Source: Affinundibacterium macrobrachii (GTDB lineage: Bacteria > Pseudomonadota > Gammaproteobacteria > Burkholderiales > Burkholderiaceae_D). From it: DNA of 64,000 nt. Location: the NCBI RefSeq assembly GCF_014652415.1, contig NZ_BMYT01000002.1, positions 434,001-498,000 on the forward strand, written 5' to 3'. The notes beneath the pieces are model-generated. The model was not told the origin of the DNA. It made no database searches and worked only from the letters and a program-made list of their open reading frames with translations. The stretch's first letter is position 1; every line of letters begins with the position of its first letter. Both the position numbers and the translations under genes were made by a program. Of this stretch, positions 1-64,000 are shown one piece after another.

Positions 1-1908
1 CCATTCCCAAGTGCCTACATTGGTACCTTCAATGATATGCGCCAAGGCAGATCGTTGATTGGCTAAGCGGCTAGCAGCTTTCTTACTAGCAGTGATATCG
101 GTACGGATAGAAATGTATTTTTCGATTTGTCCTTTTTCATTTTTGAAGGGGGCGATAAACGTATCGACCCAATACAAACTACCGGTTTTGGTGCGATTGC
201 AAACTTCGCCACGCCAAGGTGTGCCGGTGGAAATCGTGCGCCACATATTCGACAGAAAGTCGGGCGATTGCACGCCGGTTGCGACGATTTTGTGATTACC
301 TTCTAAAATTTCTTCACGCGTGTAACCACTAATGCGGCAGTAAGCTTGATTGACTTCGATGATGCGACCTTCATGATTGGCGATAGACACAATCGCATGC
401 ATATTTAAGGTGCTGAGTAAGGCATCGCTATCGCGTAATGCGGCTTGTAGACGTTGTTCCGCCAATTTATTATTGGTCACATCGGTGCAAATCGCGATGT
501 ATTTTTCGATGACGCCATCGGTATTTTTAAATGGGGCGATAAAGGTATCGACCCAGTACAGCCTTTGGTCGCGTGCGCGATTACAAACCTCGCCGCGCCA
601 TGGCGTTCCGTTAGAAATATCACGCCAGATATCTGACCAAAACGCGTTATCGTGTTCTTTCGAACTGATAATTCGATGATTTTGACCAATCAAGGCTTCG
701 CGGCTGTAGCCACTAATTCGACAAAACGCCTCATTGACATCAATAATTTCACCGCTCGCATCGGTTACAGAAACGATTGCATGCATGTTTAGAGTGCTGA
801 GCAAGGCATCCTTGTCGCGTTCTGCGGCATCGAGCTTTTTCTGTATTTGCTCATTGAAGCTGAGCTGCATCTTCAATAAGGAAGCGAGCAAAGTGCTGAT
901 TAGGCTCATCGCAACGAAAAATGCGATCGGTATGGTTCTGTGTAAGTTCGATTCAAATAGTGGGGTGCTGGCGATGGTCAACTTAAAATCACGTTTATGA
1001 AAGGTGATCACGCGGGTGCTGGAGAACATCGCCTTTTTTATTTGTAAGCCATGTTCTTTGGTATCTGATTTATCGGTTAGCTTGTTCACTGCATTCTTAC
1101 TCAGAAAGCGTGTGATTTCAGAGCCATTAAACGCTGCTGTATTTTCTAACTGGAATTGCACGATGTCGTTGTCGACATCGGCAATTGACGACATCAATTC
1201 TTCTAGAAAAATGGGGGCATAGACGACACCGATTACGCTCGTTTGCCGTGTCTCTACGCTATCGTGGACAGAGGCGTTTTGGTATACCGGTACAAATAAC
1301 AAAAGACTGGCTTTTTTCTCGGCTTTTGGTGGTGCATATATTAAAGAACTGATGCTTGGCAAACCAGAATTGATGGCTGCTTCAATCGCATCTCGACGTC
1401 GACGATCAGAACCAAAATCAGTTCCTGGAACGAAATGATTGCGGTAGGGCGATTCAAAATACTTCGCTAGATAGCGGGTATCGGTCTCGTTCGGGTCAAA
1501 TTCTTGTAATTTGAAGTCACTTCTGCCATTGCGTTGTTGCTGACTTAGGTAGTTATCTACCTCGGCTTTTTTTACTTTCTCAATAAAACCAAAGCCGCGT
1601 ACGCCAGGGTACTCAGTGCCGAGATCATGTGTTTTAATGGCGGCACTAAATTCTGCCGCGCTTAGTTGTTGATTGACGCCAAATAGACTTTTAATTCCAT
1701 TTAAGCCAAATATCGGGGTAGAAAATCGTTGCTCGATTTCGTTGGTGAGCCGCTCTGCTTTATTTTTAAACTCATTTTCGAGCTTATTTTTTTCGTTATG
1801 ATTCAGCCACCAAGTGCCTGCGGTTGCAAAGCACATGCCTAGAATAAAGATGGCAGTGGGGAGATATTTGGGTAATAACCACTGCTTTGTGAGCCAGAAT
1901 TTCTTCAC
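1..1908 (-). CDS. CHASE-PAS sensor protein, 3' part missing
   Basis: This is an open frame of 636 codons that runs off the left edge, so the output domain is not visible. From a GTG at 1908 the protein has a membrane segment at about residues 13-33 and a periplasmic region that looks like a CHASE domain (motif ESPYRN then GTDFGSDRRRRDA near residues 155-180). A second membrane segment follows at about 315-338, then two very similar PAS/PAC units (about 350-470 and 475-600, each with WRGEVCNR and YWVDTFIAPFKN) and the start of a third (HIIEGTNVGTWEW) at the edge. Related proteins end in GGDEF, GGDEF-EAL or histidine kinase domains, and which applies here is unknown. The frame stays open upstream to about 2130 without an ATG, so a TTG at 1983 is an alternative start. 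GTG at 1908 is preferred because it puts the membrane anchor at the N terminus. Confidence 0.85.
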   Translation of the reverse strand, partial: MKKFWLTKQWLLPKYLPTAIFILGMCFATAGTWWLNHNEKNKLENEFKNKAERLTNEIEQRFSTPIFGLNGIKSLFGVNQQLSAAEFSAAIKTHDLGTEYPGVRGFGFIEKVKKAEVDNYLSQQQRNGRSDFKLQEFDPNETDTRYLAKYFESPYRNHFVPGTDFGSDRRRRDAIEAAINSGLPSISSLIYAPPKAEKKASLLLFVPVYQNASVHDSVETRQTSVIGVVYAPIFLEELMSSIADVDNDIVQFQLENTAAFNGSEITRFLSKNAVNKLTDKSDTKEHGLQIKKAMFSSTRVITFHKRDFKLTIASTPLFESNLHRTIPIAFFVAMSLISTLLASLLKMQLSFNEQIQKKLDAAERDKDALLSTLNMHAIVSVTDASGEIIDVNEAFCRISGYSREALIGQNHRIISSKEHDNAFWSDIWRDISNGTPWRGEVCNRARDQRLYWVDTFIAPFKNTDGVIEKYIAICTDVTNNKLAEQRLQAALRDSDALLSTLNMHAIVSIANHEGRIIEVNQAYCRISGYTREEILEGNHKIVATGVQSPDFLSNMWRTISTGTPWRGEVCNRTKTGSLYWVDTFIAPFKNEKGQIEKYISIRTDITASKKAASRLANQRSALAHIIEGTNVGTWEW

Positions 1909-2239
1909 GAAAATCAGTCCATGCAGGTCGATGCGATTAAGAATTTTTAAGTATTGCGGGGTTTTGATATTGCCGTCAATCAAATATTTCTTTTGGGAAG
2001 TGTCAATTTGCGCGAAAATGCAACATTTTGAATGCAAAATGTTCAAACACGTTTGCGTCAGGACAGAATCGATCGCGATGGCGTTTGTAGAATAGCGATG
2101 CCAGCTTGTTTGCTTAAAAATAAGCTAATGAAAATAATGAAAAATTAACGAAGTACTCCGTTAAACTGCTTGCCGACATTGCACACCGTTTTGTAACCGA
2201 TTCTTAGAAATTGCTTTCGTCTTTTTAATTACACCACTT
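1909..2239. other. divergent intergenic region
   Basis: About 330 bases lie between the minus-strand sensor and the plus-strand PfkB kinase, and must hold both promoters. The only clear structure is the inverted repeat at 2022-2043. The left part is also open in the sensor's frame, so a longer sensor N terminus cannot be excluded. Confidence 0.6.
2022..2043. promoter_or_regulatory. 9-bp perfect inverted repeat, possible operator
   Basis: AACATTTTG and CAAAATGTT are separated by AATG, giving a perfect 9-bp palindrome with a 4-base spacer. It sits in the divergent region between the sensor and the PfkB-type kinase. No T-run follows on either strand, so a protein-binding site is more likely than a terminator. 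The binding protein is unknown. Confidence 0.4.
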
Positions 2240-3256
2240 ATGAAAAAACATTATGCCGTTTATGGACTAGGCGCCGCCTTAGTTGACACTGAAATTACCT
2301 TGAGCGATGCCGATCTAGTCGCCATGAACGTGGATAAAGGCGTCATGACCTTGGTTGATGAAGCGCGCCAGGCCGAGTTGATTGCCGCTTTAGATCACCA
2401 TTTGGTTGCTTCTAAGCGTGCCAGTGGCGGTTCTGCTGCTAACACCACGATTGCCGCCAGCTATTTTGGCTGTAAGAGTTTTTACTCTTGTAAGGTCGCT
2501 AACGACGAGAATGGTGCCTTCTATTTAGCCGATTTAAAAGCGGCTGGTGTTGCAATCCCTCAGCATATTACGCCGCCAGCTGGTATCACTGGCAAGTGCT
2601 TGGTAATGATTACGCCGGATGCGGAGCGAACCATGAATACCTTTTTGGGTATTAGCGCAGAACTCAGTGTCAATGAACTGGATTTGGCTGCCTTAAAAGA
2701 GAGTGATTTCGTTTATATCGAAGGTTATTTGGTCACTTCACCAACCGGGCGTAAGGCGGCGATTCAATTGCGAGAACAAGCGCAACAGCACGGAACACGT
2801 GTTGCATTGAGCTTATCCGATCCAGCCATGGTGCAATTCTTCCGTGATGGCTTATTAGAAATGATCGGTAATAAAGTCGATTTGATTTTCTGTAATCGCG
2901 ATGAAGTTTTGGGTTTTACGCAATCCGACAGCTTTGAACAAGCTTGTGAATTATTAAAGCAATTTGCCGACAAATTTGCGATCACTTGCGGTGCTGATGG
3001 AGCGGTGGTATTTGATGGTGAGCAGTTACATCAGGTCAGTGCACCGAAAGTGCAAGCGATTGATACGAATGGCGCGGGCGATATGTTTGCTGGTGCGTTT
3101 TTATATGCGGTACATCGCGGTGTTGATTTCGTTCGTGCGACCGAGTTTGCCAATATTGCAGCCGCCACAGTAGTCACGCAATACGGACCACGTTTGCAAG
3201 CGCAGCAGTATCGCGATTTACGAAGCCAGTTCTTTGCGGACGAAGCATCAATGTGA
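2240..3256 (+). CDS. PfkB-family (ribokinase-like) kinase, adenosine-kinase type
   Basis: This 338-residue protein has both signatures of the PfkB sugar and nucleoside kinases. The N-terminal glycine-rich substrate motif is GGSAANTTIAASYFG at about residues 62-76. The C-terminal ATP-binding and anion-hole motif with the catalytic Asp is NGAGDMFAGAF at about 277. Length and order fit cytosolic kinases annotated as adenosine or sugar kinases in betaproteobacteria. The family phosphorylates a hydroxymethyl group of a sugar or nucleoside with ATP, and the actual substrate cannot be read from the sequence. The gene is followed after 33 bases by the large GGDEF-EAL gene on the same strand, so co-transcription is possible. 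The ATG start gives a normal N terminus (KHYAVYGLGAALVDTE). Confidence 0.85.
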   Translation: MKKHYAVYGLGAALVDTEITLSDADLVAMNVDKGVMTLVDEARQAELIAALDHHLVASKRASGGSAANTTIAASYFGCKSFYSCKVANDENGAFYLADLKAAGVAIPQHITPPAGITGKCLVMITPDAERTMNTFLGISAELSVNELDLAALKESDFVYIEGYLVTSPTGRKAAIQLREQAQQHGTRVALSLSDPAMVQFFRDGLLEMIGNKVDLIFCNRDEVLGFTQSDSFEQACELLKQFADKFAITCGADGAVVFDGEQLHQVSAPKVQAIDTNGAGDMFAGAFLYAVHRGVDFVRATEFANIAAATVVTQYGPRLQAQQYRDLRSQFFADEASM

Positions 3257-3289
3257 TCAAGCCAGCGTCGGTTTCGTCTATCAATTGAC

Positions 3290-6200
3290 ATGCTCACTTC
3301 ATTCTCCAATCGGATAACTGGATATTTCGCCGCCGTGCTGCTAGCGGCGATGGGCATATTATTTTTTCTTTGGTATGTCGGGCTACCTGCAATCGGTCTC
3401 ACTGGTGCGCGTGAAGAACGGCTATTGAGCGCGATTGCGCAGCTAGAAATGAAGGCCGATTTGCAGAGAAATTTGGTGATCGCCGATCTGCAAGATAGTA
3501 GTGCTGACCTGAGTTTTATTTCTGAAAGTGTCGAAATCAAGCGGATTTTGACATCGATGTCACTGATGGTTGCAGAAAAGGATTTAGAAAAGAATGCAGA
3601 TAAGAAGGCTGACAAAAGTAGTGCAAGTAGCAGTGAAAAAAGCCTTGAAAAAAATCTTGAATCAGCAACCTTGTCGGCGCAATTAGAAAACAAATTTCAA
3701 ATTTTAAGTAAAGCCCGTTCACGTCGCTTTCGTGGATTGATGTTGATCGATTTATCGCGCAAGGCGGTACTAGCGAGTGCCGCATCGGGTGAGCAGACAA
3801 GGATTCCTGAACAAGATTTGAATGCATTGGCGGCGAGCCCCGATTTTGATTCGCTAATTTTGAGCTGGTCAGATACGCAAAATAAAGCCGCAGAAGCCGC
3901 ACACAAGGTACAAGCAATTGTGCTGCCAGTGAAATTGCATACAACAGAGCCAACAAAGATCGTCTTGCTTGGCTTATTAGATTTAGATTTGTTTTTGCAA
4001 GACCGATTGATGTTGGATGCCGATTTGGTCAAGCGTTTTGGCACGACTTTATTATTCGATGCGAAAGCAAATTTGGTTTTTAGCTTTCCTAAGGTTGCCA
4101 GTTCTACACCTTTGTATATTCCAGATCGTGCCGTTTTGGGTGGTTTTGAGGGAAGTGTGTCTCAGCGTAATGCCGCCGATGAAGAATTAATCGCGGTGTA
4201 CCGCAACTTGCGATTAAGTCCGACGCAAATGTGGACTATGGTATTGGTGACAAAGAAAAGCGATGTCTTATCCGGACTACTAAGAAACATTGATTTCTTA
4301 TTGGTTGCAGGTTGTTTGATTAGCTTATTGGCACTGAGCTTGATACGTATGTTTGCGCGGCGATTAACCCGACCATTGGATGGCCTTGCCAGCAGTGCAG
4401 CACAATTAGGGCGCGGAGATCTAGCGGTGCGGGCAGCCATCAATCCAGACGATACAGGTGAAATTCGCACCTTGACCACCGCCTTCAATGGCATGGCGGA
4501 TGCCGTGCAGAATGCCCAAGAATCCTTAGAAGCAACGATTGCTGACCGTAGTCAAGAATTGGCGTGGTCAGAAGCACGTCACCTGACACTATTTAACGCC
4601 ACTGCTAGTGCGGTGATTGTGATGGATGTGCGTCGTATGATCGATTGCAACCCTGCCGCCGTTAGCTTGTTTGGTGCGCGTGATCGTCAACATTTAATGC
4701 AGTGTAAGCCTATCGATTTGTCGCCAGAATTTCAAACGGAAGGACGCAGTTCTTTACAACTATCGAATCATTATTTTGCGCTGGCGCGTGAGCATGGTGC
4801 ATATGCTTGCGAATGGATACATCAGCGTTTGGATATCGGCGTTTGTTTTGATGCAGAAGTATTGCTGAACTTAGTTGAGCTGGATGGTAAGAGTTTGATT
4901 CAAGCGAGCGTGCGTGATATTTCGGTGCGCAAGAAAGTGGAAGCGGCTTTACATGCGAGCGAGGAGCGACATCGCACTTTAGTCGAATGGTCGCCAGAAG
5001 GCATTAATGTGCATCGTAAAGGGTGCCTAATTTATGTGAATGCCTCAGCGATCCGCATGCTGGGCGCAAGTTCTGCCGAACAACTGATCGGTCGGCCGAT
5101 TACCGAGATTATTCATTCCGATTTCCATCATCTGTTACAAACGCGCATTAAAACGATGAATGAACCTGGTGGACAAGAGCAAAGCTACGAAATCAAGTTT
5201 GTCAAAGTTGATGGCACCGCGATAGATGTGATGGCACAGGGAGCCTTAATTGAATTTGATGGCGCACCTTCGGTGTATGTCGCGTGGCACGATGCGACCG
5301 AAGCCAAGCGTCATGCCGAATCGCAACGTATTGCCGCTACCGCTTTTGAATCGCAAGAAGGTATGTTTGTGACAGATGCAAACTGGTTGATATTGCGAAC
5401 CAATCAATCGTTTAATCAAATTACTGGATTTCATGCCGACGAAATTGTTGGCCAGCCACCGCGCTTTTTAAGTGAGCAGTTTAAGCAAGACAGCAGCTAT
5501 CTTGCGATGCTTAATAGCATTGCTGAGCGCGGTGCATGGCAAGGCGAAGTCGCCGACCAACGCAAAAATGGTAGTGTGTTTCCGGCATGGGTGAATATTT
5601 CTATTGTGACGGATGAAGCTGGCGTCATCACGCACTATGTTGGTACCTTTAACGACATTACTCTGCGCAAAACGGCAGAAGATGAGATTCGTAATTTGGC
5701 GTTTTATGATCCACTTACGCAATTACCAAATCGTCGTTTGCTGATGGATAGATTGGAGCAAGCACTGGCATCGGGTAATCGCCATCACCGTAAAGGCGCT
5801 TTGCTGTTTATTGATTTAGATAATTTTAAGACGCTGAATGACACCTTGGGTCACGATCACGGTGATTTGCTATTGCGCCAAGTGGCTGAGCGTTTAAGTC
5901 TTTGCACGCGCGAGGGCGACACGGTGGCACGTTTGGGCGGCGATGAATTTGTCGTGATGCTAGAAAATCTCGATGAAGATATTTTTGACGCCGCGAATCA
6001 AGCAGAAACCGTAGCGATCAAGATTTTGTCTGAATTAAATCAAACTTACTGGTTAGGTGTGAATGAACATCACAGCTCGCCAAGTATCGGTGTCACGCTG
6101 TTTGGCGAGAAACCAGAAACGATCGCCGAACCGCTAAAGCGCGCGGATTTAGCGATGTATCAAGCAAAAGCTGCAGGTCGCAATACGGTGCGTTTCTTCG

Positions 6201-7012
6201 ATCCGAAAATGCAGGCAATGGTTACGCAACGTGCTGAACTGGAAGAAGATTTGCGTGATGCGATGTTGAATGACCAGTTTGAATTGCATTACCAAGCGCA
6301 GTTCAATGATCAAGGGCAGTTGTTTGCGGCAGAAGCCTTAATTCGTTGGCGTCATCCTGAGCGTGGTTTGATCTCGCCAGCCGAATTTATTCCGATTGCA
6401 GAAGATACAGGCTTGATTACGATTCTCGGTTATTGGGTGCTCAACACCGCCATGCAACAGTTAGCAAAATGGGCGCAGTATCCAGAATTTGCTGGCCTGA
6501 CTTTGGCGGTGAATGTGAGTCCAAGTCAGTTCCATCAGAAGAATTTTGTTGATCAAGTAACCGATGTGATCGATTTAACTGGCGCCGATCCACGTCGTTT
6601 GAAATTGGAATTGACGGAGGGATTTTCGATTTCGAATATCGAAGAAGTCATCGCCAGAATGGCTGCATTGCGGCAACGTGGTGTGAGTTTCTCATTAGAT
6701 GATTTTGGTACCGGCTATTCTTCATTATCTTATTTAAAACGCCTGCCACTGGATCAATTAAAAATTGATCAAAGTTTTGTGCGCGATATTTTGATCGATC
6801 CGAATGATGCGGCGATCGCAAAAATGGTAATCGTGTTAGCCGATAGTTTGGGTTTAAGCGTGGTCGCTGAAGGTGTCGAAACGCTGGCGCAAAAGGCCTT
6901 CTTAGAGCAACAAGGCTGCCGCGCGTATCAAGGTTTCTTGTATAGCAAACCTTTGGCCTTGGCCGAGTTTGAAGCCTTTGCCCGACACGCTTATCAAGTT
7001 TCCTACACTTGA
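3290..7012 (+). CDS. membrane HAMP-PAS-GGDEF-EAL c-di-GMP sensor protein
   Basis: In this 1240-residue inner-membrane protein, membrane segments at about 10-32 and 334-354 enclose a periplasmic sensor region. That region contains a very Lys/Ser/Glu-rich stretch near residues 98-125. A HAMP linker (about 356-408) is followed by three PAS units (roughly 425-545, 555-675, 680-800). The GGDEF domain has an intact active motif (RLGGDEF near 883) and an RxxD inhibitory site (REGD) five residues before it. The EAL domain has AEALIRW near 1014, NVSPSQF, ELTEG, DDFGTGYSSL, LKIDQSF and VAEGVE. All metal and catalytic residues of an active phosphodiesterase seem present. Both synthesis and breakdown of c-di-GMP are possible, and the PAS and periplasmic parts would tune the balance. 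The stop is followed by a long non-coding gap. Confidence 0.93.
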   Translation: MLTSFSNRITGYFAAVLLAAMGILFFLWYVGLPAIGLTGAREERLLSAIAQLEMKADLQRNLVIADLQDSSADLSFISESVEIKRILTSMSLMVAEKDLEKNADKKADKSSASSSEKSLEKNLESATLSAQLENKFQILSKARSRRFRGLMLIDLSRKAVLASAASGEQTRIPEQDLNALAASPDFDSLILSWSDTQNKAAEAAHKVQAIVLPVKLHTTEPTKIVLLGLLDLDLFLQDRLMLDADLVKRFGTTLLFDAKANLVFSFPKVASSTPLYIPDRAVLGGFEGSVSQRNAADEELIAVYRNLRLSPTQMWTMVLVTKKSDVLSGLLRNIDFLLVAGCLISLLALSLIRMFARRLTRPLDGLASSAAQLGRGDLAVRAAINPDDTGEIRTLTTAFNGMADAVQNAQESLEATIADRSQELAWSEARHLTLFNATASAVIVMDVRRMIDCNPAAVSLFGARDRQHLMQCKPIDLSPEFQTEGRSSLQLSNHYFALAREHGAYACEWIHQRLDIGVCFDAEVLLNLVELDGKSLIQASVRDISVRKKVEAALHASEERHRTLVEWSPEGINVHRKGCLIYVNASAIRMLGASSAEQLIGRPITEIIHSDFHHLLQTRIKTMNEPGGQEQSYEIKFVKVDGTAIDVMAQGALIEFDGAPSVYVAWHDATEAKRHAESQRIAATAFESQEGMFVTDANWLILRTNQSFNQITGFHADEIVGQPPRFLSEQFKQDSSYLAMLNSIAERGAWQGEVADQRKNGSVFPAWVNISIVTDEAGVITHYVGTFNDITLRKTAEDEIRNLAFYDPLTQLPNRRLLMDRLEQALASGNRHHRKGALLFIDLDNFKTLNDTLGHDHGDLLLRQVAERLSLCTREGDTVARLGGDEFVVMLENLDEDIFDAANQAETVAIKILSELNQTYWLGVNEHHSSPSIGVTLFGEKPETIAEPLKRADLAMYQAKAAGRNTVRFFDPKMQAMVTQRAELEEDLRDAMLNDQFELHYQAQFNDQGQLFAAEALIRWRHPERGLISPAEFIPIAEDTGLITILGYWVLNTAMQQLAKWAQYPEFAGLTLAVNVSPSQFHQKNFVDQVTDVIDLTGADPRRLKLELTEGFSISNIEEVIARMAALRQRGVSFSLDDFGTGYSSLSYLKRLPLDQLKIDQSFVRDILIDPNDAAIAKMVIVLADSLGLSVVAEGVETLAQKAFLEQQGCRAYQGFLYSKPLALAEFEAFARHAYQVSYT

Positions 7013-7438
7013 CTGACTATTTATTCTGCAGTCGATACATCGTTGCGCAACACATCTATTCCGTAAAAATAAATCAAGAGCAAATCAATTTTGCAATGCT
7101 ATTTTGCACGCATCTTAAATGTCGCTAGATTTGACCAAAAACTTTGTGGCTAAATCGAACAAATAGTCATAAATCATCGTGTAAATTCCTGTGATCTGGA
7201 ACTTATCCTAATCAAGTAAGTCCTACTTGCTTCACGCTCGCTTTTGTTTGTTGTCCGACCGCATTGCTATTGCGTTTGGATAAACAAAGAGCCAGCGTCA
7301 AGTATCATCAGTAAGCGATTTCTCTACAAATTCTTTCCAAGTCTTTGGAGTAAACAGTAAAGATCAAAGAAAGCCCTTGTACAGAAGTCGAGGAAACAGG
7401 TTTGCAATTACCGACAATATCGATAAACAGGAGATGTG
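7013..7438. other. intergenic region before the TldD/TldE block
   Basis: This is a gap of about 425 bases with no convincing gene; the minus-strand frame overlapping it runs into tldD and is a shadow. A short hairpin, CAAGTA/TACTTG, lies near 7215-7231 without a T-run. The promoter of the TldD/TldE genes is expected here, but I cannot place it with confidence. Confidence 0.5.
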
Positions 7439-9076
7439 ATGCAAAGACGTGATTTTCTACAAATGGGTGGTGCCGCTTTAGGTAGCTTGTTATTACCTTC
7501 ATTTGCGCGGGCGATTGAGGTTGAAGAGCTATTAAAGCCAGTCTCCAACCAAGCCCGTAAGACCCTAGCCGATATCGCCTTAAATGCGGCGACAACAGCA
7601 GGCGCGAGTTATTGCGATGTGCGAATTGGACGTTACTTAAACCAGTTCATTTCTACACGTGATTTGAACGTAGAAAACGTGGTCAATACCGAATCTGCTG
7701 GTGTCGGTGTGCGTGTGATTGCGAACGGCGCGTATGGCTTTGCCGCTAGTAACGATATGTCACCCGATAGTATTGCGACAGCAGCGCGTCAAGCGGTGGC
7801 GATTGCGAAAGCGAATGCTAAATTACAAACTGAGCCAGTCCGTTTAGCAGCAGTGAAAGGTGTTGGCGAAGTCAGTTGGGCGACCCCGATCAAAAAAGAT
7901 TGGCGTACTGTGCCAATCAAAGAGAAAGTGGAATTGCTGCTAGCCGCGAATAAAGCGGGGATGGAAGCTGGTGCCAATTTCATGCAATCGGTGATGTTCC
8001 AAGTCAATCAGCAAAAATATTTCGCCTCCACCGATGGTTCTTATATCGACCAAGATGTACATCGTTTCTGGATGCCAGTAAGCGCAACTGCGGTCGATAC
8101 CAAAACCAATAAATTCCGTACTCGTCAAGGTTTGTCCGCGCCAGTTGGCATGGGCTACGAATATCTCGACGCACGTCCAGAAGATAAAGTACAAGCAGCT
8201 GGCGGTGTCGCCACCTTATACAAAAATTCCTATGACTTGATTGCCGATGCGCGCGCATGCGGTGCCAGCGCCAAACAAAAATTGACGGCGAAATCAGTCG
8301 TGCCGGGCAAGTATGATCTGGTCTTGAGTCCAGAACACTTGTGGTTGACGATCCATGAATCAGTGGGTCATCCTACTGAGCTAGATCGGGTACTTGGTTA
8401 TGAAGCTAATTTTGCTGGCACTAGTTTCGCCACGATTGATAAGTGGGAAAGCAAAAAATTCAAATACGGTTCTAGCAATGTGAACATCATTGCCGATAAA
8501 ACCGTACCTGGTTCACTCGGTGCAGTGGGCTATGACGATGAAGGTGTCGCCTGCAAACAGTGGGACATCATTAAAGACGGTATCTTGGTCAACTACCAAG
8601 CAACGCGTGACCAAGTACACATGCTCGGTCAAACCGAATCACATGGTTGTTCTTATGCAGATAACTGGAGTAGCGTGCAGTTCCAACGTATGCCAAACAT
8701 CTCTCTGGCACCGGGTAGGAAACGTCTGACACCGGATGAAATGGTGAAAGACGTCAAGAAGGGCATTTACATTGTTGGTGATGGCTCATTCTCTATTGAT
8801 CAACAGCGCTTTAACTTCCAGTTCGGTGGTCAGATGTATTTCGAGATCAAGAACGGCAAAATTGGCGAGCAATTGGAAGATGTTGCCTACCAATCGAATA
8901 CCCAAGAATTTTGGAATGCTTGCAGCGCCACTTGCGATGAGCGTGATTGGCGTTTAGGCGGTTCCTTCTTTGACGGTAAAGGTCAGCCTAGCCAATCAAG
9001 CGCAGTCTCGCATGGTTCAAGCACGACGCGCTTTAATGGCATCAATGTGATTAACACCGCACGTAAGATTGCTTAA
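7439..9076 (+). CDS. TldD-like metalloprotease with Tat signal, copy 1
   Basis: This 545-residue TldD/PmbA-family protein carries the HExxxH zinc motif (IHESVGHPTELDRV, His near residue 306). A Cys-containing segment (WNACSATCDERDW near 495) could supply the third metal ligand. In Escherichia coli, TldD forms a heterodimer with TldE that degrades peptides, including microcin B17 precursor and CcdA. Unlike that cytosolic TldD (about 480 residues), this one begins with a twin-arginine signal, QRRDFLQM, then a hydrophobic stretch ending SFARA. Folded export to the periplasm is therefore predicted. The frame also has a GTG at 7436, but AGGAG at 7429-7433 is best spaced for the ATG at 7439. The TldE-like partner follows after 13 bases. 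The second pair at 10561-13591 is clearly paralogous, and the C-terminal stretch is almost identical (SHGSSTTRFNGINVINTAR). Confidence 0.9.
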   Translation: MQRRDFLQMGGAALGSLLLPSFARAIEVEELLKPVSNQARKTLADIALNAATTAGASYCDVRIGRYLNQFISTRDLNVENVVNTESAGVGVRVIANGAYGFAASNDMSPDSIATAARQAVAIAKANAKLQTEPVRLAAVKGVGEVSWATPIKKDWRTVPIKEKVELLLAANKAGMEAGANFMQSVMFQVNQQKYFASTDGSYIDQDVHRFWMPVSATAVDTKTNKFRTRQGLSAPVGMGYEYLDARPEDKVQAAGGVATLYKNSYDLIADARACGASAKQKLTAKSVVPGKYDLVLSPEHLWLTIHESVGHPTELDRVLGYEANFAGTSFATIDKWESKKFKYGSSNVNIIADKTVPGSLGAVGYDDEGVACKQWDIIKDGILVNYQATRDQVHMLGQTESHGCSYADNWSSVQFQRMPNISLAPGRKRLTPDEMVKDVKKGIYIVGDGSFSIDQQRFNFQFGGQMYFEIKNGKIGEQLEDVAYQSNTQEFWNACSATCDERDWRLGGSFFDGKGQPSQSSAVSHGSSTTRFNGINVINTARKIA

Positions 9077-9089
9077 GGCGAGGATGACT

Positions 9090-10433
9090 ATGAAACAATT
9101 GAATCAACTCAGCCAAGAAGAAGCAAAACGTATCTGCGACAAAGTCATGTCTTTTTCTAAGGCAGACGAATGCAACGTGCAACTTGGTGGCGGCAGTACA
9201 GGGAATATTCGTTTTGCCCGTAATGCTGTTTCTACCTCAGGGGTGATTGGTGATACGCAATTGGTAGTGGCGGTCGCCTTTGGCAAGAAGCAAGGTATTA
9301 CAACCATCAATGAATTTGACGATGCATCCTTAGAAAAAGTGGTGCGACGCGCAGAAGATTTGGCACGCTTGGCACCGGAAAATCCCGAGTTCATGCCTGC
9401 TGTGAGCAAGCAAAGCTTTCAAGCATCGCCCACTTTTCATCAAAAGACTGCGGATATCGATCCTGAGTTTCGCGCTGAAGTCGCTGCCTATGCGGTTGAA
9501 GCCTGTCGCAAAAACAAATTAATTGGTGCAGGATTTTTCACTGATAACAATGGCTTTAGCTGCATCGCTAACTCCAACGGTGTATTTGGGTTTCAACGTC
9601 AAACGGGTCTAGATTTTACTTGCACTGTGCGTACTGAAGATGGTCGTGGCTCGGGTTGGGTCAAACGCTCAATCAACGATGCCAGCCGTTTTGATGTGCG
9701 CGAAGCAGTCGATGTGGCGATGGACAAAGCCAAACGCTCTTTGAATGCAAAGGCGCTAGAACCCGGTCGTTACACCGTCATCTTGGAACCCGCCGCTACT
9801 TCCGATTTGATCGGCAATATGCTTGGCAATTTTGATGCACGTCAGGCGGATGAAGGTCGCAGCTTTTTATCAAAGAAAGGCGGCGGTAATCGTCTCGGTG
9901 AAAAGCTGTTTGATGAACAGGTCAATATTTGGGCAGATCCTTGGCATCCCGAAATCGGTGTCTTGCCTTGGGATGGTGCTATGTTGCCGCGCCAGCGTAC
10001 CGAAGTGATTAAAAATGGCAGAGTTAATTCGCTAGAATATTCGCGCTTCTGGGCACAAAAAAAGCAAGTCGCACCGATGGCGAGCCATGGAAATATGATC
10101 ATGGCGGGCACCGATAAAACGACGGCTGAGTTGATCGCCAATACCAAAAAAGGGGTGTTAGTAACACGTACTTGGTATATCCGTCTGGTGGATCCACAAT
10201 CAGTTCTATTAACTGGCTTAACACGCGACGGTACTTTTTATATTGAGAACGGCAAGATCATGTATCCGATCAAAAATTTCCGTTTCAATGAAAGCCCTAT
10301 CAGTATGCTCAACAATATTGAGGAAATCGGTAAGCCAGTCATTATTGCGGGTGATGAAGTGCCATATCAAATGTTGATTCCGCCAATGAAGGTGCGTGAT
10401 TTCAACTTTACTTCCTTGTCTGATGCTGTGTAG
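9090..10433 (+). CDS. TldE/PmbA-like partner protein, copy 1
   Basis: This 447-residue PmbA/TldE-family protein lacks the HExxxH motif, as expected for the non-catalytic half of a TldD/TldE complex. The family features visible are the N-terminal alpha/beta part (RFARNAVSTSGV, VVRRAEDLARLAPENPEFMP) and the C-terminal beta-rich part (LEPGRYTVILEPAA, SFLSKKGGGNRLGEKLFDEQ). The frame opens at a TTG at 9069 inside tldD, but GCGAGG lies just before the ATG at 9090, which is the likely start (9084 is an alternative). No signal peptide precedes the mature-looking N terminus (MKQLNQLSQEEAKRICD), although the upstream TldD has a Tat signal. Either the partner rides out through Tat bound to TldD, or the two proteins are separated. 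Its paralogue is at 12260-13591. Confidence 0.88.
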   Translation: MKQLNQLSQEEAKRICDKVMSFSKADECNVQLGGGSTGNIRFARNAVSTSGVIGDTQLVVAVAFGKKQGITTINEFDDASLEKVVRRAEDLARLAPENPEFMPAVSKQSFQASPTFHQKTADIDPEFRAEVAAYAVEACRKNKLIGAGFFTDNNGFSCIANSNGVFGFQRQTGLDFTCTVRTEDGRGSGWVKRSINDASRFDVREAVDVAMDKAKRSLNAKALEPGRYTVILEPAATSDLIGNMLGNFDARQADEGRSFLSKKGGGNRLGEKLFDEQVNIWADPWHPEIGVLPWDGAMLPRQRTEVIKNGRVNSLEYSRFWAQKKQVAPMASHGNMIMAGTDKTTAELIANTKKGVLVTRTWYIRLVDPQSVLLTGLTRDGTFYIENGKIMYPIKNFRFNESPISMLNNIEEIGKPVIIAGDEVPYQMLIPPMKVRDFNFTSLSDAV

Positions 10434-10438
10434 AAATC

Positions 10439-10503
10439 GGACTTACGCAAAACAGATGCTAGCGTCGGCGACGCGCCTAGCTAGCGTAATTTTGCATAGG
10501 TCC
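10439..10503. repeat. 65-bp palindromic mini-element (MITE-like)
   Basis: GGACTTACGCAAAA at 10439-10452 is mirrored by TTTTGCATAGGTCC at 10490-10503, an inverted pair that matches at 12 of 14 positions. Inside, GCTAGC occurs on both sides of a GCGTCG-G-CGACGC core, so the whole element can fold. No T-run follows. The flanks TAGAAATC and TAGGAATA are similar but not a clean target duplication. It sits between the two tldD/tldE pairs and could be a decayed transposon remnant, a REP-type palindrome, or a transcript-end structure. Confidence 0.5.
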
Positions 10504-10560
10504 TAGGAATAAAAGAACAAAACAGAATTAATCACGATAGTATTTTTTTCAGGAGTTGCT

Positions 10561-12198
10561 ATGGAACGACGTAGCTTTTTAAAGATCAGTGGCATCGCAG
10601 CGGGTAGCTTGATTATTCCCGTATGTGGCAATGCGATTGCCGCAGAAGAATTATTAAACCCCGTTGGTAAAGCATTTAAGAAAAGTTTGGCTGATGCAGC
10701 GATGAATGCCGCGACCAAAGCGGGCGCAAGTTATTGCGATGTACGCATTGGTCGTTATGTGAATCAGTTCATCACGACGCGCGATACGCGTGTAGAAAAT
10801 ATCGTTAATTCCGAATCGATGGGTGTGGGCGTACGCGTGATCGCAGGTGGCGCTTATGGCTTTGCTTCCACCAATGATTTGTCCTTAGATGCGGTTGCCA
10901 GTATGGCAAAGCAAGCAGTGGCAATTGCGAAAGCGAATGCGAAATTACAGAGCGAGCCGCTGATTTTGGCACCGGTTAAAGGTGTCGGTGAAGTGAGTTG
11001 GGCGACCCCATTCACAAAAGATTGGCGTGTCGTTCCGGTCAAGGAAAAAGTCGATATGCTGATTGCAGCAAATCGTGCTGGTCTAGAAGCTGGCGCGAAT
11101 TTTATGCAATCGAATTTGTTCCAAGTGAATCAAGAAAAGTATTTTGCTTCTACGGATGGTTCTTATATCGATCAAGATATTCATCGCTTGTGGGCACCGA
11201 TGACAGCGACCGCAGTCGATAAGGCGACCAACAAATTCCGCAGCCGTGAAAGCTTGTCTTCGCCAGTCGGTATGGGCTTTGAATTCTTTGACGCCAAGCC
11301 TGAAGATAAAGTCAAGGCGGCAGGTGGTGTGGCGACGCTATACAAAAATTCACTTGATGTGATTGAAGAAGCGCGTGAAGCCGGGCGTCAAGCACGCGAG
11401 AAATTAGCGGCGAAATCGGTCGAGCCAGGCAAGTATGATTTGGTCTTGAGCCCAGATCACTTATTCTTAACGATACATGAATCAGTTGGACATCCAACCG
11501 AACTTGATCGCGTTCTTGGTTACGAAGCAAACTATGCAGGAACCAGTTTCGCGACCTTGGATAAATGGCGCACCAAGAAATTCAAATTTGGCGCGGATCG
11601 CGTCAATTTCTTCGCAGATAAAACCACACCTGGTTCGCTCGGTGCGGTCGGCTATGACGATGAGGGTGTGCCATGCAAACGCTGGGATATCATCAAAGAT
11701 GGCGTGCTAGTCAACTATCAAGCAACCCGCGATCAAGCGCATATCATTGATGAAAAAGAATCACATGGCTGTTCTTATGCCGATAGTTGGAGCAGCGTAC
11801 AGTTCCAACGTATGCCGAATGTGTCCTTGGCCGCTGGCAAAACACCATTGACGCCTGATGAGATGGTCAAAGACGTTAAGAAGGGCATCTATATTTTAGG
11901 TCGCGGTTCTTACTCTATCGATCAACAACGTTATAACTTCCAATTCGGCGGTCAATTATTTTTCGAAATTAAAAACGGTAAGATTGTCGGCCCTGTTGAA
12001 GATGTCGCTTACCAATCGAATACCCAAGAATTTTGGAATAGCTGTAGTGCGATTTGTGATGAGCGTGATTGGCGTATGGGTGGTTCTTTCTTTGATGGTA
12101 AAGGCCAGCCAAGTCAAGTCAGCGCGGTGTCGCATGGCTCTAGTACAACCCGTTTTAACGGCATCAATGTGATCAACACAGCACGCAAAATTGCTTGA
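10561..12198 (+). CDS. TldD-like metalloprotease with Tat signal, copy 2
   Basis: This 545-residue paralogue of the protein at 7439 is collinear over its full length. It has its own twin-arginine signal (ERRSFLKI, close to the consensus RRxFLK) followed by a hydrophobic stretch ending near GNAIAA. The zinc motif IHESVGHPTELDRV falls at the same residue, about 306. The Cys-rich segment near 495 reads WNSCSAICDERDW. The family cleaves peptides together with a TldE partner, and periplasmic action is inferred from the Tat signal. The start ATG is preceded by CAGGAGTTGCT. Keeping all motifs in both copies suggests that both are functional and may differ in substrate. The gene is followed after 61 bases by its own TldE-like partner, so the unit that was duplicated was the pair. 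Confidence 0.9.
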   Translation: MERRSFLKISGIAAGSLIIPVCGNAIAAEELLNPVGKAFKKSLADAAMNAATKAGASYCDVRIGRYVNQFITTRDTRVENIVNSESMGVGVRVIAGGAYGFASTNDLSLDAVASMAKQAVAIAKANAKLQSEPLILAPVKGVGEVSWATPFTKDWRVVPVKEKVDMLIAANRAGLEAGANFMQSNLFQVNQEKYFASTDGSYIDQDIHRLWAPMTATAVDKATNKFRSRESLSSPVGMGFEFFDAKPEDKVKAAGGVATLYKNSLDVIEEAREAGRQAREKLAAKSVEPGKYDLVLSPDHLFLTIHESVGHPTELDRVLGYEANYAGTSFATLDKWRTKKFKFGADRVNFFADKTTPGSLGAVGYDDEGVPCKRWDIIKDGVLVNYQATRDQAHIIDEKESHGCSYADSWSSVQFQRMPNVSLAAGKTPLTPDEMVKDVKKGIYILGRGSYSIDQQRYNFQFGGQLFFEIKNGKIVGPVEDVAYQSNTQEFWNSCSAICDERDWRMGGSFFDGKGQPSQVSAVSHGSSTTRFNGINVINTARKIA

Positions 12199-12259
12199 TC
12201 CATTTCACGTAGCTAAACCAAATAAGCTTACTAAATAAGCCAATAAAAATAGGAAACAT

Positions 12260-13591
12260 ATGATGAAGAAAATGACTCAGGAAGAAGCAAAGCGCATCTG
12301 TGACCGTGTGATTGGGTTTTCTAAAGCAGATGAATGTCGCGTGGTAATTCAGGGCAGCCGTGCTGGCAATATTCGTTACGCGCAAAATAGTGTCTCGACC
12401 GCTGGCTTAAATCAAGATACGCAATTATCGGTCAGCGTCGCTTTTGGCAAGCGCCAAGGTACAGCGACGATCAATGAGTTTGATGATAAATCTTTGGAAA
12501 AGGCGGTGCGCCGTGCAGAAGATATCGCCCGCTTAGCGCCAGAGAATCCAGAATTCATGCCAGCAGCGAGCAAACAAGAATTCAAAGCAACGCCAACTTA
12601 TTTTGAAAAAACTGCTGCAATTGATCCTGAATATCGTGCCGAAGTAGCGGCACAAAGCATCAGCCTAGCGAAGAAAAATAAGCTGATTTCAGCAGGTTTC
12701 TTCCTTGATACTTTAGGCTTTGAAGTGATTGCAAATTCGAATGGTGTGTTTGGATTTCAAGAATCGTCTAATTTGAGTTTTAGTTGCACAGCACGTACCG
12801 AAGATGGTCGTGGTTCAGGCTGGGTAACGCGTAGCGCGAATGATGTGAGTAAGTTTGATCCGCGCGAAGCGTCTGAGATTGCGATCGAAAAAGCCATGCG
12901 TTCGGTCGATGCGAAGGCATTAGAACCAGGGCGTTACACGGTGGTTCTAGAGCCAGCAGCTTCATCTGATATTTTGAATTTTATGTTCAACGCATTTGAT
13001 GCGCGTCAAGCAGATGAAGGACGTAGCTTCTTGTCGAAAAAAGGTGGTGGTAATCGCCTTGGCGAGAAGATGTTCGATGAACAGGTGAATATCTGGACCG
13101 ATCCCTGGAATGCTGATGCACCTGTGAGCCCATGGGATAGCGGATCCATGTTGGCGCGCGAGCCTATGTCTATGGTCAAGAATGGCAAGATTGAGTCTTT
13201 GCAGTATTCAAATTTCTGGGCCAAGAAGCAAGGCGTTGCACCGCGCGGTCGTGCAGGCAATACGATTATGTCCGGTGGTACCAAATCAACCGAAGAACTG
13301 ATCGCCTCGACCAAGAAGGGTATTTTGGTGACACGCACTTGGTATATCCGTTCGGTCGATCCACAATCTTTATTGGTAACAGGTTTGACTCGCGATGGTA
13401 CTTTTTACATTGAGAATGGCAAGGTCAAACATCCGGTCAAAAACTTCCGCTTCAATGAAAGCCCAGTCACGATGCTGAACAACATCGATGATTTGGGTAA
13501 GACTCAAGTGTTTGGTGATGGTCGCAAATCGGTGGTGCCAGCGATGAAGTTGCGCGATTTTAACTTCACATCTTTGTCTGATGCGGTTTAA
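12260..13591 (+). CDS. TldE/PmbA-like partner protein, copy 2
   Basis: This 443-residue paralogue of the protein at 9090 shares long stretches with it (EEAKRICDRVIGFSKADEC, SFLSKKGGGNRLGEK, VLVTRTWYIR-type and KLRDFNFTSLSDAV segments). It has no HExxxH motif and no signal peptide. AGGAAA lies directly before the ATGATG start at 12260/12263. Its likely role is the non-catalytic half of a complex with the Tat-type TldD just upstream. As with copy 1, the lack of an export signal next to an exported partner is the puzzle. A hairpin terminator at 13644-13677 separates it from the MoxR operon. Confidence 0.88.
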   Translation: MMKKMTQEEAKRICDRVIGFSKADECRVVIQGSRAGNIRYAQNSVSTAGLNQDTQLSVSVAFGKRQGTATINEFDDKSLEKAVRRAEDIARLAPENPEFMPAASKQEFKATPTYFEKTAAIDPEYRAEVAAQSISLAKKNKLISAGFFLDTLGFEVIANSNGVFGFQESSNLSFSCTARTEDGRGSGWVTRSANDVSKFDPREASEIAIEKAMRSVDAKALEPGRYTVVLEPAASSDILNFMFNAFDARQADEGRSFLSKKGGGNRLGEKMFDEQVNIWTDPWNADAPVSPWDSGSMLAREPMSMVKNGKIESLQYSNFWAKKQGVAPRGRAGNTIMSGGTKSTEELIASTKKGILVTRTWYIRSVDPQSLLVTGLTRDGTFYIENGKVKHPVKNFRFNESPVTMLNNIDDLGKTQVFGDGRKSVVPAMKLRDFNFTSLSDAV

Positions 13592-13643
13592 TTGAAAACG
13601 GATTGTCGTATTCAATTTGCTGTTGTGATGGGTTAGCTTAATT

Positions 13644-13677
13644 ACAGGAACGGTGCTTGTCTTATCGTTCCTGTTTT
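13644..13677 (+). terminator. hairpin terminator or attenuator after tldE copy 2
   Basis: ACAGGAACG (13644-13652) pairs perfectly with CGTTCCTGT (13666-13674) across a 13-base loop and is followed by a short T-run. It can end or dampen transcription from the TldD/TldE genes into the MoxR operon. The structure covers the GTG at 13653, which argues against that codon as the start of the next gene. Confidence 0.7.
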
Positions 13678-13733
13678 CCGCTGATCTTGATTACATCGTC
13701 ATCTCAGTCTTTGCCACTAATTTTGAAACCTGC

Positions 13734-14354
13734 ATGTCGAATTTCGATTTCTACTTCACCCGTGTAATGTACGACTCCGGCGATTGGGATGTGGATATCC
13801 GTATGCCGAGCAATATTTTGAATTCACTGGTCGAGTACACCACCTTGCGAGTTGATACAGTAGAGCGGGTTACTGCATTGTCTGATCCCAAAATTTTGGA
13901 AGCGCCGTTTTGCTACATGGCCGGACATAAGTTAGTGCAATTGAGTGCGATAGAGCGCAAACATTTAGAACGTTATATCAAAGGTGGCGGCTTTCTATTT
14001 GTAGACGATTGCAATCACGATATCGACGGCTTGTTTGCCAAATCGTTTGAAGCCGAAATTGCACAGATTTTTGGCATCAAAGCTTTAAAGAAAATCCCAA
14101 ATAATCATCCTTTGTATTCCTGCTTTTTTCGCTTCGATGGACCACCCAATACCAGTGTTGAGCTAAATGGTTGGGGCGATGATTTGGTGCATGATTATTT
14201 GAAAGCAGTTGAAATCAATGGCCGTATTCGTCTTTTGTATAGCAACAAAGATTATGGTTGCGAGTGGGATTATGATTTTCGGAACAAGCGGTTTTTAGCC
14301 GTAGATAATACGCGTTTTGCCGTGAATATTATTCAGTATGCTTTAGGAGCGTAG
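13734..14354 (+). CDS. DUF4159-family protein
   Basis: From the ATG at 13734 the protein has 206 residues and begins directly with the family-like segment FYFTRVMYDSGDWDVD. A Rossmann-like core follows (YIKGGGFLFVDDCNHD), similar to a degenerate glutamine-amidotransferase fold, and later NHPLYSCFF. The frame is open upstream to a GTG at 13653, but that lies inside the terminator hairpin, and the extra 27 residues look non-coding. No signal peptide is visible from 13734, although many relatives are exported. It is the first gene of a six-gene run, and the next gene starts 1 base after its stop. DUF4159 proteins commonly sit with MoxR and DUF58 genes. Their biochemical role is not known to me. 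Confidence 0.8.
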   Translation: MSNFDFYFTRVMYDSGDWDVDIRMPSNILNSLVEYTTLRVDTVERVTALSDPKILEAPFCYMAGHKLVQLSAIERKHLERYIKGGGFLFVDDCNHDIDGLFAKSFEAEIAQIFGIKALKKIPNNHPLYSCFFRFDGPPNTSVELNGWGDDLVHDYLKAVEINGRIRLLYSNKDYGCEWDYDFRNKRFLAVDNTRFAVNIIQYALGA

Positions 14355-14355
14355 T

Positions 14356-15360
14356 ATGCAGTCGAATGTGCCAGTGAGTTGGAGTGAAGCAGAAATCGCG
14401 GATTTGAGCGCCAAAGTGCATGCCCTGACCACAAGTATGTCGCAAGTGATTATTGGACAAAAGGATGTGATCGAATCTTTGGTGATTTGCTTGTTGGCGG
14501 GCGGTCATGCTTTGGTAGAAGGGGTTCCTGGATTAGGTAAGACGCTGTTAGTAAAATCCTTAGCGCAAGCGACAGATCTTGAATTTCGACGAGTTCAGTT
14601 CACACCTGATTTAATGCCATCAGATATCGTCGGTACAGAAATTTTGGAAGAAGACACCAGCACGCGACAACGCGTATTTCGTTTTCAAAAAGGGCCGGTG
14701 TTCACCCAAGTTTTATTGGCAGATGAGATTAATCGTGCGCCACCAAAGACGCAATCTGCTTTGCTAGAAGCGATGCAGGAACGCAGTGTGACTTTTGCTG
14801 GGCAAACGCATCGTTTGCCGAAACCTTTCTTTGTGCTAGCAACCCAAAATCCGATTGAGCAAGCGGGTACTTATCCTTTACCTGAGGCGCAGTTAGATCG
14901 CTTTTTATTGCGTATCGATGTTGGCTACCCAAGTGAAGACGAAGAAATGTTGATGGTAGAACGCACTACGCATGCTGGGATCGCTGATGCGGTCAGTGCG
15001 ATGGATGTGCAGAGTCTGTTACGCCTACAAAGTTTGGTACGTGATATTGAAGTGGGTGAACATTTGGTACGTTATGCGACTCGCTTGATTCGAGCGACGC
15101 GCCCACAGTTGACGACGGTAGACAGTGTACGTAAGCATGTCGGTTGGGGCGCTGGTCCACGTGCTGGTCAGGCGCTGGTGTTGGCATCCAAAGCACGCGC
15201 CTTGATGCATGGACGATTAGCTGTGACACGTGAAGATATGGCGGCGATGTTATTGCCTGTGTTGGCACATCGCGTATTGCGTAATTTTGAAGCGGAAGCT
15301 GACGGTGTTGCGATTGCCGATATTTTGCTTGCGCTACGCGAGCAGATACGCGTCGAATAG
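14356..15360 (+). CDS. MoxR-family AAA+ ATPase
   Basis: This 334-residue cytosolic ATPase has Walker A GVPGLGKT (about 56-63), Walker B LLADEINRAPP (about 120-130) and the sensor-1 region LATQNPIEQAGTYPLPEAQ. The C-terminal lid domain contains ASKARALMHGR and VLAHRVLRNFEAE. MoxR ATPases act as chaperone-like maturation factors, usually beside DUF58 and von Willebrand-type partners, for example in metal insertion or complex assembly. Here the next gene is DUF58, as expected. The client of this copy is unknown. The nearby exported zinc-protease pairs are candidate clients, but that is only inference from neighbourhood. The ATG follows the previous stop by one base, which indicates translational coupling. 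Confidence 0.93.
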   Translation: MQSNVPVSWSEAEIADLSAKVHALTTSMSQVIIGQKDVIESLVICLLAGGHALVEGVPGLGKTLLVKSLAQATDLEFRRVQFTPDLMPSDIVGTEILEEDTSTRQRVFRFQKGPVFTQVLLADEINRAPPKTQSALLEAMQERSVTFAGQTHRLPKPFFVLATQNPIEQAGTYPLPEAQLDRFLLRIDVGYPSEDEEMLMVERTTHAGIADAVSAMDVQSLLRLQSLVRDIEVGEHLVRYATRLIRATRPQLTTVDSVRKHVGWGAGPRAGQALVLASKARALMHGRLAVTREDMAAMLLPVLAHRVLRNFEAEADGVAIADILLALREQIRVE

Positions 15361-15404
15361 TGACATCACGTTCGTCATAATAATTGAAATTCGTATGACC
15401 GCTT

Positions 15405-16289
15405 ATGCTTGATAGCGCTTCTTTGCTGGCGCATAGCCAGGATTTAGATTTGATCGTTCGCCATGTATTGGCGGGGCTCGGTCATGGCTTGCATGCAGGA
15501 CGTGAGCGTGGCGCTGGGGTAGAATTTTCTGAGTATCGCGCCTATGCGCCTGGTGATGAGTGGCGTCGTGTCGATTGGAAACTGTTGGCGCGCAATGATC
15601 GCTATTATGTACGTGAAGCCGAACGCGATAGTCATGTGGCGATTTGGTTATGGCTTGATGCCAGTGCTTCGATGTCTGAAGCGAGTTATGACCATCCGAA
15701 CGTAAGCAAGCTCGATTTTGCACGGGTGATTTTTGCTTGTCTTGCTGCCGTAGCGCAACGACAGGGCGATGCGTTTGGTTTGCTGATTGCGCAAAACGGG
15801 CGATTTCAAATCACGCCAGCGGCTCGCGGTCCTCGGCAATTCCATCGCGTGATGGCGCAGCTAAAACAAACGAGCGCGGCCGGTGTTTTGCCTGATGCAG
15901 CTTTGCTCAAGGCGCAATTGCACTTTGCACGCGCACCTAGCCTGATTTTTGCGATTAGCGATTTCTTAGAGTGGCCATCGGCGTGTTCAGAAAGCTTGGT
16001 ACGCTTGCGCCATATGCGACATGATGTGCGTGCCCTGTGTCTGCAAACGCGGGCTGAATGTGAAGCGGGATTTGCATCGACGCTTGCCTATGTTGATCCC
16101 GAACAAAATGCTGATCCGGTTAAATTTTCTGAAACCGCAAAGGCGGATTTCCTAGCAGCGCACATCGCACATTTTCAGCGCGTAGAACAACAGTGTCGTC
16201 AGGTAAATATTCCTTTCTTACGTGCTTGCATAGAGCAAGATGTCGGTAAGACACTCAGAGACTGGCTTAAGTTGGCAGGGCGCGCATGA
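15405..16289 (+). CDS. DUF58 domain protein, MoxR partner
   Basis: This 294-residue protein has the DUF58 signature GVEFSEYRAYAPGDEWRR (about 41-58) and WKLLARNDRYYVREAE. A von Willebrand-like strand with a DxSxS metal site follows (LWLDASASMS, about 85-94). DUF58 proteins are the standard partners of MoxR ATPases and probably bind divalent metal through this site. No membrane segment is visible, so it is likely a peripheral cytosolic protein. The start ATG at 15405 has no clear Shine-Dalgarno sequence. A tiny upstream reading frame begins at 15394 and stops just after the DUF58 start, possibly allowing re-initiation. The gene overlaps the next one by 4 bases. Confidence 0.88.
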   Translation: MLDSASLLAHSQDLDLIVRHVLAGLGHGLHAGRERGAGVEFSEYRAYAPGDEWRRVDWKLLARNDRYYVREAERDSHVAIWLWLDASASMSEASYDHPNVSKLDFARVIFACLAAVAQRQGDAFGLLIAQNGRFQITPAARGPRQFHRVMAQLKQTSAAGVLPDAALLKAQLHFARAPSLIFAISDFLEWPSACSESLVRLRHMRHDVRALCLQTRAECEAGFASTLAYVDPEQNADPVKFSETAKADFLAAHIAHFQRVEQQCRQVNIPFLRACIEQDVGKTLRDWLKLAGRA

Positions 16290-17365
16290 TGAACTTTAAT
16301 CTTGGCTTGAGTCCTGCTTGGTGGTTGTTATTGCCGCTATTGATCTTACCAATCTGGTGGCTGCGCCAGCGACGTGAAACACTAGTCAGAAAAACACTCG
16401 CGACGGCAAAGTTTTTAGCCCCCGCAAAACCGCAATTGGTAAGGGTATGGCGTTGGCGTGAATGGTTATTGATGTTATTGCGTTGCCTGTTGCTGCTGAT
16501 GGTGATCGTCTATTTAGCGAGTTTGTTTATCGCTTGGCGTGGCGATACCGTATTGGTAGGCGACGATCTTGATCCGCTGTGGTTGCAGCAACAGCTCAAA
16601 GAAACTGGTATGCAAAACGCTAAGCAGCGTCGTTTTTGCGCACGTACTGAATGTGATGTGCAAAGTTCGCAGCTTTTATATTGGTTGGTTGAACATCAAA
16701 AAGACTGGCAAGTCGATGCACGTATTTTGATTTTGGCGCGGGCAGGGCAGTTGGCATGGAGTGCAGAATCACCGCAGTTACTGCCTAAGACCGAAATACG
16801 GGTACAAGACTATCCGCTTAAAGCGCCAGTACGTACCCACTATATTGCATTGCGTAGCGATCATCCTGAAGTATGGCAAAGCTTGTTTCGTGCCTTTAGT
16901 GTGGCTGGCGATGGACAAGATCGCTATGTATGGCAGCAGCAAGCTGATGCCAAAACGGATTTAATCATTTGGGATAGTAATCAGTCTGTACCTAGCAATT
17001 GGCAAGCGCCGTACTGGTGGATGAAACGACCTGCAAAAGAATTGCCTAAGGATTGGATCGCGCAAAACAATCCTGCGCTAGCTGGATTGGCTTTACATCA
17101 ATATCAGCGCGGAAAAGTTCGTTATTGGTTGACCGAGCAAGCAGGGCAATGGCCTATGTATAAATTAGAAGAGACGAAGCAATGGTATCGCGCCTGGCAA
17201 CAAAGTCGCGCGCAACAAGTTGATTTGATCTATACCGGCATGCAATTGCCTCGTGCACAGGTCAGCCAAGCAAGTCAGCAAGAAAATACACGTCAATTAT
17301 TATTACTGTGCTTGCTGGTGATTTTTGCTTTGGAGCGGATGTTAAGTCATGTCAAACGTCTCTGA
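16286..17365 (+). CDS. BatA-like membrane protein
   Basis: This 359-residue protein has an N-terminal arrangement like the aerotolerance-regulator (BatA) N-terminal domain. A first membrane helix (WWLLLPLLILPIWWL, about 10-25) is followed by a basic linker and a second helix (LLMLLRCLLLLMVIVYLASL, about 59-80). A long periplasmic or cytosolic soluble part then ends in a last hydrophobic helix (about 330-350) and a basic tail. No von Willebrand DxSxS motif is visible in the soluble part. It overlaps DUF58 by 4 bases and the DUF4175 gene by 17. In MoxR operons such proteins anchor the ATPase/DUF58 module at the inner membrane; for this copy that role is inferred from order. Confidence 0.65.
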   Translation: MMNFNLGLSPAWWLLLPLLILPIWWLRQRRETLVRKTLATAKFLAPAKPQLVRVWRWREWLLMLLRCLLLLMVIVYLASLFIAWRGDTVLVGDDLDPLWLQQQLKETGMQNAKQRRFCARTECDVQSSQLLYWLVEHQKDWQVDARILILARAGQLAWSAESPQLLPKTEIRVQDYPLKAPVRTHYIALRSDHPEVWQSLFRAFSVAGDGQDRYVWQQQADAKTDLIIWDSNQSVPSNWQAPYWWMKRPAKELPKDWIAQNNPALAGLALHQYQRGKVRYWLTEQAGQWPMYKLEETKQWYRAWQQSRAQQVDLIYTGMQLPRAQVSQASQQENTRQLLLLCLLVIFALERMLSHVKRL

Positions 17366-19562
17366 ATCAGTTATCAGCGAAGTGCTCACGCGCGTGTTCC
17401 AAACTTTATGGCGCACGGCTTGTCGCCATCATTTGCTGGCGTGGTTGGCCTTACTTGCACCTTGGATCATTTTGCGACAATTTGGGATCGTGATTCTAGG
17501 TCTTGCATTGATGGTTTTACATTTCTGGTGGTTGCGAAAACGACTAGTGAAAAATTGGCGTAGTTGGGCGAATGCCGATTTTCCAGAACTAGAAGATAGT
17601 ATGCAATTGCTGGTGCAGTCAGAAGTTCAAGCTCAAGCGCCACAACAAAATGGGCAAGCAAATCAACGCACACAGAATGCCGCGCTAGCTGCTTTGCAAG
17701 CACAGCGCGTATTGAAGCGGCTGCCACAAGTTCTGCATCCGGTCGCTTGTCGCCATTTCATTCAACGGCATTTGTCTTTTTCGCGCCTTTGCTTGGCATG
17801 TAGTTGGATAGCTGCCGCGCTATTATTTTTTCTACCGATGTTGATGCCGTCTTTACTAGCGATGAATCAGTCAATGCCAGCGGCAGCTTCAGTAAAACCA
17901 GCGAATAAGCTCGATCTTAATGCGAGTTTGACGATGCACGTGGTGCCACCCGCCTATACCGGTTTAGTTAGCTTTGATTCTGCTCCTAAGGAATTACAAG
18001 TTCCCGAGAATAGCCTAGTCACATGGTGCATACAAACCGATCAAAACTTTGAAAAATTGCCGACTTTGAGCCTAAGTCACGGGCAGGAAATTCGCTTTAC
18101 AAAAACGCAGTCACCGCTTGATCAAGATAAGGTTAAAGACAGAGCTAAAGACAAAATCAAGCTCTGTGCAAGTTGGCAAGCGAGTGAGACGGTATTTTGG
18201 CATTGGAGTGGCGATGCGGGGAAAAGCCGTACTGTATTGAAAGTGTTATTAGATCAAGCGCCACAAATCGATATTGAACAGCCAAGCGAATTGTTGCAGA
18301 TTTTGGCGGCAGAAACGCGCCAAGTCAAAATCGCGCTGCGTATTGCAGACGACTATAAGATCAATCAAGCTACCATGCATATGACCTTGGCACGTGGCAG
18401 TGGTGAGAATATTCGTTTTAGTGATAGAGAATTACCTATTCCGCAAGGTAAAAATCCGCAAATTCGGCAATGGGATAAAACTTGGACCTTAACTGAGTTA
18501 GGGATGGAACCGGGTGATGAGTTGTATTTCTTTGTGCGGGCGACGGATAACGCCGATAAAAATCCGCATATTACTCGTTCTGCAACCTACACCCTGCGTC
18601 TACCAGCGCCAGAAGCGCAAGCAGAAGAAACTTCTGCCTTACCGATGTTGGCAAAACCAGAGTCATTGCGTAGTCAGCGTCAGATCATTATTGATACCGA
18701 ACAATTGTTAGCAGATATCAAGGCCAATCCTAAGATGAATCCCAATTTGATTCGTAGCCGTAGCGAAACGATTGCTGGTGATCAAGGGACTTTACGCCGT
18801 CGTTACGGCAAATTCCTTGGCGAAGAATCGAGCTTATTCGGAGACGACGAGCATGCAGAAGGGCATAGCGCAGATGATGGACATGATCATGGCGATGCCG
18901 CACCACAAAATTTGGCGGCGCAGTATGGACATGCGCATGATCAAGAAGAAAATGCGACCTTGTTTGATGAAGCAACCAAGAAGATTTTGCGTCGTGCCTT
19001 AGTCGCAATGTGGGATGCCGAAAAAGCTTTGCGTGCAATCAGTCCAGCCACCGCTTTAGCGCCAGAAAACATGGCTTTAGAAGCGATCAAACAATTGCAA
19101 CAAGCGGATCGGATCTATTTACACAAGGCTGCGTTTACACCGCCAGCAATCAAAGAGGACAAGCGTTTAACTGGTGATGTGTTGGATTTAAAAAATACCC
19201 AAAAGCAGCAAGACGCGGCACAGCAAATCGTTCCTGAAGAAATACAAAATTTACTGCGCGCATTGCAAAGCGAAAACGCCTTGCCAGCCTTGTGGACAAC
19301 CACGGCGCGCGCTTGGTTTGCCGCGCATCTAACGAAAGAGGAACAACGCCTCGCTGCACAGGCCGCGATCTTGGATGTGGAAAACGGTTGCGCTCCATGC
19401 CGCCCAGTATTAGCGGGATGGATACGGCAGGCGATCCCGCAAGCCGAATTGATTTTGCAAGGGCGTGCTGAGTTCCAAGCAATACGCGAGAGCGGATTTG
19501 AACAGGCATGGAAAAAAATAAAGCCAAGCTCAAGTTCAAGTAAGCCAGAGGTGCAACGATGA
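17349..19562 (+). CDS. DUF4175-like membrane protein with His/Asp-rich insert
   Basis: This 737-residue protein has hydrophobic segments near residues 27-58 and 145-172, followed by a long soluble region. Beta-rich parts are visible: VVPPAYTGL near 198 and DDYKINQATMHMTLARGSG near 336, which resemble the repeat domain of DUF4175 proteins. A helical C-terminal part follows. An unusual insert near residues 495-535 is very rich in His, Asp and Glu (HAEGHSADDGHDHGD, then YGHAHDQEE) and could bind metal. The C-terminal part has CAPCRP. The start overlaps the previous gene by 17 bases, and the stop overlaps the next start (ATGATG). The family has no established function that I know of. The operon position points to a periplasm-facing member of the MoxR module. 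Confidence 0.7.
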   Translation: MSNVSESVISEVLTRVFQTLWRTACRHHLLAWLALLAPWIILRQFGIVILGLALMVLHFWWLRKRLVKNWRSWANADFPELEDSMQLLVQSEVQAQAPQQNGQANQRTQNAALAALQAQRVLKRLPQVLHPVACRHFIQRHLSFSRLCLACSWIAAALLFFLPMLMPSLLAMNQSMPAAASVKPANKLDLNASLTMHVVPPAYTGLVSFDSAPKELQVPENSLVTWCIQTDQNFEKLPTLSLSHGQEIRFTKTQSPLDQDKVKDRAKDKIKLCASWQASETVFWHWSGDAGKSRTVLKVLLDQAPQIDIEQPSELLQILAAETRQVKIALRIADDYKINQATMHMTLARGSGENIRFSDRELPIPQGKNPQIRQWDKTWTLTELGMEPGDELYFFVRATDNADKNPHITRSATYTLRLPAPEAQAEETSALPMLAKPESLRSQRQIIIDTEQLLADIKANPKMNPNLIRSRSETIAGDQGTLRRRYGKFLGEESSLFGDDEHAEGHSADDGHDHGDAAPQNLAAQYGHAHDQEENATLFDEATKKILRRALVAMWDAEKALRAISPATALAPENMALEAIKQLQQADRIYLHKAAFTPPAIKEDKRLTGDVLDLKNTQKQQDAAQQIVPEEIQNLLRALQSENALPALWTTTARAWFAAHLTKEEQRLAAQAAILDVENGCAPCRPVLAGWIRQAIPQAELILQGRAEFQAIRESGFEQAWKKIKPSSSSSKPEVQR

Positions 19563-21316
19563 TGCATAGCTTGATTTCTTCAATGGCGCTTGAAACTTGG
19601 CAAGTCGCGCTGTGTCTGGGCGTAATGCTTGTAGTGCTATTCTCGACTTTGATGTACTGGCGACGAGCGAAGCGTAGCGATGCATTGATGCATACTGCGA
19701 TCATCGCCTGTGCCGGAATTTGTTTTTGCATGATGATCATCGCGCCTAGCCTAACTTTGCAAAGCAATCCACTACGTATCGACAGTGCGAAAAGTCGTCA
19801 CAGCATGGCGCAATGGGTGCAGCAAAGTCAGCATGCCGATTCCTATCAAATTCATGGTGATGGTTTGCGTTGGGCGCAATGGCAAGATTTGCCGCGCTTA
19901 CCGATGCAAATCACAACAACAGCTGTTGATCCCAATTCGACCAAGCTTGACGAAGTGTTGGATTTAGATTTTCCTACGCAGCTCACACAGGGGCGAGTGT
20001 TTCAATTGAGCGTACAACGTCAACATGTTGATGGTGAATGGCGTTTGCAATTGCTAGCTGAAAATCAGCAAGTGCTAGCAGAAACGCGTGGTCGCGAGAA
20101 ACGACTCAGTTTGCAATGGCTACCGCCGGCGGTGGAGCGTTTAGTATTACAAGCAAAAATACTTGATCAGCATGGTCGCGTAATCGAGCAAGGGCCAATT
20201 CCTTTAGAGGTGATCGCACCACAAAGTTTGTTGGTGCAAGCTCGCTTTGCCGCGCCGTCTTTCGATGCCAAGGTGCTCAATGCGCTGCTTAGTCAAAGTC
20301 AGGCTAAGTTAGATTGGCAAACCAAGTTAGGCAAGACGGTTACGCGATTTGAGACTGCTGCTGATGTATCAACACCAACACCAACATCATCACCAACGCA
20401 GGCGAGCACAGCTAAGCCGGATTTGTTGATACAGGATGCCGCGTATTTCGAACAGCAAAATGTTCGAGTACGTGCGCAAGTATTACAGCAAGTAGCGGCA
20501 GGTGCATCCTTAGTTATTCTTGGTGCGAACGCGAGCGATATTGGATTGTGGCGACGAGAATTAGATTTGCGTTTGCAAGCCAGCGATACAAGCAAAGAAA
20601 TCATCATCGATCCTTTGATGAGCTTGAGTCCAACTGCGTGGATGCCGCAAGTCAAGTCAGATGCAAATTGGTATCAGGCTAAGGGACAAAGCTGGATGGC
20701 GCAGCGCGCTTGGGGGCAGGGGCAGATCGTATGGTTGGGTGTGGCTGATTGGCATCGTTACCAAATTAGTGCGACTAATTCTTTGCAAGTTTGGTGGCAA
20801 ACTATCTTGGATCAAGCACAGGTGAAAAAAAGCTTGGATTGGGAAGTGCGGTCTGAACCAAGGATGCAGATTGTTGGTCAGCGTATGCGTCTTTGTGCGC
20901 AGGGCTTGGAACAAGCTGAGCTGGTCTTGGCAGGGCACGAGCAAGGTTTACCCTTGTTACCTGTACGTGATCATGCTGATGCCCAATGCACTGCATTTTG
21001 GCCGGAAAAGCCTGCTTGGTTAGATTGGCAAGCACGAGCAAGGACGAAGTCCGAAGTGAAATCAGCAGCAAAGCTAGTGCAAGGCAAGGACACTAGCACG
21101 CTTGCGGCTGGCGTTGTATACGTCTATCAGCCAGAAGATTGGCCGGCTTGGCAAAGAGCACAAGCACGCGCAGATACAGCAGCGATGTTGGCACTGGCCC
21201 CTGTGGTCGCCGATAACACCAAGGTTTTGCGTCGTAGCTTACCGACTTGGCCTTGGGCCTTGGGTTTGCTGGCAGCGATGCTATTACTATGGTGGCGCGA
21301 GCAGCGAGATAAATAA
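19559..21316 (+). CDS. membrane protein with glutamine-amidotransferase-like domain
   Basis: This 585-residue protein has two N-terminal membrane helices (about 13-33 and 43-62) and a beta-rich middle. An alpha/beta segment that looks like a degenerate class I amidotransferase fold follows (DLLIQDAAYFEQQNV, QVAAGASLVILG near 280-325). The C terminus has a last helix (WALGLLAAMLLLWW) and the tail REQRDK. No Cys nucleophile is visible at the expected place, so catalysis is unlikely. Similar proteins sit at the end of MoxR/DUF58/BatA operons and are thought to be structural. The gene overlaps DUF4175 by 4 bases and is the last of the run. The operon ends in the terminator at 21402-21441. Confidence 0.65.
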   Translation: MMHSLISSMALETWQVALCLGVMLVVLFSTLMYWRRAKRSDALMHTAIIACAGICFCMMIIAPSLTLQSNPLRIDSAKSRHSMAQWVQQSQHADSYQIHGDGLRWAQWQDLPRLPMQITTTAVDPNSTKLDEVLDLDFPTQLTQGRVFQLSVQRQHVDGEWRLQLLAENQQVLAETRGREKRLSLQWLPPAVERLVLQAKILDQHGRVIEQGPIPLEVIAPQSLLVQARFAAPSFDAKVLNALLSQSQAKLDWQTKLGKTVTRFETAADVSTPTPTSSPTQASTAKPDLLIQDAAYFEQQNVRVRAQVLQQVAAGASLVILGANASDIGLWRRELDLRLQASDTSKEIIIDPLMSLSPTAWMPQVKSDANWYQAKGQSWMAQRAWGQGQIVWLGVADWHRYQISATNSLQVWWQTILDQAQVKKSLDWEVRSEPRMQIVGQRMRLCAQGLEQAELVLAGHEQGLPLLPVRDHADAQCTAFWPEKPAWLDWQARARTKSEVKSAAKLVQGKDTSTLAAGVVYVYQPEDWPAWQRAQARADTAAMLALAPVVADNTKVLRRSLPTWPWALGLLAAMLLLWWREQRDK

Positions 21317-21401
21317 ACCACTCATGGAAGCTCAATGTGAACTCACAGTCAGTTCGAAGTAAGCTCAAAGTAAGCTCAAAGACAGACAGTAAGAATCAAA
21401 A

Positions 21402-21441
21402 AAAAAAGCGAGACGGCTGTTGATAGTCATCTCGCTTTTTT
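21402..21441. terminator. bidirectional intrinsic terminator
   Basis: AAAAAAGCGAGA (21402-21413) pairs perfectly with TCTCGCTTTTTT (21430-21441) across a 16-base loop. The A-run and T-run flank the GC stem symmetrically, so it can end both the plus-strand MoxR operon and the minus-strand amidohydrolase gene. Confidence 0.9.
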
Positions 21442-21479
21442 GATGCGTGCTAGTTGTTACTGCGGCTTGTTAAGGCATT

Positions 21480-22775
21480 TTATTTTTGCTGTGCCTTGAC
21501 GATTTTTCCGCCTTTGATGACTACCGCGACATTTTCTAAAACGCGCACGTCTTTGCTTGGATCGCCAGCAACTGCCACAATATCGGCAAAACGACCCGCT
21601 TCGATAATGCCCACGTCTTTGCTCGCCAATGCTTCTGCCGCATTGATCGTTGCTGCTTGAATCGCTTGCACTGGCGTCATGCCATACTTGACCATGGTCG
21701 CAAATTGTTTGGCGTTTTCACCATGCGGATAGATACCAGCGTCTGTGCCATAAACCATTTTGACACCTGCCGCGTGCGCACGACGGAAACCTTCGCGTTG
21801 TACATCAGCGACTTCACGGTCTTTACGCAGATTGTCTTCCATCACACCATTCTTCTTACCTTCAGATTGGGTGTAATCCGTATTGTAGATATCCATCGAC
21901 AGATAAGTGCCATGTTTTTTTGCGAGTGCGATACCTTCGTCATCAATCAAACTTGCGTGTTCTATCGTATCGATACCAGCGCGAATCGCATCTTTAATAC
22001 CTGAAGTGCCATGCGCGTGTGCGGCGACACGTATGCCCCATTGATGTGCTTCTTCCGCAATCGCGGTCATTTCTTTCAAGCTCATTTGCTGTTGACCAGG
22101 CTCGGTATTGTGCGAGAACACACCGCCAGTTGCACAGATTTTGATGACTTGCGCACCGTGTTTGCGAATTTCGCGTACACGTTTGCGACCTTCTTCCGGA
22201 CTATCTGCATTAAATGGACTTTGTTGATTCATTGAAGGCGGGAAGAAGGTCGAATCACAGTGTCCACCTGTCGCGCCAAATGAATAGGCCGCGGCAACAA
22301 TGCGTGGTCCCGGTACTTTTCCTTCATCAATCGCTTGGCGCAAACCAATATCATTCCATGCGTCTGAACCTAGCGTACGTACCGTTGTAAAGCCGGCTTC
22401 TAGAGTACGACTTGCATGTGGCACGTTCAGCATCGACCAAAAGCGATCGTTGTATTGCAAACTACTGTAGCCACCATAAGTTGGATCTGTATCTAAATGC
22501 ACATGCATGTCGATTAAGCCTGGCACGATAGTCATACCGGCGAGATCGATTTTTTGTACTTTGCTGTCGGCACCACTCGCATTTTGTTTGACGCTAATGA
22601 TGCGCCCATCACGAACCAAGATATGTGGATTCGCAATCATTTTGCCTGTTCTGACATCCAGCATTTGGCGTGCTGTGATCAGCGTGTCCGCAACGTCGAC
22701 CTTATCTGAAGCGAGCACAGGAGCGCTCATGCAAAATGCAGCTGTGACGAGGGCGGAACAAATAGTTTTTTTCAT
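21480..22775 (-). CDS. secreted metal-dependent amidohydrolase
   Basis: This 431-residue protein has a classical signal peptide (MKKTICSALVTAAFCMSA, cleavage near residue 22). The amidohydrolase fold shows the metal motif DMHVHLD near residue 90, AAHAHGTSGIKDAI with IEHASLIDDEG as the later His ligands, and the Asp of YGTDAGIYPHG. It resembles the imidazolonepropionase-like and Xaa-Pro/Arg dipeptidase group found in the periplasm of many proteobacteria. The substrate is probably a small peptide or cyclic amide but is not determined. It stands alone on the minus strand, convergent with the MoxR operon. Its promoter should lie in 22776-22950. Confidence 0.9.
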   Translation of the reverse strand: MKKTICSALVTAAFCMSAPVLASDKVDVADTLITARQMLDVRTGKMIANPHILVRDGRIISVKQNASGADSKVQKIDLAGMTIVPGLIDMHVHLDTDPTYGGYSSLQYNDRFWSMLNVPHASRTLEAGFTTVRTLGSDAWNDIGLRQAIDEGKVPGPRIVAAAYSFGATGGHCDSTFFPPSMNQQSPFNADSPEEGRKRVREIRKHGAQVIKICATGGVFSHNTEPGQQQMSLKEMTAIAEEAHQWGIRVAAHAHGTSGIKDAIRAGIDTIEHASLIDDEGIALAKKHGTYLSMDIYNTDYTQSEGKKNGVMEDNLRKDREVADVQREGFRRAHAAGVKMVYGTDAGIYPHGENAKQFATMVKYGMTPVQAIQAATINAAEALASKDVGIIEAGRFADIVAVAGDPSKDVRVLENVAVVIKGGKIVKAQQK

Positions 22776-22952
22776 TCGATACTCCGAGTTTGATGTAATT
22801 GCCTGTTTGCTTTGTAAGGGGGGGAGAAGGGATTTTCAGGCAGCCGCTCAGTATCGTACTTAGACCTGTGGTGGTCAAACGAGAATTGCAAAAATGATGC
22901 TCATGACCAACATTTTGCGTCGAAATTTGAACCCATTTGAAATTCTATTTGT
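22776..22952. other. promoter region of the amidohydrolase
   Basis: About 180 bases lie between the amidohydrolase start and the terminator of the cold-shock/ncRNA region. A seven-G run lies near 22819-22825. No gene is visible. Confidence 0.4.
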
Positions 22953-22982
22953 AAAAAGCAAAAAGCCCACCAAAGGCGGGCT
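22953..22982 (-). terminator. intrinsic terminator closing the repeat-hairpin region
   Basis: Read on the minus strand, AGCCCGCC-TTT-GGTGGGCT forms a GC-rich hairpin with one mismatch and is followed by TTTTT and, after GC, more T. It points away from the cold-shock gene at 23560-23769. The roughly 590 bases between that gene and this terminator are therefore probably transcribed. Confidence 0.8.
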
Positions 22983-23559
22983 CTTCATGCATTGCGATAA
23001 TTCATTAACAACCAGGGCTATCTGCCAAGTGCCATTAAGTTTCCGACACCCATGCTATCTGCGTGGTGTGCGTTCGGAATTATGCTGCCGTAGTTGTTTG
23101 ATCATACAGCTACGGTGCAAAGTACAAATTATTTGCAGCAAATATTTGTGTTTGACGAATCATCGTCAAATCACAAAGTACACAAATCAGCCTATTATTT
23201 TGCGAAATTTTAGCCTTGCCTGATGCGTCCTATTGCGCCAAGCACGAATGATGGCGGCATCTGGAGTTTCATCACGCCTGATTAAACCATTTTCTATCAC
23301 CCCATGCTATCTGCAAGTTGGCTTTAGCCGATTAGAACCAGTTTGTGCAGTCTGTCTGTCGGCTTTGTGGTCCGACCTACTTTGACTCTTTGCGGTTTGA
23401 ATGTGGGTGTGAATCTAAATTAAATTCACCCATGCTATCTGCGTGGTGTAAATTCTTTTTAGCTGCCGCACCTAAGGGATTTCCCTCGATGCTGACCTGC
23501 ATTCGCTTTGATGCGATATGTGAACATAGCGCATCAAATTTGCTTAGATTTTGTAGCGA
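22983..23559 (-). ncRNA. repeated-hairpin RNA region downstream of the cold-shock gene
   Basis: No convincing protein is encoded here, but structure is dense on the minus strand. The loop motif GCAGATAGC occurs four times (plus-strand positions 23017-23025, 23054-23062, 23306-23314, 23434-23442). Two copies share 23 identical bases (23047-23069 and 23427-23449) and have an ACACC/GGTG stem with different outer pairs: CCG/CGG in one, AATT-type in the other. Both are preceded on the minus strand by CGGCAGC. Further hairpins lie at 23507-23538 (TTTGATGCG/CGCATCAAA with inner TATGT/ACATA), 23148-23174 (TTTGACGA/TCGTCAAA) and 23088-23115 (CCGTAG/CTACGG). The region ends in the terminator at 22953-22982. 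It may be a structured 3' trailer of the cold-shock mRNA or a row of small RNAs. A known betaproteobacterial multi-copy small RNA family is a possible match that I could not test. Confidence 0.5.
23507..23538 (-). other. long hairpin just after the cold-shock stop codon
   Basis: On the plus strand TTTGATGCG-A-TATGT-GA-ACATA-G-CGCATCAAA forms 14 base pairs with one mismatch. It begins 21 bases after the cold-shock stop codon, at 23560. No T-run follows on the minus strand, so it is more likely an mRNA 3'-stabilising or processing structure than a simple terminator. Confidence 0.6.
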
Positions 23560-23769
23560 TTACAAAATCTGAATATTGCTAGCTTTATCGCCTTTAGGAC
23601 TTGCACTGCGTTCGAAAGAAACGCGTTGATTTTCCGACAGGCTTTTGAAACCAGAAGATTGAATGTCTTGAAAGTGAGCGAATAAATCCGCGCCACCCGC
23701 GTCAGGTGTGATGAAGCCGAAGCCCTTAGCATCGTTGAACCATTTGACGATTCCAGTTTGAGTAGTCAT
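23560..23769 (-). CDS. cold-shock domain protein (CspA family)
   Basis: This 69-residue single cold-shock domain has the RNA-binding motifs KGFGFI (RNP1) and LFAHF (RNP2; VFVHF is more usual). The flanking GIVKWFNDA and QRVSFE segments are typical of CspA-type RNA chaperones, which melt mRNA structures. AAAGGAAATAAA lies directly before the ATG. About 395 bases separate it from the divergent GspE-like gene, enough for a long 5' leader as in other cold-shock genes. The 3' side is unusual: a structured, terminator-ended region of about 590 bases follows on the same strand. Confidence 0.93.
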
Positions 23770-24165
23770 TTTATTTCCTTTAATTTGATGGCTGCACTCA
23801 TCGCGCTAAATACGATCAGGCGAGAAAATACGGCCGATAGGCAACATTGCCTGTTAGGCACTTAAAACCAAGAGATGAAACCGAAGGAGATAAAACAGAA
23901 CGACTAGAAAAGAACAGCCATGCGGAATTGGGACCAACAATATTACGACCTGATGCAAGTACGAGACGGAATATACATGCTTTATCCAAAATCACCTAAT
24001 CTTTTTTTTGTTATGAAAAAATCAGTGCTCATGGACTAAGTAGATTGGCGATTGTGTTGCAGATGCGTCGAAAGCATGCGTTCTTATTTTTTCAATATGA
24101 TTTTATTGAGTGATAATGCGATCATGCAGCATCGTTGATTTCCGCTTTGATGAAAGAAGGAAAAT
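23770..24165. other. divergent intergenic region with probable cold-shock leader
   Basis: No gene is visible in this gap of about 395 bases. On the minus strand, two small adjacent hairpins, GCCTAACAGGC and GGCAATGTTGCC (about 23837-23860), lie some 70-90 bases before the cold-shock start and could belong to a temperature-responsive leader. The GspE-like gene must be promoted from the right end; AGAAGGA precedes its ATG. Confidence 0.4.
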
Positions 24166-26556
24166 ATGCAGGTGAAGCCCAATAACAGTGTCGATAGTGT
24201 AGCTTCGGTAGCTAAGGTAGCTAACGAGAACAGCGCAACCCAACGTTTGATTTTCTTTAAACGATTACAAACCTTAACCAATAAGATTCACGCGAGTAAT
24301 ACCGTTGATCAAATTGTGTCGGATTTACTGACCGATATTTGTGACTTGTTTGATTGCGATCGTCTGACTATTTACATGGTGGCTCCTGATGGTAGTAACT
24401 TGATTTCTAAAGTCAAAAAAGGACTCAACTCATTCAAAGATATACGCTTGCCGATTTCCGACCAGAGTATCGCTGGATACGTCGCGTTGAATCGAGAAGT
24501 GCTGTGTATTAATGATGTTTATGATGAAGCTGAATTGCGAGCTATTTCGCCAGATTTGCATTTCCAAAAAGCGATTGATCAACGCACTGGTTATCGTACC
24601 AAAGAGATGTTAGTTGCTCCGATTATCGATGCCGCAAAAGGTGATTTACTAGGTGCAATCCAGTTCATCAATAGTCGTCATGGCACCAGTTTTAATGCGA
24701 TTGCACAAGAAGGTGTGCGTGAGTTGTGCGAAACCTTGGCGATCGCTTTTGCGCAAAAGAACAAACCGCTGCCAATTCCGCCATCGAAATTGAATGGTTT
24801 GGTGTCTGATGGCATTTTATCTTTGCCTGAATTTGAATTGGCAATCAGCGCGGCACGCAAGAAACAAGCCGATTTAGAAGATATTTTGATCGATGAATTT
24901 CAGGTTCCTGTTGTGAAAGTCGGCTTGGCGTTGGCGAAGTTTTTTGGTGTGCCTTATGAGGCTTGGCAAGAAGGACGTGTGGTTGATGTAGAGTTGGTCA
25001 AAAAGTTGAAGCGTCAATATGTTGAAGAGAATAACTGGTTGCCGATTTCCGAGGATAAGAGCGGCATGACGATACTGGCCTTAGATCCAGAAAAAGTGAA
25101 AACCACGCGTGTCGTGAATTTGATTTTTCCTAGTGCGCGTTTACTGTTTAAGGTCACAACCAAGCGCGAATTCAAGCTTACGGTAGATCAGTTTTTTGGA
25201 CAAAGCGCAGATAGTACCAGCGTCGGAGAATTGTTATCTGGCATGGAAACTGACGAGGATGACAACGCGGGCGGCAATCAAGAAGTGTCTGCGGCAGTCG
25301 AAAATGAATTAGTCAAATTACTTAATAAAATCATCGTCGATGCATATCAACAAGGTGCTTCAGATATCCATATCGAACCACGTCCAGGTAAAGAAAAAAC
25401 CTTGATTCGTTTCCGTAAAGACGGTTCTTTGTCACCATATATTGAAATTCCCGCGAGTTATCGCAATGCCTTGTTGGCGCGCATCAAGATCATGTGCGAT
25501 TTGGATATTTCAGAAAAACGTAAGCCACAAGACGGCAAAATTAAATTCAAAAAATATGGGCCGCTAGATATTGAATTAAGGGTTGCTACGATCCCTTCCG
25601 CCGCTGGCATGGAAGACGTGGTGATGCGTATTTTGGCGGCAGGCGAACCGATTCCTTTGGATAAGCTTGGTGTCTTGCCGCACAATCTGCGACGCTTGAA
25701 AGAAGTAGTCGAAAAACCTTATGGCATTTTCTTTGTGTGTGGCCCCACTGGCTCTGGTAAGACTACAACTTTGCATTCGGTTTTGCATTATTTAAATCGA
25801 CCAGAAACGAAAATTTGGACGGCCGAAGATCCGGTTGAAATCACCCAAAAAGGGTTGCGCCAAGTACAAGTGAATCGTAAGGCGGGGATGGATTTTGCAA
25901 CGGTGATGCGGGCATTTTTGCGTGCAGATCCCGATGTCATTATGGTCGGTGAAATGCGCGATAAAGAGACAGTTTCTATCGGGCTAGAAGCCTCCTTGAC
26001 TGGGCATCTTGTGTTTGCAACGCTACATACAAACAGCGCACCTGAATCGATTATTCGTTTGCTTGATATGGGCATGGACCCCTTCAATTTTGCCGACGCA
26101 CTATTGGGTATTTTGGCGCAGCGTTTGGCCAAGCGTTTATGTAATCAGTGCAAAGTCGCCTATCAGCCGACACAAGAGGAATTGCTCAGTTTATTGAATG
26201 AGTATTGCGCGGAATTATTGGCCACTTCTGCGTTCCAACAAAATGCAGAGGCGGCCAAACGGCAAGTGTTTCAACAATGGTCTAAGGATTATGCTGATGC
26301 CAAAGGACAATTTACTTTATATCGTCCTCAAGGTTGCGATAAGTGTGTGAATGGCTATAAAGGCAGAATCGGCTTGCATGAGTTGATGGTGGGTACTGAT
26401 CCGGTCAAGAAGCTAATTCAAGAGCATGCGCGCGTCGCACAATTATTTACTGCGGCTCTAGAAGATGGCATGTTGACTTTGAAAATGGATGGCATAGAAA
26501 AAGTCTTGTCAGGCATTACCGACATGAAGCAAGTCAGGGTAGTTTGTATCAAATAA
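24166..26556 (+). CDS. GAF-fused GspE/PilB-family secretion ATPase
   Basis: This 796-residue protein has an N-terminal GAF-like sensor (about 20-195; CDLFDCDRLTIYMVAPDGSN, AGYVALNREVLCINDVYD). An MshEN/type II secretion N-domain follows (about 205-330; DILIDEFQVPVVKVGLALA, FFGVPYEAW), then a complete hexameric ATPase. The ATPase shows the Asp box (SDIHIEPRPGKE), Walker A CGPTGSGKTTT, Walker B DVIMVGEMRDKET, the His box LVFATLHTNSA, and a four-Cys zinc element (CNQC, later CDKC). Such ATPases drive type IV pili or type II secretion. No inner-membrane, pilin or secretin gene is nearby, so it is an orphan. The GAF domain suggests control by a small ligand, perhaps a cyclic nucleotide, but this is inference. 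Confidence 0.92.
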   Translation: MQVKPNNSVDSVASVAKVANENSATQRLIFFKRLQTLTNKIHASNTVDQIVSDLLTDICDLFDCDRLTIYMVAPDGSNLISKVKKGLNSFKDIRLPISDQSIAGYVALNREVLCINDVYDEAELRAISPDLHFQKAIDQRTGYRTKEMLVAPIIDAAKGDLLGAIQFINSRHGTSFNAIAQEGVRELCETLAIAFAQKNKPLPIPPSKLNGLVSDGILSLPEFELAISAARKKQADLEDILIDEFQVPVVKVGLALAKFFGVPYEAWQEGRVVDVELVKKLKRQYVEENNWLPISEDKSGMTILALDPEKVKTTRVVNLIFPSARLLFKVTTKREFKLTVDQFFGQSADSTSVGELLSGMETDEDDNAGGNQEVSAAVENELVKLLNKIIVDAYQQGASDIHIEPRPGKEKTLIRFRKDGSLSPYIEIPASYRNALLARIKIMCDLDISEKRKPQDGKIKFKKYGPLDIELRVATIPSAAGMEDVVMRILAAGEPIPLDKLGVLPHNLRRLKEVVEKPYGIFFVCGPTGSGKTTTLHSVLHYLNRPETKIWTAEDPVEITQKGLRQVQVNRKAGMDFATVMRAFLRADPDVIMVGEMRDKETVSIGLEASLTGHLVFATLHTNSAPESIIRLLDMGMDPFNFADALLGILAQRLAKRLCNQCKVAYQPTQEELLSLLNEYCAELLATSAFQQNAEAAKRQVFQQWSKDYADAKGQFTLYRPQGCDKCVNGYKGRIGLHELMVGTDPVKKLIQEHARVAQLFTAALEDGMLTLKMDGIEKVLSGITDMKQVRVVCIK

Positions 26557-26587
26557 CTTGCCGTGATCAGCGCTGACTACTTGATCA

Positions 26588-26806
26588 CTAAGACTTGTCT
26601 TTGTCAGACTTAATTAACGTACCGTTTGCTGCGCCGTTTGTAGATTTATCAGCCGATGTTATCGCATCATTTGCGTTTTCTTCTGGATTGGCAACCAAAG
26701 GCGGTAGTTTTTTATTGATCAGTGGGAGGTTGTGGCGTTCGCTGCCATCTGCTTGTACCGCCTGTTGTGCCGAAAGCCAATCGCCATTGTCTTTGTTTGA
26801 AGTCAT
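26588..26806 (-). CDS. small hypothetical protein
   Basis: This 72-residue hydrophilic protein starts at the ATG at 26806 (MTSNKDNGDWLSAQQAVQ), with GGGG about six bases upstream. The frame is open further upstream to 26911 but the extension looks arbitrary. The C-terminal part is rich in Asn, Asp, Ala and Lys and probably disordered (PEENANDAITSADKSTNG). It has no membrane segment. The opposite strand also has an open frame of similar size, so coding is not certain. I do not recognise the family. It lies downstream of the potassium channel gene on the same strand. Confidence 0.4.
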   Translation of the reverse strand: MTSNKDNGDWLSAQQAVQADGSERHNLPLINKKLPPLVANPEENANDAITSADKSTNGAANGTLIKSDKDKS

Positions 26807-26933
26807 GTTGTGCCCCGATTTGGTGAATACCAAGAAAGATAAACAGCGCTCAGCATAATCTGGAGATAGACATGATTCAAAAAAAACGCGAGATTCTTTG
26901 CCTTTGCGCAAACCTTGATTCGCTGCAGACTTT

Positions 26934-26955
26934 CTTGAGTATCTAGATACTCAAG
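26934..26955. promoter_or_regulatory. 22-bp perfect palindrome
   Basis: CTTGAGTATC/TAGATACTCAAG reads identically on both strands over 22 bases with no spacer. It lies between the potassium channel stop and the small ORF. The next 32 bases (26954-26985) are four imperfect 8-base units (AGTATCAA, AGCACCAA, AGTACCAA, AATACCTA). An operator or a transcript-end structure is possible. Confidence 0.5.
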
Positions 26956-26999
26956 TATCAAAGCACCAAAGTACCAAAATACCTAAAGTAAGCGAAGGC

Positions 27000-27887
27000 T
27001 TAGCTGATCTTGGCAGCGGCTTCACTTTGATATGCAGGCAGGCGCGCACCGCAGTGTTGACAGAAGTTAGCGTCAGCCGCGTGACCTTCGCTTAAACATT
27101 CTTGGCAAGTGCGGGTTGTTGGTGTGCTCATAAAATGACGACGTTGTGCGGTCATTTCGGCAGTAACAATCCCGGTTGGAACTGCCAGTACGCCCCAGCC
27201 CATTAGCATCATTGTTGAGGCGATGAAGCGTCCCAGATCGGTCTTCGGCGTGATATCGCCAAAGCCCACAGTGGTCATGGTGGTGATCGCCCAGTAAATA
27301 CTGGCAGGAATGCTGGTGTAGCCATGTGCTGGTCCTTCAACCGCGTACATTACTGTGCCCATAATCACGACGACCATTAAGACCACCGATAAAAAGACCA
27401 AAATCTTACGAGCACTGGCACGTAGCGCTAAACCCAGCGTGGTAAATTCAGTCAAATAAGCGGTCAATTTGAAGATGCGGAAAATACGCAGTAAGCGCAA
27501 CACACGTACATCCACCAACACATATACTTCAGGGAAAAATAAAGCCAAATAGCTAGGTAGCATCGCCAGTAAATCGACGATGCCAAAAAAACTTAATGCA
27601 TAGCGCATTGGATATTTTACGCATGCCAGCCGAGCGACATATTCAAGTGTGAAGAGCGCGGTGAAGCCAATTTCTACCCAACTAAAGACTGCTGAATACT
27701 TCGCATTTATCGTGGCGACACTGCCCAACATCACAAATAAAACACTCAATAAAATAGCGATAATCAGGACGATATCAAAACTGCGCCCAGCTCTTGTATC
27801 AGCCTCAAAAATAATCGTGTACAAACGTAAACGCCAACCATCTAAGGGACGTCCTAAGCTGGTGTCGGCAGGATTACGTTGTTCCAT
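27000..27887 (-). CDS. voltage-gated potassium channel with C-terminal zinc ribbon
   Basis: This 295-residue inner-membrane protein is of the six-helix Kv type. S1 is near 32-52, S2-S3 contain FTLEYVARLACV and FFGIVDLLAMLPSYLAL, and the charged S4 is VLRLLRIFRIFKL. S5, a pore helix and the selectivity filter TTVGFGD follow near 204, then S6. This predicts K+ selectivity and voltage sensing. Unusually, the C terminus carries a four-Cys zinc ribbon (CQEC and CQHCGARL, about 263-285). The frame is open from a TTG at 27914, but GAAGAG sits just before the ATG at 27887. It ends next to a strong palindrome at 26934-26955. Confidence 0.92.
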   Translation of the reverse strand: MEQRNPADTSLGRPLDGWRLRLYTIIFEADTRAGRSFDIVLIIAILLSVLFVMLGSVATINAKYSAVFSWVEIGFTALFTLEYVARLACVKYPMRYALSFFGIVDLLAMLPSYLALFFPEVYVLVDVRVLRLLRIFRIFKLTAYLTEFTTLGLALRASARKILVFLSVVLMVVVIMGTVMYAVEGPAHGYTSIPASIYWAITTMTTVGFGDITPKTDLGRFIASTMMLMGWGVLAVPTGIVTAEMTAQRRHFMSTPTTRTCQECLSEGHAADANFCQHCGARLPAYQSEAAAKIS

Positions 27888-27941
27888 TGAGGTCTCTTCT
27901 GTAAAAATGAGCAAAAAGTAAGTGAAATCGCTTGTTTGAAG

Positions 27942-29345
27942 TCAGGCGCCAAAAAACTCGGCGTGTACCGCTTGTAAAGCGAGCTTGGTGTCGTCTTGAT
28001 GCACTAGCATGTAGGCTGCGACTTCGCTCGCACCAGCCGCCGCCAAACATACCCGAACACCGCTCGCAATCGCTGCAGATAAAGCACGGCTGGCAATGGC
28101 GCTGCCAACATCTGAGGCTTCTAGTACGCCATCGCCGACTACCGCGACAATCGCGACTTCAGCATTGCGCGATACTTCGACCACTCCGGCTAAATGGTGC
28201 TCTGCTAATGCTGCATATGCTGCATCTAAATGATCGCGTGCGAGCAAAATATTGATTGCTGTTTGTGCCGTCAATACACTCTTGATATTGATGCCGAGAC
28301 TGTCGAGCTGATTGGTGACGCGCGCTAAGATGCCGGCTTTAAAACCAACGCCGGGGCCGTGTAATTTTAAGATGGCGACATCATCGGTGGACGTCACACT
28401 TTTCACCACATCTTTGGTCACTTTGCGTTGTCCGTTAATGATCGTGTAGGGCTGTAAGCCGCGCTCAGGTTTAGTAATGTTCAAGATACGAATCGGAATG
28501 TCTTGGTCAAATAAGGGTTCGACAGTGCGAGGATGCAAAATTTTCGCGCCGAAGTACGATAATTCTGCTGCTTCTAAATAATTTAATTGCGCAATCGAAC
28601 GTGGCGTTGTCACGGTTCCTGGATCAGCACTCAAAAAGCCATCGACATCTTTCCACACATCGAGTGATTCTGCAGCTATGCAGCAAGCAATCGAGGCTGC
28701 CGAATAATCGGAACCACCGCGTCCGAACAGGGTTGCCTTGCCATCACGATCGACTCCGTAAAAGCCGGGCACCACCACCACGCCGTCGCCTGCCAGTGCT
28801 TGCGCTACTGACTGTTTGCTAGCAGCAAAATCACAAGCAGAATTACCAAATACGCCATCCGTAATTAAGCCTATGTCTTCTGGCAAAGCTTCGCGCGCTT
28901 GGATGCCGCGGCTTTGCAATACTTCGGTCAATAACAAACTGGATAAGCGTTCACCGTAACTGAGTATCGCATCGTAGACAAAAGTCGGAACATCTCCGAT
29001 GCAGTGAATGCCGGTCAAATAGCGATCTAATTGATCGATCCGCACCGCCAAGGCTTGTTCAATACGCTCGCGTTGTGCTTGGTCGGCAACGTTTGCCTCG
29101 ATCAGTTCACGCTTCAAACGTCGTAAATGTTGTGTGTAACTTTGACTCTCCGCCAAGGCTGCTTTGGTACCCGCGCCTTCTTTGGCAGCTTGTACGCAAG
29201 TAATCAAGGCGTTGGTGATGCCGTAAAAAGCCGATACCACCAAGATTAAAGGACGCTGATAGGTTTGCACGACGTTAACAATACGATCAATGTCTTGTGG
29301 CTTGCGTAAATTCGAGCCGCCAAATTTCACAACGATTTTTTTCAT
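27942..29345 (-). CDS. lysC: aspartate kinase
   Basis: This 467-residue monofunctional aspartokinase has the N-terminal kinase motif VKFGGSNLRKP. The substrate and ATP-site segment is FGRGGSDYSAASI, then DVWKDVDGFLSADPG and YFGAKILHPRTVEP. C-terminal ACT domains (about 315-460) would bind an amino acid inhibitor. The protein phosphorylates L-aspartate, the first step to lysine, threonine and methionine. The long form resembles the class III/ThrA-type N-terminal kinase rather than the alpha/beta LysC of many betaproteobacteria, so a second copy may exist elsewhere. GGAAACAG lies before the ATG. The next gene on this strand is the potassium channel, with 54 bases between them. Confidence 0.88.
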   Translation of the reverse strand: MKKIVVKFGGSNLRKPQDIDRIVNVVQTYQRPLILVVSAFYGITNALITCVQAAKEGAGTKAALAESQSYTQHLRRLKRELIEANVADQAQRERIEQALAVRIDQLDRYLTGIHCIGDVPTFVYDAILSYGERLSSLLLTEVLQSRGIQAREALPEDIGLITDGVFGNSACDFAASKQSVAQALAGDGVVVVPGFYGVDRDGKATLFGRGGSDYSAASIACCIAAESLDVWKDVDGFLSADPGTVTTPRSIAQLNYLEAAELSYFGAKILHPRTVEPLFDQDIPIRILNITKPERGLQPYTIINGQRKVTKDVVKSVTSTDDVAILKLHGPGVGFKAGILARVTNQLDSLGINIKSVLTAQTAINILLARDHLDAAYAALAEHHLAGVVEVSRNAEVAIVAVVGDGVLEASDVGSAIASRALSAAIASGVRVCLAAAGASEVAAYMLVHQDDTKLALQAVHAEFFGA

Positions 29346-29682
29346 TCTGTTTCCGGTCTGAGAGAGTGCGCCAAGCGTTTTTGTGGATGGCAGTTGGTTG
29401 AATGTGCGCGACTTTTATTATTTGTTTTATCAGGACTTTGCACAAATCGAGAGGCGGCTAGGTTACTGCACTGTGCTCTGCTGGTCAATCCGTAGACTTG
29501 ATTAATTAATACGATTTTGATGCAGTGCTTTGCTAATTGGGCTAGAAATCCCGCTCTGTTCTGCTGATATATCAAAGCGCGGAAGGAATATAGTAAAAGA
29601 AATCCAGTGAACAAGCTTTGTAAGTTGAGTTTAAGCCTAACAAGCCCTATTGAATTAAATATTAAATTGAAATTTGTGCAAA
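29346..29682. other. divergent intergenic region lysC / FHA gene
   Basis: This gap of about 335 bases must hold the promoters of aspartate kinase (minus) and of the FHA cluster (plus). I see no riboswitch consensus, tandem repeat or small gene. The last 30 bases before the FHA gene are AT-rich. Confidence 0.4.
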
Positions 29683-31101
29683 ATGAATCTAACTCCGCAA
29701 GCGAATCCGTGGCAAAGCCAGTCAGTACCGATCTGTGCGAATACGGTACAGCGGTATTTGCGCTTTAGCGGCTATGATCCGCGTGCGGCTGGTGGACGGC
29801 AAACGCTAAAATTAGAATTGCCGGAGGATTTTGAGCGCAGCGTGCAGCAACTGAGTTTAAGCTGCCATTCGGAATTACTTACACAATCGCATGCACATTC
29901 AACCCTACTATCTCGTTCACTCATTGCGAGCTCGCATAGTTTGACGCGTAGTCCGGCGGGCTTATGGCCGCCATTGCTCTTAAGTTTTTCTACCAAAGCA
30001 CGTGAGCATGGTCAGTATCCATTAGAGATTCGTATCAGCTACAAAGACGCGGCTGGCGATGCGCATTTATGGATTTGCACCAGTACGATTTTGTTGCCAA
30101 GAGCGAACGCCAGCTTGAGTGAAATTCATCAAGTCTTTTTAGCGACACACAAAAACTACCGCGTCCATGCAGAGGATGGCGCGATTGCGCGCTTACAAGG
30201 TTTGCCACAAGGTAGCATTGCTACACCGATCAACTGTGATGTAGATATTTATGCTAAGGATGCGGCAATCGCGCAGCTTGATTTGCTGGCTTCCACAAAC
30301 GGACTGAATCAACCAGGACAGCACGCAGTTGGATTATCTAGTCTTGCTTGGCATGAATTGCTGATGGAAGTGGAAGTACCAAGTTCGCTTAATTTGATGC
30401 AAGTGGCTTTACCGACCACGAGTGCTGAATCAAATCCAACTGACGTTGTGACTGAATCGACTAGCGCTACTGCGATCACATCTGCCAATTTAATCGCGAA
30501 ATCTGATGCACATGCGATCCCGATTCGTTTGTTGGCAAAGCAGGAATGGTACTTGGGGCGTTATAAGGATTTTGCTGCTAAGCCAAGCGCTGATATTTGT
30601 TTGCAATATCAGCCACAAGCTGATCAAGATGCGACATTAGGCAAACGCATCAGCCATCGTCATGCGATTATTCAACGACACGGCGGGCGGGTGCATATCA
30701 CTGACATTTCGCGTTACGGCATTTTGTTAGATGGCGTTATTTTGGAGAAGCATCAAGCGATGCCGTTGTTGCAAGGTGCGCATGTGGAGTTTTGCGCGAG
30801 TTTCAAAGGATTGGTCGAATTGCGAGTCGCGGCGATTTTGCCGCATGCGGTGGTATTGCACAGATTGGTGCGCGGCAAGCTAGTTGAATTGTTTTATTTA
30901 CTCAATCCCGAGCAACGACCAGAAGTGGGGAACTTGCCTGCAATGCTGCAAGGGCATAGCCTATTTTTCCATCGTCACGGACAATTTTGGCATCACGATG
31001 CACTGAGTTTGCAAGATCGGGTGCTGGCTTCATCGACTGATCTGGCGGAACTTCATCCTAATCTGGCTAGCTATCGTTTTGAGTTGGCTACTAAGGTATA
31101 A
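29683..31101 (+). CDS. FHA-domain protein
   Basis: This 472-residue protein (ATG at 29683; the frame opens at a TTG at 29674) has an unrecognised beta-rich N-terminal half and a forkhead-associated domain at about 285-375. The FHA domain shows the conserved Arg (YLGRYKD), the S-x-x-H signature (ISHRHAIIQRHGG) and a divergent loop (DISRYGILLDG, where Asn-Gly is more usual). FHA domains bind phosphothreonine. The Ser/Thr kinase gene two positions downstream is the obvious source of such sites, so this protein is a likely substrate or reader. No membrane segment or signal peptide is present. A 16-base palindrome starts right after the stop. Confidence 0.8.
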   Translation: MNLTPQANPWQSQSVPICANTVQRYLRFSGYDPRAAGGRQTLKLELPEDFERSVQQLSLSCHSELLTQSHAHSTLLSRSLIASSHSLTRSPAGLWPPLLLSFSTKAREHGQYPLEIRISYKDAAGDAHLWICTSTILLPRANASLSEIHQVFLATHKNYRVHAEDGAIARLQGLPQGSIATPINCDVDIYAKDAAIAQLDLLASTNGLNQPGQHAVGLSSLAWHELLMEVEVPSSLNLMQVALPTTSAESNPTDVVTESTSATAITSANLIAKSDAHAIPIRLLAKQEWYLGRYKDFAAKPSADICLQYQPQADQDATLGKRISHRHAIIQRHGGRVHITDISRYGILLDGVILEKHQAMPLLQGAHVEFCASFKGLVELRVAAILPHAVVLHRLVRGKLVELFYLLNPEQRPEVGNLPAMLQGHSLFFHRHGQFWHHDALSLQDRVLASSTDLAELHPNLASYRFELATKV

Positions 31102-31117
31102 CTTAGTTATAACTAAG
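31102..31117. promoter_or_regulatory. 16-bp palindrome after the FHA gene
   Basis: CTTAGTTATAACTAAG is self-complementary and begins at the base after the FHA stop codon. ACTAAGGT occurs on both sides of it. It lies in the 250-base gap before the SPFH-like gene and could be an operator for that promoter or a weak transcript end. Confidence 0.35.
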
Positions 31118-31353
31118 GTGCTAAGTAAGTGCTACGAAAGTGTTAATCAAGTGCCGCAGCTTACGCACATTCCATAATCCTGATTTGACGGGTTTTTCAC
31201 CCTCTATTCCTGCCTATTAATTAGGCTACGGGTGCTATTCTTTTCCCTACTGCATCTTTTTGTATCGCGTCGCTCAGCTTTCGTTGCGCTGCAGGTTAGG
31301 ATCGTTTTCACTGTTGGTTTGTTGCCGATCGCATTGGTCGGAAGGGATTTGGT

Positions 31354-33528
31354 ATGCGCTCACTTTTTCATTCACTCAAGCTGCAATGCGCTCGCTGTGC
31401 TGCTTACTGTAGTTCCGCCGATCCCAAACAAGTAAACTATTGTCCACAATGCGGTTTGTTAGTTGGTAGCCCGCCGCACGAAGCGATTCTCAAGCGAGCG
31501 TATTGGTTGCCCGCTGATGATGAAATGGCGGTGTTTTTTGCGGTAGCATCGATTGATCAACTAGCGAAAACCGGCGTGCAAATTCCTGCTCGCGCGCGTG
31601 CCTATGTATTGCAGAACGAGCGCTGTATCGAATTGCCATCAGGTAGCTACGATGCCGCAAGCTTGCGTGCGCGTACTAGTTCGCTCCAGTCTGAACAAGC
31701 AATTGAATTATTGATTACGCGGTCTCATCCATTAGCCTTGAATTTTGTTTTTGACGATCTGCATACAGCCGAATTTTTGCCATTAACAGCGAATCTTTTA
31801 TTGCGCGTGAAGTTGGATCAAGTTGCTCGCTTTGCTAGTCAATTCATGTTAGTGCCCGGTACGCTCAACACCACGCAATTGCAAGCCTTGCTGGCACCGC
31901 TGGTCAGACAAGCTTTATTGAACGTGATTCGAACCAAGTCTCTGCGCAGTATTCAAGATGAATTGGATTTTTATCCGCAATTAGATGAACAATTACTGTC
32001 GAGTTTAAACGCCAATTTTGCCGATTACGGATTGGCATTGACGCAAGTACTGACGCAACAACTCCAGCATCTCTCTTTGTCGAAAGAGCGTGAAGAACTC
32101 AGCGAACAGACCGAGCAACAAGCTCTACAGCTCGATAAAAGTCGCGCGCAATTTCAGCAAAGCAAACAAGCTGATGAGATGTATCGTGAGCGCGAATGGC
32201 AGAGAATAAGTAAGCAAGAAGAGCAGGTACGTTTGCGTTATCGCCATGAAGAAATGCGTGCGCAATTTGCCAAAGATTTAGGATGGCTGTATCTGCAAGG
32301 TGATTACGACAAAGCCAAGAAGCGCTTGAGTCGCGCCAAGTTGCAGCAAGATGAGGCGGAACGTTTGCAAACCATACGTTTGCGCGAATTAGATTTGTAC
32401 GCGCAAATTGTCGATGCACGTACTCGTCAACAAGCAATTGACGCGGGTGGGGCTGAAATGATCCGCGCTTTAGAGCAGCGCGCTAAAGAACAGGATGAAA
32501 CGCGACAAAATGAAGCGGATCAATGGTTGCATGTGCGTACTTTAGCGCGCATTAAAATGCGTTCGGAATCGGAATTAACGCAACTGCATAGCAAACAAGC
32601 AGCGCAATTATTGCAATTGCAAACCGCGCAGCAGATGCAAAAAATTCAGCTTGAACATGAGATCGCTCAAAATAGTTTGATAGCAGATCAAGCCGAACAA
32701 GCAGTGCAGCGTGAATTGCAAAAGCAAAAGCAGCAGCGTCTGCAACAAGCAGAGCAAGAGTTAGCAGATGAGCGGCAAAAACATGCTTTGATCAGCATCA
32801 GTTTAGAGACCGAATTACGGGCACGTGAATTTCAGCGTATGCAGGCATGGGAACAAGAATTACATAAGACCCGCATCGACGATCTACAACAAGAACAGCA
32901 AAGAACGCAGCAACTTAAACAGATTGATGCGGCGCTGAAATTGGCACAAGTACAGGAACAAATTGACACGATTCAACAGCGTGCCGAGCAAACACGTAGC
33001 GCTAGCCAGCAAGAAAAATTACAGCGCACCATAGAGCTGCACGCGCGCTTTCAAGATCAAGAGCAACAACGTCAAGAACAGGCTGCGTTGGCGGTGTACG
33101 CGATTGAAGAAAGTCGCATGAAATTACAGCAGCAACATCAAATTGCGATTGAAAAAGTGCAAATTGAGCGACTACAAGCAATTGCGAATTTTAGTGAGAC
33201 TGGCAAGATTGCCACTGCTGATGCTGCGAATGCGAATGCCTTGGCGGATTTGATGAAACTGCAAACGCAAGCGAGCATGAGTGCAGAGCAAATTCTGGCA
33301 ACGCAAGCGGGACAATCGAGTCATGCGGCGCAAGCCATGAGCGCGATGGCACACATTCAGCATGGTATGAGTTTGGAGCAATCAATGAAGATGCTACAAG
33401 ATCGTTTGCGCGAAGAGCGTGAACAACGCGAAGCTGATCTGCAAAGACGGCATCAGCTTGACTTAAGCATCGTGCAAAATTTAATGCCGCTGCAACGCCC
33501 GCATGCGCCAGCAGCGGGTAGAAAATAG
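31354..33528 (+). CDS. zinc-ribbon, SPFH-like coiled-coil protein
   Basis: This 724-residue protein has an N-terminal zinc ribbon (CARC ... CPQC, about 12-34). A globular part of about 200 residues resembles an SPFH/band 7-type domain (RAYVLQNERCIELPSGSY, LLLRVKLDQVARFASQFM, FADYGLALTQVLTQQLQ). From about residue 245 to 640 there is a very long, Gln- and Glu-rich coiled coil. The C-terminal part is less charged. No membrane helix is predicted. SPFH-like proteins form large rings or membrane-associated platforms, so this could be a scaffold for the neighbouring FHA protein and kinase. GGAAGGGATTTGGT precedes the ATG. The family assignment is by eye and moderate. Confidence 0.65.
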   Translation: MRSLFHSLKLQCARCAAYCSSADPKQVNYCPQCGLLVGSPPHEAILKRAYWLPADDEMAVFFAVASIDQLAKTGVQIPARARAYVLQNERCIELPSGSYDAASLRARTSSLQSEQAIELLITRSHPLALNFVFDDLHTAEFLPLTANLLLRVKLDQVARFASQFMLVPGTLNTTQLQALLAPLVRQALLNVIRTKSLRSIQDELDFYPQLDEQLLSSLNANFADYGLALTQVLTQQLQHLSLSKEREELSEQTEQQALQLDKSRAQFQQSKQADEMYREREWQRISKQEEQVRLRYRHEEMRAQFAKDLGWLYLQGDYDKAKKRLSRAKLQQDEAERLQTIRLRELDLYAQIVDARTRQQAIDAGGAEMIRALEQRAKEQDETRQNEADQWLHVRTLARIKMRSESELTQLHSKQAAQLLQLQTAQQMQKIQLEHEIAQNSLIADQAEQAVQRELQKQKQQRLQQAEQELADERQKHALISISLETELRAREFQRMQAWEQELHKTRIDDLQQEQQRTQQLKQIDAALKLAQVQEQIDTIQQRAEQTRSASQQEKLQRTIELHARFQDQEQQRQEQAALAVYAIEESRMKLQQQHQIAIEKVQIERLQAIANFSETGKIATADAANANALADLMKLQTQASMSAEQILATQAGQSSHAAQAMSAMAHIQHGMSLEQSMKMLQDRLREEREQREADLQRRHQLDLSIVQNLMPLQRPHAPAAGRK

Positions 33529-33594
33529 ATTGTCAGAACCTAGCTTCAGAATTTCGTGTAGAACTAGGTGTTGAACCCGTGTCGAATCAAGATC

Positions 33595-35037
33595 ATGCAA
33601 AAGCCATTACATAAAATCCGTGAATTGCGTGATCTTTTGAACGAAGGTTTGTTGAGCGAACAGGAATTCACGCAAAGAAAAAACGCGATTCTCGATACGG
33701 AATTTGGTCCGAACGGCAGCCTTGCTGCTAGTCGCAGCGGCAATCTCGGCGCCAGTCTTGGTGTTAGTGCGTCGCCGTTTGAATCACTCGATGGAACCGA
33801 TCTCGGTTTTATCGCAGGCCAAGAGATAGGTGCGCAAGCGAAGCGTTACCAATTGGAACGTCTATTAGGCCAAGGTGGAATGGGACAAGTTTGGCAGGTC
33901 AGTGATCTAGCGACCCAAGCTGCAATTGGCCATAGTGAAAAACTCGCCATCAAAATCTTGCCACCACATTTCACCCAAAGTGCGCTGCATACGCGTTTAT
34001 TAATTGAAGAAGCTTCGCTAGTACGTAAGTTAGCGCATGAGCATATTGTGCGCGTGTATGACTGGGCGCGTGATCCTGCCACCAATAGCTATTTCATTAT
34101 GATGGAATACTTGGATGGCCAAGATTTTGATCGCTATTTGGCGCAGCATCAACGTTGTGAATGGCAACAAGCTTTACGGATGTTGTTGCCGGTTGCGCAA
34201 GCCTTGCAATATGCGTGGGAAAAACACAAATTGGTGCATCGTGATTTGAAACCGAGTAATTTATTTTTGACCAAAGATGGTCAGGTGAAATTGCTTGATT
34301 TTGGTATCTCTGCTCGGCTTCGTACCCAAACGAGTGCTGGACTCAGTACTCCGGGCTTTGCATCAGTGCGTTCACCGCATGCCGGTACTGCAGGTTATCG
34401 TGCGCCGGAAGCTGATATGTCAGCGCATGCTGATTCACCAGTATCGCCATATACGCCAGCATTGGATGTGTATGCGATGGCGATCATGATTTATCAAATG
34501 TTGGAAGGGCGGTTGCCGTTTGGTGAGTATCGACAAACCCAACAACAGGCACAAAAACCGTTGGGTATCAATCAAGCACAATGGTTGGTTTTGCAAAGCG
34601 GTTTTGCAATTGATACCAAACAACGACCAGCAACCGCTTTAGCGCTTTTGGCTGCCTTAATAAAAGCCGGACAACAAAGTAATCCGCCCGAGCTCTCGGC
34701 CTCTGTCGAGCAACATCAAAGCATGTCACCTTTTGAGAGCGCCGCGCAGCAACGTGCTGAGCAAAGACGACAACGCAAAGAGCTAGAACAGCAAAGACGT
34801 CAGCAAGCCTCTGCCGCATTGCATGCACTTGTGGAAAAACAAAAACGTTTGCGTGACTTAGAACAGCTAGAGCGAGAAACTGAGCGCCAAAATAAGGCGG
34901 CAGAGTTACGCTTATTACAGCAAGCTCAGCACGCCAAGACCAAAAGCCATGACACCGTCCAAGTGAGTAATATCAGTTGGGAAGAAGCGCAGCGTTATTT
35001 GGCTGCGTTAAGCAAAGAACGTGGCCTGCCGTTTTGA
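33595..35037 (+). CDS. SHOCT-domain Ser/Thr protein kinase
   Basis: From the ATG at 33595 the protein has 480 residues. It starts with a SHOCT-like motif (LRDLLNEGLLSEQEFTQRK, about 10-28), then a Hanks-type kinase. Visible kinase elements are the glycine loop LLGQGGMGQVWQV (about 90), the lysine AIKILPP, HRDLKPSN (about 215), the metal loop LLDFGIS (about 235), an activation segment ending AGYRAPEA, and DVYAMAIMIYQMLEG. All catalytic residues seem intact. The C terminus is a Gln/Arg-rich coiled coil (about 380-460) with no membrane segment, unlike PknB. The coiled coil could pair with that of the upstream scaffold protein. The frame opens at a TTG at 33568. It forms a unit with the FHA gene and the SPFH-like gene. 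Confidence 0.9.
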   Translation: MQKPLHKIRELRDLLNEGLLSEQEFTQRKNAILDTEFGPNGSLAASRSGNLGASLGVSASPFESLDGTDLGFIAGQEIGAQAKRYQLERLLGQGGMGQVWQVSDLATQAAIGHSEKLAIKILPPHFTQSALHTRLLIEEASLVRKLAHEHIVRVYDWARDPATNSYFIMMEYLDGQDFDRYLAQHQRCEWQQALRMLLPVAQALQYAWEKHKLVHRDLKPSNLFLTKDGQVKLLDFGISARLRTQTSAGLSTPGFASVRSPHAGTAGYRAPEADMSAHADSPVSPYTPALDVYAMAIMIYQMLEGRLPFGEYRQTQQQAQKPLGINQAQWLVLQSGFAIDTKQRPATALALLAALIKAGQQSNPPELSASVEQHQSMSPFESAAQQRAEQRRQRKELEQQRRQQASAALHALVEKQKRLRDLEQLERETERQNKAAELRLLQQAQHAKTKSHDTVQVSNISWEEAQRYLAALSKERGLPF

Positions 35038-35088
35038 GCTTCGCGCTTGTCGAGCACAATACTAAAATCAGTTTGAAGTAGCCGCTGC

Positions 35089-35583
35089 TTAAGTATGCGT
35101 CGATGTTGCATCCACATTGCTGTCCGCATCAGAAATTAGGTCGTTTTGCTCAAAGGGATTTTGTCGTAAGGCTGTGATTAGGATATTCAGAGAGTCTTCT
35201 AATTGCGCATGTTTGTCCTGCGGAATTAGATTAAATACTTGCGCCGCATGATTGTTCAGTGCGCTTTCTAATTTTTCGGCACGCACCCGGCCGAGTGGCG
35301 TCAAACTCAGATTGACGCTGCGTTTGTCGAGTTCACTCGGCAATTTTGACACGACACCATCACCGACTAGTGCGTCGACCGCTCGGCTAATCCATGCTTT
35401 GTCCAAGGATAATCGTTCGGCTAAAGCTTGCTGTGTAATTCCATCGACACGCAATAATTCAGTAAGCACATGGCATTGCACATTCGAAGCCCCATCGACA
35501 CATGCCGTTTGCGCGCGTTGAGAACGTACAAACAGACGACTGACTTCTCTAACTAAGGAGCCGGAATTGGATGGTGTGAGCAT
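35089..35583 (-). CDS. MarR-family transcription regulator
   Basis: This 164-residue winged-helix regulator has the recognition region ITQQALAERLSLDKAWISRA and the wing SELDKRSVNLSLTPLGR, typical of MarR repressors that release DNA on binding small phenolic or oxidising ligands. The perfect inverted repeat at 35638-35674, 55-90 bases upstream of its ATG, is a good autoregulation site. It is convergent with the kinase gene and lies downstream of the DUF1501 gene on the same strand. The regulated targets beyond itself are unknown. Confidence 0.88.
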   Translation of the reverse strand: MLTPSNSGSLVREVSRLFVRSQRAQTACVDGASNVQCHVLTELLRVDGITQQALAERLSLDKAWISRAVDALVGDGVVSKLPSELDKRSVNLSLTPLGRVRAEKLESALNNHAAQVFNLIPQDKHAQLEDSLNILITALRQNPFEQNDLISDADSNVDATSTHT

Positions 35584-35637
35584 AGGAGATGGCGGAATCG
35601 AGTGGGTAGAGCTATTCGGAAGCGCACATCATAGGAA

Positions 35638-35674
35638 ATCGCCATTTAGTTGTCAATAACAACTAAATGGCGAT
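35638..35674. promoter_or_regulatory. 16-bp inverted repeat, probable MarR operator
   Basis: ATCGCCATTTAGTTGT and ACAACTAAATGGCGAT flank a 5-base centre (CAATA). The inner TAGTTGT..ACAACTA part looks like known MarR-type operators. It lies upstream of the marR gene and directly after the DUF1501 stop, so it could also act as that gene's transcript end. Confidence 0.65.
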
Positions 35675-35686
35675 ATTTGCATTTGT

Positions 35687-37087
35687 CTACAGAAAGCCTA
35701 AGCTTCTACTGTTAGTGTCAAAGTTACGCAGGTTCGGTAACAAGTCAATTAACGCAGAATCAGTGATGCCCAACCACTTGCCTAGTGTTGCTGCATATTG
35801 TTCGACTGAAGTCGTTGGTAACAAGCGCCCTTGACCGACATCGTCTTCGCCATTGTTCGCGACTAGCGGTGCAGTGCCATACAAGCTGCCGCCTTTGACC
35901 GCGCCACCCAACATAAAATGCATACTGCCCCAACCGTGATCACTGCCATCATTATTGCCAGTGAGGGTGCGGCCGAAATCGGAAGCGGTGAACGCAGTGA
36001 CGGAATTGGCGACACCTAATTCGACAGTTGCGTTGTAGAAGGCGGCGAGTGCATCTGCTACCGTTTTTAGTAAGATCGGATGTTCCGTGAGTAAACCATC
36101 ATGGGTGTCGAATCCACCTAGCGAAACAAAAAACACCTGTCTTTTTGCGCTCAGTGCTGAAGCGGATGCAATCATGCGTGCAACCATCTTAAGTTGCGAT
36201 GCCAAGCGATTATCTGCGGGAAACGGCGTCGTGATGGGTGGCGCAGAGGCGAGTGCTGCGCTTAGCACTTGATCTGCTTCGATCGAGCGGGTACTGACCC
36301 GATTGTATTCATGTTCAAACAAATGGGTTCGACTTTGCGTGACGATTTGGCGTAGCGCGTCGGAGCAGGCGCTTGAACCAAATAGTGGTGTACTTAAGCC
36401 ATTTAATGGAACCGATCCATTACTGGTAACTTGGTACTGCACCGCCTGTTTGCCCGATAAAAAGACCGCATTTCCCGAGACATTCACGCAAGTGAAGGTG
36501 GCTTTGCCATTGCCACTGACGAATAAGTCACCCATTCTGCCGCCCCAACCAGATACCGCACCCTCAGGTGAAGATGACTGCCAAATCGATTGTTGATCGT
36601 TGTGCGAGAATAGCTTAGGCGGTAGTGCTACCGACTTGTTTGTGTACTGCGTTTTGCTGGTTGGCTGCACTAGGCTACCAACGTTCAGTAGAGCACCAAG
36701 TTTACCGCTGTCGAACAAGGGCAGTATAGGGGCAAGCTCTGGTGCTAGCGCGTATTGGCGTTGCACACCATTTCTATCGATCAATGCTTGCGATGACTTG
36801 AGTGCAGTGGCGTGCAAGCGATCACGCGCATAAGCAAGATTTGGTCGTAAACTTTGGTAAGCATTGTAGCTTTGGCTGTCATATGGCACCAGCGTATTGG
36901 CATAGTCATTGCCGCCATATAAGAAGACGCATACGATCGCTTTATAGTCCTGCGCATTGGCGGCAGAAGCCTCCGCCATGGTAGCGAGATTCACCGCCCA
37001 CGGTGTTGCCACCCCCGCTAGCGACAAGGCACCAACGCGTTGTAAAAAAGCGCGACGAGAAGGATTGGTTTCAGATGGATGATTCAT
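35687..37087 (-). CDS. DUF1501 protein with Tat signal
   Basis: This 466-residue protein starts with a twin-arginine signal (PSRRAFLQRVGALSLAG) and has the alkaline-phosphatase-like DUF1501 features FLYGGNDYANTLVP, FFVSLGGFDTHDG, FTASDFGRTLTGNNDGSDHG and HFMLGGAVKGG. DUF1501 proteins are exported folded and are nearly always paired with a DUF1800 protein, as here (28-base gap, same strand). Their reaction is not established; sulfatase or phosphatase-like chemistry is suggested by the fold. It is the second gene of the pair, followed by the MarR regulator. Confidence 0.92.
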   Translation of the reverse strand: MNHPSETNPSRRAFLQRVGALSLAGVATPWAVNLATMAEASAANAQDYKAIVCVFLYGGNDYANTLVPYDSQSYNAYQSLRPNLAYARDRLHATALKSSQALIDRNGVQRQYALAPELAPILPLFDSGKLGALLNVGSLVQPTSKTQYTNKSVALPPKLFSHNDQQSIWQSSSPEGAVSGWGGRMGDLFVSGNGKATFTCVNVSGNAVFLSGKQAVQYQVTSNGSVPLNGLSTPLFGSSACSDALRQIVTQSRTHLFEHEYNRVSTRSIEADQVLSAALASAPPITTPFPADNRLASQLKMVARMIASASALSAKRQVFFVSLGGFDTHDGLLTEHPILLKTVADALAAFYNATVELGVANSVTAFTASDFGRTLTGNNDGSDHGWGSMHFMLGGAVKGGSLYGTAPLVANNGEDDVGQGRLLPTTSVEQYAATLGKWLGITDSALIDLLPNLRNFDTNSRSLGFL

Positions 37088-37115
37088 GATGATCTTTCCT
37101 TAAACGTAGGCAGAA

Positions 37116-38909
37116 TTATTTCAGGACGATAAATTCGGGTGATGCAAGCACTAGCAACAGCGCGGCATAGATGCGCTGATACTTGCTACGGTCGGCATTG
37201 TTGGTTCCGATCGAAATGCTGGCGATAGCATTTTGTATGGTTTGCACCGTGCTTGTGCTCAATTGTTCGGCAGCCAAAAGTAGATTGATTTCGGCAACTA
37301 AAGCCGCTGGCTTATCTGCCAGAGCTAACAAGCTGCTGTAATCCGCTTGCAAGTCATTACCGCCACGACTGCCATCAATGATGTCTTGCATAAAATTGAC
37401 ATAGCCAACTACCGAAGATTCGCTGACCATTTGCATTTCAGGTGCGCTTAAAGAAGCAGCCGCGATACTGGTATTCGGCGGTACATAGCCAGGGCGATAA
37501 AAATTAAATACGCTGGGCGAACGTAGTGGACTCTGTCCGAGCTTGGTTCCCGCATCGCTGGTATCGCCAATGCGCCATAGATCGGATGGCGAATTGGCGT
37601 TGAAAGCACGTGCCCATGCCAAGAAGCGTTGCAGTGGCTCACGTACTTTGCCGAAGTAAGGCAACTGAGTATTGTTCAGATTGCGGGCTTCTTCATCTAA
37701 TAAAATGGCTTTGATCACTGCCTTCATATCGCCTTTGGCGTTGAGCCCGTTAGCTTGCCCATTATGATTAAATACCGCTGCTACGCGAGCCACATAGGCA
37801 GGACTTGGATTGCTGGTGACGAGCTTTTGTATTAGTTGTTTGGCGATGAATGGCGCCACATTGGGATGCGCGAAAATAATATCCAGACTACGACTTAAGG
37901 CTTCTTCGCCGCTAATGCCAGCCGGAATGGTTTGTCCCAAAAAACTGGATGCGCCGGTTTCATGTTTATTCGGATATTGACGCAAAGGACGGCGGTGATA
38001 ATCGGGTGTTGAGGTGTTCCCGCCAGTGAGATCGAAATCCCAACCAGTGAAGACGCGCGCTAAACCAGTGATGTCTTCTAAGCCATAACTTTCGACGGCG
38101 ACCCCATTCTGGGTTGCCAGACTGCCGTCTTGATTTAAGTTGACTAAGCCAATACTAAATAATTGCATTAATTCACGCGCATAGTTTTCGTCGGGTAAAG
38201 CGCCTGTGACGGGGTTGTATTTGCTGTTGCCACGATAAGTCAGATACAGACTCATCGCCGTGTTGGTCGAAATCTTTTGTAATAAATCGCGATAATTACC
38301 GAAGCAATTCGCTTCCAATAAATCGAGATAATTCGCCGCCGCAAAAGCTTTCCAGCCACCGCCATTGACCAAGCCTTCTATGCTCACCACTAAAATTTCG
38401 GATAGGGCAAAACAGATGCGTTGACGTAAAGTATCGGGAGAACTAATGAGTTTTTTCCAAGCGCATGAATCAAAACCGGCTTGCGAGTTGCGATACTCGC
38501 TACTATCCATGCCTTTTGAGCGTAACCAATCCCAACGACTTTGGCTGGCGGGCATCGCCATTTGTTGGTCTATCCATCCACTGTAGCCGAGCGCTTGAAC
38601 ACGCGCGATTTCCGCACGATTTGCGCCCATCGCAGCTTGCATCAAGAAACGAGCCGCCGCTGCATCGCTGATGGCGGTGGGAACGACCGTTGCGCTACTG
38701 GTGCTGTTGCTATTGTTGCCAACAGGCGGCGTCGCTGAAGTTTCGGTCGATCCTACTTTACCGTCGCCACCGCAAGCTGTGGCTAGCGCCGCGGCGCTGC
38801 TGGTCGCCACTATGTTGCGAATGAAGCTGTTATCGGTGTTAGTCGAGCTATGTGACGGAGTTTGAGATTCAGTGCTGGTCTCTTGTTGGGTTTTTTCATC
38901 AATGAGCAT
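37116..38909 (-). CDS. DUF1800 protein
   Basis: This 597-residue protein has the DUF1800 features RFLMQAAMGANRAEIARV, WIDQQM, QRICFALSEILVVS, DENYARELMQLFSIGLVNL, GLARVFTGWDF and FYRPGYVPPN. The N terminus is Ser/Thr-rich, then SSAAALATACGG, a possible but weak lipoprotein-like site without a strong hydrophobic core. Export is expected by analogy with relatives but is not clear from this N terminus. It is the first gene of a two-gene unit with DUF1501. Function is unknown; such pairs are frequent in aquatic bacteria. Confidence 0.92.
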   Translation of the reverse strand: MLIDEKTQQETSTESQTPSHSSTNTDNSFIRNIVATSSAAALATACGGDGKVGSTETSATPPVGNNSNSTSSATVVPTAISDAAAARFLMQAAMGANRAEIARVQALGYSGWIDQQMAMPASQSRWDWLRSKGMDSSEYRNSQAGFDSCAWKKLISSPDTLRQRICFALSEILVVSIEGLVNGGGWKAFAAANYLDLLEANCFGNYRDLLQKISTNTAMSLYLTYRGNSKYNPVTGALPDENYARELMQLFSIGLVNLNQDGSLATQNGVAVESYGLEDITGLARVFTGWDFDLTGGNTSTPDYHRRPLRQYPNKHETGASSFLGQTIPAGISGEEALSRSLDIIFAHPNVAPFIAKQLIQKLVTSNPSPAYVARVAAVFNHNGQANGLNAKGDMKAVIKAILLDEEARNLNNTQLPYFGKVREPLQRFLAWARAFNANSPSDLWRIGDTSDAGTKLGQSPLRSPSVFNFYRPGYVPPNTSIAAASLSAPEMQMVSESSVVGYVNFMQDIIDGSRGGNDLQADYSSLLALADKPAALVAEINLLLAAEQLSTSTVQTIQNAIASISIGTNNADRSKYQRIYAALLLVLASPEFIVLK

Positions 38910-39278
38910 GTCGCGCCTCGCTGGAAAGTACAGGTAGGTAACTACCGAAGAAATCCCAGAGTAGTGAGCATGGCAGGAGTCGGCAAGAGTCGCTTCGTAA
39001 GCAAATGTGAGCGATGCAAATAGTGATTAACGCGTCATTTGCTAGTCAAAATGACGATGAATACCGAGCTAAAAGTGTAGAAAGAGTGCAGATTCTGTTA
39101 CATCTCTTGCGCAAAAACACAATTGCGCGCGGCCATTTCATATGTATTTGGCAAATTATCTTGTTTGTTCGTATAGATAAAATAAATGTTCGTGCAATGC
39201 TTTGATACAAGCTTTTGCCCAAGATTAAGGTATCCTTGCCAACTTCAGAAAAAAGCAAAGCAATTTGAATCAAACCGC
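38910..39278. other. divergent intergenic region
   Basis: This gap of about 370 bases lies between DUF1800 (minus) and the unknown membrane protein (plus). A hairpin CGTCATTT/AAATGACG lies at 39033-39056. Short open frames overlapping the region have no coding character, and nothing else is visible. Confidence 0.4.
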
Positions 39279-40133
39279 ATGAAGTTGTACACAGAATCAA
39301 GAGAGCGCGAGCTAGAAGAACAAGGTGTTATTCATATCGAGTTGCGGATCAGACCACGTCGTCTGATCGCGATTTTGCTTGTGCTGGCGATGCATGGCTT
39401 GTTTTTCTATTTACTTTTGAAGATTCGCGCGGATATTCAAAGCGGCAAGCCAGTCAGCGGTCCCATGGTCTTCATTATGGAAAAAGTGAAGCAAGTGCAA
39501 AAGGGCGAGCCAGAGCCGAAGAAAGTGGCAGCTAAATCAGCACCGACAAAGAACACGACAGCGAAAAAGACCATCATTAGTCCGCCTAATCCCGATGGGA
39601 TTATCGACCCCAATTTGCCAGCAGAGCCACCGAAGAAGTATGAAGATGCGGTGCCTGATATGGCAGCAATGTTGAATGCGGCACGTGAACGCCGACAAAA
39701 GGCAGAAGCCGCCGCTGCAGCCGAAAATCGTGCTGCCGAGCAAGGCCAACGTGGTTTGAGTCCACAACAAATCGCGGAAGCCAATGTAAGACGCAGTATG
39801 CAACAAGCCAGTGGGCAAGATGGTACCAATGGTGTGTTTCAAATTGTGAGTAAGAGCGTGAGAGTTGGCACCTTCACTTTCCGCGGTTGGAAAGTAAATA
39901 GCAATGGTTGGAAGCAAACCATCGAAGTTGATGCAGGTGTTGGTGGCAATCTTGATCTTGCGATGGTGCGTAAGATGATAGAAATCATTCGTACCCACTA
40001 CAAAGGCGATTTTCGTTGGGAGTCAAATCGCCTCGGTCGTGTAGTCACTTTGTCTGCACGAGTCGAGGACAGCGCTGAGTTGGAAGCTTTTATGCTAGAA
40101 GAGTTTCCAGAATTTGCTAAACCAAAACGTTGA
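39279..40133 (+). CDS. unknown single-pass membrane protein, TonB/TolA-like layout
   Basis: From the ATG at 39279 (MKLYTESRERELEEQG) the protein has 284 residues. The frame is open from 39186 but the extra 31 residues look unrelated. It has one membrane helix near residues 30-50 (LIAILLVLAMHGLFFYLLL). A Lys/Pro/Ala-rich linker follows (about 75-120; APTKNTTAKKT), then an Ala-rich charged helix. The C-terminal globular part (about 190-284) has FTFRGWKVNSNGWKQTIEVD. The layout resembles energy-transducer proteins (short cytosolic tail, one helix, periplasmic linker, small C-terminal domain), but I do not recognise the C-terminal domain. It is single and convergent with the DUF6622-like gene. 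Confidence 0.7.
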   Translation: MKLYTESRERELEEQGVIHIELRIRPRRLIAILLVLAMHGLFFYLLLKIRADIQSGKPVSGPMVFIMEKVKQVQKGEPEPKKVAAKSAPTKNTTAKKTIISPPNPDGIIDPNLPAEPPKKYEDAVPDMAAMLNAARERRQKAEAAAAAENRAAEQGQRGLSPQQIAEANVRRSMQQASGQDGTNGVFQIVSKSVRVGTFTFRGWKVNSNGWKQTIEVDAGVGGNLDLAMVRKMIEIIRTHYKGDFRWESNRLGRVVTLSARVEDSAELEAFMLEEFPEFAKPKR

Positions 40134-40155
40134 GCTACATCGCTAGCGCAAAGTC

Positions 40156-40689
40156 TTAAGACATAGAGGCAGAGACGAGTTGGGCTGGCTGTTGTGCTGC
40201 TTGATGTAACTGGCGTGAGCGCAATAAGCGTAAGGCGCGGCCGAGCAAAACACCACTAAAAATACCAAGCACAGAGCTCAGGCTAAGCACAAAGTTCAGG
40301 TTTTCTTGTAATTGTGGACGTAGCGTTAAACTCACCGTCATCCCATATTTAGTCATAAAAATACCCAGTATTAACATCAATGGCAGCCAACTTCCTGTCA
40401 CTACAAATCGGGCGTTGTGCGGTTTGTAATCGTTCTGACATGCAGGAAATAGTTGGATAAATAACCCACAGCTCAGTACAAGACCGATGCTCCACGCGGC
40501 CAGTGTGATCAATTGCGCGCCTAATTGTTGATAAGTAGCGATCACCGACCAGATCATCATTGCGACTGGTAACAACATCAGACGTGCGGCAGAAACTTCG
40601 CGTGTTTTTGTTTGTAAGTAACCGACGATGCAAAGACCTGTTAACAGTAACCAGACCCAAGTTGGTGTATGTGTAAATAGCTGTGCCAT
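40156..40689 (-). CDS. DUF6622-like membrane protein
   Basis: This 177-residue protein has about five hydrophobic segments: WVWLLLTGLCIVGYL, LMLLPVAMMIWSVIA, LITLAAWSIGLVLSCGLF, WLPLMLILGIFMT and FVLSLSSVLGIFSGVLL. The pattern (FTHTPTWVWLLL at the start, LLPVAMMIWS) matches small membrane proteins of the DUF6622 type common in Burkholderiales. GGATCAACA precedes the ATG. The role is unknown. Confidence 0.7.
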   Translation of the reverse strand: MAQLFTHTPTWVWLLLTGLCIVGYLQTKTREVSAARLMLLPVAMMIWSVIATYQQLGAQLITLAAWSIGLVLSCGLFIQLFPACQNDYKPHNARFVVTGSWLPLMLILGIFMTKYGMTVSLTLRPQLQENLNFVLSLSSVLGIFSGVLLGRALRLLRSRQLHQAAQQPAQLVSASMS

Positions 40690-40916
40690 TGTTGATCCTT
40701 TTATTCGACCGGTTTATTTGGTCATCGTCGTGAATGAGTGACGCTAGTGTGCTTGGTGCAGCGAATAACAGGCTAGCGATTTGCGACGAGTCGTCGCTTA
40801 GTGAGCGTGATTGGTTCTGCCATGTCGCCAAGCGGGTCGCGAGATTTACTGTTGCCGCGACGTATGCCTGCTAAAATACAAATCCTCTTTTTCGCACAAA
40901 CATATAGAGTTAGCTC

Positions 40917-41378
40917 GTGATCAATTTACATCTTGGAAATATCGGACAAATTATTCAACTCGCCATTGCCCCAGTGTTTTTGCTGACTGGTGTTGGCACC
41001 AATTTGACGGTGTTGACCAACCGCTTGGCAAGAATTATCGATCGTTCTAGAGTGTTAGAGGATATGGTTAGCGCGCAAGGCGCAGAAACGCTAAGTCCGA
41101 ATATGCGAATCGAGTTAGATGAGTTATATCAACGCTCGCATTTGATTAACCGTGCAATTACATTAAGCTCGACCTGTGCTTTGCTGATTTGCTTGGTGAT
41201 CGCTGCTTTATTTTTAGGTGATGCACTCGATTTACATTTAGATAAAATTGTTGCCGCTTTGTTTGTGAGCGGAGTATTGGCCTTGATTGGTAGTTTCATT
41301 TACTTTCTACGCGAAATCTTTGTCGCCACCAAAACCTTGCGACGTCAACGTGAGCATGGCGCGCGCTTTTTGCCCTAG
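40917..41378 (+). CDS. DUF2721 membrane protein
   Basis: This 153-residue protein has the DUF2721 N-terminal signature IGQIIQLAIAPVFLLTGVG followed by LTVLTNRLARIIDRSRVLE. Two membrane helices follow near residues 75-130. The start is a GTG at 40917; the next in-frame ATG would cut into the conserved N terminus. The function of the family is unknown. It is divergent from the DUF6622-like gene. Confidence 0.82.
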   Translation: MINLHLGNIGQIIQLAIAPVFLLTGVGTNLTVLTNRLARIIDRSRVLEDMVSAQGAETLSPNMRIELDELYQRSHLINRAITLSSTCALLICLVIAALFLGDALDLHLDKIVAALFVSGVLALIGSFIYFLREIFVATKTLRRQREHGARFLP

Positions 41379-41566
41379 TAGACTCGCTTTGGCTGTGCTT
41401 ATCCGCTCAAAGCGTGCACGAAAAACCACGGCAGCTTACTCATCTTTGTAAAAGCTCGGCATATTCGCCCGATTGCACTTGCTTGCGCTTGAATTTGCGG
41501 CACAATAGGATTTCTCAATTGCATCGAAATCACTATCGCATGTGATCCCCAATTTAGGAGTTGGTG

Positions 41567-42073
41567 ATGATGACTGTGCCTATTATTTTAGATATCGAAG
41601 CGTCTGGTTTTGGATCAGGCAGTTATCCTATCGAAATTGGATTTTCCGGTCGTCATGGCGAAGGTTGGTGTTCGCTGATTCGCCCCGAAGCGGAATGGAC
41701 ACATTGGGATTTAGATGCTGCGCGGGTGCATGGAATTCCGCGTGAAGTGTTGATCGAGCGCGGTAACTCGGTGCAGTTTGTGGCGGAACAACTCAATTTT
41801 TTTCTCGGTGGCCGTACGGTGTATACAGACGGCTGGGGACAAGACTATGTGTGGTTAGCAAATTTATTCGAATCCGCACAAATCGTTCAGAAGTTCACAC
41901 TAGCTGACTTGTATGAAATTATTGATGACGACCAGCTACCCGACTGGAATGCCACCAAGCAGCAAATCATCCAAGAGTTGCGCGTGGCAAGACATCGTGC
42001 CAGTAGCGATGCACGGGTATTACAACTAACTTGGCTAAGAACTTACGATGAAGCTAAAAAACAGACTGTATAA
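41567..42073 (+). CDS. DEDDh-type 3'-5' exonuclease
   Basis: This 168-residue protein is of the DnaQ-like exonuclease fold. Exo I is ILDIEASG (Asp, Glu), exo II lies around VYTDGWGQDYVW (Asp), and exo III is HRASSDARV (His, Asp), so the DEDDh metal-binding residues are all present. AGGAG at 41556-41560 is well placed for the ATG at 41567; the open frame begins with TTG and GTG just before. The substrate could be DNA or RNA. It sits 61 bases before uvrD, but the terminator overlapping its stop separates the two. Confidence 0.85.
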   Translation: MMTVPIILDIEASGFGSGSYPIEIGFSGRHGEGWCSLIRPEAEWTHWDLDAARVHGIPREVLIERGNSVQFVAEQLNFFLGGRTVYTDGWGQDYVWLANLFESAQIVQKFTLADLYEIIDDDQLPDWNATKQQIIQELRVARHRASSDARVLQLTWLRTYDEAKKQTV

Positions 42074-42089
42074 AAAATCAGTCTTTTTT
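42063..42089 (+). terminator. intrinsic terminator overlapping the exonuclease stop codon
   Basis: AGACTG (42063-42068) pairs with CAGTCT (42079-42084) and is followed by a T-run. The stop codon TAA at 42071-42073 lies in the loop, so ribosomes on the last codons could interfere with folding. Confidence 0.75.
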
Positions 42090-42122
42090 CACGTAGTGCG
42101 ATTTTCCAACTAGGCACTCCCG

Positions 42123-42128
42123 TATAAT
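42123..42128 (+). promoter_or_regulatory. uvrD -10 box very close to the start codon
   Basis: A perfect TATAAT ends 6 bases before the uvrD ATG at 42135. A transcript starting about 7 bases downstream of this box would begin at or next to the ATG. No Shine-Dalgarno sequence is present. The -35 element is weak; the box at about 42100-42105 (GATTTT) is only partly similar. Confidence 0.6.
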
Positions 42129-42134
42129 ATCGGG

Positions 42135-44411
42135 ATGCAAAATCTCTTACATAATCTCAATCCCGAGCAGCTCGCTGCTGTCACCTTACCTGCGCAATCT
42201 GCCTTAATTTTGGCGGGCGCTGGGTCTGGCAAAACCCGTGTGTTGACGACCCGCATCGCGTGGTTAATTCAAACCGGACAGATTTCACCCAATGGTGTGT
42301 TAGCGGTGACCTTTACCAATAAGTCAGCCAAAGAAATGCTGACCCGTTTGTCGGCCATGCTGCCGATCAATACACGCGGTATGTGGATAGGCACTTTTCA
42401 CGGTCTATGCAATCGTTTATTGCGTGCACATCATCGCGATGCGGGCCTGCCACAAACGTTTCAGATTTTGGATTCGGGCGATCAGTTAGCGTTTATTAAA
42501 CGTCTGTTAAAAGCAAATAATATCGACGATGAAAAGTATCCAGCCAAGACTGTGATGTATTTCATTAATAGCGCAAAAGACCAAGGTTTACGAGCCGCAC
42601 AGGTTGATGCCTATGATGATTTCAATCGCAAAATGGTGGCTTTGTATGATCTCTACGATTTGCAATGCCAGCGTGAAGGCGTGGTTGATTTTGCGGAACT
42701 CTTGTTGCGAACTTACGAATTATTAAGCCGCAATCAACCGCTGCGCGAACACTATCAAGCGCGCTTCAAACATATTTTGGTGGATGAGTTTCAAGATACT
42801 AATGACTTGCAATATAAATGGTTAAAGCTGATGGCGGGCACGCAGGGCGCGGTGTTTGCTGTGGGCGATGATGACCAAAGTATTTACGCTTTCCGTGGTG
42901 CGAATGTGGGCAATATGTCGGCGTTTGAAAAAGAATTTCGCGTCGAAAACTTAATCAAGCTGGAGCAGAATTACCGTTCACATGGGCATATTTTGGATAC
43001 AGCAAATGCTTTGATTGAACACAATAGCAAACGCTTAGGCAAAAACTTACGCACCGATGCCGGACATGGTGAACTAGTCAGAGTGTTTGAAGCCAGCAGC
43101 GATATACAAGAAGCGCAGTGGATTACAGAAGAAGCCAAAAACTTGATTCGTGATGGTTTTGAACGTAGTCAAATTGCGATTTTATATCGTTCTAACGCGC
43201 AATCACGTGTGATTGAACATGCACTGTTTTCTGCCAATGTTCCATATCGCGTCTATGGTGGACAACGCTACTTTGATCGTGCCGAAGTTAAGCACGCGAT
43301 TGCGTATTTGCAGTTGATGGACAATCCCCATAATGATTCAGCGTTTTTACGCGTGGTGAATTTTCCTACGCGTGGCATTGGCGCGCGTTCGATTGAACAA
43401 TTACAAGACGCAGCCAAGCAATACAATATTTCACTGTATGCTGCGGTGCCTTATGTCGCAGGTAAAGCTGGTTCTTCTCTAGGCAATTTCGTTAAATTGA
43501 TTGAAGGCGCCCGTTTTGAAACGCAGAACTTACCTTTGCCAGAGATGGTGCAAGTGGTGCTTGATTTCAGCACTTTGATTACGCATTATCAGAGCGAAAA
43601 AGAAGGCGCAGACCGCATCGAAAACTTAGAGCAATTGGTGAATGCGGCAACCTTGTTTGTAACAGAGGAAGGATTTGGGCATGATGCGCCCGCATTGGCT
43701 GGGCCAGCTTCTAAGCCAGCAAATACCTTGATTGCGAATGATCAAGGCATAGAAATCATTGATGCTGATGCGGCATTACCGACCGTGATGTCACCGTTGT
43801 CTGCATTCCTATCACATGCCTCATTAGAAGCGGGCGATAATCAAGCGCAAGTTGGACAAGATGCTTTGCAACTGATGACCGTGCATGCCGCAAAAGGTTT
43901 GGAGTTTGATGCGGTTTTCATCGGTGGTTTAGAAGAAGGATTATTCCCGCATGAAAATAGTAGCCAAGAAGAATCAGGTGTAGAAGAAGAACGTCGGCTG
44001 ATGTATGTTGCGATTACACGTGCACGCCAACGTCTGTACATGACGTTTTCGCAAACGCGGATGTTACATGGGCAAACACGTTACAACATGCGTTCACGCT
44101 TCTTTGATGAAATGCCCGAAGAAAGTCTGAAATGGCTATCGCCAAAAATTCAAGCTACATGGTTTGCACGTCCAAAGTCAGCTTGGGACGAAGCTCCTGA
44201 ATCAGGTGCAAATGCGATTGCGCAACAGATCAGCAAGCATCAAACAAGCACTGGCTGGCGGATAGGTGAAAATGTCGCCCATGCAAAGTTTGGCGAGGGG
44301 GTGATTGTGAATATTGAAGGCAGCGGCAGTAATGCGCGTGCGCACATCAACTTTGGAAAATTCGGAATGAAATTACTCGATTTGAGTATCGCGAAATTGG
44401 AAAAATGTTGA
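42135..44411 (+). CDS. uvrD: DNA helicase II (UvrD/PcrA/Rep family)
   Basis: This 758-residue superfamily 1A helicase has the Q motif LNPEQLAAV, Walker A LAGAGSGKTRVL (about 27-38), motif Ia VTFTNKSAKEM, motif II LVDEFQDTND, motif III GDDDQSIYAFRGA, motif IV LEQNYRS, motif V LMTVHAAKGLEFD and motif VI VAITRARQRLYM. The C terminus ends with the Tudor-like RNA-polymerase-binding part (GENVAHAKFGEG, FGKFGMKLLDL). It unwinds DNA in nucleotide excision and mismatch repair. Length and C terminus favour UvrD over Rep. The transcript may be leaderless (see the -10 box). It is convergent with coq7. Confidence 0.95.
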   Translation: MQNLLHNLNPEQLAAVTLPAQSALILAGAGSGKTRVLTTRIAWLIQTGQISPNGVLAVTFTNKSAKEMLTRLSAMLPINTRGMWIGTFHGLCNRLLRAHHRDAGLPQTFQILDSGDQLAFIKRLLKANNIDDEKYPAKTVMYFINSAKDQGLRAAQVDAYDDFNRKMVALYDLYDLQCQREGVVDFAELLLRTYELLSRNQPLREHYQARFKHILVDEFQDTNDLQYKWLKLMAGTQGAVFAVGDDDQSIYAFRGANVGNMSAFEKEFRVENLIKLEQNYRSHGHILDTANALIEHNSKRLGKNLRTDAGHGELVRVFEASSDIQEAQWITEEAKNLIRDGFERSQIAILYRSNAQSRVIEHALFSANVPYRVYGGQRYFDRAEVKHAIAYLQLMDNPHNDSAFLRVVNFPTRGIGARSIEQLQDAAKQYNISLYAAVPYVAGKAGSSLGNFVKLIEGARFETQNLPLPEMVQVVLDFSTLITHYQSEKEGADRIENLEQLVNAATLFVTEEGFGHDAPALAGPASKPANTLIANDQGIEIIDADAALPTVMSPLSAFLSHASLEAGDNQAQVGQDALQLMTVHAAKGLEFDAVFIGGLEEGLFPHENSSQEESGVEEERRLMYVAITRARQRLYMTFSQTRMLHGQTRYNMRSRFFDEMPEESLKWLSPKIQATWFARPKSAWDEAPESGANAIAQQISKHQTSTGWRIGENVAHAKFGEGVIVNIEGSGSNARAHINFGKFGMKLLDLSIAKLEKC

Positions 44412-44456
44412 TACTTGCGGCGTCGGTAACAGCTTAAACATCAATATAAAGATGAA

Positions 44457-44491
44457 GCACACTAGGCTGCATGCCTTGCAGTCTAATGTGC
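44457..44491. terminator. bidirectional hairpin between uvrD and coq7
   Basis: GCACACTAGGCTGCA and TGCAGTCTAATGTGC pair at 13 of 15 positions across a 5-base loop. The two exceptions are a G-U wobble and a mismatch. It lacks a strong T-run, but its place between convergent genes fits a shared transcript end. Confidence 0.5.
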
Positions 44492-44520
44492 GTACTTGAA
44501 TATCTGAGTAACTTCAGTAA

Positions 44521-45153
44521 CTAAATGCGATAAGCAGTGGTCGTCATGACTTTCGCCATTGCTTGCATCATCACTTTGACTGGCGCAGGTAAATCTACTG
44601 CACCTAAGTCGCCGGCCGCAGCGCCATGTGCAATTTCATCGACACGCATTTGCTCAACGATCACACGTGATTTTTGATCCTGCACTGGTAGATCTTTGAG
44701 ATGGCTAGCAAGATGTGCTTCCACTTGTTTCTCAGTTTCTACCACAAAGCCTAAGCTGATCGCGTCGCCGCAGCGTCCAGCGATCAGGCCGCAAGCATAA
44801 GCGCCTGCATACCAGAGAGGATTGAGTACGCTGGTATGTGAGTTGAGTTGTTTCAAGCGCTCAGCGGTCCATGCTAAATGATCTTCTTCTTCAATACTTG
44901 AGCGTGCAAATTGTCGTTTCACATCCTCTGATTTCGAAAACACAGCTTGTGAGTCGTATAAAGCTTGCGCGCAAATTTCACCAACATGATTCACTCGCAT
45001 CAAGCCAGCGCTATGTTTCTTTTCTTCATCCGATAAGCTATCGTCAGTGATTGCTTTAGCAGGATTTGCGCGCGACGCTCGCGCTTGACCTGAAATCACG
45101 CGCAAGGCGCGATCAAAATGAGTGATTAAGCGATCAGTAGTATTGGGAAACAT
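44521..45153 (-). CDS. coq7: ubiquinone biosynthesis hydroxylase Coq7
   Basis: This 210-residue di-iron monooxygenase hydroxylates the benzoquinol ring in ubiquinone synthesis. The iron-binding motifs are visible: MRVNHVGEICAQALYDSQ, IEEEDHLAW, FVVETEKQVEAHL and RVDEIAHGAAA. Length and motifs match the proteobacterial Coq7/YfcX-unrelated family. It is a single gene on the minus strand with no clear Shine-Dalgarno sequence. Cytosolic side of the inner membrane is expected. Confidence 0.95.
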   Translation of the reverse strand: MFPNTTDRLITHFDRALRVISGQARASRANPAKAITDDSLSDEEKKHSAGLMRVNHVGEICAQALYDSQAVFSKSEDVKRQFARSSIEEEDHLAWTAERLKQLNSHTSVLNPLWYAGAYACGLIAGRCGDAISLGFVVETEKQVEAHLASHLKDLPVQDQKSRVIVEQMRVDEIAHGAAAGDLGAVDLPAPVKVMMQAMAKVMTTTAYRI

Positions 45154-45566
45154 GGTGGCCTAGTAAGCGTAGTAAGTAGATAGACTAGAAAGCAGCAATT
45201 GTAAGTTGATTGCATCGATTGCTTCAATTGGCGGTGAAGTTCAAGCTAAAAAACTTGCGCCAAGACAATGCATTGCGTTAACAGAAAAATTATACTGAAG
45301 ACAGTTTTTCTGAGCGTTTTTGGTGCTTTGTTGTTGCAATGCCACATAAAATTTGAATATGTTCTATAATAGCGCAATTCTCTTTGCCCAAAACAGTGCA
45401 ATTTGTTCCAATGCCACTAAGCATACGAGGCAAGAAGTCGCCATATTTTTGATAATAAGGTGCTTACAAGAGACAAGAGAGACAAAATCTTTGGTTGATA
45501 TTGGGAGGCAAATTACCAATGAGTATCAAACCAAGAAAAGTTTATTAACCTTTGGAGAGTTTTTCG
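45154..45566. other. coq7/porin divergent region with long porin leader
   Basis: No gene is visible in this gap of about 410 bases. A perfect TATAAT lies at 45365-45370 on the plus strand, without a good -35. If used, the porin mRNA would have a leader of about 190 bases, a likely target for small-RNA control as with other porins. GGAGAG at 45554-45559 is the porin ribosome site. Confidence 0.5.
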
Positions 45567-46631
45567 ATGAAAAAATCACTTATCGCTTTCGCAGTATTGG
45601 GTGCATTTGCATCTGCTGCTTCTGCACAATCTTCTGTCGTGTTGTACGGTGTAATCGATGCATCTGTATCTCACATGTCTAATCAAACAGTAGCTGGTGG
45701 CAAGAAGTTTTCTTTGGACGCGAGCAACTTGTCTTCTTCACGTTGGGGCCTGAAAGGCACTGAAGATTTGGGCAATGGTTTGAAAGCAAATTTCAATTTG
45801 GAAAGCTCTTTGAACGTCGATACAGGTACAGCAGGTAACTTGTTTGACCGTAATGCTTCTGTTGGCTTGTCAGGCAGCTTCGGTACAGTCAATGTTGGTC
45901 GTCAAACAAACTTGGCATACGACACTTTGATCCAAGTTGATCCATTGAACGTTGCACACGTTGGCACTAACCCAAATATCGCTTTGGGTTCTTTGAACAA
46001 TGTTGGTTTGTTTGGTACTCACGGCACTAGCGTTGGTTCTTCTTCTCCAACACGCCAAAACAATTCCGTGAAATATGCATTCCCATCCGTATTGGGCGGC
46101 ATCAATTTCGGCGCAATGTATGGTTTCGGTGAAAAAGCTGGTGACGCATCTGCAAGCAGCTACGCTGGTGCATCTGCTGGTTTCAGCCAAAATGGTTTGA
46201 CAGCTGTGTTCTCTTACGCACAGTTGAAAGATGCAACAAATAGCTCAACAATTCGTTCATACACTGGTGGTGCGAAGTTCGTTGTAAATTCTGACTGGAC
46301 TGTAAAAGTTACTTATGCAGAAAACGAATTGAACACAACAGGTCGTACAATCAGCGTTTTCGGTACAGGCTTTGACTATGCTGTATCTCCACAAACAACA
46401 TTGACAGCTGCTTACTACGCTAACCGTCGCTCTGGCGATGTAAAAGGTAAAGCAGATCAATTCGTTGGTGTTGCTAAATACGCTTTGAGCAAACGTACAG
46501 CATTCTACGGTTCTTTCTCTTACGCTAAAGCAGATACAAAAGCAGCTAAAGACCAAGAATTGGGCTTGTTCATCGGTGCTGGTAACAAGACAGCAACGCG
46601 TACAACAGTTGGTGTGTTGCACTCATTCTAA
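45567..46631 (+). CDS. outer-membrane general porin
   Basis: This 354-residue porin of the Burkholderiales Gram-negative type has a signal peptide (KKSLIAFAVLGAFASAASA), then a typical first strand (SSVVLYGVIDASVSH). The loop and strand segments SRWGLKGTEDLGNGLKA and NVGRQTNLAYD are characteristic, and the last strand ends in Phe (TVGVLHSF) as required for barrel assembly. It forms a trimeric diffusion channel. The frame opens at a TTG at 45552, but GGAGAG and the signal peptide place the start at ATG 45567. Codon choice is strongly restricted (mostly ACA for Thr, TCT for Ser, TTG for Leu), which indicates very high expression. A strong TTCG-loop terminator follows. Confidence 0.95.
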   Translation: MKKSLIAFAVLGAFASAASAQSSVVLYGVIDASVSHMSNQTVAGGKKFSLDASNLSSSRWGLKGTEDLGNGLKANFNLESSLNVDTGTAGNLFDRNASVGLSGSFGTVNVGRQTNLAYDTLIQVDPLNVAHVGTNPNIALGSLNNVGLFGTHGTSVGSSSPTRQNNSVKYAFPSVLGGINFGAMYGFGEKAGDASASSYAGASAGFSQNGLTAVFSYAQLKDATNSSTIRSYTGGAKFVVNSDWTVKVTYAENELNTTGRTISVFGTGFDYAVSPQTTLTAAYYANRRSGDVKGKADQFVGVAKYALSKRTAFYGSFSYAKADTKAAKDQELGLFIGAGNKTATRTTVGVLHSF

Positions 46632-46650
46632 TTCCTCGGATTTAGTTTGA

Positions 46651-46680
46651 AAAAAAGACTGCTTCGGCAGTCTTTTTTTT
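46651..46680 (+). terminator. strong porin terminator with TTCG loop
   Basis: AAAAAAGACTGC-TTCG-GCAGTCTTTTTTTT is a perfect stem with a stable tetraloop and a long T-run, 20 bases after the porin stop. Confidence 0.95.
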
Positions 46681-46788
46681 TGAACTATTTGACTATCTTT
46701 CCTTCTAAGCTGCGCCTTATTTTTGCTGACTTTTCTTCAGTCTGCGTTTCTTTAATTTGTGTCATTCGTTTATTTAATCAGATCGACT

Positions 46789-49008
46789 ATGAAATTTTTT
46801 TCCGTATTGTGTTTCGGTGCTTTGCTGTTTTCGACTACGGCACATGCTGGTTTTCAGGCACATCAGTTGCAGAAAAATGAAGTCGTGAAGTTGGATGGCA
46901 AATTAGATGAGGCAGCATGGAAATTGGTAACACCTCACACTAACTTCTTTCAAACGCAACCATTTGATAATGTTGCCGCACATTTGCGTACAGAAGTGCG
47001 GGTCATGTATGACGATCGTTTTTTGTATGTGGGTGTGACTGGTTTTGATAATGACCCAAGTCAGATTAGAGATTCGTTTGCGCGTCGAGACAAGATTAGT
47101 ATTGATCAAGATTTCTTTGCGCTGTACATAGATCCTAGTAGCGGTCATAAAGCAGCGCAGGTATTTTATGTCAATGCGCGTGGCGCTTTGATGGATGGCA
47201 TTTATAGCGATACCTCGGGTGACGACACGGCGCCAGATTATGAATATTCTGCCAGCCCAGCACGTTTTGATGGTGGATGGAGTGCGGAATTTAAAATCCC
47301 ATTTTCCTCGATTGCTTATGACAAGCATTCGACCACACCTTGGAGTTTACTGGTATTGCGTAATATGACGCGCGATCAGCGTTATCGTATGTATAGCGGT
47401 GCCGTTACGCGTGCAACCAATTGCAATTTGTGTTTTTCGAATACGATTGAAGGTATGCAGCATTTGCCTTCGGGTATGAGCTGGAACGTCACGCCACAGT
47501 TAGTTGCGCGACGTGCGCAAGATCAAGTCGATGGCAAGCCCAAGCTAGCTAGTTCATCCAAAGATGTGAGTTTAGATTTTAAGCTACGTCCGACCTCCGC
47601 TATCACTATCGATGCGACTTTAAATCCTGATTTTTCGCAGATCGAATTGGATTCACCGCAATTGTCAGGTAACACCCGTTTTGGTATTTTTGTCCAAGAA
47701 AAACGCCCGTTCTTTTTAGAAGGTGCGGATATTTTCCGTACCCCACTCAATGCGATCAGTACCCGTACGATCGCTAATCCTGATGTGGGATTGCGATATA
47801 CCCAACGCGATGCAGATAAAGATTTTAGTATCTTAACTAGCCGAGATACTGCTGGTGCTTTAGTCTTAGTGCCGCAAACTTATTTTACTGGTTACGCCAC
47901 CAGCCAGGTTGCATCGACAGCGACTGATGCGCGCGCGAATTTCCGTTTAGGTTCTTTATCTTTGGGTGGCGTGTTGACGGATAGACAGTATGCACAAGGT
48001 GTGGGTTATAACCGAGTCGCGGGGCCTGATTTTGTTTGGCAGATTGATCGCAACCAATTGATGCGCGCACAAGTTTTGATGAGTACGACAAATGCGCAAA
48101 TGAACGCACAAGGTAATCTGGCGCGGGCTAACACGACGAATGGTCACGCTGCTTATTTCGATTGGTCTCGCGGCAATGATGCTTGGGGTATGTCGGTCAA
48201 CTTGAGGGATTTCAGCAAGGATTTTCGTGCAGATAATGGATTTTTTTCGCAAGTCGGTTTTCGTAGCATCAACTCCGAAGTGACCAAAAAATTCGGTCGT
48301 ACTGGTGTATTGAACGAGTTCAATACATACATCAGCGCAGAATATAAACTCGATAGTGAAGGCAATGTGCTGTCGAAGATACTAACGCCAGGTGTTCGTA
48401 TTGCTGGGCCGTTTGATAGTTCTGCATACTTGAACTTGAGTCCGACTGTGCGTAGTCGCGTCAATCAAGATGGCGAATTATTTTCGATTGGGCGTGTTGC
48501 AGGTGGATTCGCTGCCAGTCCGGGCAAACAAATTGCTAGAATTGCGACGGATTTCACGGTCGGTGATGTCATCGATATCATGGCGAATCGTTTGGGCCGT
48601 GGTGGCTCTTATTCCATGAGTGCGAAACTTCGACCGATTGATCGCCTTGAGTTAGAGCCAAGTTTTGCGACCAACTGGATAGAACGCGATGATCAACAAA
48701 GTGGGCAAACAAGCGAGCGCACCTATAAAGAAACTGCCTTGCAAATTAATAGTATTCTGCACTTGAGTGCGAAAGATACGATTCGGATGATATTGCAAGA
48801 CGCCAGCACCAAGCGCGATCCTAAAGCCTATCAACAGGCGGTTGCTTCACATAGTAGTCGTAGCGTCAGTTCATTTGTCTACACCCACCGTGCAGGCGTT
48901 GGCAGCGCTGTTTATCTGGGTTGGACCGTGACGAAAACAGATACGCCAGGCTTCGTTGCCAAGCGCAAACAAAGCGAGTTATTCACTAAATTCTCTTGGC
49001 AGATTTAA
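46789..49008 (+). CDS. DUF5916 protein with CBM9-like N-terminal domain
   Basis: From the ATG at 46789 (MKFFSVLCFGALLFSTTAHA, a signal peptide) the protein has 739 residues. The N-terminal 210 residues look like a carbohydrate-binding family 9-type sandwich (KLDGKLDEAAWKLV, EVRVMYDDRFLYVGV, GGWSAEFKIPFSSI). The rest is a DUF5916 outer-membrane beta-barrel region (RNMTRDQRYRMYSGA, DATLNPDFSQIELD, FVQEKRPFFLEGADIF). It probably sits in the outer membrane. Relatives often accompany peptidases or polysaccharide use, and its ligand is unknown. The open frame starts at 46759, but only 46789 gives a clean signal peptide. Confidence 0.88.
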   Translation: MKFFSVLCFGALLFSTTAHAGFQAHQLQKNEVVKLDGKLDEAAWKLVTPHTNFFQTQPFDNVAAHLRTEVRVMYDDRFLYVGVTGFDNDPSQIRDSFARRDKISIDQDFFALYIDPSSGHKAAQVFYVNARGALMDGIYSDTSGDDTAPDYEYSASPARFDGGWSAEFKIPFSSIAYDKHSTTPWSLLVLRNMTRDQRYRMYSGAVTRATNCNLCFSNTIEGMQHLPSGMSWNVTPQLVARRAQDQVDGKPKLASSSKDVSLDFKLRPTSAITIDATLNPDFSQIELDSPQLSGNTRFGIFVQEKRPFFLEGADIFRTPLNAISTRTIANPDVGLRYTQRDADKDFSILTSRDTAGALVLVPQTYFTGYATSQVASTATDARANFRLGSLSLGGVLTDRQYAQGVGYNRVAGPDFVWQIDRNQLMRAQVLMSTTNAQMNAQGNLARANTTNGHAAYFDWSRGNDAWGMSVNLRDFSKDFRADNGFFSQVGFRSINSEVTKKFGRTGVLNEFNTYISAEYKLDSEGNVLSKILTPGVRIAGPFDSSAYLNLSPTVRSRVNQDGELFSIGRVAGGFAASPGKQIARIATDFTVGDVIDIMANRLGRGGSYSMSAKLRPIDRLELEPSFATNWIERDDQQSGQTSERTYKETALQINSILHLSAKDTIRMILQDASTKRDPKAYQQAVASHSSRSVSSFVYTHRAGVGSAVYLGWTVTKTDTPGFVAKRKQSELFTKFSWQI

Positions 49009-49023
49009 GTAGAAATTTTCATT

Positions 49024-49070
49024 AAGAGCGAATAGATTACATTTAAGAATGCATGCTATTCGCTTTTTTT
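49024..49070. terminator. bidirectional terminator
   Basis: AGCGAATAG (49027-49035) pairs with CTATTCGCT (49056-49064) across a 20-base loop and ends in TTTTTTT on the plus strand. It lies between the DUF5916 gene and the convergent DUF4286 gene. Confidence 0.8.
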
Positions 49071-49094
49071 CTACGCGGCATGATCGTTATCGTT

Positions 49095-49397
49095 TCAAGT
49101 CGCCTTCCATGTTTGTACACCACGCCATACTTGCCTTTCAACCTGACAATCTTGCGGGAAATGCTGCATAAAATCGGTGCGCATCGCCGTCGCAAATTGC
49201 GCAAGATAGCGTTCGTAGTCGGCGAGTGATTGCGCTTGATAGCATGTGCGAAAGTGGTTCTCCTCGATCTGGGCAAAATGGATTTGCACAAAGCATTGCG
49301 TCGCCCAAATTTCCGGTATGTGCTTATCTCGCATATAGCTTTCGAACTTTTGTGCCTGTGATGTTGGCAGCTTTACGCTGACCTCGTAAAAAATCAT
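49095..49397 (-). CDS. DUF4286-family small protein
   Basis: From the ATG at 49397 the protein has 100 residues and begins MIFYEVSVKLPTSQA, the usual start of DUF4286 proteins. AAGGATGTATTC precedes it with good spacing. The frame is open 6 codons further, to 49415. The family is a ferredoxin-like dimeric alpha/beta barrel type, with HIPEIWATQCFVQIHFAQIE and YQAQSLADYERYL visible. Function is unknown. Confidence 0.8.
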   Translation of the reverse strand: MIFYEVSVKLPTSQAQKFESYMRDKHIPEIWATQCFVQIHFAQIEENHFRTCYQAQSLADYERYLAQFATAMRTDFMQHFPQDCQVERQVWRGVQTWKAT

Positions 49398-49644
49398 GAA
49401 TACATCCTTCGCCATTAAAAATTAAGAAAAACAAAATACTGTTAAGAATTGTCAAACGCATCAAATACAACAGAAGCGTTGCTTTTCTGTATCTTGCCAT
49501 ACAAAAACATGCATGTCGGCATTTCCCCTCGCAATACTTGAGCCTATACTAAATTCACGCGGTACATGAGTTAGTCTACTGGATCGCATGTTATGTAGCG
49601 ATCAGTTATCAGATTTTGCAGCTCTCAAATAAGGAGGATGGAAA

Positions 49645-50793
49645 ATGGGTAGATTGAAAGCAGTCAGCATGTATAGAGCAATGCTCGCTCTGGGTTTAGT
49701 GGGTTTGGCAGGAAGTAGTCAAGCCGTTGACTTCTCCTATTCAGGTTTCGGTAATATCACCGCAGGCAAAGTCTTCAGCGCGTCCGGTTTAGAAGTGGGC
49801 TTTCCCGATAATAATAAATGGAAGTGTCCTTGTTACATCGCCGATTATTCACATGGTAGCGTGTATGAATCACGTTGGTCTTTAAAGCCCGAATCTCGCT
49901 TGGGTTTGCAGGGAACCGCGACCTTTACTGAGAATTTATCGTTCACTGGCCAATTGATGGCGCGCCATGCTGCTGGTGATGCTGAGCTTGGCGTCGAGCT
50001 TGCTTTCTTGACTTATAACCTCAGCCCAAAATGGACACTGCAAGCGGGGCGCAAACGTTTACCGCTATTCTTCTATTCCGATTTTCAAGATGTTGCTTAT
50101 GCCTATAATTGGACACGTGTGCCACCGGATGTTTATGGTTGGCCAGTCGTCAATTACAACGGCGCAAACTTGACCTTCCGTGACGATATCGGCGGTTGGG
50201 CGGTAAAGTCTAGCGCTTATTTTGGTAAAGAAAATGCCAAAGAAGTTGCGATTGCCAAGCTAGGTGATCCTTCACGGGTGGATGTGCAGTGGGACAATAT
50301 GTATGGCATCGATCTTGAACTCAATCGAGATTGGTTCACGGTGCGTGCTGCGGTGAATAAATCCAAGCAGCGACGTTTGCGTATGGGACCAACCGGTTTG
50401 GTACAGTTCTCACCTGATATCAGCTACGGCAAATATTCGCCGCAGACATATAGTTCTTTGTCGATGAATGTCGATAAAGATGATCTAGTGGTGAGAACGG
50501 AATTTTCGAAAATTGATCAATCTTCGCAGCGCGGTAGTTACAGTGGCTACTTAATGGCGGCAGGTTATCGTTTCGGGAATTTCTTGCCAATGATGACGAT
50601 CAGTCGCTTTAATTCTTTTGATGGCGTTGGTAAAGCGATTGAAGTCGATCGCAATGTCGGACTGACTTTGCGTTATCAATTGAGTGATAGTAGCTTCCTT
50701 AAGTTTCAACTTGATCGTAGTCGTTGGGATTTCTTAAACGGCACTGACAACACACGCAAGTTGGCAACTGTTTCTTATGACTTCACATTCTAG
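49645..50793 (+). CDS. porin-like outer-membrane protein
   Basis: This 382-residue protein has a signal peptide (MLALGLVGLAGSSQA, cleavage near residue 28). A beta-barrel pattern follows: SYSGFGNITAGKVF, RWSLKPESRLGLQGTATF, WTLQAGRKRLPLFFYSD and LTLRYQLSDSSFLKFQLD, with the last strand TVSYDFTF ending in Phe. An unusual KCPCY segment near residue 55 may form a disulfide in an outer loop. AGGAGG precedes the ATG. The next gene, 12 bases downstream, encodes a small periplasmic binding-type protein, so the two probably work together. The substrate is unknown. Confidence 0.82.
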   Translation: MGRLKAVSMYRAMLALGLVGLAGSSQAVDFSYSGFGNITAGKVFSASGLEVGFPDNNKWKCPCYIADYSHGSVYESRWSLKPESRLGLQGTATFTENLSFTGQLMARHAAGDAELGVELAFLTYNLSPKWTLQAGRKRLPLFFYSDFQDVAYAYNWTRVPPDVYGWPVVNYNGANLTFRDDIGGWAVKSSAYFGKENAKEVAIAKLGDPSRVDVQWDNMYGIDLELNRDWFTVRAAVNKSKQRRLRMGPTGLVQFSPDISYGKYSPQTYSSLSMNVDKDDLVVRTEFSKIDQSSQRGSYSGYLMAAGYRFGNFLPMMTISRFNSFDGVGKAIEVDRNVGLTLRYQLSDSSFLKFQLDRSRWDFLNGTDNTRKLATVSYDFTF

Positions 50794-50805
50794 AGGAGAA
50801 ATATC

Positions 50806-51228
50806 ATGCATTTTTCCTTTTCTAAACTATGCGTAAGTGTCGTGGTCGTCGGCTTGTTTACTAGTAGCGCAGCGATTGCCGATGTGGTTGTGATTGTGAA
50901 TCCTGCGAACTCGGCAGCGATTGATGAAGAGCAGATTGCAAAAATCTTTTTGGGACAAACTAAAACTTTTTCCAATGGTAGTGAAGCAACGCCGATTGAT
51001 CAAAAAGAAGGTCCCTTGCGTGAAGAGTTTGGTAATAAGTTACTCAAGAAAAATCCATCACAGTTAAAGGCACAATGGGCAAGGCAGATTTTTACTGGTG
51101 GTGCTAAGCCGCCTAAAGAAATGACGAGTGATGATGAGATTTTGAAATTCGTTGCCAGCACGCCGGGCGCCATTGCTTATGTAGATTCGTCTAAAGTGAA
51201 CAAATCCGTGAAAGTGGTGAAGCATTAG
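50806..51228 (+). CDS. small PstS-like periplasmic protein
   Basis: This 140-residue protein has a signal peptide (LCVSVVVVGLFTSSAAIA, cleavage near residue 25). A short PBP-like segment follows: VVIVNPANSAAIDEEQIAKIFLGQTKTF-type text, LKKNPSQLKAQWARQIFTG, and STPGAIAYVDSSKV, as in phosphate-binding proteins. It is only about half the length of a full PstS, so it likely represents one lobe or a shortened family common beside porin-like genes. GAGGAG precedes the ATG. The operon with the porin-like gene ends in the terminator at 51263-51289. Confidence 0.8.
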   Translation: MHFSFSKLCVSVVVVGLFTSSAAIADVVVIVNPANSAAIDEEQIAKIFLGQTKTFSNGSEATPIDQKEGPLREEFGNKLLKKNPSQLKAQWARQIFTGGAKPPKEMTSDDEILKFVASTPGAIAYVDSSKVNKSVKVVKH

Positions 51229-51262
51229 CGGTGAGTGCAAATTTAAAACCGACATGTGTTTG

Positions 51263-51289
51263 CGGCAGCCAAAGTGCTGCCGTTTTTTT
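51263..51289 (+). terminator. intrinsic terminator
   Basis: CGGCAGC (51263-51269) and GCTGCCG (51276-51282) form a perfect 7-bp stem with a 6-base loop followed by seven T. It ends the porin-like/PBP-like operon. Confidence 0.92.
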
Positions 51290-51317
51290 ATCCGCTAGAG
51301 CTGTCGTATTCAGTCAT

Positions 51318-52196
51318 TTATAGCGAAGTTTCTGCACGTAGTAATTCCACCAATCGTCGTCCAGCGCGGCCTAAATTTTGATTGCGGTGGTGTACCATTT
51401 TGGGAATGAAACGATAACGCGAATCTTCTACAAATTTAACTTCAACTAATTGCTTCTTCTTGAGTTCAGTTTGAACTAAAAAGCTGGGCATCCAGCCATA
51501 ACCCAAGCCCATTAACAAAGCTTCTTTCTTGGCGAAAAAGCCGTCTAAGTAAAACACACGTTCGCTGCCGAATATGTGTTGATCATTGCTGCTTTGGCTG
51601 GAATCTTGTACCGATAATTCCGTATGTGCTTGTAATTGTGCGAGGCTGATATTTCGCATTGCTGCCAGCGGATGTGAGGCACTCACACACAAAATACACT
51701 CGATTTCTGACAAATTTTCTGCACGTAGATGTGGATGTGCAACATAGTCTTTGACGATCATTAGATCCGCATTATCGGTTTCAAAGCGATGTTGTACACC
51801 CTGTAAAAACTCCACCTTGACTTGGACGCGGGTTGGTGCGCCTTCATCGGCGAGATTCTTCAATGCTTTGAGTATCGATTGCAGCGGCAAGATGCCATCA
51901 ATGATGACCAAGAGTTTGGCTTCCCACTCTTGATTCAATTCTTGTGCCAACACTTCTAATTGATTCGCTTGAATCAGCAGACGCCGACCTTCTGACAATA
52001 TGACTTCACCTGCCGATGTGAGTTTGACCCGATAGCCATCACGATCAAGCAGGCTTAATCCTAGTTGTTGTTCAAGTTGCTTGATTTGGTAGCTGATGGC
52101 TGATTGGGCGCGATGTAAACGCAGAGCAGCTTTGGCGACGCTGCCTTCACGTACCACGGTATCGAGTGCCAATAAAAAATTCAGATCTAAGCTCAT
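51318..52196 (-). CDS. LysR-family transcription regulator
   Basis: This 292-residue protein has the N-terminal winged helix (NFLLALDTVVREGSVAKAA, RAQSAISYQIKQLEQQLG) and a C-terminal LysR effector domain. It is divergent from hppD with 149 bases between, the classic arrangement for a LysR regulator controlling the neighbour. The effector could be a tyrosine-breakdown intermediate, which is inference from position. Confidence 0.92.
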   Translation of the reverse strand: MSLDLNFLLALDTVVREGSVAKAALRLHRAQSAISYQIKQLEQQLGLSLLDRDGYRVKLTSAGEVILSEGRRLLIQANQLEVLAQELNQEWEAKLLVIIDGILPLQSILKALKNLADEGAPTRVQVKVEFLQGVQHRFETDNADLMIVKDYVAHPHLRAENLSEIECILCVSASHPLAAMRNISLAQLQAHTELSVQDSSQSSNDQHIFGSERVFYLDGFFAKKEALLMGLGYGWMPSFLVQTELKKKQLVEVKFVEDSRYRFIPKMVHHRNQNLGRAGRRLVELLRAETSL

Positions 52197-52299
52197 AAGA
52201 TTATAAAAAGCGAGGTCAACATGATCAAATAATTAGATTGTGTTATGCAAAATATTACGCTTTTTTTGTTTAAGTGTGTTGGTTACAGTGACAAGAAAA

Positions 52300-52322
52300 T
52301 TCACTAACGCGGTGTTGGTGAA
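52300..52322. promoter_or_regulatory. probable LysR binding site upstream of hppD
   Basis: TTCACTAA and TTGGTGAA are nearly mirror-imaged around a 7-base centre, fitting the T-N11-A type of LysR operator. The site lies 24 bases before the hppD start. A second site near the LysR promoter was not clear. Confidence 0.45.
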
Positions 52323-52345
52323 CATAATTTGAATGGAGACCGACG

Positions 52346-53380
52346 ATGACACAAGCAAATCCACTGAAGCTCAAGGGCATAGAATTTACTGAATTCTGTG
52401 GTCCATCCGCAGACTATCTAGAAAAATTATTTTGGGCTTTTGGTTTTTCGAAACTGCGTCAACATGCATCGAAAGCGATTACCTATTTCCGTCAAAATGA
52501 TATTCATTTCCTCATCAACAATGAGCGTCAAGGCAATTCCGCCGCCTTTGCGCAGAAGCATGGGCCATCAATTTGCGCTATGGGGTGGCGGGTCGAAGAT
52601 GCGCAGTTTGCTTTGCAAGAAGCGGTGAAACGCGGTGCCCGTGCAGTAGCAGATGCAGACAAAGATCATGCTTATCCAGCAGTGTACGGAATCGGTGATA
52701 GCTTGATCTATTTCATCGAGCCCAGCACCGGTGCTTTAACGATCTATGAACGCGATTTCGTCGCTTTGCCGTCGCCCTTGCTACAAGCGGACAAAGGATT
52801 CCTCTGTGTTGATCACTTGACCAATAACGTCCCATTTGGTGAGCAAGAAAAATGGGCCAATTTTTATAAGAGCATTTTTGGTTTTACTGAGGTGCGTTAC
52901 TTTGACATTCAAGGCGCTAAAACTGGATTGACAAGCTACGCGCTGCGTTCCCCCGATGGCAGTTTCTGTATTCCGATTAATCAGCCGAAGAATGAACAAG
53001 ATCAAATTGCCGAATATCTGCGCGATTACAACGGACCTGGCGTGCAGCATTTGGCGTTCTTGACCAAAGATATTTTGCATTCACTAGATCAATTACAGGG
53101 TAGTCAGATTGAGACTTTGGATATCGATGACGAATACTATCAAGACGTGTTTCAACGTGTTCCGAATGTGCGTCAAGATCACGCCAGAATTGCACAACAT
53201 CAGGTCTTGGTTGACGGTGATGAAGACGGCTACTTGCTGCAAATTTTCACTAAAAATATTATTGGCCCTATTTTTATCGAGATCATTCAACGTGAGAATA
53301 ATTTGAGTTTTGGTGAAGGCAATTTTGGTGCCTTGTTCCGCTCTATCGAAAAAGACCAAGAACGTCGCGGCGTAATTTAA
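52346..53380 (+). CDS. hppD: 4-hydroxyphenylpyruvate dioxygenase
   Basis: This 344-residue Fe(II) enzyme converts 4-hydroxyphenylpyruvate to homogentisate in tyrosine breakdown. The metal ligands are visible: His in CVDHLTNNVPF, His in GPGVQHLAFLTKDIL, and Glu in GPIFIEIIQR. The C-terminal helix FGEGNFGALFRSIEKDQ is typical. GGAGA lies before the ATG. The gene is followed after 11 bases by a VOC-family gene and is divergent from a LysR regulator. Homogentisate dioxygenase is not in the window, so the pathway continues elsewhere. Confidence 0.95.
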   Translation: MTQANPLKLKGIEFTEFCGPSADYLEKLFWAFGFSKLRQHASKAITYFRQNDIHFLINNERQGNSAAFAQKHGPSICAMGWRVEDAQFALQEAVKRGARAVADADKDHAYPAVYGIGDSLIYFIEPSTGALTIYERDFVALPSPLLQADKGFLCVDHLTNNVPFGEQEKWANFYKSIFGFTEVRYFDIQGAKTGLTSYALRSPDGSFCIPINQPKNEQDQIAEYLRDYNGPGVQHLAFLTKDILHSLDQLQGSQIETLDIDDEYYQDVFQRVPNVRQDHARIAQHQVLVDGDEDGYLLQIFTKNIIGPIFIEIIQRENNLSFGEGNFGALFRSIEKDQERRGVI

Positions 53381-53391
53381 GGAGTGTGAAC

Positions 53392-53997
53392 ATGACATCA
53401 CTATCAACATCAGTAAGCTCGGCAACCTCAGCAAGCTCAGCAACATCATCAAGCTCCGCGTTCGGATTACAGGGCGTACATCACGTCGCATATCGCTGTC
53501 GCGATACTAAAGAGACAGTGGAGTTTTATCAAAAAGCTTTAGGGATGGAATTTATGCTGGCGATCTCGGAGGATCGCGTGCCATCGACCAAAGAAGAAGA
53601 TCCCTATATGCATGTGTTTTTGGATGCAGGAAACGGCAATGTCTTAGCATTCTTCGAGATTCCGAATTCGCCACCTATGGGCCGTGATCCGAACACCCCA
53701 GCATGGGTGCAGCATCTGGCGTTTAAAGTCGATAGCTTGGCTGATTTGATGGCGGCAAAAACGCATCTGGAGAGCTTAGGCTTGGAAGTCATCGGGCCGA
53801 CGAATCATGAATTATTCCAGTCGATTTACTTCAATGATCCGAATGGGCACAGGATTGAACTTGCTGCCAATACTTCAACGCCAGAGATGTTGCAGCGCTT
53901 AAATCAATTGGCACCGCAAATGTTGGTCGATTGGACGGCAAGTAAGCGTACCGTACATCACGCCGCATGGTTACATGAGAAGGAGTTTGCTCAATAG
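53392..53997 (+). CDS. VOC-family dioxygenase or lyase with Ser-rich N terminus
   Basis: This 201-residue protein starts at the ATG at 53392, with GGAG 7 bases upstream; the GTG at 53386 is too close to it. Residues 7-24 are three copies of a six-residue unit (SVSSAT, SASSAT, SSSSAF) encoded by an 18-base tandem repeat. The vicinal-oxygen-chelate fold follows: His in GVHHVAYRC, FYQKALGMEF, His in WVQHLAFKV, and Glu in GHRIELAANT. Metal-binding residues are therefore present. It is co-transcribed with hppD and may act on an aromatic or oxidised product; the exact reaction is unknown. Confidence 0.85.
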   Translation: MTSLSTSVSSATSASSATSSSSAFGLQGVHHVAYRCRDTKETVEFYQKALGMEFMLAISEDRVPSTKEEDPYMHVFLDAGNGNVLAFFEIPNSPPMGRDPNTPAWVQHLAFKVDSLADLMAAKTHLESLGLEVIGPTNHELFQSIYFNDPNGHRIELAANTSTPEMLQRLNQLAPQMLVDWTASKRTVHHAAWLHEKEFAQ

Positions 53998-54099
53998 GCG
54001 GGGCGAAATCATGAAAAACGATGCTGAGGAACTCAAGAATTGAGTTAAGCATTACCCCAAACATCAAGACATATCATCAAGTATCACTAGGTATCACTA

Positions 54100-54133
54100 A
54101 GCAAAGCGGAAGAAATTCAGCTTTGCTTTTTTT
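54100..54133 (+). terminator. intrinsic terminator after the hppD/VOC operon
   Basis: AGCAAAGC (54100-54107) pairs with GCTTTGCT (54120-54127) across a 12-base loop and is followed by a T-run. Confidence 0.88.
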
Positions 54134-54373
54134 GCATGTGCGCTTCGATGTGGCGTTGAATTTGACCTTCTCCATTGATGTTTATCGGTGATTTGCTATT
54201 CGGTTTCGCGTTTGTTGTTTTGTATTCTTAGATCTTCAATTTTCCGTAAAGCGTCTGAAAATTCCTGCATAATTGCTCTCGTAAAAAATACGCTGAAACC
54301 CACCCAGATCGCACCCAAGTTCAGCACGAGTTTTTTTAATAAAGCTATCTTAGTGAGAGAGCATTTGACAGTG
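54117..54373 (-). pseudogene. possible frameshifted small membrane protein
   Basis: On the minus strand, upstream of the sensor gene, a frame encodes a hydrophobic stretch (LVLNLGAIWVGFSVFF) and a charged helix (QEFSDALRKIEDLRIQNNK) before a stop at 54196. A second frame then continues with coding-like text (INGEGQIQRHIEAHMQKKQS) to a stop at 54117-54119. Together they look like one small protein broken by a frameshift. No good start codon is visible, and the end overlaps the plus-strand terminator. Chance cannot be excluded. Confidence 0.25.
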
Positions 54374-56791
54374 ATGCCGATCAATCCATCTATGAGCGTC
54401 GAAACCGAACAAGAAATTGCGCTATTACGCGAGCGGAATTCTTCGCTGAATATCTTGAGCGAATTTGCGATTGCCTTGTTACGCTTACGCACCCGAGAAG
54501 AAGTATTGTGGTACACCGCGAATGAAGTCGTGGGTCAAATGGGTTTCGCGGATTGTGTGATTTACTTGTGGGATAGCCATAAGCAGCTACTGATTCAACA
54601 ATCAGCGTTTGGGCATAAGCTTGATGAGGAAGGTGTGATCAGCAACGCGCTAGAACTGCGCTTAGGCGAGGGAATTGTCGGACGTGCCGCATTGCGCAGA
54701 GAAGTAATTATCGTCAACGACCTCAGTGGCGATGCTGGGTATGTGGTCGATTTGCAGGAATCTGGCTCAGAGTTAGCGATACCGATTATTTATTCCGACC
54801 AATTAATTGGCGTGATTGATAGCGAAAATCTCGAGAAAGATTTTTATACACCCGATCGCATTAAGATATTAACGGCGGTCGCATCCATGGTTGCTGCGAA
54901 GTTAGCACAAACAAATTTGATCGATCAGCTGGAATCGTCGATCAGTGAGTTGGAATATGCAAAGAAGCTGCAAAGCGTACTCTTTAATATCGCCGCATTA
55001 ACTTACGAAGATGAGAATTTCTTCACAGTGTATGAGCGTATTCATCATCTGATTGCTGAATTGCTTTACGCAAAATCCTTCTTTGTCGCGGTCTATAACG
55101 ACGAGACGCGGCGTATAGAATTTCCCTATTTTGTGGATGAGCGTCATCCAGATTTGCCGGCTGACATTGGCCCCATCGATACCGAGATGCGCGGTATGTC
55201 GGCATGGGTGATTTTCAATAACACTTCACTTTTGCTTAATCGTGAAGAAATCGTTGAGCGCATAGAGCGTGGTGATTTTGAATTGCTCGGAACGATTGCA
55301 GAATCTTGGTTGGGTGTGCCAATCAATGCTGGCGATGATTTAAAAGGCGCCTTAGTGGTGCAAACTTATTCGCCTTTAGTTGAATATCTCGAAAAAGACA
55401 GAGAATTACTGAGCTTTGTTTCGCGTCATGTGTCGAATCTATTGAAGCGCAAAGTCACTGAAAAGAAATTACAACATTTAGCATTGCACGACTCCCTGAC
55501 GGGTTTGGCAAATCGAACTTTGTTTCTTGATCGCGTTGCGCACGCATTGAAAAAACAAGACCGCCAAGGACAAAGACTGTGCGCTGTTTTGTATATGGAT
55601 GTGGATCTATTTAAGACCATCAATGACCGCTATGGGCATGCGGTTGGGGATGCGCTGTTGACCCAGTTTGGGCGTTTGTTGACTCAGCAAACGCGTCAGC
55701 TTGATACAGTGGCACGGCTTGGTGGCGATGAATTTGCTTTGTTTTTAGAAGATATCGAGTCGCAAGAAACGGCGGTGCAATTAGCCGAGCGTATTATTTT
55801 GGCTTTGCAGCAACCGATTGCTGCGAATGAGGCCTTGATCATTTGCTCGACCAGTATCGGCATCGCTTTTGCGACGGATTCTGCGATTTCCGCGAGCGAG
55901 ATTATTCGTCGCGCTGATGCTGCTATGTATCAAGCCAAGTCCGCAGGTCGTGGCCATTACCAACTGTACGATCCTTTATTAGATCGCGCCAATGTACGTG
56001 ATTTAGTATTGGGTGAAGAAATTCATACGGCATTAAATGAGCAACAGTTTGTCTTGCACTACCAACCCGTGATGAATGTGGCGACTGGCGTCGCAGTTGG
56101 TTTTGAAGCACTACTGCGTTGGCTACATCCTTTGAAGTCTTGGATTCCACCTAATGAGTTTATTGATTACGCTGAGAAGCACCGTTTAATCGAAAAAATT
56201 GATCGCTATGTTTTGCGTCATGCTTTGCAACAAATGCGTGTATGGCGCGAGCAAACAGGGGTTTCGCCCAAGGTGAGCGTAAACATTTCTGGTCGTCATT
56301 TTGCTAGTCCAGAGTTTATTGATACGGTATTGGCCTTGCTGCATGAATTTAAGATTGAACCGAATACCCTAGGCATAGAAATTACCGAACGTGCGGTCAT
56401 CGAGAAATTTGCGATTGCACAGAACAATATTCAGGTACTGCAAAAAAATCATGTACGCGTTTTGTTAGATGATTTCGGTACTGGTTATTCATCGCTCAAT
56501 TATTTACATCAATTGACCTTAGATGTAATCAAGATCGACCGTACTTTTGTCAAAGGAAGTCGCGGCAGTAAGCAAGATAACCCTATCGTCAATAGTATCG
56601 TGGCATTGGCGTCGGCAATGAATTTAACCGTCGTTGCAGAAGGGGTCGAAACGCAAGATGAGTTAATGGTATTGCGCGATGCTGGATGTGATCTGTGCCA
56701 AGGTTTTTATTTTTCCAAAGCCTTACCAGCGGATCAGGCGATTGCTTATTTCTTGGCACATCAAGATTTGAATAACGCGGCTTCTGAGTAA
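54374..56791 (+). CDS. GAF-GAF-GGDEF-EAL c-di-GMP protein
   Basis: From the ATG at 54374 (MPINPSMSVETEQEIALL) the protein has 805 residues. The open frame begins at 54188, but the extra 62 residues lack domain character. Two GAF domains (about 30-170, ending VASMVAAKLAQ, and 195-350) precede the GGDEF domain. That domain has an intact RLGGDEF near 449 and an RxxD site (RQLD) five residues before it. The EAL domain (about 550-795) has FEALLRW, VNISGRHF, EITERAVIE, DDFGTGYSSL, IKIDRTF and VAEGVETQ. No membrane segment is present, so it is cytosolic. The GAF domains suggest small-ligand or redox input. Both enzyme activities appear possible. Confidence 0.92.
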   Translation: MPINPSMSVETEQEIALLRERNSSLNILSEFAIALLRLRTREEVLWYTANEVVGQMGFADCVIYLWDSHKQLLIQQSAFGHKLDEEGVISNALELRLGEGIVGRAALRREVIIVNDLSGDAGYVVDLQESGSELAIPIIYSDQLIGVIDSENLEKDFYTPDRIKILTAVASMVAAKLAQTNLIDQLESSISELEYAKKLQSVLFNIAALTYEDENFFTVYERIHHLIAELLYAKSFFVAVYNDETRRIEFPYFVDERHPDLPADIGPIDTEMRGMSAWVIFNNTSLLLNREEIVERIERGDFELLGTIAESWLGVPINAGDDLKGALVVQTYSPLVEYLEKDRELLSFVSRHVSNLLKRKVTEKKLQHLALHDSLTGLANRTLFLDRVAHALKKQDRQGQRLCAVLYMDVDLFKTINDRYGHAVGDALLTQFGRLLTQQTRQLDTVARLGGDEFALFLEDIESQETAVQLAERIILALQQPIAANEALIICSTSIGIAFATDSAISASEIIRRADAAMYQAKSAGRGHYQLYDPLLDRANVRDLVLGEEIHTALNEQQFVLHYQPVMNVATGVAVGFEALLRWLHPLKSWIPPNEFIDYAEKHRLIEKIDRYVLRHALQQMRVWREQTGVSPKVSVNISGRHFASPEFIDTVLALLHEFKIEPNTLGIEITERAVIEKFAIAQNNIQVLQKNHVRVLLDDFGTGYSSLNYLHQLTLDVIKIDRTFVKGSRGSKQDNPIVNSIVALASAMNLTVVAEGVETQDELMVLRDAGCDLCQGFYFSKALPADQAIAYFLAHQDLNNAASE

Positions 56792-56816
56792 ACGTTTGTG
56801 GCAAGCCAAGCTAGCG

Positions 56817-57599
56817 CTAGTTTGGATGCGTAATGACTACCGATGTCATGCTGATAGCACCCATCACTAATTCTTTGTTGACGATAGCGATTTGATCTCC
56901 TTCCCGTTTTGCTCCGAGAACATAAAGCAGTGGTAAGTAGTGCTCTACCGTTGGCACCGACAATTGCGCATCTTGACCATATTGCGTGTAATTGACGACA
57001 CTGGCAAAGTCTTCGCGCAGTATTGCTTCTCGAATTTGTGTGTCAAAGCGCTGCGCCCAATCGAAACCATCAATGCGCATATCCAGTCGTCGCAAGTTAT
57101 GCACGATATTGCCGCTAGCGATGATCATGATGCCTTCATCACGTAAGCTCGCCAATTGTTTGCCTAGGCGAAAATGAAAGTCTTCGCCTTCATGCAGATT
57201 CAAACTCAGTTGCACGATGGGTATATCTGCAGCTGGATACATTTTGATTAAAACCGACCAAGTGCCATGATCCAAACCCCAAGTGTGGTCTTGATGTACA
57301 TGCATAGGCCCTAATAATTGGCTGATTCGTTGCGCTAGTTCAGGGCTGCCCGGTGCCGGATAGTTTGCCGCAAATAAGGCGGGTGGAAATCCACCGAAAT
57401 CGTGAATGGTTCTTGGCTTCGACATCGCAGTAACCGCCACATTAGTGGTCATCCAATGTGCAGAAATTGCCAAGATTGCCTTTGGCTTAGGAAATTGCTT
57501 GCCTAGCTGTTCCCACATGGCAGTAAATTGGTTGTCTTCAATCGCATTCATAGGGCTGCCATGACCGAAAAAAATAGCAGGTTGAATTGGCGTTTGCAT
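56817..57599 (-). CDS. ygiD: extradiol (4,5-DOPA-type) dioxygenase
   Basis: This 260-residue protein of the LigB-type extradiol dioxygenase family has FFGHGSPMNAI with the first metal His, ISAHWMT, HDFGGFPPALFAANYPAPG, HQDHTWGLDHGTWSVL and ASGNIVHNLRRLD. It resembles E. coli YgiD, a ring-cleaving 4,5-DOPA dioxygenase using zinc or iron. The stop lies 25 bases after the convergent sensor stop. It is 61 bases downstream of the racemase-like gene on the same strand and may share its transcript. Confidence 0.85.
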   Translation of the reverse strand: MQTPIQPAIFFGHGSPMNAIEDNQFTAMWEQLGKQFPKPKAILAISAHWMTTNVAVTAMSKPRTIHDFGGFPPALFAANYPAPGSPELAQRISQLLGPMHVHQDHTWGLDHGTWSVLIKMYPAADIPIVQLSLNLHEGEDFHFRLGKQLASLRDEGIMIIASGNIVHNLRRLDMRIDGFDWAQRFDTQIREAILREDFASVVNYTQYGQDAQLSVPTVEHYLPLLYVLGAKREGDQIAIVNKELVMGAISMTSVVITHPN

Positions 57600-57660
57600 C
57601 AGAATTTCCTAACTAGATAAATGGTCGAGACGATCGCGCAGCATTTCTACAAATTTCAGT

Positions 57661-58398
57661 TTAATTCGCAGTTGCAGTTGCAGTTGCAGATGAGGTCATT
57701 TCACATGGCTTCAATGCCCAGTCTGCAGCAGCACGAGCGTGTAAGCTCGTAGTATCAAATAAGGGTACTGCGACATCACCATTATGAACCAATAGAGAAA
57801 TCTCGGTGCAGCCTAGGATAATTCCCTCCGCACCACTTTCAATTAGCGCAGACATGATGCGCAAATAGTCTTGGCGTGAAGACTCGCGGATGATACCTAA
57901 ACAGAGTTCATCGTAAATAATGCGATGGATAATTGCGCAATCAGCTTCATTTGGGATTAATACTTTTAAGCCATGTTGTTGACGCAGGCGGTCTTTGTAA
58001 AACGCTTGTTCCATCGTAAATCGGGAGCCGAGTAAGCCGATTGTTTGCAATCCTTGCGATCGAATTTTCGTTGCAGTTGGATCTGCGATGTGCAGCAAGG
58101 GGATTTTGACCGCTGCTTCGATAGTCCCTGCGACTTTATGCATCGTGTTGGTGCATAAAACGATGGCATCTGCACCGGCACGCTCTAGTGCCTGTGCTGC
58201 TTGTGCCAAAATCTCACCAGCGGCGTCCCAATCGCCTCGTCTTTGCAGTACTTCAATTTCGTGAAAATCGACACTGAACAAAATGATCTTTGCTGAATGC
58301 AAGCCGCCCAGTGCATGCTTTACCGCTTCATTGATTTGACGATAATAAGGAATGCTTGATTCCCAGCTCATACCGCCGATTAGACCAAGCGTTTTCAT
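57661..58398 (-). CDS. aspartate/glutamate racemase family protein
   Basis: This 245-residue protein has the family motifs LGLIGGMSWESS at the N terminus, the two catalytic Cys in IVLCTNTMHK (about 83) and ILGCTEISLL (about 195), and SVDFHEIE. It fits a PLP-independent Asp/Glu racemase of the YgeA type. The last residues (TATATAN) come from a 6-base tandem repeat at 57668-57689, which may vary in length without shifting the frame. Confidence 0.88.
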   Translation of the reverse strand: MKTLGLIGGMSWESSIPYYRQINEAVKHALGGLHSAKIILFSVDFHEIEVLQRRGDWDAAGEILAQAAQALERAGADAIVLCTNTMHKVAGTIEAAVKIPLLHIADPTATKIRSQGLQTIGLLGSRFTMEQAFYKDRLRQQHGLKVLIPNEADCAIIHRIIYDELCLGIIRESSRQDYLRIMSALIESGAEGIILGCTEISLLVHNGDVAVPLFDTTSLHARAAADWALKPCEMTSSATATATAN

Positions 58399-58509
58399 TG
58401 ATTGTCCTCACTTCTCTGAGTTCTGCTTTGTTCGTGTTGATCGTTGTTATAGAAATTTCGATTTACTGTTTCAGTCGATCACAAGGTAGGCGTCGAATTT
58501 GCATTGAGC

Positions 58510-59019
58510 TTACTTGAGCGTGATACGTTTCTTGATAACTTCCTTGAGGTCACTAGCATTTCCATCCATACTTTTTTCTGCTTGAATATGTAGCTCTGCT
58601 TGTTTTTCATTTTTAGACCAAATTACTTGCTTGAGTTTTCCTTTGGGCAGCTTTGGAAGATTATTCACCCGTAGTTTGTCGCGATTAAAACTGGCAATTC
58701 CAAGTGAGCCACTGATTTGAAAGATGGCATAGCGCCCCGATGGTGAAATACTAAACTCAGTACATTGGCAAAGATAACGTTTATCAAAATACAGAAATTT
58801 AAAACTCTGATTACTATGCCAGCGGCCAGACACATTGATTTGTTTTGATTCTTGAAATCGATAGCCGTGTCCGAGATCTTTGTTGATTTGCGTCAGCACT
58901 TGCGCATCTGCCGCAGCGCTGATGACATTCAGCAAGAGCAATGCTGTAAATAACTTACCGATTCTTTTACTTAGCTGGCACGTCAATTTTTGGTGAGGTT
59001 GATTGAATCCGTAATTCAT
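58510..59019 (-). CDS. unknown exported protein
   Basis: This 169-residue protein has a basic N terminus and a hydrophobic stretch (LFTALLLLNVISAAADA, about 23-39) that looks like a signal peptide. A small beta-rich domain follows (RYLCQCTEFSISPSGRYAIF, about 80-100), with two Cys close together. I do not recognise the family. Its ATG overlaps the stop of the upstream GNAT gene (ATGA), so the two are translationally coupled. Confidence 0.65.
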   Translation of the reverse strand: MNYGFNQPHQKLTCQLSKRIGKLFTALLLLNVISAAADAQVLTQINKDLGHGYRFQESKQINVSGRWHSNQSFKFLYFDKRYLCQCTEFSISPSGRYAIFQISGSLGIASFNRDKLRVNNLPKLPKGKLKQVIWSKNEKQAELHIQAEKSMDGNASDLKEVIKKRITLK

Positions 59020-59483
59020 TCCGCCGCCATTTTTAGAGTCATCGGAATAAATGCCAAACCATGCATTTCTTGTTTTTCTGCGGTGGGAACGAAACCAAAT
59101 TTGCGATACATTTTTTCTGCAAACAGAGATGAGTTGACGGTAAAAACTCCCGGATTACCATGCGCCAGTGCGTACGATTTAACGTATTGCCAGAGTTGCG
59201 TGCCATAGCCTTGCTGATGATGTTCAGGATCAACAAATAAATGGTAAAGATGGGCATTGTCACGAATACCGATTGCGCCGACGATTTTTTGATGATCGTC
59301 AATTCCCAGCCAGTAGCGAAATTGGCTTGATTGCAAGCGTTCTGCCATAGCCGCAGGCGTAATGCTGGCAAAAAATGGTTCTGCATCACGTCCATCTTCG
59401 TGGATAGTGAGATAACTGATAATGCGATGAACCAAGTGACTCAGCACTTCGGCATCTTCTAGCACAGCTGGGCGGATCAACAT
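59016..59483 (-). CDS. GNAT-family acetyltransferase
   Basis: This 155-residue GCN5-type N-acetyltransferase has the acetyl-CoA-binding region LYHLFVDPEHHQQGYGTQLW (about 77-96) and the C-terminal YRKFGFVPTAEKQEMHG. The substrate is unknown. It is the first gene of a two-gene unit with the exported protein and is divergent from the large sensor gene. Confidence 0.88.
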   Translation of the reverse strand: MLIRPAVLEDAEVLSHLVHRIISYLTIHEDGRDAEPFFASITPAAMAERLQSSQFRYWLGIDDHQKIVGAIGIRDNAHLYHLFVDPEHHQQGYGTQLWQYVKSYALAHGNPGVFTVNSSLFAEKMYRKFGFVPTAEKQEMHGLAFIPMTLKMAAE

Positions 59484-59648
59484 AAGCGACTTTTTTTAAA
59501 CGGAATTGAATGATTATGCGGCAATACAGATAGGCGTTGTTAAGAACTCAGAATTTGCATTTAATCATAGACCACTTGCGCTATTTCAGGCAATCTTAGC
59601 ATCACTCAGTTTAGGTACTATTGCGATGGTTTTCACAGGAAAAAGTCT

Positions 59649-62600
59649 ATGTTGGGCTTAACACGTCGGCGTTATATTTTATTGGCTACTTGCGTTTATG
59701 CGGTGTTTGCATGTGCATGGATATTTCTATCCGATCAACTACTGACTTTGTTTACTGATGTTAGTTCGATGCTTTGGCTATCTACCGTCAAAGGTATTTT
59801 CTTTGTTGTAGCAACGACGACTTTATTTTATTTTGCGATGCATGCAGTACCAGTTGGACGTGATCGACGTGCTTTTACTTTATCTACCAATTTGGCTGAT
59901 GAGCATCATCCGTTAAGACATTCGCCTTGGTTAGTGTATGGTCTGACCTTAGCACTTACCGCGGGGATGTTTGTGCTTCACCAGACTGTTGCCATTGGTG
60001 TTCATGGTGAACCTATGCTGATATTGTTCATTTTTCCTATCGTACTTAGTGCGATGTTAGGAGGTTTGTGGTCGGGATTGTTGTCCACGAGCTTAGCTGC
60101 GTTGGCTATTTATATTTATGTGTTAGACCCAAGAGGCAGCTTAGCAGTCAATGATTCGACTGATCTCTTTCAATGGTTGATTTTTGTGGTGAATGGAATT
60201 GCCGTTAGTGTTTTGAGCGAACTGTTGCAACACGCAATGGCAAAAGATGAGAAACATAGGCGCTTACTAGATGCGATTGTCTCGGGAACCTCCGATGCGG
60301 TTTATGTCAAAAATTTGCAAGGTCGCTATGTCATGGCAAATCAGGCGATGGCGAATCATTTAGAAATACCGATAGAAGACATTCTTGGTGCGCATGATAG
60401 TGAATTATTTGATACAGGTTCTGCACAATTCATTATGGGTAACGATCAGCGCATGCTGACGAGTGGTAATCAACAAGAGCACGAAGCTCACTTGACGACT
60501 AAAACCGGAAAGAAACTAGTATTTTTGGCGACCAAAGGTCCTTTAATCGATGAAACAGGAGAGATCTGTGGCGTATTTGGTATTTCGCATGAAATCTCTG
60601 AATTGAAGCGGATCGAGCAAGACTTGCAGCTTGTCTTACAAGAGGCTGGTGATGCGATTTGGATTACGAATCCAAAAGGGGAATTTATATTTGCCAATCC
60701 GTCTGCATGCAAGTTAACTGGACATAGCTTATCGCAACTTCGGACGATGTCGATTCCTGATTTGCTCGATGATGTGACTAAACTGAAATTAGCCGCGCAT
60801 TTACGAGAGTTGGCAGCAGAGAAGTTCATTCGTCGAGAGTGGCCTTTATTGCGAATTGACGGTAATTTGGTGCAGGTTGAGATGATTACCAAACGATTAC
60901 CAGACGGTCGATACGTTGCATTTGGGCGTGATTTAAGTGAAGTGCAATTGACGCAAAATGCTTTGAGAGAGCGCGAGAAGCAGTTAGCACGTGTGTTGGA
61001 AGGAACTGATCAAGGTTATTGGGATTGGAATTTGAAAACCAATGAACTGGAAGTCAGCGCGCGTTGGGAAACGATGTTAGGTTATCAGCCTGGAGAAATG
61101 AAAATATCACCAGATAAATGGTCAAACTATGTTCACCCATTGGACTATCCAAAAGCATTGGAATCGATTCAGAAACATTTGTCGGGAGAAAGTGCGCTAC
61201 ACGAATTGGAGATGCGTTGTTTGACTAAGCGTGGCGAATGGCATTGGATTTTGACTCGGGGTCGGGTCGTGGAGTGGGATGCGGATGGGGCACCCGCTAG
61301 AATGTCCGGCACACATACCGATATCGCCGAGAGAAAGGTACTAGAGCAAGCGCAGCGTGATGCTGCCACAGTTTTTTCAAGTAGCTATGAAGGCATCATG
61401 ATGGTGGATATTCATGGTCTCATTAGCAAAGTTAATCCGGCATTTACACGAATTACAGGTTATCGTGACGACGAAGTGCTTGGTAAGAGCCCAAAGATTC
61501 TGGCATCTGGGCGTCATCCCGCTGAGTTTTATCAACACTTATGGCGTGACCTAATCAAAAATGATTTTTGGCGAGGTGAAGTATGGAATCGCCGCAAGTC
61601 AGGTGAGGAATACATTGAGTTGTTATCAATATCGGCAGTACGCGACGAGCTTGGTACGGTATTGCATTACATTGGCGTTTTTTCAGATATCACGCAATTA
61701 AAAGCGCATGAAGATGAACTCGATAAGATCGCCCATTACGACACCTTAACGGGTTTGCCAAATCGTCGTCTATTGAGCGATCGTCTAGGACAAGCGCTAA
61801 TCCGGGCGCAGCGAGATCAAAGTTTGTTAGCCGTTTGCTTTTTGGATTTAGATGGATTTAAGTTGGTGAACGACCAGCATGGTCACCATATTGGTGATCA
61901 ATTATTGATCGGCGTGACCGCGCACCTACGTAATGTATTACGTGCTAACGATACCTTGGCTCGTATTGGTGGTGATGAATTTGTGATTTTGTTGTCGGAC
62001 ATAAAAAACTCGATGGAATGTATGCAAGTGTTAGATCGCGTCTTGCTTGCTGCCAGTCATTCAGTTCGGGTTGATGGCATTGTGTTACAAGTCACAGCGA
62101 GTATCGGTGTAAGTTTATTTCCGGATGATAATGCCGATGCCGATAGCTTAATGCGACACGCAGATCAGGCCATGTATGTGGCAAAAAATGCAGGGAAAAA
62201 TCGTTACCATTTGTTTGATCCCGAGAGTGATAGAAAGGCGCAGCTTCATCGTAGTTTTCTTGAATTATTAAACACAGCGCTGATAAATCGTGAATTTGTT
62301 TTGTATTATCAACCGAAGGTCGATTTGCGTGATGGGCGCTTGGTTGGTGCAGAAGCTTTGATTCGTTGGAAGCATCCCGAGCGAGGCATCTTATCGCCAG
62401 CCGAGTTTTTATCCTATATTCATGGCAGTACGCTCGATCAAAAACTAGGTGAATGGGTGATACAAGAAGCGTTAACGCAAGGTGAGATCTGGCATCGACA
62501 AGGTTTAGCAATTTCAATTAGTGTGAATATTAGTGCTGATCATCTTTTGCATAGAGATTTCAGCACACATTTGGCGTTTGCTTTGTCACAGCATTCGGCG

Positions 62601-63062
62601 ATGCCGGCGCAATGTTTTGAATTGGAAGTATTAGAAACGGCTGCAATTGTCGATATCGAGCAAGCCGTCGATATCTTGCAAAGCTGCCGTCGTCTAGGTG
62701 TGCGTTTTTCTTTGGATGATTTTGGGACTGGTTATTCCTCGCTGACTTATTTGCGCAAACTGCCGATTGATACGCTAAAAATTGACCAAAGCTTTGTACG
62801 CGATATGCTGCATGATGCAGAAGATTTAGGCATCGTTGAAGGTGTGATCCGTTTAGCCAATGCGTTTCATCGCGAAGTGATTGCTGAAGGCGTAGAGACT
62901 TTGGCACATGGTGCGACATTATTGAATTTAGGTTGTCATTTAGCCCAAGGCTATGGCGTTGCACGACCAATGCCAGCCGAGCAATTGAAGGCGTGGTCTG
63001 AGCAATGGCAGGCCGAACAAGCATGGTTACCACTTGCGCCAAATTTGCTGAAGGCTTCTTAG
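59649..63062 (+). CDS. membrane multi-PAS GGDEF-EAL c-di-GMP protein
   Basis: This 1137-residue protein has two N-terminal membrane helices (about 8-30 and 42-66) and then a DUF4118-like membrane unit (about 97-195; FPIVLSAMLGGLWSGLL, ALAIYIYVLDPRGS), as in KdpD-type sensors. Four PAS/PAC units follow (about 213-325, 330-440, 455-575, 580-700). The GGDEF domain has RIGGDEF near 774 and an RxxD site (RAND) just before it. The EAL domain (about 885-1125) has AEALIRW near 901, VNISADHL, ELEVLETAAIVD, DDFGTGYSSL, LKIDQSF and IAEGVETL. Both motifs are intact. AGGAAAAAGTCT precedes the ATG. Confidence 0.93.
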   Translation: MLGLTRRRYILLATCVYAVFACAWIFLSDQLLTLFTDVSSMLWLSTVKGIFFVVATTTLFYFAMHAVPVGRDRRAFTLSTNLADEHHPLRHSPWLVYGLTLALTAGMFVLHQTVAIGVHGEPMLILFIFPIVLSAMLGGLWSGLLSTSLAALAIYIYVLDPRGSLAVNDSTDLFQWLIFVVNGIAVSVLSELLQHAMAKDEKHRRLLDAIVSGTSDAVYVKNLQGRYVMANQAMANHLEIPIEDILGAHDSELFDTGSAQFIMGNDQRMLTSGNQQEHEAHLTTKTGKKLVFLATKGPLIDETGEICGVFGISHEISELKRIEQDLQLVLQEAGDAIWITNPKGEFIFANPSACKLTGHSLSQLRTMSIPDLLDDVTKLKLAAHLRELAAEKFIRREWPLLRIDGNLVQVEMITKRLPDGRYVAFGRDLSEVQLTQNALREREKQLARVLEGTDQGYWDWNLKTNELEVSARWETMLGYQPGEMKISPDKWSNYVHPLDYPKALESIQKHLSGESALHELEMRCLTKRGEWHWILTRGRVVEWDADGAPARMSGTHTDIAERKVLEQAQRDAATVFSSSYEGIMMVDIHGLISKVNPAFTRITGYRDDEVLGKSPKILASGRHPAEFYQHLWRDLIKNDFWRGEVWNRRKSGEEYIELLSISAVRDELGTVLHYIGVFSDITQLKAHEDELDKIAHYDTLTGLPNRRLLSDRLGQALIRAQRDQSLLAVCFLDLDGFKLVNDQHGHHIGDQLLIGVTAHLRNVLRANDTLARIGGDEFVILLSDIKNSMECMQVLDRVLLAASHSVRVDGIVLQVTASIGVSLFPDDNADADSLMRHADQAMYVAKNAGKNRYHLFDPESDRKAQLHRSFLELLNTALINREFVLYYQPKVDLRDGRLVGAEALIRWKHPERGILSPAEFLSYIHGSTLDQKLGEWVIQEALTQGEIWHRQGLAISISVNISADHLLHRDFSTHLAFALSQHSAMPAQCFELEVLETAAIVDIEQAVDILQSCRRLGVRFSLDDFGTGYSSLTYLRKLPIDTLKIDQSFVRDMLHDAEDLGIVEGVIRLANAFHREVIAEGVETLAHGATLLNLGCHLAQGYGVARPMPAEQLKAWSEQWQAEQAWLPLAPNLLKAS

Positions 63063-63245
63063 GACCGCGCAAGTGTCGAGAAATCGAGTAGCATGTCGGT
63101 TTTATCAAAATCTCAGCCTGGTGTAGTAAGCCAATATGTTGAGGAATTGATTGGTAATTTCCCCTTGATCTATACGCGAGCGGCCTAATATGTGTCGTTA
63201 TAAGCGAATATAGATCGTCGCAATTTGTTGAAGAAGAAAGTGATT

Positions 63246-63827
63246 ATGTCTGAAGAAAAAGAGAAGCAAGCTGAAGCCGCAAGTCCATTTTTGGAAGAGA
63301 AGGCGTTTAAATCGCGTACCGTTTTGGTTTTCGGTACGATCAACGATAAATTAGCGGCTGAAGTGAGTAAGCGTTTGATTGCATTGTCGGCTGAGTCGAA
63401 TGAACCAATTACTTTATTGGTGTCTTCACCAGGTGGTCATGTTGAATCTGGTGATGTGATTCACGATATGATCCGTTTCATTAATGCGCCAGTGCGTGTG
63501 GTTGGTACCGGCTGGGTTGGTAGCGCAGCCGTGAACGTGTTTTTGGCAGTACCTAAGCAGCACCGCGTTTGCTTGCCAAATACCCGCTTCTTGATTCATC
63601 AACCTAGCGGTGGCGCTGGTGGACAGGCGACAGATATTGCGATTCAAGCACGTGAGATCGTAAAAATCCGTGAACGCATTGCTGCTTTAATCGCCAAAGA
63701 ATCTGGTCAGACTTTAGAACGTGTGACGAGCGATATCGAACGCGATTATTGGATGACTGCGGTAGAAGCGCGTGATTATGGCTTGGTGTCGCGAATTATT
63801 GTGCAACAGAGTGAGTTAGATGCTTAA
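63246..63827 (+). CDS. ClpP-like serine protease
   Basis: From the ATG at 63246 (MSEEKEKQAEAASPFLEE) the protein has 193 residues; a TTG at 63225 opens the frame. It has the ClpP fold: VLVFGTINDKLA, the strand LLVSSPGGHVESGDVIHD, a Ser in GWVGSAAVNVF where ClpP has GQAASMGA, His in FLIHQPSGGAGGQATD, and Asp in IERDYWMTAVEARDYGLV. The triad residues therefore seem present, but the active-site Ser segment differs from housekeeping ClpP. No clpX, tig or lon gene is adjacent. It is more likely a ClpP-like second form than the main ClpP. A strong terminator follows. Confidence 0.85.
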   Translation: MSEEKEKQAEAASPFLEEKAFKSRTVLVFGTINDKLAAEVSKRLIALSAESNEPITLLVSSPGGHVESGDVIHDMIRFINAPVRVVGTGWVGSAAVNVFLAVPKQHRVCLPNTRFLIHQPSGGAGGQATDIAIQAREIVKIRERIAALIAKESGQTLERVTSDIERDYWMTAVEARDYGLVSRIIVQQSELDA

Positions 63828-63881
63828 TTAATTGAGCATTGCTTAATTGATTGATCACTGAGTTGCTGAGCGACGTGAGAG

Positions 63882-63918
63882 AAGTGCAGACGATGTCATC
63901 GTGCTGCACTTTTTTTTC
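63882..63918 (+). terminator. intrinsic terminator after clpP-like gene
   Basis: AAGTGCAG (63882-63889) pairs with CTGCACTT (63904-63911), with inner CGATG/CATCG pairing, and is followed by a T-run to 63918. Confidence 0.92.
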
Positions 63919-63921
63919 CAA

Positions 63922-64000
63922 TCAAGTTGGATCAGTCGGCGTATTTGGTGACTGTTTAATTGCGGTGACCTCGATTTCAATTTTCATACGCGGATCAGCT
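63922..64000 (-). CDS. C-terminal end of a Rid-family-like protein, cut by the window edge
   Basis: Only the last 25 codons and the stop (63922-63924) are in the window: ADPRMKIEIEVTAIKQSPN and a short tail. This end resembles the final strand of RidA/YjgF-type deaminases, which remove reactive enamine intermediates. The fragment is too short for certainty. It converges on the ClpP-like gene. Confidence 0.5.
   Translation of the reverse strand, partial: ADPRMKIEIEVTAIKQSPNTPTDPT

What the first reader, a model, noticed from the sequence alone, without database searches (positions are those of the whole stretch)
7439..13591. Duplicated TldD/TldE pairs with Tat signals only on the TldD halves
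Seen: two collinear pairs; QRRDFLQM and ERRSFLKI Tat motifs on the HExxxH-bearing subunits; no signal on either TldE-like subunit. Known: E. coli TldD/TldE is a cytosolic heterodimer, and Tat can export a partner lacking a signal when it is pre-bound (hydrogenase subunits). Inference: the TldE-like proteins may be carried out as hitchhikers, making a periplasmic peptide-processing protease. The alternative is that the partners are split across the membrane and the complex is not made.
Basis: partly seen in the sequence, partly recalled or inferred. Interest (0 to 1): 0.78.

Follow-up and report, generated by a model that had tools for sequence, protein, structure and literature searches.

The report
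Exported TldD protease with unsignalled partner
Two side-by-side gene pairs encode a peptide-cutting enzyme whose catalytic half carries a ticket for export of already folded proteins while its partner half does not, a pattern kept in distantly related bacteria, so the partner is probably carried out of the cell's interior as a passenger.

Summary
Two collinear TldD/TldE-type pairs lie at 7439-13591; both HExxxH subunits (D) start with a Tat-type signal, neither partner (E) has one. The asymmetry is conserved: of 183 D relatives examined, 172 have RR plus a hydrophobic stretch, 6 have RK, 5 are cut off; of 159 E none has a Tat signal. At least one E accompanies D in 79 of 79 loci, and the pair usually heads a module DUF4159-MoxR-DUF58-BatA. 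A single-chain D-linker-E model of a relative gave pTM 0.85, against 0.64 for an E-DUF4159 fusion. The TldD/E sphere (~65 A) is within the size range of Tat cargo. Best reading: D and E assemble and take up metal in the cytoplasm and leave together, E as a hitchhiker, giving a periplasmic peptide trimmer. Two additions: the third metal ligand (Cys454 in E. coli) is Asp in this clade, and DUF4159 has a signal-like N-terminus in 11 of 11 gammaproteobacterial loci but in none of 55 others, the window included. Export of E is inferred, not shown. Nine searches of an open-access library listed no paper on it.

The parts
7439..9076 (+). D1: TldD-like catalytic subunit, HExxxH, with N-terminal Tat-type signal
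   Evidence: Pfam PF01523, PF19290, PF19289 above cut-off; motif HESVGH
7439..7513 (+). D1 Tat-type signal peptide MQRRDFLQM..ARA, cleavage after residue 25 inferred from the AxA motif
   Evidence: no SignalP available, cleavage site is inference
8354..8371 (+). D1 HESVGH metal motif
8972..8974 (+). D1 Asp512, at the place of the E. coli metal ligand Cys454
   Evidence: alignment; E. coli ligand from PMC5810440
9090..10433 (+). E1: TldE-like partner subunit, no signal, no HExxxH
10561..12198 (+). D2: TldD-like catalytic subunit, HExxxH, with N-terminal Tat-type signal
10561..10641 (+). D2 Tat-type signal peptide MERRSFLKI..AIA, cleavage after residue 27 inferred from the AxA motif
11476..11493 (+). 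D2 HESVGH metal motif
12094..12096 (+). D2 Asp512, at the place of E. coli Cys454
   Evidence: Asp in 109 of 109 D with residues there, 2 of 111 gapped
12260..13591 (+). E2: TldE-like partner subunit, no signal, no HExxxH
13734..14354 (+). DUF4159 protein, no signal here; orthologues in Gammaproteobacteria carry signal-like N-termini
14356..15360 (+). MoxR-type AAA+ ATPase of the conserved module
15405..16289 (+). DUF58 protein of the conserved module
16286..17365 (+). Protein with BatA N-terminal domain, of the conserved module

Best explanation
Each D/E pair makes one exported peptidase. E folds without a signal and binds D in the cytoplasm, where D also takes up its metal (HExxxH plus Asp512). 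The Tat signal on D then sends the folded, roughly spherical D/E heterodimer through TatABC, and E leaves as a hitchhiker. In the periplasm the closed heterodimer trims unfolded peptides from the N-terminus, as E. coli TldD/E does. Shown here by sequence: the Tat-type leader on D, no signal on E, linkage, metal motif, ligand change, conserved module. Predicted: the heterodimer, for a relative. Inferred: export of E, the compartment, the peptidase activity and a periplasmic substrate. The tandem copy in Oxalobacteraceae is best read as a duplication of the whole pair.
For: Leader on D: 172 of 183 RR plus hydrophobic stretch, 6 RK, 5 cut off at a locus edge (rule gave 173, one of them, L122, a false pass; recount, whose label RK also held 15 RRKF leaders that I put back under RR by reading them). 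R, R and +3 Phe conserved. E: 0 of 159 with a Tat signal; two were flagged by a loose Sec rule, L077 from an upstream stretch that reads through the 3' end of D, L087 from a start codon inside the domain. Linkage: at least one E in 79 of 79 loci; D outnumbers E in 14 (two end after D), E outnumbers D in 1, at a contig edge. Divergent D subfamilies also show Tat-D next to signal-less E: L157-L160, 24-27% identity, and L174-L176. AF2 of neighbouring D and E of L107 read as one chain with their own 43-residue intergenic stretch: pTM 0.85, leader and linker disordered; best solved matches are TldD chains (TM 0.81-0.82) and TldE/PmbA chains (0.80-0.87) (the table does not say which half aligned). 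E-DUF4159 fusion: pTM 0.64, about E's share of the chain. In two-pair Oxalobacteraceae loci (26) first-position D and first-position E are each nearer to first-position copies of other species than to the second copy of their own locus. D-E distance correlation after removing MoxR 0.51, D-DUF4159 0.11. E. coli TldD is active only with TldE, sphere ~65 A (PMC5810440, sections); Tat cargo 20-70 A, HybOC and PaoABC hitchhiking (PMC4273604, abstract and part of the introduction).
Against: No localisation data. SignalP/TatP were not available; signals were judged by rule and eye, and the rule also flagged 3 of 5 GGDEF/EAL and 1 of 60 MoxR neighbours. RK instead of RR in 6 of 183 D could weaken Tat targeting. 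Outside Oxalobacteraceae a strict A-x-A site is found in only 17 of 65 leaders (62 of 64 inside), so cleavage there is unclear. The model is of Spirosoma L107, not of the window's pairs, and the E-DUF4159 fusion is not a matched control (29 rows, 13 joined, against 98 rows, 22 joined). D-D and E-E dimers were not modelled; a Sulfolobus TldD homodimer is reported active (cited in PMC5810440). The mirror-tree value rests partly on shared inheritance, and E-DUF4159 keeps 0.32. TatC is in 197 of 198 Bacteroidota, so co-occurrence says nothing. MoxR and DUF58 look cytosolic, so part of the module is inside in any case.
Confidence: 0.7

Rival explanations
1. The partners are split: D is exported alone, as monomer or homodimer, and E stays in the cytoplasm with another job, perhaps with the cytosolic MoxR/DUF58 proteins or with the canonical TldD.
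For: E carries no signal (0 of 159 Tat); MoxR and DUF58 of the same module look cytosolic; a TldD homodimer has been reported active in Sulfolobus (cited in PMC5810440); the own genome has a canonical TldD and TldE without leaders.
Against: D and E stay neighbours in 79 of 79 loci, the heterodimer of a relative is predicted with pTM 0.85, D and E distances track each other beyond MoxR, and E. coli TldD needs TldE for activity (PMC5810440).
Confidence: 0.13
2. The Tat signal is kept as an uncleaved N-terminal anchor: the D/E complex crosses by Tat but remains tied to the outer face of the inner membrane, next to the BatA-like membrane proteins.
For: A strict A-x-A site is found in only 17 of 65 leaders outside Oxalobacteraceae; the module contains proteins with the BatA N-terminal domain.
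Against: A-x-A in 62 of 64 Oxalobacteraceae leaders, the window's included, argues for cleavage there. This rival differs from the best explanation only in the last step.
Confidence: 0.1
3. The leader does not drive export; D and E are cytosolic and the RR leader has another role, for example chaperone binding.
For: Only rule-based recognition was possible; RK variants exist (6 of 183).
Against: RR and +3 Phe conserved across phyla; the canonical copies in the same genome have no leader; Tat-D recurs in divergent TldD subfamilies.
Confidence: 0.05

Closest known systems
E. coli TldD/TldE (PmbA) heterodimeric metalloprotease, PDB 5NJ5 and related
   Same: Same three Pfam domains, HExxxH in D only, same fold by structure search (TM 0.81-0.82 to TldD chains, 0.80-0.82 to E. 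coli TldE chains), predicted heterodimer for a relative.
   Different: Tat-type leader on D, Asp instead of Cys454 as likely third ligand, NCBIfam equivalog scores far under cut-off (68.8 and 81.7 against 513), linkage of D and E with a DUF4159-MoxR-DUF58-BatA module. That E. coli TldD/E is cytosolic is recalled, not tested.
Tat hitchhiker complexes: hydrogenase-2 HybOC and PaoABC
   Same: One subunit with a Tat signal, one or two partners without; HybOC assembles before export (PMC4273604).
   Different: A metallopeptidase rather than a redox enzyme; export of the partner not tested here.
Uncharacterised Stenotrophomonas maltophilia operon NIPOLPBK_01784-01792
   Same: [quoted passage not shown] some genes lower in biofilm in all isolates (PMC7688217, passage).
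   Different: Its sequence was not fetched; that it is the same module is inference, and the passage does not discuss export.

Membership tests
PmbA/TldD superfamily (Pfam) | PF01523, PF19290, PF19289 above gathering score | tested here: met
   all four proteins
TldD (catalytic subunit) | HExxxH motif | tested here: met
   183 of 183 D; 0 of 159 E
TldD equivalog NF008006 / PmbA equivalog NF008268 | score above curated cut-off | tested here: not met
   D 68.8 and 81.7 against 513; E 49.9 and 70.4 against 438. The genome's canonical copies do meet them (680.1 and 518). A separate subfamily
TldD (E. coli type) | Cys454 as third metal ligand | tested here: not met
   Asp in 109 of 109, Cys in canonical and other subfamilies; PMC5810440 notes Asp in some TldD, so this does not exclude the family
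TldD/TldE heterodimer | D and E form one closed dimer | tested here: inconclusive
   predicted for the relative L107, pTM 0.85; no binding data
Tat substrate | N-terminal twin-arginine motif and hydrophobic stretch | tested here: met
   by rule and eye
Tat substrate | Tat-dependent export | not testable with these tools
   needs fractionation in tat mutants
Tat hitchhiker pair | partner without signal exported only with the signal-bearing subunit | not testable with these tools
   absence of a Tat signal on E shown; export not testable

The most novel reading that the evidence does not exclude
A Tat-exported multi-protein peptide-maturation system in which one signal carries several partners: TldD takes TldE out throughout the clade, and in Oxalobacteraceae and Bacteroidota also the signal-less DUF4159 protein, which in Gammaproteobacteria has its own signal. 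A MoxR/DUF58/BatA machine works with it across the inner membrane. That the same module member appears with and without a signal in different lineages would make it a natural experiment on how Tat hitchhiking evolves.
Probability: 0.25. Interest if true: 0.78.

Novelty: new variant of a known kind. Interest (0 to 1): 0.62.

Why it matters
TldD/TldE is known as a peptidase that matures peptides such as microcin B17 (cytosolic by recall). A widespread exported form would place N-terminal peptide trimming in the periplasm, add a peptidase to the Tat hitchhiker complexes (the ones met in the papers read are redox enzymes), and give an uncharacterised, conserved MoxR/BatA-type operon a first biochemical handle. 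The change of signal status of DUF4159 between lineages makes the idea directly testable.

Tried and rejected
TatC co-occurrence as a test of Tat dependence: rejected, since 197 of 198 Bacteroidota have TatC.

A Sec-exported TldD as a natural counter-test, where hitchhiking would be impossible and E would need its own signal: none was noticed among the loci looked at. Only Pseudomonadota, Bacteroidota, the phylum of L133, the 78 pattern-scan loci and plasmid records were reached, so absence elsewhere is not established.

Asp ligand as a consequence of export: rejected as a strict rule. Tat-bearing L157-L160 and L174-L176 keep Cys; Asp marks the main clade and its near relatives L155 and L156.

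Conserved disulphides in E as evidence for the periplasm: no Cys pair is shared by the E set; one Cys is common (1.00 in Oxalobacteraceae, 0.66 elsewhere). D has three widely conserved Cys (0.92-1.00), but distances could not be measured without coordinates.

E-DUF4159 docking: no support (pTM 0.64). A D-D control was prepared but not run: its 47 single-D rows all fell on the first half, and only two structure jobs were allowed. Alignments A5 and A6 were discarded for misplaced E tails.
Full report
What is there. The window is from an Oxalobacteraceae-like genome: the nearest named relatives of D2 are Oxalobacteraceae MAGs at 98% (residues 1-498) and 91%. At 7439-13591 lie D1, E1, D2, E2, all on the plus strand. 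D1 and D2 match the catalytic half of the TldD/E peptidase and keep HESVGH; E1 and E2 match the non-catalytic half. D1 and D2 begin with RRDFLQM and RRSFLKI followed by an uncharged, mostly hydrophobic stretch and an A-x-A site; E1 and E2 begin at their domain. Downstream follow DUF4159, MoxR, DUF58 and a protein with a BatA N-terminal domain. The same genome has a canonical TldD and a canonical TldE on two other contigs, both without a leader, and one tatC.

Is it conserved? D relatives at E 1e-60 or better were found in 14 of 398 genomes drawn from the phylum, the window's own genome counted. At E 1e-15 or better they were found in 24 of 198 Bacteroidota genomes, the query's genome counted: 18 with a best match of 66% identity or more, two at 49 and 56%, four at 24-27%. 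In those 78 plus the window, D and E occur as D-E, D-E-D-E, D-E-D, D-D-E and a few longer runs. At least one E is present in 79 of 79; D outnumbers E in 14 (two of these end after D), E outnumbers D in one at a contig edge. The loci were chosen by D, so this says that D is not found without E, not the reverse.

Over all loci then fetched, a rule (RR, then a 9-residue stretch without D, E, K, R, N, Q and of fair hydrophobicity) was met by 173 of 183 distinct D of the clade and by 0 of 159 distinct E; 16 duplicates and 3 short D, 23 duplicates and 3 short E were dropped before the count. Of the ten D misses five lack their N-terminus at a locus edge and five have RK. One of the 173 (L122) passed through an upstream RR and is KRKDF, so the count is 172 RR, 6 RK, 5 cut off; a recount gave the same once 15 RRKF leaders that its label RK had caught were read as RR. 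False alarms of the rule: 2 of 14 type-2 D, with flagged positions near or inside the domain, MoxR 1 of 60, GGDEF/EAL proteins 3 of 5, DUF58 0 of 54, BatA 0 of 25. The one flagged 'canonical' D, L159, is a real leader in a Bacteroidota protein that only scores best against the canonical query. In 17 aligned D the two arginines and the Phe are invariant; in 129 leaders they stand at 0.97-1.00 in both halves of the set, though that alignment was anchored on the motif and one row (L122) was read as empty.

The asymmetry recurs further out. In Bacteroidota, TldD proteins of 24-27% identity (L157-L160) also carry Tat-type leaders beside E without one, as do three genomes sampled from the phylum of L133 (L174-L176). 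In that sample 6 of 79 genomes had the family: four with a Tat-type D (G470, G710, G722, G740) and two (G672, G703) without a leader. TldD types without a leader (canonical, type 2, and L050) lie between the leader-bearing ones in a quick tree of 24 sequences, so leaders were probably gained or lost more than once; some nodes are weak.

Do D and E still fit together? The window's own pairs are in different frames and could not be modelled as one chain. In Spirosoma utsteinense (L107) D and E are in frame with a single stop between them. Read as one chain with its 43-residue intergenic stretch, and with 98 aligned rows of which 22 are joined pairs, AlphaFold2 gave mean pLDDT 83.7 and pTM 0.85; the leader (1-25) and the linker (546-590) are disordered. 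My estimate for a chain in which only D is placed is about 0.53 (547 of 1038). The best solved matches are E. coli TldD chains (TM 0.81-0.82) and TldE/PmbA chains (0.80-0.87), 16 chains at E 0.001 or better; the table does not tell which half aligned. A fusion of E with the next gene, DUF4159, in L136 gave 0.64, close to E's share of the chain (437 of 677), so joining alone does not produce a high score; its alignment was shallower, so it is a rough yardstick. Over 60 loci, D and E distances correlate at 0.92, and at 0.51 after removing MoxR, against 0.11 for D-DUF4159 and 0.32 for E-DUF4159. In 26 Oxalobacteraceae loci with two pairs, first-position D are nearer to first-position D of other species (mean 0.16) than to their own second copy (0.22), and the same holds for E (0.26 against 0.34), as expected if the pair was duplicated as a unit.

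Metal site. In E. coli TldD the metal is held by both His of HExxxH and Cys454 (PMC5810440). In the alignment the Cys of VCGKEG or FCGKGEP falls on Asp512 of FFDGKGQP. It is Asp in 109 of 109 clade members with residues there, 2 of 111 being gapped, and in L155 and L156, while the canonical, type 2, L050, L157-L160, L174 and L176 rows have Cys, as has L175. The same paper mentions Asp in Gemmatimonas and calls it more thermolysin-like. An acid ligand that cannot be oxidised would suit an exported enzyme, but Tat-bearing subfamilies with Cys show that it is not required.

The module. DUF4159 is found in 66, MoxR in 64 and DUF58 in 55 of 79 loci, many of which end before the module would. DUF4159 is informative. 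In 11 of 11 gammaproteobacterial loci that contain it (lineage by record title) it has a signal-like N-terminus: nine by rule with RR or RK, plus KR in L127 and RA in L135 seen by eye. By the same rule none was found in 30 Oxalobacteraceae loci including the window, 24 Bacteroidota and one PVC locus. A hydrophobic stretch upstream of the window's DUF4159 is also read in L181 but is absent in L182-L184 and is taken as non-coding. So one member of the module is probably exported in one lineage while its orthologue without a signal sits in the same gene order elsewhere. Either it too can be carried by D, or its compartment changed. The E-DUF4159 model gives no sign of docking to E; docking to D was not tested.

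How it most likely works. D and E assemble and D takes up its metal in the cytoplasm; Tat, which accepts folded cargo of 20-70 A (PMC4273604), exports the ~65 A sphere (PMC5810440) by the leader on D. E. coli TldD/E is active only as the pair, and the authors suggest that it trims unfolded peptides from the N-terminus (PMC5810440, abstract and discussion), so a D exported alone would be expected to be inactive. Hydrogenase-2 and PaoABC are precedents for partners without signals (PMC4273604; PMC10924467, passages). Substrate and physiological role are unknown. A Stenotrophomonas operon of very similar make-up, called not yet characterised, had some genes lowered in biofilm in all isolates (PMC7688217, passage).

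In print? Nine searches of the open-access library listed no paper that by its title, abstract start or passages read describes an exported TldD/TldE; DUF4159 had no hit at all. For the broad searches only the best 12-29 papers were listed, and subscription papers are not covered. Papers opened: PMC5810440 (outline, abstract and three sections), PMC7688217, PMC8602642, PMC10924467 and PMC11508158 (passages), PMC4273604 (outline with abstract and part of the introduction).

Verdict. Hitchhiker export of E is the best-supported reading (about 0.7), a new variant of a known enzyme family and of a known export route. Localisation is the missing experiment.

Noticed in passing
window 13734-14354 and loci L090, L091, L092, L094, L095, L100, L109, L118, L127, L131, L135: DUF4159 has a signal-like N-terminus in 11 of 11 gammaproteobacterial loci and none by rule in 55 other loci of the same module.
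   Followed up: partly
window 8972-8974 and 12094-12096: The third metal ligand of TldD (Cys454 in E. coli) is replaced by Asp throughout the clade.
   Followed up: yes
L148, L151, L152, L154, L166, L122 (first D): RK instead of RR in the leader of D in some Bacteroidota; in L122 the second D of the same locus has RR.
   Followed up: no
L157-L160: A distant TldD group in Bacteroidota has Tat-type leaders with Cys at the ligand position and an adjacent E without one.
   Followed up: partly
Xanthomonas plasmid records H26-H30: Only the first ~100 residues of a D-like protein match, at 46.5% identity: apparent gene fragments on plasmids.
   Followed up: no
window 17349-21316: Two large proteins downstream of the BatA-like gene without any Pfam match, in the same run of genes; the first has a hydrophobic N-terminal region by eye.
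   Followed up: no
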